Below are positions 1-64,000 of a stretch of 64,000 nucleotides of DNA, in pieces (the stretch's first letter is position 1; every line of letters begins with the position of its first letter). Source of the stretch: Mya arenaria (lineage: Eukaryota > Mollusca > Bivalvia > Myida > Myidae); contig NC_069130.1 in the NCBI RefSeq assembly GCF_026914265.1, positions 45,903,929 through 45,967,928 of the forward strand. The letters run 5' to 3'. The position numbers were made by a program, and so were the translations under genes. The notes under the pieces were generated by a model that saw only the letters and a program-made list of their open reading frames with translations, ran no database searches and was not told the origin of the DNA.

Positions 1-3000
1 AGTTCTTCCCTTGTTTCTCAGTGTTCACCAATGCACACTTGCCTTGTTTCTCAGTGTTCACCGACGCATACTTGTCTTGTTTCTCTGTGTTCACCAATGC
101 ACACTCGCATTGTTTCTCAGTGTTCAACGATTCACATTTGCTTGTTTCTCAGTGTTCACCAATGTACACTCGTCTTGTTTCTCAGTGTTCAACGATTCAC
201 ATTTGCTTGTTTCTCAGTGTTTACCAATGCACACTCGCCTTGATTCTCAGTGTTCACCAATGCACAGTCGCCTTGTTTCTCAGTGTTCACCAATGCACAC
301 TCGCCTTGTTTCTCAGTGTTCACCAATGTACACTCGTCTTGTTTCTCAGTGTTCACCAATGCACACTCGCCTTGTTTCTCAGTGTTCACCAATGCACACT
401 CGCCTTGTTTCTCAGTGTTCACAATTGCTCACTCTCCTTGTTTCTTTGTTTTCAGAAATTACACACTCGCCTTGATTCTCAGTGTTCACAAATGCACAGT
501 CGCCTTGTTTCTCAGTGTTCACCAATGCACACTCGCCTTGTTTCTCAGTGTTCACCAATGTACACTCGTCTTGTTTCTCAGTGTTCACCAATGCACACTC
601 GCCTTGTTTCTCAGTGTTCACCAATGCACACTCGCCTTGTTTCTCAGTGTTCACAATTGCTCACTCTCCTTGTTTCTTTGTTTTCAGAAATTACACACTC
701 GCTTTGTTTCTCAGTGTTCACCAATGCACACTCGCCTTGTTTTTCACTGCTCACCAATGCACACTCGCCTTATTTCTCAGTCTTCGTCAATGCACACTCT
801 CCTTGTTTCTCAGTATTCACCAATGCACACTCGCCGTGTTTCTCAGTGTTTATTAATGCACACTGGCCTTGTTTCTCAGTGTTCACCGTTGCACACTTTC
901 CTTTTTTCTCAGTGTCCACCAATGCACACTTGCCTTGATTCTCAGTGATCACCAATGCACACTGGCCTTGTTCCTCAGTGTTCACCAATGTACACTGGCC
1001 TTGTTCCTCAGTGTTCACCAATGCACATTTGTTTTGTTTCTCAGTATTTACCATGAACATTTGTCTTGTTTCTCAGTGTTCACCGATTCACACTTGCCTT
1101 GTTTCTCAGTGTTCACCAATGCACACTCGTCTTGTTACTCAGTGTTCATTAATGCACACTCGCCTTGTTTCTCAGTGTTCATCACTGCACACTTGCCTTG
1201 ATTCTCAGTGTTCACCAATGCACACTCGTCTCGTTTCTCAGTGCTCACCAATGCACACTCGTTTTGTTTCTCAGTGTTCGCCAATGTACACTGGCCTTGT
1301 TCCTCAGTGTTCACCAGTGCACATTTGTTTTGTTTCTCAGTATTTACCATGAACATTTGTCTTGTTTCTCAGTGTTCACCGATCCACACTTGCCTTGTTT
1401 CTCAGTGTTCACCAATGCACACTCGTCTTGTTACTCAGTGTTCATTAATGCATACTCGCCTTGTTTCTCAGTGTTCATCGCTGCACACTTGCCTTGTTTC
1501 TCAGTGTTCACCAATGCACACTCGTCTTGTTTCTCAGTGTTCACCAATGCATACTTACCTTGTTTTTTCAGTGTTCACCAATGCACACTGGCCTTGTTCC
1601 TCAGTGTTAACCAATGTACACTGGCCTTGTTTCTCAGTGTTCACCAATGCACATTTGTTTTGATTCTCAGTATTTACCATGAACATTTGTCTTGTTTCTC
1701 AGTGTTCACCGATTCACACTTGCCTTGTTTCTCAGTGTTCACCAATGCACACTCGTCTTGTTACTCAGTGTTCATTAATGCATACTCGCCTTGTTTTTCA
1801 GTGTTCATCGCTGCACACTTGCCTTGTTTCTCAGTGTTCACCAATGCACACTCGTCTTGTTTCTCAGTGTTCACCAATGCACACTCGTCTTGTTTCTCAG
1901 TGTTCACCAATGCACACTCGTTTGTTTTCTCAGTGTTCACCAATGCACATTTGTTTTGTTTCTTCTCCGTATTTACCATGAACATTTGTCTTGTGTCTCA
2001 GTTTTCACCAATGCACACTTGCCTTGTTTCCCAGTGTTCACCAAAGCACACTCATCTTGTTACTCAGTGTTCACCAATGCACACTCGCTTTTTTCTCAGT
2101 GTTCATTAATGCACACTTGCCTTGTTTCTCAGTGTTCACCAATGCACACTCGTCTTGTTTCCCAGTGTTCATCAATGCACACTCGTCTTGTTTCTCAGTG
2201 TTCACCAATGCACACTGGCCTTGTTCCTCAGTGTTCACCAATGCACATTTGTTTTGTTTCTTCTCAGTATTTACCATGAACATTCGTCTTGTTTCTCAGT
2301 GTTTACCGATTTACACTTGCCTTGTTTCCCAGTGTTCACCAATGCATACTCGTCTTGTTACTCAGTGTTCATTAATGCACACTCGCTTTTTTCTCAGTGT
2401 TCATTAATGCACACTCGCCTTGTTCCACAGTGTTCACCAATGCACACTCGTCTTGTTCCTCAGTGTTCACCAATGCATACTTACCTTGTTTCTCAGTGTT
2501 CACCAATGCACACTGGCCTTGTTCCTCAGTGTTAACCAATGCACACTGGCCTTGTTTCTCAGTGTTCACCAATGCACATTTGTTTTGTTTCTCAGTATTT
2601 ACCATGAACATTTGTCTTGTTTCTCAGTGTTCACCGATTCACACTTGCCTTGTTTCTCAGTGTTCACCAATGCACACTCGTATTGTTACTCAGTGTTCAT
2701 TAATGCACAATCGCCTTGTTTCTCAGTGTTCATCGCTGCACACTTGCCTTGATTCTCAGTGTTCACCAATGCACACTCGTCTTGTTTCTCAGTGTTCACC
2801 AATGCACACTCGTTTTGTTTCTCAGTGTTCACCAATGCACACTCGTATTGTTTCTCAGTGTTCACCAATGCACATTTGTTGTTTTTCTCAGTATTTACCA
2901 TGAACATTCGTTTTGTTTCTCAGTGTTCATCGATTCACACTTTCCTTGTTTCTTAGTGTTCACCAAAGCACGCTCGTCTTGTTACTCAATGTTCATTAAT

Positions 3001-3580
3001 GCACACTCGCCTTGTTTCTCAGTGTTCATCGCTGCACACTTGCCTTGTTTCTCAGTGTTCACCAATGCACACTCGTCTTGTTTCTCAGTGTTCACCAATG
3101 CACACTCGTTTTGTTTCTCAGTGTTCAGCAATGCACACTCGTTTTGTTTCTCAGTATTCACCAATGCACATTTGTTTTGTTTCTTCTCAGTATTTACCAT
3201 GGACATTCGTCTTGTTTCTCAGTGTTCATCGATTCATACTTGCCTTGTTTCCCAGTGTTCACCAATGCACACTCGCCTTGTTCCTCAGTGATCATTAATG
3301 CACACTCGCCTTGTTTCTCAGTGTTCATCGCTGCACACTCGCCTTGTTCCTCAGTGTTCAACAATGCACACTCGTCTTGTTCCTCAGTGTTCACCCAAAC
3401 ACACTCGTCTTGCTTCTCAGTGTTCACCAATGCACACTCGTTTTGTTTCTCAGTGTTCACCAACGCACACTTGCCTTGTTTCTCAGTATTCGCCAATGCA
3501 CATTGGTCTTGTTTCTCAGTGTTTACCGCTGCACACATGCCTTGTTTCTCTGTGTTCACCAATGCATACTTGATTCAAAA
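1..3580. repeat. 33-bp satellite with ~300-bp higher-order structure
   Basis: About 108 tandem copies of a 33-bp unit (core TTGTTTCTCAGTGTTCACC followed by an AATGCACACTCGCC-like half). The array runs off the left edge and stops near 3580. From about 1050 on, a variant monomer containing TTTACCATGAACAT recurs near 1051, 1347, 1677, 1976, 2274, 2602, 2898 and 3197, so blocks of 9-10 monomers (296-330 bp) were themselves amplified. Near the left end, a 232-bp block (242-473) is repeated at once (474-705). Because 33 is a multiple of 3 and the unit lacks stops in several frames, long open frames exist on both strands. These are read as a by-product of the period, since no start context, splice sites or flanking coding sequence support them. 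Confidence 0.95.
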
Positions 3581-4330
3581 CGTTTTGGCAGTTAACAGCA
3601 TGATGACTGGGAACACAGTTACAAACCGCGCTTGTAGTAGATTTTTTCTTATTTTAATACCTTCCGTTATCGATTTTTCTCTTTAATTAAGACCTTGCAA
3701 TATAACTCAAAGTTAAATTTACAAAACACGTACCTAAGATGTAGCAACATCTTGACACATTGTTATATATACTTTACAAGACCGTATTTTGTTTAACAAC
3801 ACAAGTAATTTCTACAGTATGGATCTTGGCCAATTGAAATAAGTTATCAAGTGTTAGTAATTACACCAAACGGTGGAAAGTGATTTACATAGCTGTTCCA
3901 AACCGACCTACGTCAGGGTATATCACTATTGTTGGAAAAAAATATAAAATGGTCAAAGATGAATATGTTTACCCAAATAATTTGGTGATATTTTCACATG
4001 TTCACATGTTTTTGCAGTACTAGGGAGGATGCGCCCAAATCCGCCTTATCTCAATTTAACCACGAAGTGTTTGGTTCAAGAGGGAAGTAAGTTTTTGAAG
4101 TTTGACCCGTTGACTCGAGTGTTGAAGTTATTATAGATATAGTATTACTTTGCATTAAGACAATATATATTTCACCAAACTTGTGTAGAAATATATCGGA
4201 ATATATTGTCGTCTAAGGTCTGCATAGACTTGGCATGTAAAGACGAAATGAATATCATCTAAATTACAGATTGTACGTTTTCTTTCTTTTATTGAACATT
4301 GCTGTGTCGACCTCACTCTATACTAAGTTT
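3581..4330. other. intergenic, nothing recognised
   Basis: AT-rich single-copy-looking DNA after the satellite. No open frame with recognisable motifs and no repeat of note. Confidence 0.5.
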
Positions 4331-4432
4331 ATGTGTATGCGTGTGTGCTGGGGTGTGTGCGTGTGTGTGTATGTGTGCGTGTGTGCGCGCGCGTGTGTGC
4401 GCGCGCGTGTGTGCGTGTACTGGCGTGCGTGC
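4331..4432. repeat. GT/GC-rich microsatellite
   Basis: Alternating purine-pyrimidine tract made of GT and GCGC steps. Such tracts can adopt Z-DNA. The short open frame across it on the minus strand is low complexity. Confidence 0.9.
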
Positions 4433-6039
4433 GATACACGTTGAGAACATAAATAGAGAACATACAGAACATAAATAAACATTGACAAATTGATGAATAT
4501 CAATTATACGTTTTCCTCCTGCATTATTTGAGCGACATAGCTCTGTTGCCCACTGTTCCTCAATTGCCTCGAAAGTTTTACCAATTTATCTACTTTTCAA
4601 TTGTACATGGAAGTGAAAGAAACTTTAAGTATTAGTTGTTGATGATGTCAACCACAAATATTTTGTTCCAATGACATTGTCATTGTCAAACAGGTAAGCT
4701 TGAAAGTCTTATCATTCATATGGCGCAACCCCCCCCCCCCCCCCCCTCTCGTGGGTATTTAACTGCAGTTTGCAAAATATGCCCTTTTCAATAGGCCCTT
4801 TATAGTAAGCTCAAATCACGAGTATATGCAATGCTTTTGCTTGAAACAGAGGGCAGTGGTAAGTTGCACAGAGTTCCAGGAACTTAAGACATAATTTTCA
4901 AGATCATGTAGTCTGATGATCATCTATTAAAACATGGTTAAAACTTACAAATGGCCTTTTAAGTGTACATAAAAGTTGTATAAATCAAATCTGTCAGAAG
5001 TAGCTTTCTTTTTGCACGGCACATATTTTTATAGTCACCGATTTCACTTTTAATATACAATGTATCTTACAATTTTCCCGATTTGCATTAAATAATCATA
5101 CAAATATGGAAAAAATACAACAAAATAGTAATACTAGTTACAAATACAAAACTCCAATTATTCCAGATATGTCAAGTTGTCTTCAACATCGTCTTCATTA
5201 TACTATGCAGCGCATAGGCTCAGCCTCCTCGCTTTGGCTTAAGCTCCCTGGCGCTTGGCTCCAGCTCAACCCTAAGAAAAAATATAAACATGTATTCCAG
5301 GAAACAGGGCCTGTCCCGACAGAATACAGGCACTCGATAATAGTGGTTTAATGTTAAAGCAGTACGACTCTTTATTGTAATTCAGCTGAATATTGGTGAG
5401 AATTCTCTCCTTTCGGTTGTAGACATACATGTGTTTGATGGGAGAATCCTTATTATTACTCCATTACAAAATAATCGAACGTTATTTAAGGGAACGTAAC
5501 GAGTCAAACTTAATTTTACAATAATGTCTGCTCTCAAGGGTTTATTTACATCAGTAGCTTGCAAATTATGAAACCGCAAAATAGAAATGATTTATTTTTT
5601 TTAATTCCTTTAAACAACCTTGTGCACTGTGGAAATCCATTACGTTTGTTTAAGGTCACGATTGGCCCGCCCAAATGCTTTCATGTTTAATATGGATTTA
5701 AATTGCAAATAAAAGAACAACATTTCTTTGTCTGAATGCAGAAGTTACAGACCTTAGATCACAATCGCTTCGTAAGATTTGTGTGGAGGTCGTAAACGTC
5801 GCCCCTTATTATATTATACAGTTCATGCTGTTACACGTCTCAGACAAGCATGCACACTGACTTCAATATAGAGTATATCGCCTACCAAGTATACGGCGGC
5901 CATTTTTATTTTGGTGAAAATAAAGTCAGTCATCACATTCTCATCTTCCTCGGGCAATTATGCCATAATCGCCCTGACGTGCCGTGATAATCTTACGGGC
6001 GGAGACGATAATCATTGTTACGGGAACGAAATTTAGAGG
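4433..6039. other. intergenic with a poly-C run
   Basis: No gene recognised. A run of 18 C lies at 4729-4746. Short open frames near 5106-5351 and 5382-5579 show no familiar motif and no splice support. Confidence 0.5.
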
Positions 6040-6230
6040 AAGCCTTCGTAGCACAGTGGATACAAAACTGGACTGCTAGTTTGGCAACACTGGTTCGAAC
6101 CCAGACTTCGACTTAATTTATTTTTTACACCTTTTTTTTAAAATTATGATATCAAAGAGTAAAACATTTTATTAAATAATTGTCTTTTGATTTGATTTTG
6201 GTGCCAATCTGGTGCAAAGTCCCTTTAATA
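6040..6230 (+). mobile_element. tRNA-derived SINE (head plus short body)
   Basis: Bases 6040-6113 look like a decayed tRNA: an A-box-like TAGCACAGTGG near 6049-6059 and a B-box GGTTCGAACCC at 6092-6102 with suitable spacing. A T-rich stretch and a tail containing GGTGCCAATCTGGTG follow; that tail motif recurs near 55400 in this window. It lacks a clean acceptor-stem match, so it is called a SINE and not a tRNA gene. Confidence 0.6.
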
Positions 6231-6717
6231 TTCATTTATTATGTCTTTCAAAAATAGCATTGTTTTGTAGTACAGCAGAATTGTATTTCAGACAACCGAA
6301 ACACACAGTTTAGTAGAACATAATAATTACGGTATTTAAAAAAATATATAGACATATAAAACCATTAGTCTATTTTAATATGAAACAAGTCGCAAATCTG
6401 CTCATCATCAAACTATACATTATTTTCAGAAGTTCGTGGCACTGAAACTTACGTATTTGCGCTATTTTCGCTATATGCAAGTTACAATGTCACTGCCAGA
6501 AAGTACCACATGTAGTGCAGTTGCAAATATGTGCAATAATTATTTATTAGTTTTATTTCAGATGACAGCCGTGGGATGCACCAATCAATTTATATATAGA
6601 TCTGTATAAAGAAATTGGAGAGAGGCAACAATGTTAACAGTTCCTTCTTGGCATGTCTTGGGTAGAAACAAACTGTGCATATTGCTTAATCTAGTGGCCA
6701 AAATGAACATTATTGGA

Positions 6718-6775
6718 GCAGCATGGAATAGAACCTGGGTCTCTGGATTGCCAGAATGCTAAACGCTAACACTGT
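6718..6775 (-). mobile_element. tRNA-like SINE head, minus strand
   Basis: Read on the minus strand, TTAGCGTTTAGCA (A-box-like, 6757-6769) is followed about 35 bp later by GGTTCTATTCC (B-box-like, 6725-6735). It does not fold as a full cloverleaf by eye. Probably a decayed SINE head. Confidence 0.4.
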
Positions 6776-7440
6776 ATAATTCAAGTTCTTTCTCTGATTG
6801 AGTGCATTTATTTATAAACTGTTCTGTGCCAAAGCATGATGTAAGGTTTGGTGCACCATACAACAAGATATATTGCCCCTGGTGTCACTTAATAACTGAA
6901 TGTGCCAAGGGGATCAAACCTTTTGTCAATTTTCTGTTTGTTTATTATGACTTTAGGAATTGTGCTTTTAAATGGTATTATAGTTACAAATTTTGAAATG
7001 TATACTGAAGATTTTACAGCATACAATGATTGTTTATCATGCATGTTGTGAATAAATTATTCAAAACATTATTGTCTAATAAGAATTTCGTATGCTGTAA
7101 TGCCGAGCCTCCACTCGAGAGGTTGGGGCATATAGATTTCCATGTGTCCGTCTGTCCGATCATCAGTCACCAAATACTGTGTCACACATGTCTCCAGCAA
7201 TTAATGAGCCAGAGTTGCTTTACAGGAATGTTTACCTGCATGTGTGGAATTGCACATCGGATCTGTGTGTCAGTTCATCTGTCACACATCTTGTTTTGCG
7301 CGTCTATCCAAAAGAATACTAGTTATAGCATAGCCTTCAAAGCATGCCATATTGTGACACACATATCTCCTAAAGTATAAAAAGTCATAAACAGACACGT
7401 TAACCAGAGTTTGTGAAATGTGTATATATTTATGTTCTTG
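6776..7440. other. intergenic; possible dispersed-repeat fragment
   Basis: No gene recognised. The stretch about 7100-7200 (GGGCATATAGATTTCC, then GTCCGTCTGTCCG) resembles a dispersed repeat I associate with mollusc genomes, but this is from memory. The 116-codon frame at 7030-7380 crosses it and is not believed to be a gene. Confidence 0.35.
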
Positions 7441-9790
7441 TCACAATTGATTTAGCAATATTCCCAAAATGATGTGGTAATGTAAACAACATTTCAAGAT
7501 CCAGTTGGTATGTACTACATTGTCTTTTTCACTTCATGTCGAAAGAGCTTAAAATGTTGATGTACAGAAAGTATGGATGGTCTGTTGAATAACACCTCCA
7601 AATAGACTATATTAATGAGTTAATTTACCCTAAAGTACATACACGATTAATGAGCGCAGTGATCACTTCATTACTTTTACTTAAACAAACATATATTCAT
7701 GTTTGTTGAATATTCTGGAACAAAAAAATAATACCAACTGATATTAAACTATACTTAAAATGATGCATTATATAGTACACTATCTTTGCGAAAAGAATGG
7801 TATAAATTATAAATAAAGGACACTTTAGACAACCTAATTAAACAAAATAAATATATTTTTGTTTCAACTCATCTGCAAATATTCCAATAATGTTTTGGTA
7901 ATGTTACCAACATTTCAAGATTCAGTTGGATATATTCCTAGGAAACCTGGAAATATCTCCGCATAACATGGATTCCTTTGGGAATGTTTCCAGAAATGTT
8001 GAAAAACACCGCTATAACTTTAAATACTATACTATGAGCTGTTTGGTTATATTCCCAGAAATATTTCATGTCCTACAGAAAAATATGTTCACTTTCTGTT
8101 GGGTTAATTTGTTTTAATTCATCTGGTAATATTCCCAAAACGTTTTGGTAATGTTACCAGTTTTTCAAGACCGAATTGGTAATATTCCCAGAAAACCTGG
8201 ACATTATATTCCGGATGATTTTCGAAATGTTAGCGGAAAAAATGTTCATCATTTTTTGGGGAAACATTACCAAATTATTGTGACTATTCCTAGTTTTAGA
8301 AAATTTTAGAAAATCTCTTGGCTTAATCACGATAATTTTGAAAATATTCCCAAACATGTTGAAATTCCCGCTATAACTTCCTATACCATGGCATACTATG
8401 AAAAGTTTGGTGATATTCTCAATATGTTGGTTTGGTTATGCTACCAAATATATCAAGATCAGGTTGGTAATATTACCAAAAAAACCTGGCCATTATATCC
8501 AAGATGAAGTTTAGAATGCTCTACTAGCAGAAAATGTTCATAATTTATTCTGGGAATATTACCAAATATTTGTGACTATTCCTAGGTTTAGAATATTTTA
8601 AAAATTCCCCCTGCATAATATCGATAATTTGGGGAATGTTACCAAAAATGCTGTAATTCCCATTATAACTTTCAAACATATACTATGAAGAGCTTGGTAA
8701 TATTCTCAAAATGTTTTGGTATTGCTTCCAAATATTTCAAGATCAGATTGGTAATATTCCCAGAAAACCTGGACCTTATATTCCAGATGAATTTAAGAAC
8801 TCTAGCAGAAATTGTTCATCAATTAATTTGGGAATATTACCAAATGTTTGTGACTATTTCAAGATTAAGAATATTTAAGAAAAATATTGACATAATATGG
8901 ATTATTTTGGGAATATTCCCACAAATGTTGAAAAGCCCTGCTAAAGTTTCCAGTACTATACCTTGAACTGTTTGGTAACATTCCCAGAAAAAACAAGTCC
9001 CTGAGAAACCCTCTGTGGATATTTTAATGGATTTCCGATGGATAAGTTTGTTCCAATTCATCTGGAAACATTCCCAAAAAGTTTTGGTAATGTTACAAAT
9101 ATTTCAAGATCAAATTGGGAATATTTCCAGAAAGCCTGCATATTATATCCAAGATGAATCTAAGAATGCTAGCAGAAAATGCATCATTTATTTTGGGAAT
9201 ATTACCAAATATTTGTGACTATTCCTAGTTTTAGAATTTTTTAGAAAATCTCTCTGCATATATACATAAAATCGATCACTTTGGGAATGTTCCCATGAAT
9301 GTTGAAAATCCTACTCTAATCCATTACTTCACTATGTAGTGTTTGGTAATATTCCCAAATTGTTTTGGTAATGTTACCAACTATTTCAAGATCAAATTGG
9401 AAATATTTACAGAAAACCTGGACATTATATTCAAGATGAATTTCATAATGTTAGCAGAAACTGTTCATTATTTACCCTGGGAATGTTACCAAATATTTAT
9501 GACAATTCCTAGCCTTTTTCTCGGCATAATATTGATGATTATATTTTTGTTTCAATTCATCTGGAAATATTCCCATAATATTTTGGTAATGTTACCAATA
9601 TTTCAAGATTCAGTTGGTAATATTCCCAGAAAATCTGGACATCACTTTGCATGATATTAATGATTTGGGGAATATTCCCACAAAGTTAGAAAACACCACT
9701 ATAACCTTCTATACTATACTATGAAGGATTTGGTAACATTCCCAGAAATATTTTTTGTCCTACAGAAACGCTTTGACGAGATTACAAAGG
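7441..9790. repeat. diverged tandem array of ~220-370-bp units rich in TTGGTAATATTCCC palindromes
   Basis: The phrase TTTTGGTAATGTTACC or a close variant recurs near 7893, 8143, 8430, 8714, 9082, 9363 and 9581, giving units of roughly 218-368 bp. Within each unit, TTGGTAATATTCCC and its reverse complement GGGAATATTACCAA occur several times. A phrase like ATTATATTCCAGATGAATTT also repeats once per unit. Short open frames inside translate to similar low-value peptides and are repeat-derived. It may be an array of a foldback element or a complex satellite. Confidence 0.8.
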
Positions 9791-11065
9791 GTTTCTGTTG
9801 GAGTAAAATGTTACCATGCTGAAAAGGGAAAGTTGCTTTTTCCCTTTCCATATTGCGGTTTTTTATAAGTGAGTAACGGACTTTTTTATATTACGTTACC
9901 CTAAGAAGTTACTTTTTTTAAGTTAAGTTTTATCTGTACTTTTTATTTCATGTATGATGATCGTTTATGAGACAAAAGCATCGTTCTTAAGCTCTATGAA
10001 GGTTTTCTAATAATTCATACCGCGCGAATTGGTGTAAATTACGTTCATAAGTGCGTATTAGACGATTTCATCAATAAATCCTAAAACATTTTTATGATTG
10101 TGCAGATAACGAAGGTGTTATTCAATAGCCTTTAATTTATCATGGCCATAAATGGGTGCTGACTTGTAGTGCTATGACTCTTGTTAAGTGTGTTTGTTTG
10201 CTCCTTTAAAGAGGAGTCTGGATACTTAGTTTTGTTAACGTGGTAGCTCTAGATAAACCACAATATTTATAAGGGAGATAACCATAACCAACCCCAATAA
10301 ATCGGTGTAACCGTAGTTAATGTTCCTACTTACAGACGATATTGATGCGAGTATAGGTCTCCAGCTATTTTGATGCAGCAAAAATTTAAACTCTTTCTAT
10401 TCAACGAGTTCTTATTATGAGGGGCTATAATCTCGTATGAAAGAGACCTTAATGTCGTTAACCACGTACAGATGATAAAATGCCACCAGGGATAAAACGA
10501 TTAATATTAAATCTTTTGTTAAGCTGTTCGATGAACTATATACAGACAGAACATAAATTTATTTCAGTTTAAACATGCAACATAATAACATACAATGAAA
10601 TAATAAAAATGATTCTTGATCATTGACAAGAAATAATACGTGTTCATATAATTATGCATGGCGATCGGCGAGTCAATACCTGAAACGTAAGAAATAAGTA
10701 TTTAAGTTAAATAAAGAACAAAATATGATATATTGTAAAGAAACACATTAATTTGATTTTAAAGAAATTATATGTAATTTAGTCTTTTACACGGTAATAG
10801 TTATTACGTTTTCAGAGGACATTCACACAATAGAATGCGTTTATAAATATGCTTTAGCTTCTGAGTAAACTGTTTTTTTTATTTAAAATGCTCTATATAC
10901 AAATACAGCGAGTGTATTTTTTACAATATAAACATTCTTTGACATGAACAGCTCCATGGTTTTAAACATGCTTGGATCTCAACAACAATATCTGGGCAGG
11001 TATCTTTGTGTCTTTTAAGAATACAAATGGAGTGTATAGTACGGTGGCACAGAGGTGACATACGC
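9791..11065. other. intergenic, nothing recognised
   Basis: AT-rich sequence with a small hairpin near 9823-9850 (AAAGGGAAAG ... CTTTTTCCCTTT). No gene or larger repeat seen. Confidence 0.5.
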
Positions 11066-11069
11066 AATC

Positions 11070-11302
11070 ACAAGTTACTAAGTTGTAACCACAAGTTACT
11101 AGGTTGTGGCCTCAAGTTACTAAGTTGTGGCCACATATTACTAGGTTGTGGCCTCAAGCTACTAAGTTGTGGCTACAAGTTACTAGGTTGTGGCCTCAAG
11201 CTACTAAGTTGTGGCTACAAGTTACTAGGTTGTGGCCTGAATCAACTAAGTTGTTGCCACAATTTACTAGGTTGTGGCCTCAAGTCACTAAGTTGTGGCC
11301 TT
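11070..11302. repeat. 21-bp minisatellite, alternating as a 42-bp dimer
   Basis: About 11 copies of a unit like CAAGTTACTAAGTTGTGGCC. Adjacent copies alternate between AAGTTGTGG and AGGTTGTGG, giving a 42-bp higher-order repeat. Open frames across it are period artefacts. Confidence 0.9.
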
Positions 11303-11341
11303 ATGACAAAGAGTAATTAACAATTGATGCTGCAAGCAAAA

Positions 11342-12117
11342 GCCCACATATTGCTCCATAATATTACGCCCCTCACCCACACAAATTGCTGAATAGTATC
11401 ACGCACCTCCCCTCAAACGTATTGCTGCATAGTATCACGCCCCTCCCCCAATACGTATTACTGCATAGTATCACGCCCCTCTCCCCGCACGTACTGCTGC
11501 ATAGTATCACGCCCCTCCCCCCACACGTATTGCTGCATAGTATCACGCCCCTCCCCCCACACGTATTGCTGCATAGTATCACGCCCCTCCCCCACACGTA
11601 TTGCTGCATAGTATCACGCCCCTACCCCCACACGTATTGCTGCATAGTATCACGCCCTCCCCCCACACGTATTGCTGCATAGTATCACGCACCTCCCCCA
11701 ATACGTATTGCTGAATAGTATCACGCCCCTACCCCCACACGTATTGCTGCATAGTATCACGCCCCTCCCCCCCACGTATTGCTGCATAGTATCACACCAT
11801 CCCCCCACACGTATTGCTGCATAGTATCACGCAACTCCCCCAATACGTATTGCTGCATAGTATCACGCCCCTACCCCCACACGTATTGCTGCATAGTATC
11901 ACGCCCCTCCCCCCCAATACGTATTGATGCATAGTATCACGCCCTCCCCCACACGTATTGCTGCATAGTATCACGCCCTCCCCCCCCACACGTATTGCTT
12001 AATAGTATCACGCCCCTCCCCCACACACATATTGCTGAATAGTATCACGCCCCCCCCCCCACACATATTGCTTAATTGTATCATGCCCTCCCCCCACACT
12101 TATTGCTGAATGGTATC
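11342..12117. repeat. 35-bp minisatellite
   Basis: About 22 copies of a unit with core TATTGCTGCATAGTATCACG followed by CCCCTCCCCCACACG. C-tract length varies between copies. No coding support. Confidence 0.95.
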
Positions 12118-12640
12118 AAAGAGAAAAGCATTGGTGACACTATTTCTCATGATTTCGTGTCATTCCAACATATAAAATAAATATAATGATAAAAATGTGC
12201 CAGATCTTGGTAATCCTAGTCACAAAACAGCCTTGTATATGATTAATGCAACATTATACTTTGGGAAATTGAGATTTACTTACAAATTATTTGTGCGACA
12301 CGATTTTAGGGTAAAATTGCAGTCCTACGTTGAATCAATGTATCAGTATCTAATTACAAACTAAAGTGACAAGCTATATAAAAGTAATACGACTATTCTC
12401 CCAGCAGAGATATTGAAAAGAGTCTTCTTACAAAATTGGTGTTCGTCCGAGCGTTTCGCTTTTTAAATCTGTATGAGGACACTTTTGAAGAAAACTCGTA
12501 CTGAATCTATTATGTATAAAAATATATGGCGTCAGTTGCAGTCATAAGTCATTTATAATACAAGGCGGTATATGTTACTTCTTTTACTAAACAGAAGCTG
12601 ATCGTAAAATGAAATAATTTTTATACTCTGGACAAAAATA
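12118..12640. other. intergenic, nothing recognised
   Basis: AT-rich spacer between two tandem arrays with no recognised feature. Confidence 0.5.
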
Positions 12641-12649
12641 GTATCCACT

Positions 12650-13012
12650 ACAGCGGCGTAAAGTAAGTGGCCTAGCGGCGTGCAGTTTGCGGGATTGCTG
12701 TCTAGTGGTTACGCGACGTGAAGTAAGCGGTCTAGCGGCCTAACGGTGTGTAGCTTGCGGGTTTCCTGCCAAGTGAACACGCGGCGTGAAGTAAGCGGCC
12801 TAGTGGCGTGCAGTTTGCGGGCTTGCTGCCTAGTGGTGAAGTGGCATGAAGTAAGCGGCCTAGCGGCGTGCAGTTTGCGGGTTTGCTGCCTAGTGACTAC
12901 GAAGCGTGAAGTAAGCTGCCTAGCGGCGTGCAGTTTGCGGGCTTGCTGCCTAGTGGTGAAGTGGCGTGAAGTAAGCGGCCTAGCGGGTTGCGTGTGGGTT
13001 TACTGCCTAGTT
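12650..13012. repeat. 60-bp GC-rich minisatellite
   Basis: About six copies of a 60-bp unit with core GTGAAGTAAGCGGCCTAGCG; exact register is seen at about 12785, 12845, 12905 and 12965. More GC-rich than its surroundings. Confidence 0.9.
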
Positions 13013-13074
13013 TAAATATATATGGTTGCGGACACCGGGTACGCCCGCCACAAATGTATGCATAACTTCTTAAC

Positions 13075-13668
13075 CGGGTCTAAATAAGGGGTCTGGATGA
13101 GGCGTCTGAATAAGAGGTCTGAACGAGAGGTCTTAATGAGGGATCTTAGAGAGGTGTCTGAATGAGGGGTCTTAAAGAGGGGTTTGAATGAGGGGTCTTA
13201 GAGAGAGGTCTCAATTAGGGGTCTTGGAGAGGGGTCTGATTGAGGGGTCTTAGAAAGGGGTCTGAATGAGGGGTCTTAGAGAGGGGTCTGAATGAGGGGT
13301 CTTGGAGAGGGGTCTGAATGACGGGTCTAAACGAGATGTCTAAATGTGGGGTCTTAAAGAAGGGTCTGAATGAGAGAGTTGAACGAGAGATCTGAATGAG
13401 GGATATTAGAGAGGGGTCTGAATGAGGGGTCTTAGAGAGAGGTCTTAACGAGGAGTCTTGGAGAGGGGTCTGAATGACGGGTCTGAACGAGAGGTCGGAA
13501 TAAGTGGTCCTAAAGAGGGCTCTGAATGAGAGGTCTGAACGAGAGGTCTGAATGAGGGGTCTTAGAAAGGGGTCTGAATGAGGGGTCTTAGAGAGGTGTC
13601 TAGATGAGGGATCTTAGAGAGGGGTGTGAATTAGAGGTCTGAACGAGAGGTCTGAAAGAGGGATTTTC
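13075..13668. repeat. 26-bp minisatellite built of two 13-bp halves
   Basis: About 22 copies of GGTCTGAATGAGG plus GGTCTTAGAGAGG. The two halves are related, so the 26-bp unit is itself an old dimer. Confidence 0.9.
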
Positions 13669-13723
13669 GAGAGAGGCTGTACAGCTAATGGGTGCGGACA
13701 TGCCTCAACAGCTTTGAACCCAG

Positions 13724-13737
13724 CACACACACACACA

Positions 13738-13769
<32 letters not shown>

Positions 13770-13805
13770 CACGCGCATGCACGCACTCACACACACAAGC
13801 ACGCA

Positions 13806-13854
<49 letters not shown>
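13724..13854. repeat. CA/GCAC microsatellite
   Basis: Alternating CA and GCAC repeats, another possible Z-DNA tract, directly after the 26-bp array. Confidence 0.95.
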
Positions 13855-13856
<2 letters not shown>

Positions 13857-14802
13857 GAACTATCTAACATATTGCCCTTGTTTCTCGTCGGAATATACAT
13901 TTAAAAGATAACCATGATAAACTGATTTCTGTTTAATATGTAAAATCAAGCACAGTCAAAACCCGTTTCATTTTTAAACGTTTTAAGAGATAAGCTGATC
14001 ACTTGCACAATTGAACATGATTTATACTTGTATGGTATCGCCCGATACCAAACGGGACGTTTTGACTAACCGAGCATGTGACTTGTGAGGTTGGGGTTCA
14101 CAGAAAATGATTCAGAGCGTTTTTCCTGTCCTTAAGCTGGTGACACGCTACGAAAAACACCCAGACTACTGCTGACTTTATGCTGTTCAGTGCACCTTAC
14201 AAGCCAGGTAACTATCCCCAAGAACAGCCCCGATTCCATGTCTTACTAATAAAAGCCTAGGTAAGACCACACATTTAATCGAGCCGTTTCACCTTGAATC
14301 CTAACAAAGATCGTGTACCTATTCCAATGCTACTGTTGAAAATACTACTTTTTTCATTCTTAACAAAATAACTCCTCAAATATGAGATTCAAAAGCTAGT
14401 TTGATATTGAAAAAAATAATGTGTGATACAGTGAAGGCTCTTTAAGAAACAAAAGACTAGAAAGTGCAAATGATAAAACCTGTATTGGTAAATTATGTTG
14501 ACATTCTGAAAACAACATCTTGTTTTCGTCATATTCTGCACAACAAATAATATATATAATAGCAGATCAGTAATGATGGGCGAAAGTGGAGTATAATGGT
14601 AATTCACATTAAGTTTGGCACTTCTAATATCCTGCCAGGCAATCAAGAGATGAAGACAGCAGTTTCATTGCGTTACAAAGATTTAAAACAATCACTCGGT
14701 GAAAAAACAAGAAAGAGGTTTGCTTAAGCTAGCTTTGTCCATTTTCGGTCCGATCTGTCAAGGGAAAGATAGCACCACTCCTATTGCTGTTATCCATTCA
14801 GT
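13855..14802. other. spacer downstream of the Ser/Thr-rich gene
   Basis: No recognised feature; it probably holds the 3' untranslated sequence of the minus-strand gene whose stop codon ends at 14803. I saw no clear AATAAA on the minus strand close to the stop. Confidence 0.4.
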
Positions 14803-15761
14803 TCAGGTATGCCTGTAGAATATTGCTAGGGAGGTTGCCAACATGAACCAAAGCGGTGTCATTGGCGTTGTTGGTGTCCCAGTGTTCCCTCCAGCAGTAG
14901 TACCATTACCGGGATCTAAAAAGTTATGAATCATCACTTTAGAAACGAATATTATAGAGCGCTTAAAAAAGTATGAATGGTCTTTAGGAATGGCATCGAA
15001 AAATCCAAAATAATCATAGGCGATTTAGGTATCCAGTAATAGTTCTTTTTAGCGCTGAAATTTGTACTTTTAGATATTTAAATATGCGCTGAAAAAATTA
15101 GATTGTCATTGAATTTGAATTTAAATGGGAAAATAACATTTTGAATTTTGTGTATACATTTTGTTCGATGCGAAAATTTATATACTTTCAAAATGTATTC
15201 GCATTTAATTTAATATGCCCAGAAAAGTATGAATTGTCGTATTGTCTATGTTAACAGATTCAATACAGAGAAGTGCAACCTTTTAAATTTAATGCAAATT
15301 GACTTTGTTAACAAATTTTGTTAAAATGTGTATATTCTTACCAGTGGTGATACTAGTGATGGTAGTAGAGGTAGAAGCACCTGTAAAGAAGAAAATATAA
15401 TGATCATTAATCAATATCTGTTGTCATATTATGAACATCAATACCTACGCATGTAGCTTAACATTACTACTAGAATACTCTGGTAGTTATTATAATAATT
15501 ATATGTTTTACTTGTATCGTCTTAAAACTTCTCTAAGTTTAGTGCTACCATTTTAAAAGAAGCATTATCATTGAATAAATAATCTATATTTCATCTATAT
15601 ATTTTACTGAACTGTAACAAGTCATTAGCAATATATTTTGAATTGAGCATTTCATTTAAGACATACAGCATGGAATATGTAAAATAGTTGAGTTGCTTAC
15701 TCTGAACTAAAGCTGTCCACAGCAGCACAACAACCAGACAACATACCAGGAATTGCTTCAT
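14803..15761 (-). CDS. small secreted Ser/Thr-rich protein, 70 aa, three coding exons
   Basis: Not a family I recognise. Coding exons on the minus strand are 15761-15701, 15380-15342 and 14915-14803, joined by GT-AG introns; the phases (1 and 1) keep one frame to a TGA stop. Residues 1-21 form a signal peptide (MKQFLVCC, then a VVVLLW core). Residues 22-52 are rich in Ser, Thr and Gly with one N-x-T site, as in a short mucin-like stalk. The last 17 residues are hydrophobic with a basic end (PLWFMLATSLAIFYRH), suggesting a GPI-anchor signal or a short membrane anchor. The ATG follows a splice acceptor directly (CTTTTACAG), so an untranslated first exon must lie upstream. The middle exon is only 39 nt. 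It could instead be a longer gene whose outer exons I missed, but signal, frame and stop hang together well. Confidence 0.7.
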
Positions 15762-16713
15762 CTGTAAAAGGAAAAGATAACAGAAAATTGTTATAGTTGT
15801 AATGATTAAGAAATGTGTAGCAAGGGAAATCAGCGAGTCCATTTTATCAAATATGTTTAAGCATACTTAGATTATAATAAGTTAGTTTTAGGCGCGTTAC
15901 GCGCCATGCCTGTTTAAATGGAAGATGCCATTTTTAATGATTAGGGGAAGTGCTTATTGAACGCCGAAAGACGATTCCATTGGCTTGGACTGCACGTTAA
16001 AATATCTTACCCAAATACGTTTATAAATAGACCCATTTAAACAGTGGACAATGGACCTTCCAGTTAAGAAAACCAGTAGCGAATTGTGTTAAACTTGAGT
16101 AACTTATCCATAGATTACATTTTTCACATTTAAATGAATAACTGTAATATTAGTTATTATAAAAATATTGACCAAATTATTACATTGGCTTACATTTTCA
16201 AAATCAATGAATTCACAAAAAGTATACAATTAGCTGCAGATTATATTAAAGTAGTTTTCAGTTCAACTAAAATTTCCTGAAAATTCACAGATAATTCCAT
16301 ATAAATGTCTATACATATCTTGACACTTATTTACAATACCTTAAAAGTTCGTATTTCATTGTAAGGAACGACAATAACAACAATAAAGTTAAAAAAGAAC
16401 ATCAGCTTCTTATGTGTTATTTTTGGTAAACTATCAGTTATCTTATTCAGGAAGTTACATCCTCCCTATCGAAAGAGAAAAAAAATATACCTATGTTAAA
16501 AATCTAGTGCGGCAATCATTTTTATTTTCTTTTAAAACTCTTCGTAATTGGAATGATAATGCTCTGACGAAAAATTAACAAAAGGAAAGTAAATCGTTCG
16601 ATTGGAATTAAATCATTTATTAAAGACATATGTACAATCCCATTAAGATTTTGTATGAAAGAGAAATAAACACAATACTTATTAAATTTAAAACATAATA
16701 TAAACAAGATTAC

Positions 16714-16780
16714 CTCGAAGTATTTCTGTACAAGATTTAAAGCGGTGTCCGTCTAAGATCAATATCGTGATTATATAATC
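16714..16780 (-). promoter_or_regulatory. possible TATA box and untranslated first exon of the Ser/Thr-rich gene
   Basis: On the minus strand, GATTATATAATC (about 16770-16780) is a TATA-like box. About 30 bp further, a short stretch ends in a good donor (CGAG then GTAATC; last exon base 16714). It would supply the untranslated exon needed by the acceptor at 15762. Placement is inferred from signals only. Confidence 0.35.
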
Positions 16781-16789
16781 CGTCTGCCA

Positions 16790-18778
16790 ATAATGCTATG
16801 GCGACCTACCCAAACATTTGTAAACGGAAGTCACCTTTCGTTATCAGCATGACAAATAAGGGTTTTTTCATGATTCATAATCAAGTCATATATGACCGAC
16901 CATGATTGCATCAACATAAATTTGTCAAAAGATGAGTGTGGGGGGGGGGGGGGTCTTTAAACGTCATGTGAGTCGTCCAATGTAAATGGCCGTAATTTAT
17001 ACAAAACGTAAGGACATTTTCACGCTAATTCATTGGTTTAAACAAAATATGACACAACAAAATTGCAAATTAGACAGTTGGCTATGTTTCAAACATTCTT
17101 TTAGTTATTGAAAATGTAGTGAAGAGTCTTCGTGGGGGATTTTCATCATTATACGAAACAAGGACGAAGTCTGAAGTGGATTTTGTGCGAGGCCTGTACA
17201 AGTGGCCGTACATAAGAGGCTATTTATGGACACATGGCATAAGGATCGTATATCTGCCATTGTTTAAATTATGTCCTTATTTCTTCACGATTTCCTTTCT
17301 CAACACTCGAAATGGCATTCGAAAATTCCCCAATACTCTCAAACAAATATGATTTTCTTGTGACGGTTTGGTTATTTATACACGGAGTACATTTTTGTAG
17401 CGCTTTGATCTCCTTAATTACAGTCGTAACTTTCAAGAGATAACGAAGGAAGACTTAAGTTCACATGAAACTTGCTTTGCCTTCTCAAAACTTAAATGGT
17501 CTTTCGCATCTAGGAACAGTTCAGTATTTCATAGATAATTGTTAGAAAGCATCTCACCTATGTTTAAAACGTTTAATGAAAAAACCGAAAATGTGCTAGC
17601 CTAGCGCATTTATGAAGATAAGTGTGAATAGTTTGATTGTAGTGTCGCCCCTCTAAATTACGTACCAGTCCGGTCTACTTATGATACACATTGATTGATG
17701 AAAATCTGTTTACCCGATTCCGATCATATATGCCGGACTTGTATCATACCTATCATTGAACAAACCCCATTATGCCGATACTTCAACAACTACACCACAG
17801 AACGAAGAATGTAGTGCCACCCCAGATAATACCGGTTTTTTTATAACCAATGGTTCGTGTAAAATATTTAAGGACCGGACCCTTTTGTTTCATGCAAGAT
17901 TTTGAAGTATGATTTCCATCAGATCTTCAGTCAAACCATCGTAATAGCCCACATTTATCAAAGGACTTTACATTTATCAATATACATGTAACGACATTCT
18001 ACTATCGTGTGGATCAGTTTAAACTTATATCAAGTGGCTCCGTTAGCAATAATATTGAATTATGATGTCTAGTGACGCCATACAATTGTTGTGTCACTTC
18101 ATAGAGTTGTACTTGTTTATAACTTGTATTTATTATTAATGGTAAAAAGTACATTATAGATCAAGTGTATTGCACTTTGTAGTTTGCTCCTTGTTTTAAC
18201 TGAAATTGGACATTACGGGCATATTTTGCAAACGTTCATAGTATAAAAAAAACTTAAGTGTTTTTTTAATTATTTTTCGTACAATTCTTCTCATACACTT
18301 TCCCTGTTTATAGATCATTCATCAATACCAAAAAAGGTGGGGTCACTAGGCGTCGCCTTTAAGAATATCAGATAACTTCATTTCAAGCGATAACCACCTT
18401 AAGGACCCCTATCAAACCCCCACTCGTTTTTCGTTAGTTTCTTGGTTATTTGATATGGAATACACTGATAACAAGAAAAATGGTGGTATATTTCCTTCCA
18501 TTTGTATGGTTTTACCCTCTTAAAACGTCAAAGGGAGGCAAACGCGTTTTATATCATTATAAAGTTAGTATGCGTTACAGTGACTGACAAGCGTTAACAT
18601 TCATACGAAATCGATGTTTCTCGTTTTGTTAGTTGTATATAGATAAGAGAAATTAACTCATTTAAGCCTAAGAAAGTTTGTTTGCTTCGGTCCATAGTCA
18701 TTTATTTATCTTTCTGAAAATGTCAAAACGCATTACAAGAGGTCGAGTGGCATATCTGTGGTTTGATAAACATACCAA

Positions 18779-18780
<2 letters not shown>
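16790..18780. other. intergenic, poly-G run, no gene recognised
   Basis: A run of 14 G lies at 16940-16953. The 77-codon frame at 17119-17352 has no motif and no splice support. Nothing else identified. Confidence 0.45.

Positions 18781-18782
<2 letters not shown>

Positions 18783-18854
<72 letters not shown>
18783..18854. repeat. (AT)n microsatellite
   Basis: About 36 uninterrupted AT steps; able to extrude a cruciform. Confidence 0.98.
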
Positions 18855-18856
<2 letters not shown>

Positions 18857-19489
18857 GTTGTGCACTGTGCTGTTTGTAGAGTTTTATGTTGTTCTACGTT
18901 TCTTGTTTGTGATTTTGCGTTCTATGTCTTTGGTGTTTAAACTTTTTGCTACTGAGCATGTTTCTGTAGCTTTTTGCATATATATTGTACCAAAAATCGG
19001 TTGGCTTAAATTAAACAAAACCAGATATTTGTAGTTCAAGCTAACTGTAATGTGGTGCAAAGTCAATTTAGTTGTTGTCCATTTAAGTTGTCTCGTTACA
19101 CAAATAGACAGTACACTTAATTCCTAAAATGCCACCATGTGGTACTTGTCAAAATTTTGATATATTCTTTCCTGGCTGGGAAATGTGTGTATATTTGAAC
19201 TTTTGAATATATCTCCGTAACTTGGCGTTATAGATAACTCACTAACAGAACAAAATCCTCTCTATCGTTAAGGATCTTTCAATGTACATATTCTTTGGCA
19301 ACATAAACAAACAGAGGGTTACTTTAAGCCAAAACTGATCAGCGTTGAAACAACGGTTAAGTCAGTACAAATCAAAGCAACCGGATGCCTTCATTGTAGC
19401 AAGTTAGCATTGCCATTAGTAAACTTACAATTACACATCTTGAGTGTTAATAAAGTTTCAAACAACCGAGCATAAATTGATGGAAGCAT
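18855..19489. other. intergenic, nothing recognised
   Basis: AT-rich DNA with no gene or repeat recognised. Confidence 0.45.
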
Positions 19490-19812
19490 TCGGAACTCCT
19501 CGAGCATTTTTATCACCCAGCAACCTTGGATGTATTTGAACGGTTTACATACTCAGAAATCGGAATGTTTAAGTCCGCTACAAGTAGATCGCGTAGTAAT
19601 ATAATTTAACATTTAAACTTAATTACTTAACTATTGGGAATCTTAATTATGTTTGCAATTAAACACTTCACTGGCAATCTATTTAAACTTAGATCAATAA
19701 TACACGCGTAAACACTACATTTAATAAATGATAAAATTAAAACAAAATACGAACTACTTCTACTGATGTGTCGGCATACATCCGAGGCTGTATTCAATAA
19801 AAATGGCTCAGA
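19490..19812 (+). mobile_element. MITE, GGAACTCCTCG family, decayed copy
   Basis: Starts with GGAACTCCTCGAGCATTT and shares internal phrases with the better copy at 32930-33260 (ACAACCT-like, then CATACATCCGA near the far end). The right terminus is eroded. It lies in the spacer downstream of the C1q gene. Confidence 0.45.
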
Positions 19813-20259
19813 ATGTACAATACGTCAACATGATGTCTTTGGTTTATTTACGTTTACTATTCCTACAAAAATCATGCCCCGGTGAACCATTGTAGCCCTC
19901 TCATAAACTGTTAACTTCATAATTGCAAACCTTTTGAACATTTATATAATTGTGACACCTTTGGTAGAAATGAGTGTCCCCTCCAGCCCTCTCTTAAAGT
20001 TTAAAGCCATGAAGAATATTGTACAAGCCAAAACCCATTTATTATTTAAAAACACAGTCGTAGACTATTGTTTGCTTCAATGCATATATTCAAATGACAT
20101 ACATGACATACAAACATATATTCAACGTGTGAACCCGAAAACAGGATTTTATTTTATAAATAAGCGATATGCATACGAGCGTAATGAGAAAATGCTGACT
20201 TCTTGTAATATAACACAAAGTTAAATGAAAAAACAACAAATGTCTTTCTAGAAGTTGAA

Positions 20260-20265
20260 TTTATT
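20260..20265 (-). terminator. polyadenylation signal of the C1q gene
   Basis: AATAAA on the minus strand, about 28 nt past the stop codon ending at 20293. Position and strand suit the C1q gene. Confidence 0.6.
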
Positions 20266-20292
20266 CAACCTCGTCAAACTCAAATAATACGT

Positions 20293-23200
20293 TTAACCCA
20301 CAATCTCATCCGGTTGAGCTGCATAAAGAAGATGACCCGAAAATGTGCAATACACTTCACGTAATCCACCAACCAAGAAATTCGTTTCTTTGTAGACCAC
20401 TACATACACTTCTTCTCCTCCTGTGAGTTCCACAACGACAGCATTGCCCGCCATAGAACGATGGTTGACTCTATGCGAGTAGATTTCGCTTAGTAAACTG
20501 AAACAATTTTGAAGATGGTTTATATTTACTGTATTATTAATCTTATTAATCTTATTTAAAGGAATAGGGTTTTTTTCTTTCAGAAAAAGGCAGTTGGTAG
20601 CATAGCCTAGTGCTTACAGAGTCCATGTTGAATCAGAAAAACAGAAAAAAATGAATAAAACATTCACAAAATATCACCTCCACAATATGCATCAATACGG
20701 TCGCTCCCTCTTTGATTATGTTATCAAATATAAACCATGCAAAGCTCTTGAAGGCAAACACAAATCAGGTCACATCAATGTTCACATAAGTATACCCCTG
20801 ATTGCAAATTAACTTAGAAAGACGAATTCGTCAATCAGTTAGCACGATCGCATTTTCAATTTGTACTGAACTAAAGGTTAATTTGTGTTGCCACAATAGC
20901 AGCTTCGAATAGATATTTTCGGCACTTTAAAGACGCGCCGTTCTCGCGAGTGTAATTAAATGCTAAGGTAAATTTTGTCAGTTAAAGTGAAACCAAAGCA
21001 AACTATAAATGTATGATGTTGTTCGAGTGTTTGAGACCACCTCTTCAGTAGTCGGTTCCACGTAATGCGTCAAGGTATAAGCCAAATCCTTGATTGCTGT
21101 TTCGGTTTTTCGATGTTGGAAGTTGAACGACGTACGTTGGCTGTTCAATATGTCTAACACTTGATACGATTACTTGCAAACAGGTGTTTCATTCATTCTC
21201 TAAGATTGACGTTTTTGCAACGTCAGTAAATATCTTAACGTGGAAACTTTCTCAACATTTATAAGTGACTTAAATACTTATTTTAACCTTACTTATACTA
21301 AACTACCCACCTTCCACCTGTTTTTACAAGCCTCAGATTCACTGCTTTACCCGTTTCCGCGAGGCAATGGAAATTAAATTCGTAGACGCCAGAAATCAGA
21401 ATTCGGTAATGTCCAGATCCAGGGTCGTAGTTGTTGGTGTGGTCCACGAATACTTTGGTGTAAACGAGTGTTGCTCCGTTCGGAAGGGTCAAGTTATATG
21501 TTAGACCAACGGAAAATACGACCACCGGATACGAGTCTGCCATAAATCAACATTGGTTTATTCAATTGAATGGCAGTTACAAACAATATGTATCAGCAAA
21601 AATGTTCACTGATCATAACAGTTGCCTGCGAACAGAATATAAATTCGCTGGCGAGGGCGAAGCAATTATTTCGGTGTTTCGAGTTCAAGTGAAAGTGAAT
21701 CTAGCGCTGAATTCCACAAAAAGATTAATCTAAGATATTGACTTCTTTCTAATCGATTATTTTTGTCCAAAACAAATTGTATGCCATAACATAAAGGACA
21801 GTGACTTTAAATAAATTTCTTTAACCTGGATCTCCGAGGTCCTCATCAGAAATAAGCTGCGCCCCAGAAAACGTAGTATATATATGGTCCTGTGTTCCAT
21901 ATAAATGATTAGGTTTTTGCGCATGCGATTTCACAGACACGCTATCCCCTTGCTGAAAAGTACATACATTAAATTATAATTGATGTCTCGATTTGTTTAT
22001 CAAATTTAAATATGAAAAAGAACAACCAGACTTGTTGCTTTCACCGTCGAATAAGCTGATTTGTCGTATGCGTGTAAAAGGGACTATGCACCAGATGGTC
22101 CAAAACTCGGCAAAACAGTTATTCCTCAAAATTAGCCTAGAACCGTCAATATGAGCTAGTAGGAGACCAATGATACATCACTTTACATAATGAAAGGAAT
22201 AATCGCAACAATCATGTTGCTGTTTCATCTGAGTTTCCCCGTTTAAACATAACGAATAACAGTTTTCCAGCTTAAATTATATGTGTTTATGAGTACAGAT
22301 AAAGATACCGATGCTATTCTTAATTTACTGGGATTTAAGTGGTAGACAACCCCAGTAAATTTCGAAATGGAAAAATGCGCAAAAACTGTGAAAGATGCAT
22401 GTGTCGTAAGCGATGTGATATATCAGTAAGTAAAATTCAATTCGTTGTACACAATATCAATTTGATGTAAGTTTTTGAAGAGTTTGTATCACCTTGTGTC
22501 TACCCCCTTTAAACAGAAGGGACACTTTGAAAGAAAAGCATACCGTTAGTTTCAAAATGACTGTGTTCCCGGCGTCGGCCCAATCGAAGTCGGTGAACGC
22601 ATAAATGGAGCATACATACTGGTTGTTCTGATACAGGTCCAGCCACAGCTCGGCATGTTGTTGCGACACGCTGTTGTTGGAGAGCGTACCACTTTAAGGT
22701 ATGCATTCATATTATCACTAAACGTGTGTATTCATATTTATTTTTCAAAATTATTTTCTGTTATACTTAAAATATAGTATATTACTTAATACTAAATAGT
22801 TTATTTTATTGGGGTTCAATATCTTTAATACACAAGATTATCGAATACATTTAAGAAATCATTTTAATGTCACTAATACCTGAAGAAATGGAATATATAA
22901 TAACCACCGGATGGAGAATAAAATACTCCATCGGACATGTTGAAAGCTTTGAACGAGTCTACTAGTTCATTATGATATTGCACTACATCACCGCCTGCTA
23001 TGTTTTGGTGGTGGTCGGCAGTGGCGGAAAAGGCAGGGAAAATGCGATATCCGAATTCCGGTTCTAAAAAGCATACAAGTCAACTAGAAATGAATAAATG
23101 CATTATCATTAAGTGAGTTTGAATCTTATCGGTACTATTGTATCTCATTTCGGTATATTTTACATTCTTTCTCAGATTAATGCTCCTTTAATTCCATTAT

Positions 23201-24904
23201 AATTTCGAAGAAGGCGCCATCTTCGGAATACCTCTGATAAAACAGACTAGCTTGTGAATTGGCAATAGGAAAACGACGCGTGATGTGACGTCTATGAAAC
23301 AAACGACGATATTACATATGTTCAAACAGACGGATTTAAAGTACTTCCAATCATATTGGAATTTATTTGCAAGTAATTATTGTAAATATAACCAATTACT
23401 ATCATTAAAATGCGGTTCATCTGTGTATGAAAATATGTATATATTCTCAGTGAATGGATAAGCGGATAAGGGATAATTCCTTTCGACTTCACAAACAAAG
23501 CACTGTCAAAACACTTTCATACAGCGATCACCTACATTACTAAAACGCTTTTGATAAGTAGTCAATGTTCATCATATAACAAATGTAAATAACACTTACC
23601 AAGGAAAAGTGATCCCATTTCAACACCAGTAAACGTATTAAGATTCGTGTTCGATAGACGCACAGGATATGTTCCTCTAGTTGTTACCTTGATAGTGTCG
23701 TGGCTGTGTAAATTCAAGATGACAACGTTTCCTGCTGTCGCAAAGTCGCCGTTGGCATGGCCATACAAAGTGGCCAGTAGCGAGGACCCACGGTAAATCT
23801 CCAGAAATATTCTGGCACTTGTGTACGAATTGCCGTAAATCTGGAACTTGTATATGCCCGACTTTGTGCACGTGAAAATGCCACCAGTAAACGATGCATG
23901 GTTGTGATTCGTCACTCTCTGTTATATACAAAATAGATATATAGTATGTGCTTTTTTGTAAATTGATTGCTGGAAAGTGGAAACGCTATGTTTAATAATA
24001 ACCAATAAAAACAAAATGTAGACTAACCGTCGAGTAGGGCACAACTTGTGCAGTTGAAAATGTGTAATCTGGCTGTCGATATGAAAACGCAATCGGGTCA
24101 AATTTACATGAGACTGAAACAAAATAATGATGTGTTATATACTGCAATATTTTTTCGAATACAATCAGACATCAGATTACAAAGAAAATAATATCCATAG
24201 AAATAAAATACCAGGTTCGGTGGAACGGAGATGGTTCATGTTTACCATGGTATACGTATAACAGTCAACTACCAATACTATGGTACTTATATATGTAGTT
24301 AATGACCTAATGTGCTTATATGCAGGACGACCGATCAGACCCAAACATCCGGAAATATCTCAGTCAAATTCCAATCTGATTCTCAACTCCTTTTGCAACA
24401 TTTTTTTTATACTTTCTGAAAACGTCTTTATTTACTGCTTTTTCAATAACGACCTTTTGTCAATGAAATTTCAAAGAAATCTATTCTACAGCTAAACAAA
24501 TCTTTCTGATTTATTAATGTTACTTTTTATATTTTCTTTAAATAGTGACCGGTGTTTAATCAAAATGTTCTATGAGAAAATGCGCTTTTAAAAGGTGCAA
24601 AAACATATTAAAAAATTTGGAATAAAAATATTCTACAAAAAATGCGCCTTCAAAAAGTGTAAAAAGATATACGCTTTTTAATAACGTTTGATACTTAAGA
24701 TGTTTTGTGACATTTGGGCCACAACGTCTATCTACAGCATATGGTATTATGTGCTATGAATTAATTCGATGTTGTTCTAGATTGTGCGAAAATTGTACGA
24801 ATAGTATCTTGCAAAAGTATATTGAAAGTAGTTTTTATCATGCAACCTGGCGTACCATCTGATATACTACCAACCAGTAGCAGGACGTGCAGTACCCGAA
24901 GCAT
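20293..24904 (-). CDS. secreted protein with three tandem C1q domains, 450 aa, eight coding exons
   Basis: C1q-domain proteins are secreted trimeric recognition proteins, heavily expanded in bivalves where many act as pathogen-binding lectins. Coding exons (minus strand): 24904-24847, 24113-24028, 23918-23600, 23063-22880, 22691-22544, 21952-21826, 21536-21311 and 20497-20293. Every junction is GT-AG and all phases agree (1,0,1,2,0,1,2), giving 1353 nt to a TAA stop. Residues 1-17 form a signal peptide (MLRVLHVLLLVG). Domain 1 spans about 24-154 (FDPIAFSYR start, GVEMGSLFL end), domain 2 about 160-297 (PAFSATAD start, YTTFSGAQL end) and domain 3 about 311-441 (VVFSVGLT start, CTFSGHLL end). 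There is no collagen stalk. Domain 1 has its body in one exon while domains 2 and 3 are split differently, so they are old duplicates. An acceptor with a long pyrimidine tract at 24914-24915 lies just upstream of the ATG, implying an untranslated first exon further up. The family call is firm; exon edges were inferred by eye. Confidence 0.9.
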
Positions 24905-24919
24905 CTTGGGGATCTAAAC

Positions 24920-27900
24920 GAAAAAGAGAGAAAAAGGTTTCTAAAAAAGGGACTGGTACAGATTGGAAACAATCAACTCTTGGCGAAAATGGTTTTCTTG
25001 TCGAGTAGTGGCACAGCTTGTTAATCCAAATCACTATCTGCCAATAGCAATGATAGAAGTATTCCCGTCGTAGGTATACTCGAAAATATTCGTATTCCGG
25101 CCCTAAGGTTATCGTCAATATTAGAACCCAATGCTGAATTTAGGGCAATGTTCTCCCGGTTCAGCACAACTTATGAAAGGTCGGGGTACTCTAATCGGGC
25201 TGCAATATTGACAGCGTGAGCCAGGCTAATGCAAGATCGAGTTTTGATAGAATATAACTGCTCTATCCTCATACTGTTCGTAGCACATCCTGGCTGCGCC
25301 ATGACACCCTTAACGATATGCAAGAGGTATGATTCTTAATTAGTACTTCCTATCTATGTAGAAACCGTCGACGTATATGTCCATCGTTTACTAATTTCAC
25401 CACGATTATGTCATACGTAGGCTATCGAGACCTACATTGACACAGTGGGAGCCAGGCGTTATGCTTTCAGCCATGCTCTAACTGATACAACAATGGTCAC
25501 AATTGTATTACTCATGTTGAGTCGAGTGATTATGATCCCGATAGCCTTTATGTACGATAATTCTACGCCGAAAAACGAATATTAACTATAACGAACGCCT
25601 GATTAGCGGATTACTATTTATGACAATTGCCGTTTAATCAAAACCGTAAAAAGCATCGCAAAATAACGCGCTTCATGTGCAGCCAAACGTAGTGCATTCC
25701 TATATGTGATCTGAATTATTGCAAATAATCAGCCACTATGTTTTGATAACGACAAGCAATAGAATGTAAGGACTACGCATGTTTCTCATCAAGCTTTCCT
25801 TATTCATGGTCACGATTTACTACGTTTCACCACGCTTTGCTAATCGTGGGATGTTGTGGCCAAAATGATAATACTTTAATACAGCTGTGGTAAAAGAATT
25901 GCTCTCGTGGTCACGATTTCAGTCCCGATATCCGCCAACTTAAAGAGAAGCATAAATTGCGATAAATCGGGAGTGCACGACCCAAATTGTACAAATGCTG
26001 ACGATTAACACACGGTGGTTATACAAGATATATTATCCTACAACGGGATAATATGTGTTCGAAACTTTTGTAAAGCTTCGCTTATACAGCCGCGACAATG
26101 ACCTAGATATTTCATTATCAATCGTGACAGTGTAAATCGTGTTAAATCTAAGGTCAAGATGCCGATTTCACCTGTTTACGAATTGTTTACGACGAGCTTA
26201 GATTTGTAAAGAGTTTCGACGCTTCTTGTCTCATGTGACATCGCAATGCTTTAAACATTTTATTTCTTTGCAGCATTGTATACGATCGTTGAGTATTCGT
26301 AGTTTATGGTTAATTGCCGGGACTTGTCAGGGTAACTGTCGTAATAGAGGGCACATGAGTTTCAACTTATAGTACAGAAATCGTAGAGTATATAATGGCA
26401 ATACGAAACATGATTTTTTTTAACTGCAGTCTGAAAACATCATGGCAACATCGTGACGGTGTCACAACAGTTCGGAAGTTTCTGGCCCTTTTTGATTTAT
26501 TAGGGGAATGAAAACATATTCATGATCCATTTAGATGCCTTGTGGTATATGGTGCATCGATGCCCTACATTTCTAAAAGAGTGTATATGAATAAGAGCCG
26601 ATTATGGCCGTATTGGTTATAATCTGTTCTAGGCTAGATGCTAATTACTTGTGAACATTTCAATAAAAGTTTAAATTTTGTCGTCGAATGGGATTATAGC
26701 GAGATAGGGAAAAGGAAGGCCGAAATAACTGCGCAGTGTTCGGGTAAACATCAATATCGTTAGTGACTGCTACATGACAGTTTTATGTTAGCACTAGCAT
26801 GAAACGCTTGAAGCAGATTACTGATGGAAATAAGATAAAGTAATTTGAGCGTTGATTTTGGGACGTCATGAGAATGCAGTATATCGACGACACTGGGCAC
26901 TGTACTTGAAATCGTATACCCAGTGCGTAGACATTGATTATGAACAAACTAGTTCACATTGTAATAGTGCGTAAATATCAGCGCATTTGAGCAGTGTCCT
27001 AAGACAGAAGTATCCGTTGGGAAATAATCTGGGAAATTACCACTGCTGTTTTAGCCCATCAAACGTCAACCAAGGACCACATATATGCGACAGACAACAC
27101 ACGACCGACAATGCACACAATTTGTATTCTAACCATATAAAAATACGCACAATAATTTTATTTGTATCCTGGTAATGTAATATTTGATATTTTCCATATG
27201 TCTTACCACTATTGCAAATCCCCCAAATTTGCCTGACGCGTCCGTTCTCTGTGGACGTACAAACAAGACTATGCGCATCAAAAGTTTATCTACAACACAA
27301 AAATAGTTCCTTATCAAGCAAATGTCTGGATTATGTCTAGCACGACTATAATTGTATGTATTTCATATCACTGCTCACGCATTTGAAAACTTTAGTCGAC
27401 CTATTTTATCATAAGAATATGAGGGTCAGTGCTTTCGTCCATTTGTATCAGTTTGTTATTACAGTTTTTACGATGAATATAATACAGTTGCTAATACTTG
27501 GCTATATATGTGTAATAAGTATGCACTTTCTGTAACAAGCGCCAAACTTGTCACAGTTGTTCTTAAAGTCATTCACTTTCATTTAAAGCCAGGAGACACG
27601 AACGAGAGGCCCTGTCTCCAGAATTATTGAGGCCCCGACAGAGGACTATTAGTACGATTACGGATTTCCATCACAGACATGGATGTTTTTTGTTTGTCTG
27701 TCTGGATGAAAGACACACGTTGTTTGGCTTCTTGGCGTATCCCCGTTGTTGTTTTTTTTGAAGTGATATTGAAATATGTCTACTAAATGTGTTACGCAAA
27801 CAGCAGCAGACTGGTTAAGGGGAGGAAATAATGTCCATATGACTGTACCTACGTAAGAAAACAAGACCCAATAAGATATTTTTATTTCGCAAAACGCAAA

Positions 27901-28290
27901 ATGGCAAAGCTGTAAATACATGTATTGTAATATTGTAATCATACTAGGCTATTTTGCAGTATTTCCCAATATTAGCTTCACACAATGACTCTCGCCACAG
28001 ACTTGTCTTTGTTATGATTCAATGTGTTTTGTTACGAAGCAAGATACTTACATGAACTTGTACTTTCGTCCTCCGTCACTTAAAGCAATGGATAATTAGG
28101 GAATAATCATAAGAGTTGCACCGAAAGGCTTGCAAGTGGCCTATTGAAATTTAAAAAAGGATGCCGTCTCCAAGATGGAACCTCTTAAAAACTAGCGGAT
28201 GCGAGGCCTTAGTTGCTGGTTCATAAGAAAACATAATATTGTGATTCGCAAATTGTGTTAAAAAGACGGAGTGACTTACAACAACTGAAG
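24920..28290. other. intergenic, nothing recognised
   Basis: Between the divergently oriented C1q gene (minus) and the first 8-Cys gene (plus). It should hold the promoters and untranslated first exon(s). I found no convincing TATA box, gene or repeat. Short frames (for example 27658-27942 minus) have no motifs. Confidence 0.45.
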
Positions 28291-28295
28291 TCAAA

Positions 28296-31200
28296 ATGAA
28301 AGCGATATTTTTGGTTTTCCTACTTTCTGCTTCTGTGGGTGAGTACATACTGCTGTTTTACTTTTTGAATGTATTAACGATGATATTTATCTTATACTTG
28401 TTAAAATTTCGCCTAAAATAGTGTATGATTTAAACATTAAATATGGAAACCAGAGAAAAAAATAGCTGTACTACATACATTTTTGTCTGATTCCTTAGCC
28501 TAGTGGGCATGCGCAAATCAACAACCAAATTACTACTTAAAGTAAATCAGAAGTTTGTTTACCAATTGAAGAGTGTTTATTTACAATTTGTTAGTTTTAC
28601 TAAAGAACATTCAAGGAACGCAAAAAAAGAAATACTATGACGTGTGTAATTGTATCACTTCTCATTACTTGCTTATGATACATAACATTTGACTTTCGCT
28701 CTCGTACGATGTGTAATTTCCAAATAATTAATCGTCAAATGTTTAACCGGATAATGAATGAACTCCTCATTTGTAGCAACGAATGTGTCATGTGATATAA
28801 GAAATCTTGTGTATATTGTATTATAATTCAAAATGTCTTGAAACTAGTTATGAAAAAGTTATAAAGCTCGCCGTATGGTCACTTTATATTTTTTCCATAA
28901 TGAGTCTCATTTTTTTTTTAGTATTCAAGAAAACTATTCTGTTGAAGTAGATTCTATGTGAAAAGCATATAGCATCGGCTCAATTGCTTTGGAGTTTTGC
29001 TTCTCGTCAGAGTGTGTAGATTTTCGGTTTCGTTCTAGGCACACGTTCGGTGACTAAGCAAATAAGCGGACTTATCAGGATTTGTAGCATGGATTTGCAT
29101 TTTTCTATTTTAAGTTAACGCGATGTGTCTGATGCATTTAACAGATTATAATTATGAGCTTGCACACTGTATATGTAACATGTTGTATGAAATTGATTCG
29201 TAAACTTATTTGAATGCTTTTTAATAATCTGTAAATATGTTATGCTCTCCTAATTTGTAGGAAATAAAAGATAATGATACTACTTCTCGTATTAAATGCC
29301 AACTAATGTAATCATAAATTATACTTATGACCAGCCACAAGACTTCTGCCAGTCGAAAGCCTTCAATTACTTATTTTCGAGTAATTCGAATTGAGGATAA
29401 CAACTTTGTATTGCGAAACGCCGACAGCTCGTGCGAATGTCGACAAATACTTGTTGTTAAGTTGCCGACCTTTGTACGGCGTTCGGCAATTCTACTATTA
29501 ACCTTCTATAGAGGTAGATATGCATGAGTTTTTTTGATCGGCCGCAATTTAATGCAGGAACACGTGTTTCAACAGAAAGAGGCAGAAGTGTATAATGAAA
29601 ACAGAAATGCTGACCGCAAGTCAAGTTCTCTAAAAATATTTCTAAGACAAATATATCATTGAACACTATGGTAAAAGATCGAATGCGGGGCTCCATAAGC
29701 GGCGAAGACTGCGCTATGTTTCATTTAAAATGGTGAAGAAATAGTAAAGTTATCTTTGATTAAAGTCTTCATTCGAAGCAAAATGTTGCCTTCCGAAGTA
29801 GCATATATGACGCAATTTATCACGTGGTATACACACACTGATGACACAATTTTTATTTCATGCATACCGGTGAAAGAGTGAAAAATATTAGTGACTGATA
29901 ACTTGATCATTTCACTGATAACCCTTGCTCATTCCACTATGTACATATAACTCGGGACTATTTTTTCCCCATTTTTTATAAGATTTGCTTCCCATGACTT
30001 TGAAAAAATACATGTATGTCACAAGTACATGTTTGTTGTCGTCTGAAGTGCAGTAATATATACACATTGACCGAATCGTATTGAATTGTCAAAATCAATT
30101 ATGCAATAGTTTTAATAAAACAAACATTTTGCGAACTATTAAAAAAGAACAAGCTTACCAATTTATGTATGAACTATTTTATGGAACATACTCTTACAAT
30201 TAACCCGCTTGGTAGGTATTGGTTGAATATTTACTTGGCCACATGTGCTAATATTAGAGTTGATAGATCATTTCTTCCTTCAAACTCTGCACAAGCATTT
30301 TGAATTTGACCAATTTCCAGTTTACATTTATTTTCAACAATTCTTTTTTTTCTTTTTTCTTTTTAAAAACATTTCCTCTGGGGTCTTCGTAAAAACACGG
30401 GAACGTGACATTCAACTTTAATATATATGAAACTAATTCGCTGTCCCAACAACAAAACATCCTTCGGCTGCACTGAGCATAAATTCACCCCGAAAAAATA
30501 CAGTAAGATCCAGAGTCTGAGAGCGACAGTGACTAGATATACACTACGAAAAACACTTAACACATGTATCACGTGGTATCCACACACTGTAGAGACACTT
30601 ACGTATAAACACCAGTCCTCATAAATAAAAACAGACACCACGATAAAAACGATCATGAATCTTGTCAACAAATCCATTAGTGTGGACTTTTTTTTAAATT
30701 AATGTCACAATAGAAACATTTATTATAATAATTTCAGCTTGTATGAGTCGCGTATAAGCACTGCCGTAATATTCATTTGGAGTAAGTTGTTTTGTTCGTG
30801 TGGTTCTCATTGGCTATCTTTTTTGCTGATAAAATTATACAAGAAAATATAAGTTTAAGGCTGCTGACCTTGTATCTGTATTACACAATTAAATATATAC
30901 ACTAAACAAAATTCCTAACCGGCCACTTAGTAAAGTAACCTTCTTGCATTAAGTATAATCAATATACAGTTCAGTATTCGATATCCTCCATCTCGTGGCA
31001 ATATTTTTTGGAATATTGAGCTAAATCGAAGCATAAACGGCAGAGAAAACACAGTTCATATGCGGTAACTCCTAAATTCAATGGTCACAAGGAAAAGAAA
31101 TAACTATGCAAATTCCATAGGGAATCAAAATTTTCATTGTTTTTGTATTTTTAGCAATCTTTTGACTCAGGCTTTGTTTCATATAGATGGTAATGTTAAA

Positions 31201-32537
31201 GTTGAACATTCATTTGAATAAATTAAGCCGTTGATGACTGTGTTTCAGTCTCACTTATGACGTAACACCATTTTAAAGTGACTAAGTGTGGTATTTTTAT
31301 TTTTCTTCGTTTACACGCTATGTTAGATTTTGTGACTTTTATGATTGAGGGTGTTGTCATTTGAGACACTGTATCTTTTTGACAACGCGAAATATGTGAG
31401 TTTTCACAGCATGTGTACGATGTAATGGTCTTTTCGTGAAACTAATTTGTAATTAGGCGTATTTCACAGGGAAAGGAATATTTGAAGATTACTTAGGTGG
31501 ACGGTTAGGAATTTTGTTTAGTGTATATATGACTGATGTCAGCTTTGTTTAAACGTTTCACAGCTGTATTTAACATATTTTATGTTAATATAAAATATAG
31601 CAAATTCCCCTCATCAGTTGGTATGTTAACGACCTGTAAATATTTCAGTAAGCGGAAGACTGCGGTCACGACGCTGTCGGGACGGAAGTCCATTACACAG
31701 GTGTCTTGTCAACCCATGCCAGTCGGTGGAGTGTGGGGAACCCAGGGGTTTGAGATGCATGTACGTACTCACTGACGGTATCTCAGTAATAATGTTATTT
31801 AAGTAATGATTGCATCTTTTCTTGCGTTTATGCTGTAGCAACGCAGTACGGCACGCGAGCAGATTCCATGAAGCGCGCTTGCCGTACTGCGTTCATACAG
31901 CATAAACGCAAGAAAAAATGCGATCGATACTTATATTTACATTTCAAAAGAAATATTCATTTTGATTAATCATCAGCAGTATCTTCTGCAACTGAGTGTT
32001 AGTTTTTAAAGAAGTGTAACATACAAGATGCGTTTGTTTAAAAGAATAGCTGATTTTAAAACGTCGTATATCATTGGTTAAATGACGTCGAGCTTATCCA
32101 ATTGGAGCGCAATATTGAAATAAACAATGACGTCATAATACATTGCGTGTCATACAAATGAATACAAACGTTAAGTTTTATCTACACAAAGGACTGGGCG
32201 AATGTAAATATTCGCGAATGGTTTATGAACGATGTCGTGTTTATATATAATTTTGTTGTTGACTATGAATGCAAATGAAGCACTTTGAAAATACAACACA
32301 ATCAACACCCAATGCAAACGCGATAAAGTGATTAAACGAGAAACCAGGAACGGTTTAAATGTTAGTCAAATTCAATGATTCCGAAGCGTTACCATAAAAA
32401 TAATTGAGTTAATTATATACTTAACTTGTTTCAGGCCTGACTATTGCGGCTCATGCAGTACAGTAAAGTGGTTCAAGAGGGTGAACCACAGGCGGGTCGA
32501 ACAAACGTGTAACAGTGTTCTTCAACGGGGGAAGTAG
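28296..32537 (+). CDS. secreted 8-cysteine peptide A, 85 aa, three exons
   Basis: Exons 28296-28338, 31649-31760 and 32435-32537; GT-AG introns in phases 1 and 2; TAG stop. Residues 1-15 are a signal peptide (MKAIFLVFLLSASV). The mature chain starts Arg-rich (SGRLRSRRC) and carries eight cysteines in the layout C-x7-C-x3-PC-x4-C-x3-P-x2-GLxC-x3-YCGSC-x18-C. Exon 2 carries the CxVxPCQ and EPxGLxC parts; exon 3 carries YCGSC and the last Cys. It matches gene B at 35267-38103 in exon number, phases and Cys order. I recall similar PC...YCGGC modules in secreted invertebrate proteins but cannot name a family with confidence. Eight Cys suggest four disulfides. The basic N-terminus of the mature chain could mean a cationic peptide, which is only a guess. 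Confidence 0.8.
31811..31922. repeat. short inverted repeat (foldback)
   Basis: Arms of about 40 bp (CTTGCGTTTATGCTGT ... ACAGCATAAACGCAAG) with extended pairing through CGCAGTACGGCA and its complement, around a ~15-bp loop. It sits in the second intron of 8-Cys gene A, about 50 bp after the exon 2 donor. Probably a tiny MITE or hairpin. Confidence 0.8.
32311..32344. promoter_or_regulatory. 34-bp element, copy 1
   Basis: Begins AATGCAAACGCGATAAAG and is identical over 34 bp to 34769-34802, with unrelated flanks. It contains ATGCAAAC, close to a POU/octamer site. It lies 90 bp before exon 3 of 8-Cys gene A. A regulatory role is inference; it may be a fragment of a repeat. Confidence 0.35.
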
Positions 32538-32929
32538 ATGGCACTTCCATTAGGTTTCATCGATTTGAAACGAAAAGGTGGTGCTTCGTAATTGGTGCCT
32601 CCCGGGAAAGGCTACACAATGTCAGAACTCAAAACTGCAATTCACATTTGACTTTATATTGTTGTTTGTTCTACTTATATTATGTATTCAATTTTTTGTA
32701 AACAGCCAATGAAGATTTAGATTTAGACTTATACTTGTGTTCCAGTTACAGACAGACAGAAATTTATATACAGTGTCATGTTATTAAATGTTTCTTGATA
32801 AAATGCAATCTCATTTAAAATCAGATTGTTTATAATGACTTTACAACGTTACTTTTCACCAAAGTTTACAAAGCAAATACCACGAAATGACTTGACAACC
32901 GTGTACCACAATAGTATTGTATATCATTC

Positions 32930-33260
32930 GGAACTCCTCGGCCATTTTTTATCTAAAACAACCTCGAATGTATGCCGGTTCATAGGTAGAACTAGTTCTT
33001 AAAGATTTAAAAAATAGCATAAATTAATTGTAGTGGTTTATCGTGTATTTTGTATTTCCAAATTCAAATTGATTGCTAGTGAAGTGTTTTATGGCATGAA
33101 CAATTAAGATTTCCATTAATAAAGGCATAAAGTGTAACTGCTAAATTGAAATTGCTACGATAACTACTTGCAGCGTAGTTAAATATAAAGATTTCAGATG
33201 ATTGTAAACCGTCCATATACATCCGAAGTTGTTTTCGATGGAAACTGGCCGAGGAGTTCC
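32930..33260. mobile_element. MITE with GGAACTCCTCGGCCA terminal inverted repeats
   Basis: Both ends match as exact inverse copies over 15 bp (32930-32944 and 33246-33260). About 331 bp, AT-rich, no coding capacity. Relatives or fragments occur at 19490-19812, 48430-48600, 61465-61570 and 62330-62450. Target duplication not clear. Confidence 0.8.
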
Positions 33261-33294
33261 TATTGATTGTATATATTTCACAAATAGTGTACAT

Positions 33295-34193
33295 AACAAA
33301 TACACCATTACACCAATTACATAATTACACTGCGAGTCCATTACAACACCTACATAGTTACACTTCGAGACCATTACATCAGATACATAATTATACTTGG
33401 AGACCATTACACCAGTTACATAGTTACACTTCGAGACCATTACACCAGGTACATAGTTACACTTCGAGACCATTACACCAGGTACATAGTTACACTTCGA
33501 GACCATTACACCAGGTACATAGTTACACTTCGAGACCATTACACCAGGTACATAGTTACACTTCGAGGCTATGACACCAGGTACATAGTTACACTTCAAG
33601 GCTTTGACACCAGGTACATAGTTACACTTCGAGGCCATGACACCAGGTACATAGTTACACTGTGTGGCCATGACACCAGGTACATAGTTACACTTCGAGA
33701 CCATTACACCAGGTACATAGTTACACTTCAAGACCATTACACCAGGAACATAGTTACACTTCGAGGCTATGACACCAGGTACATAGTTACACTGTGTGGC
33801 CATGACACCAGGTACATAGTTACACTTCGAGGCCATTACACCAGGTACATAGTTACACTTGGAGACCATTACACCAGGTACATACCTACACTGTGAGGCC
33901 ATTACATCAGGTACATAGTTACACCTCGAGACCATTACACCAGGTACATAGTTACACTTCGAGACCATTACACCAGGTACATAGTTACACTTCGAGGCTA
34001 TGACACCAGGTACATAGTTACACTGTGTGGCCATGACACCAGGTACATAGTTACACTTCGAGGCCATTACATCTGATACATAGTTACACTTCGAGGCCAT
34101 TACATCAGGTACATAGTTACACTTCGAGGCCATTACATCAGGTACATAGTTACACCGAGTGATCGTTACATCGGGAAATCGGTTACACTGAGT
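33295..34193. repeat. second 33-bp satellite
   Basis: About 27 copies of a 33-bp unit with core CACCAGGTACATAGTTACAC, unrelated to the 33-bp unit at 1-3580. It abuts the right end of the MITE at 33260. A 330-codon frame runs through it on the minus strand (11-residue repeats with KCNYVPGV), but it runs on into the MITE and lacks a signal peptide or splice support. Confidence 0.9.
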
Positions 34194-35266
34194 GGGTTTA
34201 TTGTAAAATATGAATATATTTTTAAAAAATCAACATTTTAACTGAACTTTTTTTATTGTTTTTGATTTAAAAACTGTTGCGGGTTCTTAAAAAGTGCTGA
34301 ACTACAAAGTTATCATTTTTGTCGGCACTTTTTGCTATAAGATGATTACTGAAAAGCTCTCAAGTGGCATAATTCGACCCATTACGTAGTTTCATACTAT
34401 TCCCAACCTCGGAAACTTCGTAAATCTTGAATATTCATAGGCATTTTCCGACCAATGAAATAGCCGATAACAAAAAGGAAAGAATCTCCTATGTGAAGAG
34501 CCACCGGCATATTTAACAATATCCTGCCTCAAACGATTTATAAGCCGTGTTCCCATTGGATTATTTCAAACCGAGATTACATCCGTAACTACTCGGCCAT
34601 TTCCGCACCGTATGAGAACTGTTTTCAGCTGATTTGCCCAGGGTATCATATAGGTTATGATACGCTGGGGTGCCGAGGATGATTATTCCTAAATAAAAGC
34701 AAACGAACGCGCAAAAGCCGAGGATGCCTCTTTAGTATTATCAAATATTATGTCTTTAATCCTTACGAAATGCAAACGCGATAAAGTGATTAAACGAGAA
34801 ACTTGCAGTATAGTTTTTCCACTTCATGTCTGTTCACAAATGTATAGTTTTTATTTATGTTTTTGTTTTGTTTGACGATGTTTTTTATATTATTTAAAGA
34901 AGTTTAGAATTGTTTACCTTAGTTGGCCGTTTTATATATCTTAGTGTATAAAACATTTTATTACGTACCGATCGAATCGCGTGTAAATATATCAATGTTT
35001 ACGATTGACGAAAAACACTCCCGGATGCAAACAGTTCATTCAAGTTATCAAAACAACTTTTGTTGTAAACATCCAATAAAACCACTACGCAGCTACTTCA
35101 GGTATAAACATGCTTAAAATGTACTTCAGCTCGATACAAGTAGACGTCCGGATCTAGTGTTGGTATAAGCGAGTGCTCGTCTAGTTAATTAAATAAGTTT
35201 ACGTTCGTGTTAAAAAAACAACAACGTATTTTGTAGAGAACTGAGGAATAAGTGATTATCTTAAAA
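34194..35266. other. upstream region of 8-Cys gene B
   Basis: No gene recognised. Holds the second 34-bp element (34769-34802) and a GGTATAAGC sequence near 35161 that could be a weak TATA box about 105 bp before the ATG. Confidence 0.35.
34769..34802. promoter_or_regulatory. 34-bp element, copy 2
   Basis: Identical over 34 bp to 32311-32344. Lies about 465 bp upstream of the ATG of 8-Cys gene B. Confidence 0.35.
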
Positions 35267-38103
35267 ATGAAATCGGGTTTTTTCTTCGTCTTTGGCGTAA
35301 TTATGTTCGCCTTTGCAAGTAAGTTATACGTTTCATCTTGTTCTACATCAATAGTTATCCAATACAGGGATGGATCCAGGCTTTGACTTAAGAAGGGGCG
35401 TTACCTTTTTGACTTTCGCCCTTCCTTTGAAAACAGAATTCATTTTATTTAAAATGTTTGCAATTTTTATATATAAAAATCTAGTCCGAAATGGTGCATT
35501 TTAAGGGTATTACGTTACCTCTTTCTCCGATATTGACCTACACAGAACACTTGGACGATTTTAAGGAAGGGTAGGTGACCCCGCCCCCCCCCCCCCCCCC
35601 ACCTAGATCCGCTTGTGCAATATATTGTGTAAATTCGTTAAATACCCAGAAATTAATTTGTTTAAGAACGTTCTTCGTGCGTATTTTTCACTGAATACAT
35701 TATATCAAATATCTAATAGTTGATCAGTTAAACTATTTGATTTTAAATGGGCTCACTAAATTTCTTTTCAAACATATGGGGTTTACATCAAGCGACTGAC
35801 AGAAATGATTCATATAAAATGTATCTGCTTAAAGCTGCACTCTCTCAGATTAAACGTTTTGACAACTTTTTTTTATTTTTTGCCTTGGAACGAGCCAATT
35901 TATGCGAAAATGCATGGAGACTAGTTATATAAGACTGCTGACAAAAAAATAGATCGCAGATTTTTATATTTAAGTTCAAAAATGGATGTTTTATGCATTT
36001 TGTTTAAGCCGTTTGTAACGGTTTTAGCCACAAAATTAATGTTTTGGAACGGAAATATGAAAATCTGCGATGTGATCTTTTGTCAGCAGTCTTTAACCAT
36101 GGTATGAAAATATTTACGCAAAAAAATGTTCATTCCAAGACAAAAAATAAAAAAAAGTTGTAAAAACGGTAAATCTGTGAAAGTGCAGCTTTAATACTCT
36201 GACATATAAAAGGGAAATATATCTTCATTGCTTACCAGATAACAATTATGTACAAAATATGATGAACATGTACAAAGATGTACAATATTGTTAATAAATA
36301 ACTATATGATTTTATATCATTCATGTTGAGTTGCTCCAAATATGTGTGTTAGTGTACTATATCCATTTATCGTATGTGCATATGCATTAAACATTGTTTA
36401 AAACATGTTTGTGATATTTCCCGCTGTTCTTTTTGTACTTTATATGTGTTTTTGGACCGCATCCGTTCTTTATTTCTACTAACTGGCCAATATTTGTAGA
36501 ATGGACTGTCCAATTTTTAAATAATGGAAGTGATTGTTCTAATTATGGAAAGTCAGTAGAAATACAAGTATGGTGTGATGAGAATACTGTCGAATCAAGA
36601 CATTTCTTGACAAAATTGTTTCTCTTGTACATGCTATCAAAATTGTGTAAAACTATGCACTTATTTGAAGAAAAATGACTTTAAAACCCTCCTTTATTTA
36701 GGTTCAATAAATAAATATAAACATGTTGATTAACTGGCTAACAGATTGATTGATTAGTTGATTTTGTCTTCTTTAAAGGTATAAATGCACGGAAATGTCC
36801 GGCAAAGGATCTTGTTGCATGTTTTGTAGACCCATGTCAAGGCTGGGTTTGTACGGAACCAGAAGGACTTACCTGCAGGTAACTATATTGTCGTTGTATT
36901 TCGATGAAGCTGATGTGATTTGATTTGAGGCATATTGATACGTGATAGAGCAAGTGTGAGGTTAAGCGCTCGTTAACCAGTCAACACTCTCTCTTTGTGG
37001 TTTTACTTCTTTATTACTGATTGTGCCTAGACAGTTACCACAACATCTACTTTTGGCGATAATCTTGATAGTTTTATTTTGTAATGTTTGTTGTATGTTT
37101 GCGTGATTTCCAAGGTCCATTTTTGGTGTTGGTGTGCTTGTTCGCGTTTTGTCTATAATTTGATGTAGGCTGTATTGTTGAGTTGTGTCGATTGTTTATT
37201 GTTTGTTTTTATTCTTTCTTGATGTCTATTGTTTTAGGTTTATTGTATTGTTACATGTACGTTGTGTCTATGGTTTGGTGTATGTTGTAGTGTTGTATTA
37301 TCTCTATTGTTTGGTGCCTGTTGTATTTTTGAATTGTGTATTTTGTTATGTGTCTGATGTATTGTTGCGTGGTGTTTGCTGTTTTGGATTTGTTGTATTG
37401 TTGCGTTATGTTTATTGTTTGGCGTATTGTGTGTTATTTTGACTATTGTACGGCGTTTGTTGTATTTTTGCGTGGTCTATAATGTTTGGGGTGTGTTGTA
37501 TTGTTGCATGCTGGTTTTTGTTTGGTGTGTGTATCAATTGTTGCGTGGTGTATTCTGTTTGTATTTATTATATTGTTGTTATGTGGCTTTTGTTTGGGGG
37601 TTGGGTTTTGTTGTGTATGTGTCTATTGTTTGTTTGAAATTGGTCATTTTTTCTTTAAACATGATATATATATTAATTTGTAGTCTACTGGGCTTGTCCG
37701 TAAATTTTCCATTGTGATATTTACTTTGAGTACACTATTCTGTAAACGTCGTGTTTGTACTGTCCCCTTATGTCTAAATTGTATCCTTTTTCTGAATCGT
37801 CTTATTGTTATACCTATAACATTCCAGTACATACACCATTTTTGTGTCCAATTGGGGCATCATTTATTATCTTAATGGTAACGAAAGATTAATGTTCTTT
37901 CCACTGAAATACAACACCTGAAGAGAAACAAAATTGTATACACGAATAACTGAGTTTATATTTGTTTGCACTGATTATTATATTTTAGAGCCAACTATTG
38001 TGGCGGATGCAACCAAGAGTGGTACACAAGCCCAACATCTAAAGTACGTGTTCCTTGTGTGATAAAGATATATCAAGGGATTGGAGACGTTTCAGACTCG
38101 TGA
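35267..38103 (+). CDS. secreted 8-cysteine peptide B, 88 aa, three exons
   Basis: Exons 35267-35318, 36779-36878 and 37989-38103; GT-AG introns in phases 1 and 2, the same as gene A; TGA stop. Residues 1-17 are a signal peptide (MKSGFFFVFGVIMFAFA). The mature chain has eight Cys in the order of gene A: C-x7-C-x3-PC-x4-C-x3-P-x2-GLxC-x3-YCGGC-x15-C, with FVDPCQGW and EPEGLTC in exon 2 and NYCGGC in exon 3. The ends are not basic, unlike gene A. Intron 1 carries two short transposons and intron 2 a GT-rich degenerate repeat. An AATAAA at 38403-38408 could be its polyadenylation signal. Confidence 0.82.
35365..35617. mobile_element. non-autonomous hAT-like element, 5-bp target duplication
   Basis: Starts CAGGGATGGATCCAGG and ends CTAGATCCGCTTGTG, a degenerate inverted pair, flanked by CAATA at 35360-35364 and 35618-35622. 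About 253 bp, no coding capacity, includes a long poly-C run. Sits in intron 1 of 8-Cys gene B. Confidence 0.75.
35829..36194. mobile_element. palindromic MITE flanked by TTAA
   Basis: About 366 bp from TTAA to TTAA. Starts TTAAAGCTGCACTCTC and ends with its near-inverse (GTGCAGCTTTAA). Nearly the whole element is one long imperfect inverted repeat. The TTAA flank points to the piggyBac or Kolobok type of target site. Fragments sit near 48470, 55318 and 62457. Inside intron 1 of 8-Cys gene B. Confidence 0.85.
37140..37640. repeat. degenerate GT-rich repeat in an intron
   Basis: Loose repetition of TTGTATTGTTGCGTGG-like and GTTTATTGTTTGG-like phrases. Hydrophobic frames on the plus strand reflect TTG/TGT codons, not a protein. 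In intron 2 of 8-Cys gene B. Confidence 0.7.
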
Positions 38104-39384
38104 GAGCGGTCAAATGGTTGAGGTGGCATCCCGCCTCTCACCGGTGTGGTGTTAAGTTACTGTAATGACATCGAAATTATATTAATTATTACTGAGTTTC
38201 TTTTTTATTATTTTTTTCATCTAAAAGTTTATTTATTTTAAATTCATGGAAGCGATTCGGAACCAAAAACAATATAAAACAGTTTTTTACGTACGTGTAT
38301 ACGTTATGTACATACTTGTTTTAAACTTACCAATAGCTATTGACGTCAATACATAATTATGCCATACCTTTATATACATCTTATTTAATTGTCTTTTTGG
38401 GAAATAAAACAAATCCAAACACTTATCTGATTGTGGTTTATTGGACGATTACAGAAATATATCAGAGTGGGGAATATCAATGTAGCCATATTTTGGTTTT
38501 ATTCCAAAAGATTCCTTCAACTGGGTGGAACCTCACGCTCGTCTGTAAGTCAAGGAGCAGATGTGATCATCTAGTTTGGCCGCATAAATGATAAAGAACA
38601 TTTCATGATGACAACAACGTAATAGTGATTGTCATGCATGAGTTAAATAATAACAACTGGATCTTAAAAGTAGTAAAGTAAATTTGATTTTAAAACTTAT
38701 TTTAATGACGATTTTTTTTTCAGGAAATAAACAAATGATAAATAATATGATAAAAACAAGACATTTTGGAATGTCTAAGCATACCTTTATGTTTACAATT
38801 ATTTCATTTTATGCGTACATACTTCAACTAGAAATGGGGATGCCTATTCTGTAAACAATAATGATTTCAACCATTAAATATGTTTTGATTGATTAGGAGG
38901 AGCTATGCCTGAACGAGTAATTTCTATCAAGACCACAAAGATTAATGTTTACTTCACGCACATAGGTTCAAGCAATTTGTTTACGTAGTTGTGGGTTATG
39001 TGTTGTTGCTTTATCGAATTAATGGTAGAACTGCACTGCCTTGGTTTTCCTTGAAATAAAGGGAAAGTGCGAACTTAAAAAGTGATTATTTGTATTCATA
39101 AATCATCTGTAGAGCATAAAACTCGTTGGATGTGTTACTGTTTGTCATCATATACGTATTTATACACGTAAATGATATTAATTATCTTTTAAGCGGACCT
39201 TCGTGTCACTTCAACTTAGTAAGTGACTTGTTTTATTATAAAAAAAACAGTGTGTGTTGTATACACGCATAGTATACAGTCCATCCCTTTCGTCCAAGAA
39301 TTCCGATGTAAAAATAAGATGTTCGTTAGATTAAACATTATATTTTTACAACGATTGTGAAAAAAGTTGTGCTAGCTTTATATA
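38104..39384. other. 3' region of 8-Cys gene B and spacer
   Basis: Probable 3' untranslated sequence, then AT-rich DNA with no recognised feature. Confidence 0.4.
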
Positions 39385-39590
39385 CTAAGACACTGTCATT
39401 GGCACGGTGTTGCCCGAGAGAGTAACTTTTGTTGTGGGGTACACCAGAGGAGCGCCCGGAGAAAATCCACTTGTCCGCCTTAGTGACCATAAACCAAACT
39501 CGTATGCGCCCAGGCTGGGAATCGAACCCGGGACATTTGGTGAGTAGCGAGAGTGCTAAATACTGAGCTTTCGGACAACCGACCAAGAGT
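39385..39590 (-). mobile_element. tRNA-derived SINE, minus strand
   Basis: Minus strand: tRNA-like head with AAAGCTCAGTATTTAGCA (A-box region) and GGTTCGATTCCC (B box), followed by a body with GATTTTCTCCGGGCGCTCC, the sort of conserved core shared by many animal SINEs. The head folds poorly, so it is not called a tRNA gene. Confidence 0.7.
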
Positions 39591-39929
39591 GTCGTTGTGT
39601 CATGTTATTGTTAATAATAATTTGTAATGCCTGCTCGAGTTTTTTTATTTTCATATCATTTAATATAATTGCTATAACCGATTACAAACAAGTAAAATAA
39701 ACCTATTTGCGATATTCGCTCATTATTTCTTTTAATACTCGTAAAAATTCTTTCAAATGTCACCAAACTTATATGGGATCGCCAGGTATCAAACATTCAC
39801 ATTATTATACAAAGTTTACCTGAAAAATGTCGTCTTAAAACTGTACTGATTTTCTAGTAGTTTGCGGACAAGGCTTTAATAATCGTTCCAAGAAGGGCAA
39901 TAAGTTTCATTAATTCAACAAAGAGTAAT

Positions 39930-42900
39930 CAGGGGCGTAGCTTTCTATAGGCCGTGTAGGCCGCGGCCTACACATTTCCCCAGAAAGTCGAAAAAATAAA
40001 AATGCCAAAAATGCAATTAAAATCGTAGGGGGTAGGACGGTAGGGGTAAATGGAACACCAGAAACAAAATTTGCCAAGAACAGACCGTGCTTGATTTGCC
40101 GGAATCTACACGTATGAAATGATTTATAGTCTATACACCCCAAGAAAGAGTTCGAACGACTGTAGCCCGCATATTGTAAAGTTTGGACCGGCCGCGTTTT
40201 GTAAAGTTCTGTCTTCTAAACTTTTCAAACAATGCTTGGTAGGCGCTTTTTTGAAATGTAAACAGACCAAGAGCCTGACAGAGGTCATCATAGCCGAAAA
40301 CATTCCTAAGTATTCGGATATCGGATGTCTTACCTTACCCCCTGTAGATGAAGACACCAAACAAAAATTATTAAATGGAACCTGGCCATCGTGTCTTCAG
40401 TTCAAACACGGTCAGTCTTTTTCTTTAGTCTTAATAAATTGTATTAAATTGTGTGCTAAGTACAATAACTCACAGACCAGTATATTGTTAAAGTGGATTT
40501 GTCCTGTCAGTAAGAAACTAAAATGTTAACCAATTAAGATAGATTTACTATGCAAATCAGTTATTTTTGTACACGTATTGTTTCCAAATAGTAGAGTTTA
40601 ATTGATTGGTTTAAATTAAATAATACACTTAAATTTAATGCTGTACTGAGACAAAAGCGCTGGGAATCAGTGCTCGCATCCGAACATATCGGGTTAGATT
40701 CCCCGTTCGGCTGATTTTTTTTTTAAACTTATTATTTGTCTTGTAACAATTTTAATTTTAAATACAATTATTTATTATTGTAGTTTTCTTTTCCAGAGCA
40801 TTTGAAACAAGTAGTAAGCTGCGAAAACTCAGCGGAAAATGGTTAATGGAAACACCATGGTTGAGGTACTCCATGACAAAGGATGCTGTCTTTTGTGTGA
40901 ACTGCTGTTTGTTCGGAGGCATAGACGGATGAGAGAAAGCCTTTACGGCCGTCACATGGGATTGGAAGAATATTTCCATGCTAATTAAACGTCATGCAGT
41001 TGAAAAATCCCATCTTAATGCGTCTGTTCGTGGCGAAGGCTATATGCATATCTTGTCCGGAAAATGTGAATCGATAAACAAAACCGTATCAAAATAATCG
41101 GTAAACAAAAATCGACATATTGTCCAGAATTATTGAAGTAATTGTGCTTTGTGCAAAGCAAAAATATAACATTACGCGGACACACCGAAAATAACGACAA
41201 TTTCATGGTCATACTGAGGACCTTTGCACAAAATGATCAAATCCTAGCAAATCATCTAGACAACGCACACTTTAACAGTAAATACACTTCAACAGAAATC
41301 CAAAATGAATTAATTGGCATTTCCACAAGTCAGGTAAAGAAACAACTTTTGGAAGACTGTCGGTCGTGCCCCTATTATGCCATCATGGTTGATAAAGCAA
41401 CAGACAAATCGACAAAAGAACAATTGTCTTTTTCGTGCGTTTCGTCGATGGGAGTTGCGTAATCCGAGAAGAATTTCTTGGATTCATCGAGTGTGAATCG
41501 ATCAAGGGAGTCGCACTTTGCGCAAACATTGTGGAGTTCTTGCAAGAAGCAAATCTCGATCTACTTAAGATTAGAGCTCAGTGCTTTGACGGTTCGTCAA
41601 ATATGTCTGGGCAATTTCGGGGACTTCAAGCTCTTATCCGTGAACGCTAACCACATGCAAATTACGTGCATTGCAAATCGCATTGTTTGAACCTGTTTTT
41701 CGCCCATAGTTCAAACATTCCTTGTGTCAGAACCGTCATGTCGACTGTTCAGGACATAAGCTTCCTGTTGGATAATTCTGCTAAACGGTTGTTCGCATTC
41801 CAGGACGAGCTGTCACACGATGTTGCTACCCAAGAGGAAACGAACCAGCGCACTAAGCTCCGTACTCTGTGTGAAACACGTTGGTCCAGTCGGGCAGACC
41901 CTCTTGAAACATTCAAGAATGCGTTCCCTGTAGTGGTTCACGCATTTGAGACATTACAGGCAGATGGCGATGAAAAGGCAGGGCAATATCTGGCCACCAT
42001 ATTGCGTTTCGAATTTACAATTGCGCTCCTTGTGGTGGAACACACACCGTTCCCCTGACATATCTACAAAAACAGGACAACGACTTGTTGCATGCTGTGA
42101 GTGAAACACGCGTAGTTATTAAGCTGTGCAACGATGAAAGGGCTGATAAGTATGTTTGGGATGCGCTATACGACAACGTCGTAGACGTAAGCGCTGATTT
42201 TGACATTCAACCATCAATGCCGAGAAGTGCTGGTCGACAGCTGAACAGAGCTAACCCTGATGTCCAAACGGTGTCCGATTACTACAGGGTCACTTTGTAT
42301 AATGTATTCCTGCACCATTTAGTTCAGGAAATTGAAACTTGTATTCTGTGTAATGAAGATCGGCACTGTGTGCAACACTTATTGCCTTTCAAACTGGCTG
42401 ACCTGCGGGATAATGCCGCCGACAATATATGCCGCCGTTGCCCCCGACCTTCCGCAAACATACGAGACATTCAAGTCAGAATTGCTAGATGGAGTATGAC
42501 AGACATTAAGGATTCAATACTCCAAGACACCCTTCAGCAGACGTGCAAGGACTTGTATCCGTGGAATTGTACCATCATCGAGGTCCTTTTGACCATGCTA
42601 CCGACGTCGGTTACATGTGAAAGGTCATTTAGTGGTATGAAACGCATAAAAATCTAATTGCGAACAAAAATGACGTCTGACAGGCTGTCGTCGTTAGCCC
42701 TGATCCATGTACACAAGAACATGAACATTGATGTTGACCAAGTGATCAACGTGTTTGCCTCAGAGAAATGCAGAAAACTATACTTTTTTTCTAAATTGAC
42801 GTTGGATTATTGTTACTTTGACATTGACTTGAAACGCATTTAGATGTTGAAAGTTGATATCGCTAGTTTTTCCTCTTGTCTTTTTCAATAATTACTAAAT

Positions 42901-43297
42901 ATTTTATGAATTAAAAAAAAAACATTTATAAGTTATACAAAATACTCGACGGTTAAAACATATTGTTTAGCATAACGGCATAGCATATATTTAAGTCATC
43001 AATATAATTATGTGTATGCAGAAAACAAACCTCAAGTGGAAAATAGCCAGCAATTAGTGAATTAATTAACAATATAATATCAACGTTTAGTTGCTGGCAA
43101 ATTTATTATAGTCACGAGACATAAATCTAAGTAATATTTTATGATATATATGGTCTATGCAACGATATTTATTGTACCAAATATACGTTAAAATGAACCT
43201 CTAACATTCTAGGGTCAAATAAAATTGGGGGGGGGGCATGCGTCCAGCCCCCCTCGAATTCGGCCTACACTTTGATTCCATCCAAGCTACGCCCCTG
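39930..43297 (+). mobile_element. hAT DNA transposon, 3.37 kb, 5-bp target duplication
   Basis: Ends are CAGGGGCGTAGCTT and its exact inverse AAGCTACGCCCCTG, flanked by GTAAT at 39925-39929 and 43298-43302. An inner GTGTAGGCCG/CGGCCTACAC pair is also mirrored. Inside, plus-strand frames give a TTF-type zinc finger (about 40790-41000, FCVNCCLFGG), a transposase core (about 41140-42050, with MVDKATDKS and CFDGSSNMSG, then ETRWSSR) and a C-terminal hAT dimerisation region (about 42490-42720, VTCERSFSGMKRIK then MTSDRLSSLALIH). The coding part is decayed: in-frame stops near 40930 and 41095, frame shifts near 41460 and 41650, stops near 42057 and 42655. It may resemble the ZMYM / THAP-P52 type of hAT. 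No longer autonomous. Confidence 0.9.
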
Positions 43298-43639
43298 GTA
43301 ATGCAACTGTATTGGCTAATACCCTTAAGGACAGCGATGGAATGCTCAAACGTGCTCAAATGATTAACTTCAGGGCTCATGAAATACTGAAAACAACAAC
43401 GACTATAGTGTATGCATTAATTCAAATAAAAACCATCACATCGTATGTCAGTGAAATAAAAAGGCAACAAGAATACAAACTACACAATAGGCGCAAAAAC
43501 AAAGATGTACTACGATAAAAAAATTCCCTTATAAAGGGAAGGAATATGCAAAGAATTTCTTGAGAACATTGCCTTTTATGCATTTCGTTTACGTCCAATA
43601 TGACAATGATGACCCATGTAACTGATGTAACTTTTAATT

Positions 43640-45408
43640 GTTGTTGGTTTGGTAGGTCTTGTAGTTGGTCGTGCAGTAGTAGGTCTTGTAGTTGGTCGTG
43701 CAGTAGTAGGTCTTGTAGTTGGTCGTGCAGTAGTAGGTCTTGTAGTTGGTCGTGCAGTAGTAGGTCTTGTAGTTGGTCGTGCAGTAGTAGGTCTTGTAGT
43801 TGGTCGTGCAGTAGTAGGTCTTGTAGTTGGTCGTGCAGTAGTAGGTCTTGTAGTTGGTCTAGTAGGTCTAGTAGTTGGTCGTGCAGTAGTAGGTCTTGTA
43901 GTTGGTCGTGCAGTAGTAGGTCTTGTAGTTGGTCGTGCAGTAGTAGGTCTTGTAGTTGGTCGTGCAGTAGTAGGTCTTGTAGTTGGTCGTGCAGTAGTAG
44001 GTCTAGTAGTTGGTCTAGTAGGTCTAGTAGTTGGTCGTGCAGTAGTAGGTCTTGTAGTTGGTCTAGTAGGTCTTGTAGTTGGTCGTGCAGTAATAGGTCT
44101 TGTATTTGGTCGTGCAGTAGTAGGTCTTGTAGTTGGTCGTGCAGTAGTAGGTCTTGTAGTTGGTCGTGCAGTAGTAGGTCTAGTAGTTGGTCTAGTAGGT
44201 CTAGTAGTTGGTCGTGCAGTAGTAGGTCTTGTAGTTGGTCTAGTAGGTCTTGTAGTTGGTCGTGCAGTAATAGGTCTTGTATTTGGTCGTGCAGTAGTAG
44301 GTCTTGTAGTTGGTCGTGCAGTAGTAGGTCTTGTAGTTGGTCGTGCAGTAGTAGGTCTTGTAGTTGGTCGTGCAGTAGTAGGTCTTGTAGTTGGTCGTGC
44401 AGTAGTAGGTCTTGTAGTTGGTCTAGTAGGTCTAGTAGTTGGTCGTGCAGTAGTAGGTCTTGTAGTTGGTCTAGTAGGTCTAGTAGTTGGTCGTGCAGTA
44501 GTAGGTCTAGTAGTTGGTCGTGCAGCAGTAGGTCTTGTAGTTGGTCGTGCAGTAGTAGGTCTTGTAGTTGGTCTAGTAGGTCTTGTAGTTGGTCGTGCAG
44601 AAGTAGGTCTTGTAGTTGGTCTAGTAGGTCTTGTAGTTGGTCGTGCAGTAGTAGGTCTTGTAGTTGGTCGTGCAGTAGTAGGTCTAGTAGTTGGTTGTGC
44701 AGTAGTAGGTCTTGTAGTTGGTCTAGTAGGTCTAGTAGTTGGTCGTGCAGTAGTAGGTCTTGTAGTTGGTCGTGCAGTAGTAGGTCTTGTAGTTGGTCGT
44801 GCAGTAGTAGGTCTTGTATTTGGTCTAGTAGGTCTAGTAGTTGGTCGTGCAGTAGTAGGTCTTGTAGTTGGTCTAGTAGGTCTTGTAGTTGGTCGTGCAG
44901 TAATAGGTCTTGTATTTGGTCGTGCAGTAGTAGGTCTTGTAGTTGGTCGGGCAGTAGTAGGACTTGTAGTTGGTCGTGCAGTAGTAGGTCTTGTAGTTGG
45001 TCGTGCAGTAGTAGGTCTTGTAGTTGGTCGTGAAGTAGTAGGTCTTGTAGTTGGTCGTGCAGTAGTAGGTCTTGTAGTTGGTCGTGCAGTAGTAGGTCTT
45101 GTAGTTGGTCGTGCAGTAGTAGGTCTTGTAGTTGGTCTAGTAGGTCTAGTTGTTGGTCGTGCAGTAGTAGGTCTTGTAGTTGGTCTAGTAGGTCTAGTAG
45201 TTGGTCGTGCAGTAGTAGGTCTTGTAGTTGGTCGTGCAGTAGTAGGTCTTGTAGTTGGTCGTGTAGGTCTTGTAGTTGGTCGTGCAGTAGTAGGTCTTGT
45301 AGTTGGTCGTGCAGTAGTAGGTCTTGTAGTTGGTCGTGTAGGTCTTGTAGTTGGTCGTGCAGTAGTAGGTCTTGTAGTTGGTCTAGTAGGTCTAGTAGTT
45401 GGTCGTGC

Positions 45409-45468
<60 letters not shown>

Positions 45469-45470
45469 TG
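43640..45470. repeat. 27-bp coding minisatellite (TTARPTTRP)
   Basis: About 60-70 units of mostly 27 bp, mixed with shorter units that drop the Ala codon and yield TRPTTRP. A (TAG)n-like run at 45409-45470 codes a pure Thr tract. All codon frames stay open on both strands; the minus frame is chosen because it joins in phase to the LU exon. Confidence 0.92.
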
Positions 45471-46146
45471 TTGTCGTTGTTGACGATGATGATGATGATG
45501 AGGAGGAGGAGGAGGAGAATGAAGATGGCGCTGATTTTGTTGCTATTTCTGAAAAAAAAGTTAGAATGAATTGTAACAAATTCAATAAGTGTGCAGGTAT
45601 TGAGCTAGTTTTGTCGCCAATAGCAATCTGTGCGTTCTGTGAACGTAGATAAACTAAAATACACGATGTTCAACATGGTAATTTTCATTGTAAACTGACA
45701 AGATACTAGTCTCCGAAATGTGCCGCAGCCTAAAAGAAATTCAAGGATGTTTTTCAAAGTTGAATGGAACACAATGTTACCTTTATTGCATCTGTTCGTG
45801 TTACAACATGACATTTTCAACGTGCTTGTGCTGCGTCCGAAGACTTCCGGGTCGTAGGTTTTTGGCACACATAACTGAAGAAGGAACACGTTTATTTTAA
45901 AAGTGACAAACCCGATGGAAAAATACATTCGGGGCTTCCCGGCCATTTTAAAGGGACTGTACTCCATATGATGAAATAACAGGTGAAAAAAGGAAAATTT
46001 TCGAAAACTGACATAAACTTGGTATCGATGTGTACAATGCATTGAAACTTACTGACTGAAGTACCATAAAGTTTACAATTATTTGATTTTTTTGCAGTTT
46101 TTTTCGTATTTTCCCATTAAAAATACTAGGTATGTCTACCTAGAAG

Positions 46147-46422
46147 AATTCATTCCTTATGCGTGATTGGCTAGTCGATGTTATCACGTATTTCACGTAG
46201 TTTCCATTTGATATCATAATTGTAAAAAGGAAGTACCAAAATGTAAAAACAAATGGTGTCGGAGACCGGGTTCGAACCCGTGTCGCTAAAATTGCAGTCC
46301 AGCGTCGAATACAATAGGCTACGACGGATTACTGTAAGCGGTCGACACAATTAAGCTATACAATTAACTCGGTAATATCCTGTGATAACACCGACTAGCC
46401 AATCACGCATAAGGAATGAATT
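46147..46422. mobile_element. foldback MITE enclosing a tRNA-like head
   Basis: Ends are AATTCATTCCTTATGCGTGA and its inverse, with pairing continued over about 40 bp (through GGCTAGTCG and TGTTATCAC). The middle (about 46255-46330) read on the minus strand has a tRNA-like A-box region and a B-box GGTTCGAACCC. It lies in the intron between the two LU exons. Confidence 0.8.
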
Positions 46423-46428
46423 TTACTG

Positions 46429-46680
46429 AGCAAGAACCACTTCTTAATTAACATACATGTAATTAAATGTAAAACGTTGTTGGTTTGACTTCGACTGTAA
46501 ATTGTCCTTAATGCGAGAGCAACATATCTTTCATCTTGCTTGTAGTTGATCAAAATAAAAGAGCAACAAAACTTTCTTCTTACTGTGACACCAGGGTAAT
46601 AAACTGTCAATTAAAGGCAGTCTTTAAACTAGGCCGTTGAGCAAGAACCACTTCTTAATGAATGTACATGTAACTAAATG
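46429..46680. repeat. ~210-bp direct duplication edge
   Basis: GAGCAAGAACCACTTCTTAAT followed by an ACATGTAA..TAAATGTA stretch occurs at 46429 and again about 210 bp later near 46639. It may mark a local duplication or a transposon scar in the LU intron. Confidence 0.6.
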
Positions 46681-47199
46681 TATGGATTAACAAACCTGGT
46701 CCATTTGACACACTTCCGTCTGAATGCACTGTGACATATTGTCAACAAGGATGTGACAGGAGTGGCACGTCAGAGCTGTTTGAATATAAACGTTAATCAC
46801 AATGCTAGAAAACACCATCACGTTCTGTATTTGAATGTCACGTGATTCAATTCGAAATGCAAGTTAGGATAATGGTAAAATTAGTATATTTTGGGAATGA
46901 AAATCTGTTCTCGTGTCTTCAGTTGTGCCTTGCTGAGATCAAAAACCGTGAAAGTGGCATTATAAATAATATGAAGACTAAGAATTAATTAACAAATAGT
47001 ATTGGAACAATATCAGCGCATGCCCTAAACTTACTACGGAATTGCTTAATTACAAAAGGATAAGTACCGCCTGCTATAGTATCGAAGACTGAATGCTAAT
47101 AGTTCAACTATCAGGAAGCGAAATGTATCTTCCTTGTTTTTGTCTATGTATGATAGGAGCGGTTGCAATTCGTGTAATTGTACGTTAAGATACATGAAA

Positions 47200-47420
47200 T
47201 TGTATGTGTAGGTTCGTGAACTTGTACGTGTAGACACACACTTGTACTTGTTGGTAAGTGAACTTATACGTGTAGACACACACTTGTACGTGTTGGTACG
47301 TGAACTTGTACGTGGAGGTACGTGAACTTGTACATGTAGGTACCTTAACTACTATATGTATATAGGTGACTTGTACGTGTAGGAAAGTGAACTTGTGAGT
47401 GTAGATGTGTAGGCTTGTGA
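47200..47420. repeat. 22-bp intronic minisatellite, left arm
   Basis: About ten diverged copies of GTACGTGTAGGTACGTGAACTT-like sequence between the second ShKT exon and the first LU exon. The same repeat, expanded, is at 63050-63660. Confidence 0.85.
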
Positions 47421-49365
47421 ACTTGTACGTGATGATACATGAACGGGTGAAAAATTGTGATTGAATTTAAATGTAGTTTGCGACATTTATCCTCAAACTT
47501 GGAACTTGTAGACTTGCTCTTATCGCATGAAACAGTTTCCTTGTGCAGTAGTTTAAATGATTTATATTCAATGCACACAATTACGTGACGTATTGCGCAA
47601 AAAGTCCATACGTATCTGCACAATAGTAATAAGTGTTTCGCGACCAGTTTATTGTCACGAGACAAACTTACCGCATTTTCCACAGAAGCTTTTACAAACG
47701 ATCTCGGCAATACTCGGCTCATCACATATGTTGGGATTCCCGGCATGCATCAGCTCACACGCCTGAGTATCGATATCAGCACAGGTTGGGACAACTGTGG
47801 TAGTGGGAGGAGACTCAGTTAAAGATAACGTTACTTAATTGTCCCTTTGAAGTCGATGGATTAATTCAAATCTCTATTTTCGTTTATTATGAACCTTATA
47901 TATCTATATAGTGGCTTCTCCATGCGTATGAATAAATGTATGACATTGAAATCATAAGTAATTGGATGTATATGCATCCATTTCCATTTTTTCCAACTAA
48001 TACTCCTGCAGTCCATCATATTAAATTTGAATAAGTTGACCACATTAACCAGTCTGCACATTATATCTTTGTGACTGGTTCAGAGTAATTTTTGGAGAAA
48101 TATTGACTAATCAATAAAAGGTTTTACTTAACAAAATATAATAATGTTTATCTTGTGCAGATCATATTATTTTCATTTAAACCTGCATTCTCATAGGTTT
48201 ACCGATTTCACAACTTTTCATTTTTTTGCTCAGAATCAGCTGATTTTGGCATGAATGTTTTCAGATAAATTATATAGCTACGATAGCACACAATAGAACT
48301 GATCTCATTTGATTGGAAAACTATCTATTTTTTTCTTTTTTTCTCTCATAGCGTTAGTGGATTTTTTAGCAATTAAACATCAATTTTCCAGTGTAAATAT
48401 TCAAAACTGTTACATTGACGCAAAATTTTGCTCATTCAAGGAAACCAAACGTGGGCTAAACGGCTCGAGTGCAGCTTTAAATCCTGATAGAAATTTAGGT
48501 CAACCGTCATTATTAATCGTAACAACTCCGGCCATCTCCGGCAAGCTTCGAAATAGAACATTATATTGGATGATGGCCGAGGTGTTCTGATAGCGTCCCT
48601 ATGTTTCGGGTAAGGAGACCCAATAATCGTCCACACCCCTCACACCCCCTGCACCCATTCCAATCAATAACGTTCCGATAATATTCATAGCTTACGGCAT
48701 TTCTGGCAGAATCTGGGGCATGTGGTGTCACCAAGGGGCGTGTTACACATATCCGGCTGGCTGTCGTGTCAAGCCTGCGTGTCGAGATCAGCGCAAATCT
48801 ACTGCGCGAAAGCTCCCGCCGACAGGAAGATGACAGAGAGGAAGGTTAGTGTGGACATCATTATTTACACTGAAATTATAAATATTTTAAAACGGAAAAG
48901 AGTAAATTATAATGTATGATTACATTCCTACTATAAAAATAGCGTACCATGACAAAAGCGGACATCACGGTTGAAAGTAAAAAAAAGCTGTTTTAGTCAG
49001 AGGCGGCAGTTGCCTTGACATGGCCCACCTTCACCTGAGTTAATCAATAACAGTTGACTGCTGATCTACTCAAATAAATGCATTGGGAAACTCTAGAGAG
49101 GCACTGCCTATTCATTAGACAAAGTTAAATGTTGACCACTTCTGCTCATTTAGACGTATTCTGATTAGTGTACGCGAATGAGAATGCAATAAATGAAAGA
49201 TAAGAAGGGACGACATTTAACAGTCGCCATACAGCACTACCTGCAGGCTGTAGATCCTGCAAAGAGTATTACTCGTCACAAACAGTTTACGATAAAATTC
49301 GGCATTTGATTTAGAGTAAGTTTTATTTTACGAAAATAAAATAAAAGAAACATACAAAACAATAC

Positions 49366-49477
49366 CTGTAAATTTGCTGATATCAAAGTAATCTTTCACT
49401 CAAGATATTACCTTGGTAATGATGAAGGTGTTCATTGAGGTCGTCTTTTACACTAATTTCTATCATTGGGTTATATA
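49366..49477 (-). promoter_or_regulatory. TATA promoter and untranslated exon, left copy
   Basis: TTATATAA at 49470-49477 (minus strand, in the context GCACTTATATAACCC), then an untranslated exon ending at 49366 with donor GTATTG. The same box and donor are conserved in the right arm. Confidence 0.65.
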
Positions 49478-49956
49478 AGTGCTGGCGTTCTGCGAGTAGT
49501 ACCATGGTCATTGTTATCATTCTGTGACAAAGCCAATGTCTCTTCGGCTGCTTATTTGATGAAAGTGTGATACCAATTTGACCCAGTGTTGACCATCTAT
49601 GGTTTTGTAAGGGTCACTTCTTACTTCACGAAGTTTAAATTTTATCTTTCCCCCAAAGTTCATCATCGATGCCCTGCTAGACGTTAATGGCAATGCAGAT
49701 TTGCAGTTCTAAATCTTGAAAACGTTTGTAAACATGTGCACAGGACGGCCAGAGTCATGAACTATTTCAAATCGAGTTCAAGCACCTGTGTCAAAACGTG
49801 ACGAATGAAAAAGATGATTTTTTTTTATTTAATAAAGGTGAGTGTCTGAGTATGAGTCTAGGGGTCATAATTATGTTCGTCTCAACTCCAAGTCTAGACT
49901 CAGACTCAATAAGTGTTTTAAGGAGTAAACGCCTTTTTTCATTTCTGTCACAACAA

Positions 49957-50003
<47 letters not shown>

Positions 50004-50020
50004 TAATTATAATAATAAAA
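49957..50020. repeat. (AAT)n microsatellite
   Basis: About 15 uninterrupted AAT steps followed by impure ones. Confidence 0.95.
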
Positions 50021-50040
50021 ATAAAATAATAGAACAACAA

Positions 50041-51800
50041 TGAAAGAGTAAGATATTTCAGCAAATGCCACCATTAATGCTTTACTAAGTAGTATGCAAT
50101 TTGTCGTACCGCAGTTGGATTGATTTGTAACTAGAAATGTTCAATACGTTTGTAAAGGTCAATAAATAAGAAAAAAACATAAAAAGCTGGTAGGTGATGA
50201 GAAGAAAGAAAACTGGCGCCTACTTTCGACATTAATTACTACTTAAACTATCAACTAAACTAGGTTTGGTAGTGTTGAACTATATCACGGCGGAGTGTTT
50301 CACTGCTTCGGGGTTTCAAATACATCGGACAGACAGATAGTTTGTAATAACTAATGGAAAAATATTGGCATCATTTCATTCCTATTTCAAAATGTTTGAT
50401 TTGTCACGTGTCACTTAAAACGGCGATAAGCAAGTATTTTTGTTACCACCGAGCTGTATCACTTTGTCGATGCATCACAACTAGAAACTGGAAATTTGGA
50501 AATTTGCATGTAACTGATGAGTGATGTAACAGCATAGCCCGATCTTGCACAGAGGCAAAAAGCACAATTTCTAACTGTTCCAAAAAATCTTGTAACTCAT
50601 TGTTCTGACGGTCTCAGCGGTCACTAGTCTTTCGCAATTGTTTCAACGGTGTCAGTGGTCGACAGTTTTTTCCAGTGTGTGGCTTATGTTGCAACGGTCT
50701 CAGTGGTCGTCAATATGTCGCAAATGAATTCAGTTACAGCCTTTGCTTGTGCTTATCTTGTCTTCAAATGATTTGGTCAGTAGAGGTTGTAGGCTGTAGC
50801 TGCTTTTGGATCACATACATTGATGGCCCACGCTCGGTCATGTGTTTTTTGTAGAAGACCTATCCTTAAAGGGTCTCGCTCATGCTCTTGGACACATTTA
50901 GTTTTCCCGGTTATGCTAAAACACTTAATAAATAATTATCACATCATGATATTGGAATGTCAGGCAAAATATATATATAAAGTTGAAAAAAATATTTAGT
51001 TTTAATGGGATGCGAAATCACGCTGATTAGGTCAAGAAAAATAGAAAATCGACTGTTAAACCACTATAGCGGAAAATATTTTACAACAAATGTGGATATT
51101 TTTACACTAAAGCATCTATTGTTAACATCTCATGATAGTGCCACTCAACCAGTCACACGGCAACAAAATCGCTGATAGCTGTTTGTAACAATATTGAATA
51201 TGGAAGGTTTCGAAGACGATATTTGAGCAAATATCAACATTTTGCTGAAGGGTACTGAAAAAATGTCAGTATCTTTGAACAAACACGCTTATGATTTTCC
51301 ACACTTTATTTCGAAAAAAAATATAATTAATAGACCACGGGATACCACCATCATTCACAGTCTATTTGTGGGTGAAAGTATATTTGTTTTAATATGAAAT
51401 AAGGCACTACCTTAGACGGGCTCTATGTATGTTATCAACTGCAGAAACTGCTAATGCAGTACATTTTTTCTTAGGTAAACAAGAGTAAAAGGCAAAATTC
51501 ATTTTATATGACATACTATGACTTTGACTACACCAATTAGATTATTAAGGTGCATAACAAGTAAGGTTAAGGTAATTCAAAGCAAATTTAATATTTTAAT
51601 GTTTGAAAAAACTCATTATAACAAACACAAGTATATTAATTCACCTAATACTGAATACCATAAAAGCATTTACAGTACAGATAAATGATTCCTACTTTAA
51701 ACATAACGAGGTAAACGATGAATGCAGAAAGTATGAAAATATTTAATTATTTAAAGTATTAGTCTTTAAACTGAATTATACATCTATAACATTTAAAAAA
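50041..51800. other. intergenic; small degenerate repeat
   Basis: No gene seen. Near 50605-50720 the phrase GGTCTCAGTGGTCG or a variant occurs three times at about 50-bp spacing. Otherwise AT-rich. Confidence 0.4.
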
Positions 51801-51803
51801 AAA

Positions 51804-52842
51804 AACAAGAGGGCCCTGAAGGCCCTGTATCGCTCATCTGATCCAATACAGATCATCAAGAATAACAATCTGATCAAGTTCCATGAACATATGGTCATAA
51901 ATGTGGCCTCTGGTGTGTTAACATGCTTTTCTTATTACTTGACCTGGTGAACTAGTTTTTGACTGCACATGACCCAGATTCGAACTTGGCTTAGAGCTAA
52001 TTAATATAAACATTCTGACAAAGTATAATGAACATACAGTCATAAATGTGACCTCTAAAGTTTCCTATGATTTGACCAAATGCCTAGTTTTTCCGCACAT
52101 GATCAAGATCGAACTTGGCCTAGAGCTAATCAATATAAACATTCTGACCAACTTTCAGGAAGATACAGTTGTAAATGAGACCTCAGGCCTCAATTTCTTG
52201 AAACTTCTTAAGTCCCTTAAAACAGGATTAAGCTAAACTCACTATTTTTGGTTTTCAATAATTTGGATAATATTTACTTCTTTAAGAGTTTTATACTTTA
52301 GATAGGAATTATCTATATGTTAGTTAAATTAAACCATTTTTCATTTATCAAAATTCCATTCAAGTATGTATTTTGAGTAATTGAAATAAGCTACTTAAGC
52401 CTGTTAAGCTTAAGAAGTTTCGAGAAATTGGGGCCTAGAGTATTAACAAGCTTTTCCTTCAATTTGACCAGGTGACCTAGTTTTTGACCACACTTGACCC
52501 AGATTCGAAATTGAACTAGAGAATATCAATATTAACATTCTGACCAAGTTTCCTGAAGATACAGTCAGAAGATAAATGTGACTTCTATAGTGTTAACAAG
52601 CTTTTCCTTTAATTTGATCTGGTGACCTAGTTTTTAACCCCAGCTGACCCAATATCGAACTCGTCCATGATTTTATTGAGGGTAACATTCTGACCAAGTT
52701 TCAATAAGATAGTTCCCGAACTAACCTCTAGAGTGTTAACAGTGAAATTGTTGACGACGACGGACGACTACGACGGATGACGGACACAGGGCGATCACAA
52801 TAGCTCACGTTGAGCACTTTGTGCTCAGGTGAGCTAAAAACA
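51804..52842 (+). mobile_element. dispersed bivalve-type repeat with internal tandem units
   Basis: Starts ACAAGAGGGCCCTGAAGG and ends GTGAGCTAAAAACAAG, with an end hairpin (TAGCTCACGTTGAGC ... GCTCAGGTGAGCTA). The body repeats, every ~150 bp, phrases such as GACCTAGTTTTTGACC, CATTCTGACCAAGTTTC and GTGTTAACAAGCTTTTCC. I recall this element as very common in bivalve DNA; class uncertain (possibly Helitron-related). A second element is nested at 52184-52437. Confidence 0.7.
52184..52437. mobile_element. MITE nested in the dispersed repeat
   Basis: Inverted ends CAATTTCTTGAAACTTCTTAAG and CTTAAGAAGTTTCGAGAAATTG; AT-rich middle. It interrupts a unit of the surrounding repeat between GAGACCT and AGAGTATTAACAAGC, a phrase that is continuous elsewhere in the array. 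A decayed relative is near 56300-56395. Confidence 0.75.
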
Positions 52843-52897
52843 AGCACATAGATTATTCAACAAAACATTAGTTATTAATATTGGATACACACACATG

Positions 52898-53021
52898 TGT
52901 TGTGGACAATTAAATTGCTTTATGGCGCATATATTACAAGTTTACAGCATATATATATATATATATATATGCTGTAAACTTGTAATATATGCGCCATAAA
53001 GCAATTTAATTGTCCACAACA
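52898..53021. repeat. 124-bp perfect palindrome with AT core
   Basis: Two 62-bp arms, apparently without mismatch, around an (AT)n centre. Arms run from TGTTGTGGACAATTAAATTG to its exact inverse. Absence of mismatches points to recent origin or ongoing correction. Confidence 0.9.
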
Positions 53022-53289
53022 TTATCAGAACAAAAATGTACTGTAATTATGCTTTCATTAGCTCATTCATTAGCGTATTAGGCTTTGTTTTAATTTTAAC
53101 AATGTCACTGTATTTTAGACATAGTAAATCCCCCCTCCCCCAGCAAGAGGTTAACAGCCTACTGACAAGACGACTGTAATAAACTATGATGTATTGATCT
53201 ATTGAAAGGGGAATACTCTGCAAGAAAATTGACAAATTTCTCTGCATTTGATACATATGCAATTCTTGTCTCTTATTTCAATTGTTCAT

Positions 53290-53560
53290 GATGATTACAG
53301 TACTGAAGAAGATCCAAGATATATTATGCACTCTGGTATAGGGTACTGAAGTGATCGTCCCATATGCCAACTCTGGTATCCTGGATAAAATGTTACTGGT
53401 GAATACAGTACTGAAGTGATCAAATCCTGATGCCACTCTGGTATCCTGGATTAAACGTTACTGGCGAATCCAACTTACTGAAGAGATCAATCCCAGATGC
53501 CACTCTGGTATCCTGGATAAAACCTTACTGGTGAATACGGTACTATAGTGATGAATTCCC
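53290..53560. repeat. ~65-bp tandem repeat, 3-4 copies
   Basis: Repeats CACTCTGGTATCCTGGAT followed by a TTACTGGTGAAT ... TACTGAAGTGATCAA stretch. Confidence 0.85.
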
Positions 53561-54680
53561 ATCTGAAAAGATTAACACCTAACTCAGAATATAATAAACA
53601 AGGGTCAATTTGTTTACATTGACGCAGATGAAGAAACTATCACACTAACAAATGATGTCACCGTTGTTAAAAATATGTAAAAATGGCCTAAGACCACAGT
53701 TATTCTAACTATATGTTTCATAATAGACACTAACATTGAGCTTACAATGTATCTCTTCAAAACAGTATTTTCATATAATATTTTTGCAAAAACAAACTTC
53801 AAAACTCCTATAGTTCAATTTTAGGCTGTATGCAACACATGCTGAAAGTTTGGCAATGATATTTTAAACACTTTTAGAATGAGTATAAGCACCTGTGGTG
53901 TTTTCATAAAAAGCAGAAATAGCCACTTCCATCAATAGGTAAGCAGCAAACTTTTAAAGAGCCATTATTTCCTCATGCATTGGAATAATCTGACCAAGTA
54001 AAGTTTATATATATATATATATATATACAGACAGCACCATAAAAATGGCCTGCTTACTCTATTCAGATTTTTTCAAAGCAAAATAAGATTTTTCCACTTC
54101 AGCTTAGCGTTTATATAAAAAAGACATAGAGCCAAACTGAAATGCTTCCAGGGACAAATGGCGCAGCAAAGGGAATGGCAAAAAAACACCAAACTGAAAG
54201 ATTCATGACAACTGCTAGTGTTTTCATGTATGATATGGCTACATGATGTAGAAAATGCACTGATAGCATAATTATGCTAAGTTTAAAAAAAATGCTTTAA
54301 GTATCTGTTTTGAAGGCTAGATTTGCCTTAAAATTAAGATTACAGCTCTTAACCAGTGTCTATTAGTTGCTTATTTACACCTGATTAGTATAAATCTCAC
54401 TCTTTGGAATCATTTACACACAAACAAGTACTACAAAGTTAACTTACATCTTCATTCTGAAATATTAGATTCAGAGCTGCAACTCCTGGATCTAAATTGC
54501 AGGACAACTGCCATGGGCGAAAAGCCGCAGCAAACTGGAGCTTATTGGCACATCATATTCTGCAAGCAAGACACAAAATCAATGTTTGACGTAGCATAAG
54601 ACTATCTTCTTCTACAGTAAAAGTATGAAAAATGCCTGTAAACACTCATTTGATACATACATAACCTTTTATGTAGGAAT
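53561..54680. other. intergenic, short (TA)n
   Basis: A (TA)n run at 54008-54028. No gene recognised. Confidence 0.4.
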
Positions 54681-54963
54681 TATGCTCAAGTCAATTGCAA
54701 ACACCCCCAAACCCGGGAAATAGCGGGGACTTTGACTTTCAGTCCAGCCAACCCAGGGTAAATTACCCGCCCTGCAGGGAAGAAATGATGTTAAAATACC
54801 CGCCAAATGCCCCCGCACTGCTATATTTTGCATCAAGACAAAACCACCGCATTCACCCGGCACTGCAGGGACACCTGAATGGTAGAAACACAGCCCTTTT
54901 CCCCGGCTATCCCCGGTTTACCACTGCACCTGGAGGGTCCAAGGTTACAATTGACTGGTGTAT
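54681..54963. mobile_element. GC-rich MITE, GGTTACAATTGACTGG family, copy 1
   Basis: Right end GGTTACAATTGACTGGTG intact, left end eroded. Internal GC-rich body matches the copy at 56397-56717 in opposite orientation. Confidence 0.75.
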
Positions 54964-56396
54964 AAATGCGATAAATGTACAGAAAAGTTCATTCATTCCA
55001 AAAAAAATTATGACAAAAATATTAAATATATAGTCTTTGGGACAATTTGCAATAACTTTTTTAACAATTCAAAGGTTAATCTTTACTAATTGAGTACCCA
55101 GATATATTTTGATAGCCTTTAAACCAGACTTCCTTAGAAATCATTCTTACTTGCAGACAATATTCCTTTCTAAAAAAATCCTTGCCAAGAACGTGTATGG
55201 AATTCCATCACTAGACCATGTTTTGATCAGATTGGTTCTTGTCCTTGAAAATACCTCTGTGGCTTCAGTAACCAGGCTGGCTATATTGAATAAAAAAATA
55301 AATTAGTGTTTTTAATTTATTAAAGCTGCACTCTCACAGATTGAACGTTTTGATCAAATTTTATTAAACAATTGTCCCGAGATTCGCTACAGAAAAAAAT
55401 CTTTTTGGTGCCAATCTGGTGTACCCTTTAAGGTATTTTGAGTGTATTTAGGTTTGTTTTTTTTAATGCATAAAATGAAAAGGTTCTTCTCTCAATCCCC
55501 CTGCTCACTTTTTATTGATTTTGCCATCAGAGATGTGAATTTTTTCAATGTATTAACTTCAAGTAAATGAATATATTCATGAATGATTGACAGTATGAAT
55601 GAATGAAAAGTAGCAATATTTCTTTAGATAGAGATCTCATTGTGTTGCTGTGATTGTTTATGTAGATGTTTTTCATGTTCATAAGCTAAAAAGCATATGC
55701 ACACTAAATGAAACATAATTCCGCATCATGTGTAGTAAGTTGTGATACTTGTTTGCAGTTAATGCAATGTTTGCTTAAAAGAGCAAACAAAATGGGCGAA
55801 TAGATGCACAATACAGTCCAAAGACCAATGAAGGTCAGCAGTTTTATTAGAAAATGTTATTATCTCAAAGCCGCAACAAAAACGGCATGGAAGAAATTCA
55901 ATTCGGAAAGAAACAGTTCATCAATGAGCTATTGAAATAAACACTGATCATGATGTTATAACAAAGAGCAATACACATACTGGCAATTTATTTTAGGGAA
56001 ACCTTGACAAAAGTCTGGTTTATTTCCAAACCTATTGCCTCCAGTAATACATAGCATGGCAATACATGCATTGCTGAAAATCTGTCCACAGCAGTAATGT
56101 CAAAAACCAGGTGGCATGGATGCATTCTGAAATACAAAAAAAGTCTGTATTTTGTGCTGATCTTACATATCCCATTTACAAGTGATTTACACTGAAATCT
56201 AATTGTTCTAAACTATAGTAACACAACTTCTTTATGACCAAACATATTGCTGTTGAGCATTAGTACACTGTATGTACATGACTTTTTTTATTTTGTATGT
56301 CATGTTTCTTTGCCCCAATTTATGAAAATATTTTATAACAGGTTCAAGCTTTTTAAGTCCGTTACCCTTAAGATTTATCGAGAAGCTGGGGTCTTA
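54964..56396. other. intergenic with old repeat fragments
   Basis: A fragment of the TTAA-flanked MITE begins near 55318 (TTAAAGCTGCACTCTCAC) and runs into a GGTGCCAATCTGGTG phrase near 55410 that is shared with the SINE at 6040-6230. No gene seen. Confidence 0.4.
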
Positions 56397-56717
56397 TGCA
56401 CCAGTCAATTGTAACCACGCCCCTCCACCCCAGGTCCGGGGGTATACAGGGGATAGACGGGGAAATGGGCCGTGTGTTTACCTTACAGGTGGCCCGCAGT
56501 GCCGGGTGAATGCGGTGGTTTTGTCTTTGCTTTAAATATAGCGGGGAATGTGCCTTACCTAGGGTCCCTGGGGTGCAAGGGCATTTGGCGGGGATTTAAC
56601 CATCTGTTCGTCCCCACAGGGCGGGGATTTTAGCCGGGGTTGACTGGACCAAATGTCAAAGTCCCCACTATTCCCCGGACCTGGGGGGGGGGGGCGTGGT
56701 TACAATTGACTGGTGCA
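56397..56717. mobile_element. GC-rich MITE, GGTTACAATTGACTGG family, copy 2
   Basis: Ends TGCACCAGTCAATTGTAACC and its exact inverse, flanked by TTA on both sides (56394-56396, 56718-56720). About 321 bp, much more GC-rich than its surroundings, no coding capacity. Confidence 0.85.
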
Positions 56718-57169
56718 TTATCGCATGCAGATTTGAGTGAATCGCAGAGGGTGTTTACAGTATTTACTGTCAACAACACAAACTTCTTTAGGCATCTCAT
56801 ATAGACTTTCTTTACTTATTAACAAGCAGAAATTTTGACACAATGGCAATTTTGTAACAAACTTGACCATGAGATTGAGTGTGAGCAAGCCAGTACAGTT
56901 TGACTTACAATTTGGGTGAAAAATTACTAAACGGAGATGTAAATTGAAAAAAATGGAGTTTTTAAGGTGCAGGTCTAAGAAAGGCATGACGGTCTAAATA
57001 TAGAGGTGCAGTTGTATATTAAAGAGGTGCACCTCCATCTTAGATATAGAGGTGCAGTTGTATTTATGTAAGAAGTGCACCTCCGTTTTAAACTATATCT
57101 AGAAAAAAACATATGAATAAATAATTGCACAGCTTAATAACATACAGGTGCACCTGTAAAGTAAGTGTA

Positions 57170-58200
57170 TTTTAGTAACATTGATGATTCTCTCACAAAG
57201 CCATGTTGTTTCATGGAAAGGGTACGGCAACTCTCACTCAGTCATGGTGGTTGTTTGGCAGGATGGTTCGCCTTCTCCACACCCTGGACTGACTATTTAG
57301 TTACAATATTTCACACGATCTGTGGCCCACAGCAAAACCATCAACCCGCATTTGCCGATTTGTCCTTCAATCACAATCTTGCACTCTTATGGTGTCAGCC
57401 TTCCTCTCAACATATTCAGTCACAATCTCTCATCTCCCATAGTGTTGCTTGGTACGAGTAGTCACTCGGCACTATTTATTTACACACAAGCTGTGGATCA
57501 AGGCAAAACCATTCATCTTTACAATCACAATAGCTCACAAAGCCATGGTGTTGGTCCGCACCCGTCCATTTATCTTTTCAGTCATAATCTTGCGCTCCGC
57601 CATGGGTTTTGTTTTGGCAGGAGGGGAAACCCCTCCCGCACCCTCCCCTTCCAACTTCTTAATTTAATAACATCTGTCACAAAAAAGTGGTGTTGCATTT
57701 CAGTTACCTGGTATTTGGACTGCAGTTGTGGCCAGTCGAGCTATCCGATTGGGGCGATTCGGTCCCTTGGGTGATCTCTTGGTCTGAGAATTATAAAAAA
57801 TGTGTTTGTGTACTCTATGATTCATATAATAAACAAATAATCAGCTTTTGGTCATATATTTTTACATATTAAATAGTTTAATATTACATACAATCTTCAT
57901 CATTCACATAGTGTCGAACCACAACCGTCCATTGATCTTTTCAGTCATAATCTTGCGCTCCGCCATGGTTTCACTTGGCAGGAGGGGATACGCCTCCCGC
58001 ACCATCCACGCCCAACTTCTTAATTAACACAAAAGTGGTGTTGCATGGCACAAGAGTACACTTGTCACACAATTCCTGTATCCTTTGATCTCAGTTAAAA
58101 TATCTCACTCATCCATTGTTGAGGCTCACAGACGGTACACCCCATCCATCTTTTCAGTGACAATATCTCGCTCAGCCATGGCGATTTCTGAACTGGTCAA
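57170..58200. repeat. degenerate direct repeats
   Basis: Phrases like CTCGCTCAGCCATGG, CCGTCCATTTATCTTTTCAG and GGCAGGAGGGGA...CCTCCCGCACC recur. The clearest pair is about 57530-57700 and 57896-58050, with partial units before and after. Open frames of 98 and 150 codons here are repeat-derived. Confidence 0.7.
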
Positions 58201-60090
58201 CCGCATGTCATAAGTTTATGAAATTGATATCTTCATTGTATGATTCACTGAAAAGTGTTTGATACAAAATAATCATACTGTACCTGGCTGACGCGACAAG
58301 CTCTGCTATGTGTACCGGTATAATCCATGGTCGTAATTAAATCGGTAATCCAACAGGAATTAATTCTTCGCAATTTCTATCCGATCAACAACTGTCAAAC
58401 ATCTAAATAGTATCGATATTGTAAAGCCTAAAATGACAACTTTTAACTGTCAAGTGTGACCTTCGTATAGAATGGTAAACAATGCGTATGAATATCTTTA
58501 ATAAACAAGTGAAAACAAAGTATATATCTCAGACAATATGTAGAAATATGTTTAATTTGTCTTTGTGAGTTTACCAAAAGTATTCATAGTAATTGATTAT
58601 AAGCATATTTTGAATTATTTTAATTACTCATGAGCCTGTTTTCTTCCGTGTCGTCACGCTCTGATATTTTTTGTGTCCCGCATGCACGCGCTCAATATAG
58701 TTTATGAACAGAAAAATACTGGTTCCATCACCTTTACGTCTTTTTTTCAGGCTGATAGTATGTGCAACTTTTGAACGAAAGTAGTGCTATGTGTGACCGT
58801 AATAGGGCTCTGCCGAGCTTCGCTGGGTTTAGAGCCCGTATTAATCACTTAGTTGGGTAAGCAAGTTATGTAAATCAACAATAGTTTTTAGCCTATTCAA
58901 ACACAGCTTTATATTATCTTTAAAAAAATGTTTAAAGATTAAAACAAATAAAAAATGAGGATATCTGTTTACTTCAATGTAAGATCGTACTTAATTTCAT
59001 GAGTGTCCTAGAAAAACAATATTTTCAGGATTGGGGAGACCATAATATATTGTTACTATTTCACTGTGATAAAGCATATGTTGCATATTTTCTAAAATTA
59101 TGTTTATCTAAAATGAATGCATTTTTAACCTGTTAATACAAGTGTATTATATGCCTGAATAAATGTTTCTATGTATCCATGATTTTAAATAGTTTAAATC
59201 GGGAAATGTCTGAAATTCAATGCTATTTTTAAAAAAATGCTTGTTTGTCGTGGCAATACTATCCACTGTTCTGTTCTGTATACTATTATAGTTTGATAGA
59301 TTTGTGATTTACTATTCCAGTTCATCCTTAAACAAAGATTGATTATCATATTTATTTAATATTTCACACTACACTGTTTAATTGTAATAGTAATATATTT
59401 AATATGTATATAAACAAAAAAAACTGTAAACATTTTGTTCTGTTCTGTTCTGTTCAAAAGCTTATCGTTTTCAAAGTTAAAAACTGTGAAAAAAATGAAG
59501 TCAGGATTGACCTATGCACAAGGTTTTAAACTTTGTGCCGTTACAAATCAATATTTTGAACTACATCTACCAAATTATGTTTGTAGTGTTAATGACCAGT
59601 TGTCTCGTCAGTCGACCTTTACTGCAGGTTTACTACGCCTAAATAAAAGTACAACGAAAGGGTCAGAAATATGAATAGCTACCATTTGGTAACACAATGT
59701 CACACTTAACCCTACTTCCAAACCACAACCCGTAAGGAAAAGTGTGTGTTTACCACGTGATATATTACTTAAAATGAAGATTTAAACAAAGATAACTTTT
59801 CGTTTACTACACCATTTTCAGGACAGTCTCTATCGCTTAAAGAGCACCGCTTTCGTTTTATTACAGTTGTTTGATAAGGTGATTAGTTTCATCAAAGACT
59901 TCGACAAACCTGTTTCCAAACTGTTGTTTGACTGTGCTCCTTAAGACGGCCGTTTTGTGAAAAGGTTTGTCAGAGTGTTTTAAGGAACTTAACTCACAAT
60001 TAAACTCTGGTAAGCGATGTGATACATCAGAAAGTAAGATTCAATGTTTTGTACCTAACGATGCAAGTGTATCATCTGGTGTCTAGTCCC
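58201..60090. other. intergenic, nothing recognised
   Basis: AT-rich; short TTCTG repeats near 59436-59455. The 79-codon frame at 59435-59674 has no motif. This is spacer between the arms of the inverted duplication. Confidence 0.4.
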
Positions 60091-60149
60091 TTTAAGACTG
60101 ATAGTAATTATCACCTCTGTGTTCGAATCCTGCCTCTCCGACGGAAAAC

Positions 60150-60286
<137 letters not shown>

Positions 60287-60464
60287 CATTAAAACCTTGT
60301 CCTATAGGCTAAACACAGTTGAGGAAATGATATTAAATGAATCCTAGGAGGTCACCACTGGGTTAGGCAGGGGTCACCTTAACTTAATGTAGCAGTCGAT
60401 GAGACATTGCCTTGGTCGCTGAACAGTTACAACGGTAAAAGTACTATTTACAGTACGTAAGCAC

Positions 60465-60577
60465 TTATATAACCCCATGATAGGAACTGGTATAAAAGAC
60501 GGTTTTACTGAACACCTACATCATTACCAAAGTTATAATTTAAGTGAAAGATTACTTTGATATCAGCAAGTTTACAG
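60465..60577 (+). promoter_or_regulatory. TATA promoter and untranslated exon, right copy
   Basis: TTATATAA at 60465-60472 is conserved with the left arm. A second box, TATAAAAG at 60491-60498, is present only here (the left arm has TGTAAAAG). The untranslated exon ends at 60577 with donor GTATTA; its acceptor is at 61786, ten bases before the ATG. Confidence 0.65.
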
Positions 60578-61204
60578 GTATTATATGTTTCTCTTATTTT
60601 ATTTTCGTGAAATAAGAACTTGAAAAATATAAATGAGAATTAGTGGTCAACATTATATTTTGACCAATAAAAAGGCAGTATTTATAAAGTTTCCCAAGGC
60701 TTTTATTTCAGTAAATCAGCAGTCAACCGTTATTGATTTTAATCAGGTGAAGCGGTAGATATAAACAGTAGCTGGCTCAGCTAGTGGATAGTTTATAATC
60801 ATAAAGTAGACAAAAACATTAAAGATTGTTAGTATGTACTTACACAAAACAAATAGTTATGCATAAAAGGAGGCGATGTTTAGGTGCGTTTGCAGCGTTG
60901 CAATTTGCAATGTTTCATTCAATTCAATAAACAATCTTTTATCAAAATGAAACTACTCGATTATACTAATAAGGTAATTCTAGCTATCTGGCACCGGATT
61001 TTCAAACTCAATCATTTCTTTTTAAAAAATCAAAAAAAAATCTTATAATTCCAAAATTTAACTTATAATACCGAAAATGTGAAAAAAATCTTGAAAAATA
61101 TTTTTTTTATAAATATGCTCTTTGTACTGTATATATATCACAATTTTACATGAGTAAAAACGGAGCCATCAACTTACTGACGTGTTTTAGGTCACCATCA
61201 CCGC

Positions 61205-61210
61205 CATATA

Positions 61211-61290
<80 letters not shown>

Positions 61291-61335
61291 TTAAAATTTA
61301 ATAATAATACTTATTATTATTATTATTAATATTAA

Positions 61336-61381
<46 letters not shown>

Positions 61382-61428
61382 ATAATAATAATAATAATAA
61401 TTTAAAATTTAATAAGTATTATTATTAA
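61205..61428. repeat. (ATT)n/(AAT)n palindromic tract
   Basis: Alternating blocks of ATT and AAT triplets, forming two nested inverted repeats joined by TTTAAAATTTAA. Absent from the left arm, so gained after the duplication. In the 5' untranslated intron. Confidence 0.9.
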
Positions 61429-61464
61429 ACTTTGAGGCATTACTGCCAAGTTGAGATTACAGCG

Positions 61465-61570
61465 CGTTCTACTTGCAGCGTAGTTAAGTATAAAGACTTC
61501 TGACAATTATAAACTGTCCATATACATCTGGAGCTATTTCTAAAGAAAAAAAGCGAAGGTGCTCCGATTG
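61465..61570. mobile_element. fragment of the GGAACTCC MITE family
   Basis: Matches the right end of the element at 32930-33260 (CTTGCAGCGTAGTTAA, then GTCCATATACATC). The terminus is decayed. Confidence 0.6.
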
Positions 61571-61795
61571 GCTTTAGATTTTACAAATTAATATGAACAA
61601 CCATTATTTATTCTTTTCCGTATTTTAATGTCTATATTTCAGTGTAAACCGTGATGTCCAGTTTTTTTATATATATTTTTCTTTTGCTTTCAACCTTCTT
61701 GTCTGCCTTTGTCATTGATATGTTTTATTAAGAGTATAAAATGAAATTATTTATTCTGGTCAGTATTTCAATATGTTTAAATTTCAGTGTAAACA

Positions 61796-62814
61796 ATGAT
61801 GTCCGCACATATCTTCTTCTCTGTCATCCTTCTGTCGGCGGGAGCCTTCGCGCAGGAGATGTGCGCTGACCTTGACACGCAGGCTTGTGTTCGGATGCAG
61901 GCCAGTCAGCCGGATATGTGTAACACGCCTCTTGGTGACACCGCATGCCAAAAATACTGCAAGAAATGCCGTAAGCACTAGCGGATTTAGAGGGGGTGCA
62001 CCCTGCGCTCGCCCCCTCTAAAATCGTCCAAGTTCACATTTTTATATCAATCTGGGAGAGTACAGTAATAAAGTAATCTCAAATTGTACCATTTTCGACT
62101 ACAAATGATAAAAGGTTTTTTAAGGGAGTAACTCCACATCCCATGCAAACAATTTATGTCAAATACTTTTGGTTCTAAGGGATGGGGCGCATGTCAAAAG
62201 GTTGCGCCCCTAAGTTACGACCCCTCTTACGCCAATTCCTGGATCCGCCCCTGGTAAGCAAGGATAATTACGGGATTTTTATTTATTAGGGGGTTGCGAT
62301 TCATTGCGTCACGTAGCCAAAAGTATAGTGAAGGCATAGAACTCCTCGGCCATTATCCAACATAATTGACTGTCTCAAATGTTTCCGGAGGTGGTCGAGT
62401 TGTCACGATGAAAATGACGGGCACGGAACACTGTTGGCCTAAATTGTATCGATATTTTAAAGCTGCACCATCACAGCTTGACCGTGTTGGCCACTTTTTA
62501 TTTTTTGTCATTGAATAAGTCAAAAATTTTGCATTAATATCGGAAAACGGTGACATAAGACTTCTGATAAAAAAAAATCAGATCGCAGTTTTAAACGTTT
62601 ATATATTACAGTTGATAATAACTAAAATAGAGATGTTATTTCAACCATGAAGTAACGTTATCTTTAACTGAGTCTCCTCCCACTACCACAGTTGTCCCAA
62701 CCTGTGCTGATATCGACACTCAGGCGTGTGAGCTGATGCATGCCGGGAATCCCAACATATGTGATGAGCCGAGTATTGCCGAGATCGCTTGTAAAAGCTT
62801 CTGTGGAAAATGCG
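61796..62814 (+). CDS. ShKT-ShKT(-LU-mucin) gene, right copy, runs off the window
   Basis: Visible coding exons 61796-61970 and 62692-62814, both followed by donors (GTAAG, GTAGGT) in phase 1. Residues 1-19 are a signal peptide (MMSAHIFFSVILLSAG). First ShKT domain: Cys at 23, 31, 42, 51, 55 and 58. Second: Cys at 63, 71, 82, 92, 96 and 99. ShKT modules are small three-disulfide folds in secreted proteins of many animals; in some lineages they block potassium channels, but here no function can be read. The visible exons are intact. By comparison with the left copy the next exon (first half of a Ly6/LU domain) should start roughly 100 bp beyond base 64000, and a Thr-rich repeat exon may follow. 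A hAT-like element sits five bases into the intron at 61976. Confidence 0.85.
61976..62253. mobile_element. non-autonomous hAT-like element at a splice donor
   Basis: Starts CACTAGCGGATTTAG and ends CTGGATCCGCCCCTG, flanked by GTAAG at 61971-61975 and 62254-62258. The 5-bp target duplication is the start of the intron. About 278 bp, no coding capacity; absent from the left arm. Confidence 0.85.
62330..62590. mobile_element. old MITE fragments shared by both arms
   Basis: GAACTCCTCGGCCAT (GGAACTCC family) near 62340, then AAAGCTGCAC (TTAA family) near 62459. The same pair in the same order lies in the left arm at about 48430-48600, so these insertions predate the duplication. Confidence 0.65.
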
Positions 62815-63049
62815 GTAGGTTTGTCTCGTGATAAAAGAGTTGTCGTGAAACAATTATAACTATTATACGGGAACGTGTACGTGTAGTGATCTTTTTGTGT
62901 AGTTCGCCATCTCATTTTGTGCATCGAATTAGAATCGTATAAAGAAAAAACGTGTTATGCTAAAAAGTGAGTCTACATGTAGATGTTTGAGGATAAATGT
63001 CGCAAACTTCATTTAAATCCAATCGCAACTTGCACCAGTACATGTATCT

Positions 63050-63660
63050 TTACGCATAAATTCACATACATATACGTAAAAGTTAACAAACCTATCCTTA
63101 CCGGTCCACATACCTACACGTAAAAGTGAACGTTCCTACATATACAAATAAACGTACCTACACGTACATGTTCACATACCTACAAGTTCAAGTTCCTGTA
63201 CCTACATATAGAAGTTCACGTACCTTCACGTACACATTCATGTACCTACACATACAAGATTACGTTCCTACACGTACAAGTTCCCGTTCATTCACGTACA
63301 ATTTTGCCTACACGTACAAGTCCACGTACCTACACACAGAAATTTCCCGTTCCAACACGTACAAGTTTACGTACCTACACGTACAAGTTCACGTACCTAC
63401 ACATAGAATTTCCCGTTCCAACACGTAGAAGTTAACGTTCCTTCACGTACAAATTCACGTACCTACTCGTTCAAGTTCACGTACCTACACATAGAATTCC
63501 CCGTTCCTACACGTACAAGTTCACGTACCTACACGTACAAGTTTACTTAACTACACGTACATGTTCATGTACCTAAAAGTACACGAATTTTCACTTACAA
63601 GCTCACGTAACTACACGTACAGGTTCAGGTAACTACACATACCGGTTCACGTGAAAGTCC
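63050..63660. repeat. 22-bp intronic minisatellite, right arm
   Basis: About 27 copies of CTACACGTACAAGTTCACGTAC-like sequence with variants. About three times as long as the homologous array at 47200-47420. The 100-codon frame through it is a period artefact. Confidence 0.9.
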
Positions 63661-64000
63661 GGTTTTGCAACCTCTCCTATAATATAATGACCAGTACAGG
63701 GACGATACATTTCGCTTGCTGATAGTTGAACTACTAGCATTCAGTTTGTGATACTAAAACAGACGTTACTTACCCTTTGGAAATTAAGCAATTCCGTAGT
63801 AAGTTAAGGGCATGCGCTGAAATTGTTCCCATAGTAGTTCTCAGTTAATTCTTGGTCTTTATATTATTATTTTTTAAATGCCAACTTTCACGGTTTTCGA
63901 TCTGAGCAAGGCACAACTGTAGATACGAGAAAAGACTTTCATTCTAAAAATAAACTAATTCTAACATATACGTAGTTCCATATCTAATTGAACCACGTGG

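Follow-up and report, generated by a model that had tools for sequence, protein, structure and literature searches.

Two divergent genes at the locus

The window (a 64,000-nucleotide stretch of Mya arenaria contig NC_069130.1, forward-strand positions 45,903,929 to 45,967,928) carries gene A and the beginning of a divergently oriented gene, B, with start codons 12.9 kb apart. As read from the window sequence, gene A consists of five minus-strand exons bordered by AG/GT, whose phases agree (ShKT2 is entered in phase 1, LUa in 1, LUb in 0, and the repeat exon in 1), extending from an ATG at 48861 to a stop codon that ends at 43576. Exon 1 (48696-48869) contains the start codon, an apparent signal peptide, and the first ShKT domain, with two stops; exon 2 (47672-47794) is open, encodes ShKT2 with the same Cys order as ShKT2 of gene B, and matches the B exon at 121 of 123 nt. 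The next two exons, LUa (46696-46775) and LUb (45781-45874), respectively supply Cys 1-4 and the CCxxxxCN end of an LU domain. The last exon (43576-45548) is a 27-bp minisatellite that yields Thr/Pro/Arg when read and ends in HCHIGRKRNA before the stop. The promoter and 5' UTR exon lie at 49366-49480 (minus strand), where TATATAA is at 49477-49471 and the donor TTTACAG/GTATT follows 49366; they belong to an inverted block (49318-49552 vs. 60391-60621) that is 79.7% identical between A and B, with the TATA box conserved.

Gene B, on the plus strand, begins at 61796 and extends beyond the window end. Its TATA box (60466-60472) and a 5' UTR exon running to the donor after 60577 (region 60466-60577) are followed by exon 1 (61788-61970), with the ATG at 61796, an apparent signal peptide, and an intact ShKT1, and by exon 2 (62692-62814), with an intact ShKT2. 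Past the window end lie LUa (C9:45967990-45968069), LUm (C9:45969324-45969395), LUb (C9:45970279-45970372), and the tail exon (C9:45970627-45970775). The gene is open and predicts 230 aa, comprising a signal, two ShKT domains, a ten-Cys LU domain encoded by three exons, and a Thr-rich tail of 48 residues that ends in GRKRNA. Secretion of the product was judged by eye; by the same kind of inspection, no GPI or membrane anchor was visible at the C-terminus.

Because gene B repeats the exons of gene A, their order, and their phases, the exon order of gene A is not due to chance. The preliminary description had given the places, strand, splice borders, and phases of the gene A exons, all of which were borne out in the window sequence. 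Its proposal that these exons form one transcription unit is well supported by comparison with gene B, where the same order and phases occur in an open frame, and with LOC127859835 of Dreissena polymorpha, where the domains occur in a single predicted chain.

Domain assignments and relatives

ShK domains have six Cys residues in a characteristic order and end in CxxxCxxC. Both gene B domains have the six Cys in this order, with spacings of 7-10-8-3-2 (ShKT1) and 7-10-9-3-2 (ShKT2), and the CxxxCxxC pattern is also present in 20 Pfam-positive domains of the same genome. None of four single-domain pieces matched Pfam PF01549 at E 10, a search in which HMMER filters may drop weak matches, and none of the at least 52 genomic ShK matches listed (150 of 295 candidates scored) fell at a locus of the A/B family. 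Alignment of the ShKT pieces by hhalign with 20 of 52 Pfam-positive ShK domains gave a probability of 72.6 and E 3.2e-5, over the last 21 columns only; the sole match at E<=10 in a PDB profile search was the ShTK domain protein 7l2g (E 0.13).

Taken alone, the complete LU domain of gene B scored 22.9 bits against TOLIP, over the Pfam cut-off of 21.2, and 22.2 bits against UPAR_LY6, just under the cut-off of 24.8; that of a relative on C14 scored 23.8 and 21.8 bits, respectively. When the full 230-aa B protein was submitted, no LU model was listed, and Pfam scans of full-length B and of the Dreissena protein (P0001) gave nothing over cut-off, with no useful match in NCBIfam. The LU domain of gene A scored 12.0 (TOLIP) and 11.1 bits (UPAR_LY6), below both cut-offs because an exon is lost from the window copy.

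Two further ShKT-ShKT-LU genes, with the same domain exons, lie on C14. Their last exon was not found, and so they do not decide whether a long tail is general; a C-terminal match there (SYWSSLTGFRRSA, E 0.98) was dropped, as there was no clear exon. A 6-kb region at C2:16777000-16782999 contained one ShKT exon and no LU. A protein database search found LOC127859835, an uncharacterised protein named ShKT domain-containing protein in UniRef, which is 52% identical to B (E 4e-46; 96% of the query, B residues 20-186). Like B, it has a signal-like start, two ShKT domains, a ten-Cys LU domain, and a Thr-rich stretch in a single chain; unlike B, it is 250 aa long, with an 18-aa Thr-rich linker between the ShKT domains where B has 4 aa, and at the C-terminus it has, by eye, a third ShKT-like Cys cluster in place of the SYWSHHNWGRKRNA of B, with no long mucin. 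This homologue appeared once the query included the complete LU domain; searches lacking the LU middle exon or using ShKT2 alone gave no match; as the sensitivity of the protein search is word-limited, missing homologues elsewhere mean little. Judged from the B copies, the C14 genes, and the Dreissena protein, the ShKT-ShKT-LU join is real and conserved.

Lesions in gene A

Gene A does not have an open frame from start to stop. Exon 1 contains an in-frame TAG (48801-48799) after codon 20, immediately behind the apparent signal peptide, and a second in-frame stop, TGA (48771-48769), at codon 31, as well as a 9-bp in-frame deletion relative to gene B. Thus, of the two ShKT exons in the preliminary description, both were located, but the first is not open. 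As its sequence stands, translation from the start codon of the window copy cannot produce a full-length secreted protein.

The LU domain described earlier is also present only in part: LUa and LUb are there, but the 24-codon middle exon was found neither in gene A of the window nor in the A gene of a second copy of the pair, although all three B copies and the third A copy have it. Because this exon of its relatives is missing, gene A retains eight of the ten Cys. We had considered the eight-Cys form as a new, short LU type; this was rejected once a C14 relative revealed the middle exon, which was then found in B and not in A. Where relatives carry the exon, the 821-bp LUa-LUb intron of gene A contains a 286-bp inverted-repeat element (46142-46427, no strand assigned) with arms of 46 nt that are 93% complementary; it is probably a MITE-like transposon, and it had no match in a phage search. 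Even without the middle exon, the LUa-LUb junction is in frame.

The Thr/Pro/Arg array

The last exon of gene A had been described as an open Thr/Pro/Arg repeat of about 650 codons. It is indeed open, with 656 residues (T 42%, P 21%, R 21%), but most of it is a 27-bp tandem minisatellite of 585 codons that is stop-free in three of six frames (+0, +1, and -1) throughout. As all three frames are stop-free, the openness of the array is no evidence of coding, and we rejected it as such. The array unit matches a B-like seed (AKPTTRPTKPTTTK). Further, A and B can be aligned over the end of the coding sequence and the 3' UTR, where 190 of 231 aligned bases agree, so that the "mucin" of gene A appears to be an overgrown B-like tail. 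Its composition fits a secreted mucin, but a stop severs it from the signal-like start, and the intact B tail has only 48 aa. Only the decayed gene A showed a long mucin with spaced Arg residues; none of the three B copies has the long Thr/Pro/Arg tail, nor does the Dreissena protein.

Gene A as a probable decayed duplicate

This chromosome carries three copies of the A/B pair. All three B genes are open and nearly the same, differing by 0-2 nt over 693. When copy 2 was compared with the window in 23 bins of 1 kb, 18 of them showed 99.7-100% identity; copy 2 may be an uncollapsed haplotype or a very recent duplicate and so does not constitute independent evidence. Copy 3 has diverged by 5-8% on the gene A side, and its damage differs from that in copies 1 and 2: both stops of exon 1 recur in copy 2, but only the TGA in copy 3, in which LUb and tail were not seen within 8.6 kb behind LUa.

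Gene A is very probably a decayed, divergently oriented duplicate of the intact gene B, which belongs to a family of putatively secreted proteins, and its tail an expanded minisatellite. The frame of gene A is no longer open from the signal sequence into the remainder. We postulate that repeat slippage or unequal exchange enlarged the array from a B-like tail, and that gene A would give no secreted product. Alongside these lesions, gene A retains open and well-conserved ShKT2, LUa, and LUb exons, together with the TATA box and 5' UTR exon. With these open exons, the kept promoter, and the in-frame LUa-LUb junction, some transcript or product of gene A might still be made.

One alternative would take this further, with gene A living on as a neofunctionalised mucin in which an alternative start or first exon leads into ShKT2, a reduced, two-loop LU domain, and a long glycosylated tail. 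The four exons after the first are open with agreeing phases, and A and B resemble each other more there than in most flanking intron; the core promoter is conserved, and both copy 1 and copy 2 keep the array in frame. However, those copies are not independent, no alternative first exon was noticed in passing, the LU domain has lost two of its ten Cys, and the third A copy lacks LUb and tail over the distance given above. Among the array variants, moreover, those that alter the residue are no rarer than those that do not (7 kinds vs. about 4). We therefore consider this alternative unlikely, and it would be a long shot that gene A is still expressed through an unrecognised first exon and secreted as an ShKT and middle-loop-less LU on a 585-codon Arg-spaced mucin, a neofunctionalised copy in the course of conversion from a ligand-like protein to a mucin and oriented divergently to its ancestral gene.

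Coding differences between the two genes speak, in the main, for decay. In ShKT2 and LU together, pN was 0.038 and pS 0.106 (few sites), and in the two larger of three exon 1 pieces pN was 0.12-0.13 and pS 0.17-0.19 (few sites). The smallest piece, nine codons between the stops, had pS 0.35 (2 of 5.7 sites) and pN 0.05 (1 of 21.3 sites), which does not fit relaxed constraint in gene A. The low pS of ShKT2 (0.042) suggests gene conversion between A and B.

It is very improbable that the animal has an intact gene A and that mistakes in assembly or base calling account for the stops and the missing exon. A repeat-rich, triplicated locus is harder to polish; nevertheless, an error would have had to recur to place the TGA in copy 3 as well, and the intron without the exon has a sequence of its own, with the inverted-repeat element. 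Least credible is the functional ShKT-ShKT-LU display scaffold on a mucin of about 650 Arg-spaced residues that the preliminary description proposed: exon order, splice borders, phases, and a real family architecture speak for it, but the exon 1 stops already contradict it for the window copy, an LU exon is lost there, and neither the B copies nor the Dreissena protein has such a tail.

The tempting display scaffold is thus, in the preferred reading of a decayed duplicate, a disrupted gene copy bearing an expanded minisatellite, and the three A/B pairs show clearly how, in an otherwise decayed gene, a coding tail has grown unchecked into a minisatellite. A modest but genuine addition is a bivalve family, conserved in two genera, that combines two divergent ShKT modules and a three-finger domain in one chain, predicted to be secreted. 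Gene B and its relatives would be soluble, disulfide-locked extracellular binding proteins, with putative binding of receptors, channels, or ligands by the LU and ShKT modules and a short Thr/Pro stretch that may be an O-glycosylated spacer; we would guess at a secretory, mucus, or haemolymph protein.

Comparison with known proteins

The preliminary description knew of no protein joining two disulfide-rich toxin-fold modules to a long Arg-spaced mucin tail. Our literature searches (partly titles and abstract openings only) found no report of ShKT with LU. The combination of two ShKT domains and a mucin is not by itself new, as in the Toxocara canis MUC proteins tandem ShKT domains flank a mucin core (PMC3611597). 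MUC-1 to MUC-5 (TES-120) are secreted, with tandem ShKT domains joined to a Ser/Thr-rich core; they differ in being expressed proteins of a nematode, and the available text of that report does not mention an LU domain. Ly6/uPAR (LU, three-finger) proteins share with the B domain ten Cys and the CCxxxxCN end, but in B the ShKT domains precede it and no GPI anchor is visible, and the A version is without the middle exon. Among mollusks, the ShKT proteins of Cumia reticulata include single- and multi-ShKT, CAP-ShKT, and M12-ShKT forms (PMC6409789). The partners in such molluscan proteins are CAP, M12, and EGF-like domains, the words mucin and Ly6 (in that spelling) being absent from the main text of that paper; as is predicted for the B family, they are secreted, and they carry tandem ShKT modules and show frequent duplication (PMC6409789).

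Gene A is a decayed paralogue

Sequence reading on the minus strand bore out the five exons, splice borders, and phases that the preliminary description had assigned to an ShKT-ShKT-LU-mucin gene (here gene A): exon 1 (48869-48696, ATG at 48861), the ShKT2 exon (47794-47672), LUa (46775-46696) and LUb (45874-45781), which are the first and last exons of the LU (Ly6/uPAR, three-finger) domain, and a repeat exon with TAA at its end (45548-43576). Internal borders are AG/GT, with phases 1, 1, 0, and 1. The observation was real but incomplete, and the chimera does not stand as described: gene A, with stops in exon 1 and with LUm, the middle LU exon, not found, is a decayed paralogue. Exon 1 translates as MMSTLTFLSVIFLSAGAFAQ, a stop, ICADLDTQA, another stop, and the second half of ShKT1, so that the first stop cuts the signal-like segment off from all the rest; relative to gene B, its divergent sister on the plus strand, the exon also has an in-frame deletion of 9 bp. 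Both stops were recovered again when the species' own genome was searched (1.216 Gb in 18 contigs, the window being C9:45903929-45967928). Most likely, gene A has no function as a secreted protein.

Three A/B pairs are present on this contig, copy 1 being that of the window. Of 23 1-kb bins, copy 2 matches the window at 99.7-100% identity in 18, and its gene A has both stops; as it could have arisen by recent duplication or be a haplotype left uncollapsed, it was left out of the independent evidence. Copy 3, diverged by 5-8% on the A side, has a single stop, the TGA. Because the TGA recurs in so diverged a copy, this lesion probably predates the duplication and is unlikely to be a sequencing error. 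The partly repetitive segment 30000-31200, 12 kb from the end of gene A, likewise matches best, itself aside, in the neighborhood of copies 2 and 3 (89-96%; 40 of 526 candidates scored), and for this reason C9 appears to carry three copies of a block tens of kilobases long. Elsewhere in the window, hAT-like transposon fragments lie at 41142-42657 (DUF4371, 30.1 bits, under the cut-off of 32.1; hAT dimerisation region, 18.2 bits, under the cut-off of 21.4), and a 33-bp minisatellite of about 108 copies occupies 9-3570.

Gene B is intact in all copies

Gene B begins at 61796, its start codon 12.9 kb from that of gene A in divergent orientation. Coding exons 1 and 2 lie inside the window (61796-62814) and the other four just past its end; the full model comprises 693 bp with the stop, divided among six coding exons, and encodes 230 amino acids. 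All three copies keep the frame open, differing at 0 to 2 nucleotides. Exon order and phases are common to A and B, as are a TATA box and a 5' UTR exon with its acceptor; the ends of their coding regions and their 3' UTRs also align, with identity at 190 of 231 bases. The product of gene B is predicted to be a secreted, disulfide-rich binding protein because it has a signal-like N-terminus, cysteine frameworks, and no hydrophobic C-terminus, all judged by eye. ShKT and LU modules have a general habit of modulating channels or receptors, and it is from such habits that a modulator role for gene B is suggested.

The LU domain was first modeled with LUa and LUb joined directly, giving eight cysteines and Pfam scores of 12.0-12.8 (TOLIP) and 11.1-11.6 bits (UPAR_LY6). 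That splice was rejected as the whole domain once LUm had been found in a more distant relative on another contig (C14), where it was first seen, and in gene B. LUm comprises 24 codons in phase 0-0 and adds two cysteines; the resulting ten-cysteine domain scores 22.9 bits for TOLIP, over the cut-off of 21.2, and 22.2 bits for UPAR_LY6, under the cut-off of 24.8. The exon is present in all three B copies and in copy 3 A, and was found neither in the window's gene A nor in copy 2 A. Where it is missing, the LUa-LUb intron of gene A is only 821 bp long and contains a 286-bp MITE-like element (46142-46427) with 46-nt inverted arms (93%); we infer a deletion and an insertion.

Divergence between A and B

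Few sites underlie each comparison of A with B, in which pS and pN were 0.106 and 0.038 for ShKT2 plus LU, 0.167 and 0.122 for the signal part, and 0.190 and 0.127 for the second half of ShKT1. The nine codons between the stops of gene A show the opposite trend (two synonymous and one non-synonymous change; pS 0.35, pN 0.05). On the whole, these values fit weaker constraint on exon 1. The ShKT2 exon differs at only 2 of 123 nt, whereas its two intron flanks stand at 95% and 77%, a pattern that would fit either past constraint or gene conversion. Similar minisatellites of ~22 bp occupy intron 2 of A (47171-47404) and B (63061-63652; B consensus TTCACGTACCTACACGTACAAG); since both genes carry it, the array is probably older than their split and has changed in length since.

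The A and B tails both end in GRKRNA, in which GRKR before NA may be a basic cleavage or amidation site; the remainder is very different. The tail exon of gene A encodes 656 residues (Thr 42%, Pro 21%, Arg 21%); the Thr/Pro/Arg array within it accounts for 585 codons (27-bp unit, 69 copies). Three of the six reading frames lack stops over its full length. By eye, the residue-changing variants are of seven kinds (three giving S and one each N, I, Q, and A) against about four silent, and hence the array gives no sign of protein-level constraint. The 48-residue tail of gene B includes TAKPTTRPTKPTTTK, which matches the beginning of the A array (TARPTTRPTRPTTRP); in the simplest history, the array would have grown out of such a B-like seed. 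With the stop, the tail exon has 657 codons in copy 1 and 660 in copy 2, their arrays almost alike; neither LUb nor a tail was found in the 8.6 kb behind LUa in copy 3 A.

Relatives of the family

Of two candidates in the protein database, one was a relative: Dreissena polymorpha LOC127859835 (250 aa, E 4e-46). Like gene B, it has two ShKT modules, a ten-cysteine LU, and a short Thr-rich stretch; a third ShKT-like cysteine cluster at its end, seen by eye, is its own. The ShKT-ShKT-LU join is common to two bivalve genera and is therefore no accident of this locus. The putative ShKT modules have the six cysteines in correct order. The Pfam ShK model matched none of the four pieces tested; a six-domain profile, compared with 20 ShK domains of this genome that Pfam does recognize, aligned over just the C-terminal half, with a probability of 72.6 (E 3e-5). 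Their identity as divergent ShKT modules is moderately supported by these comparisons. What stands is a predicted secreted bivalve ShKT-ShKT-LU family, on which our literature searches found no paper.

The genome was searched with the signal, ShKT1, and ShKT2, and all 72 candidates were scored; of the 29 matches at E 0.1, 12 are the three A/B pairs. Five of the 17 others were followed, at three loci. The C2 locus has a single ShKT exon, with no LU found within 6 kb. In both C14 genes (13939 to 13946 kb and 13974 to 13982 kb), ShKT1 and ShKT2 are followed by LUa, LUm, and then LUb. In the second, a 40-bp array comes directly after LUb, and no open stretch of at least 40 codons with 40% Thr+Ser+Pro was found in the 7.2 kb behind it. 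In the first, the 4.3 kb behind LUb contained no A- or B-like Thr/Pro run; about 115 copies of an 18-bp unit form a tandem array (L058 2914-4954) that starts 1.2 kb downstream. One frame of this array holds Ser/Thr-rich stretches (TSTVNQTSTVSL...) of 232, 112, and 96 codons, and it may be a second runaway Ser/Thr tail; that reading is disfavored by the stops in the same frame (7 in 680 codons, against 13 in each other frame), and no splice site connecting the array to the gene was found. In the intron after LUm of the first C14 gene, a 67-bp tandem array (L057 3480-6000, L058 1-216) repeats the end of the LUm exon, CMAKD matching 32 times with the exon itself excluded; an exon edge has here been amplified into an intronic satellite, and a 20-bp array follows (L058 413-1586).
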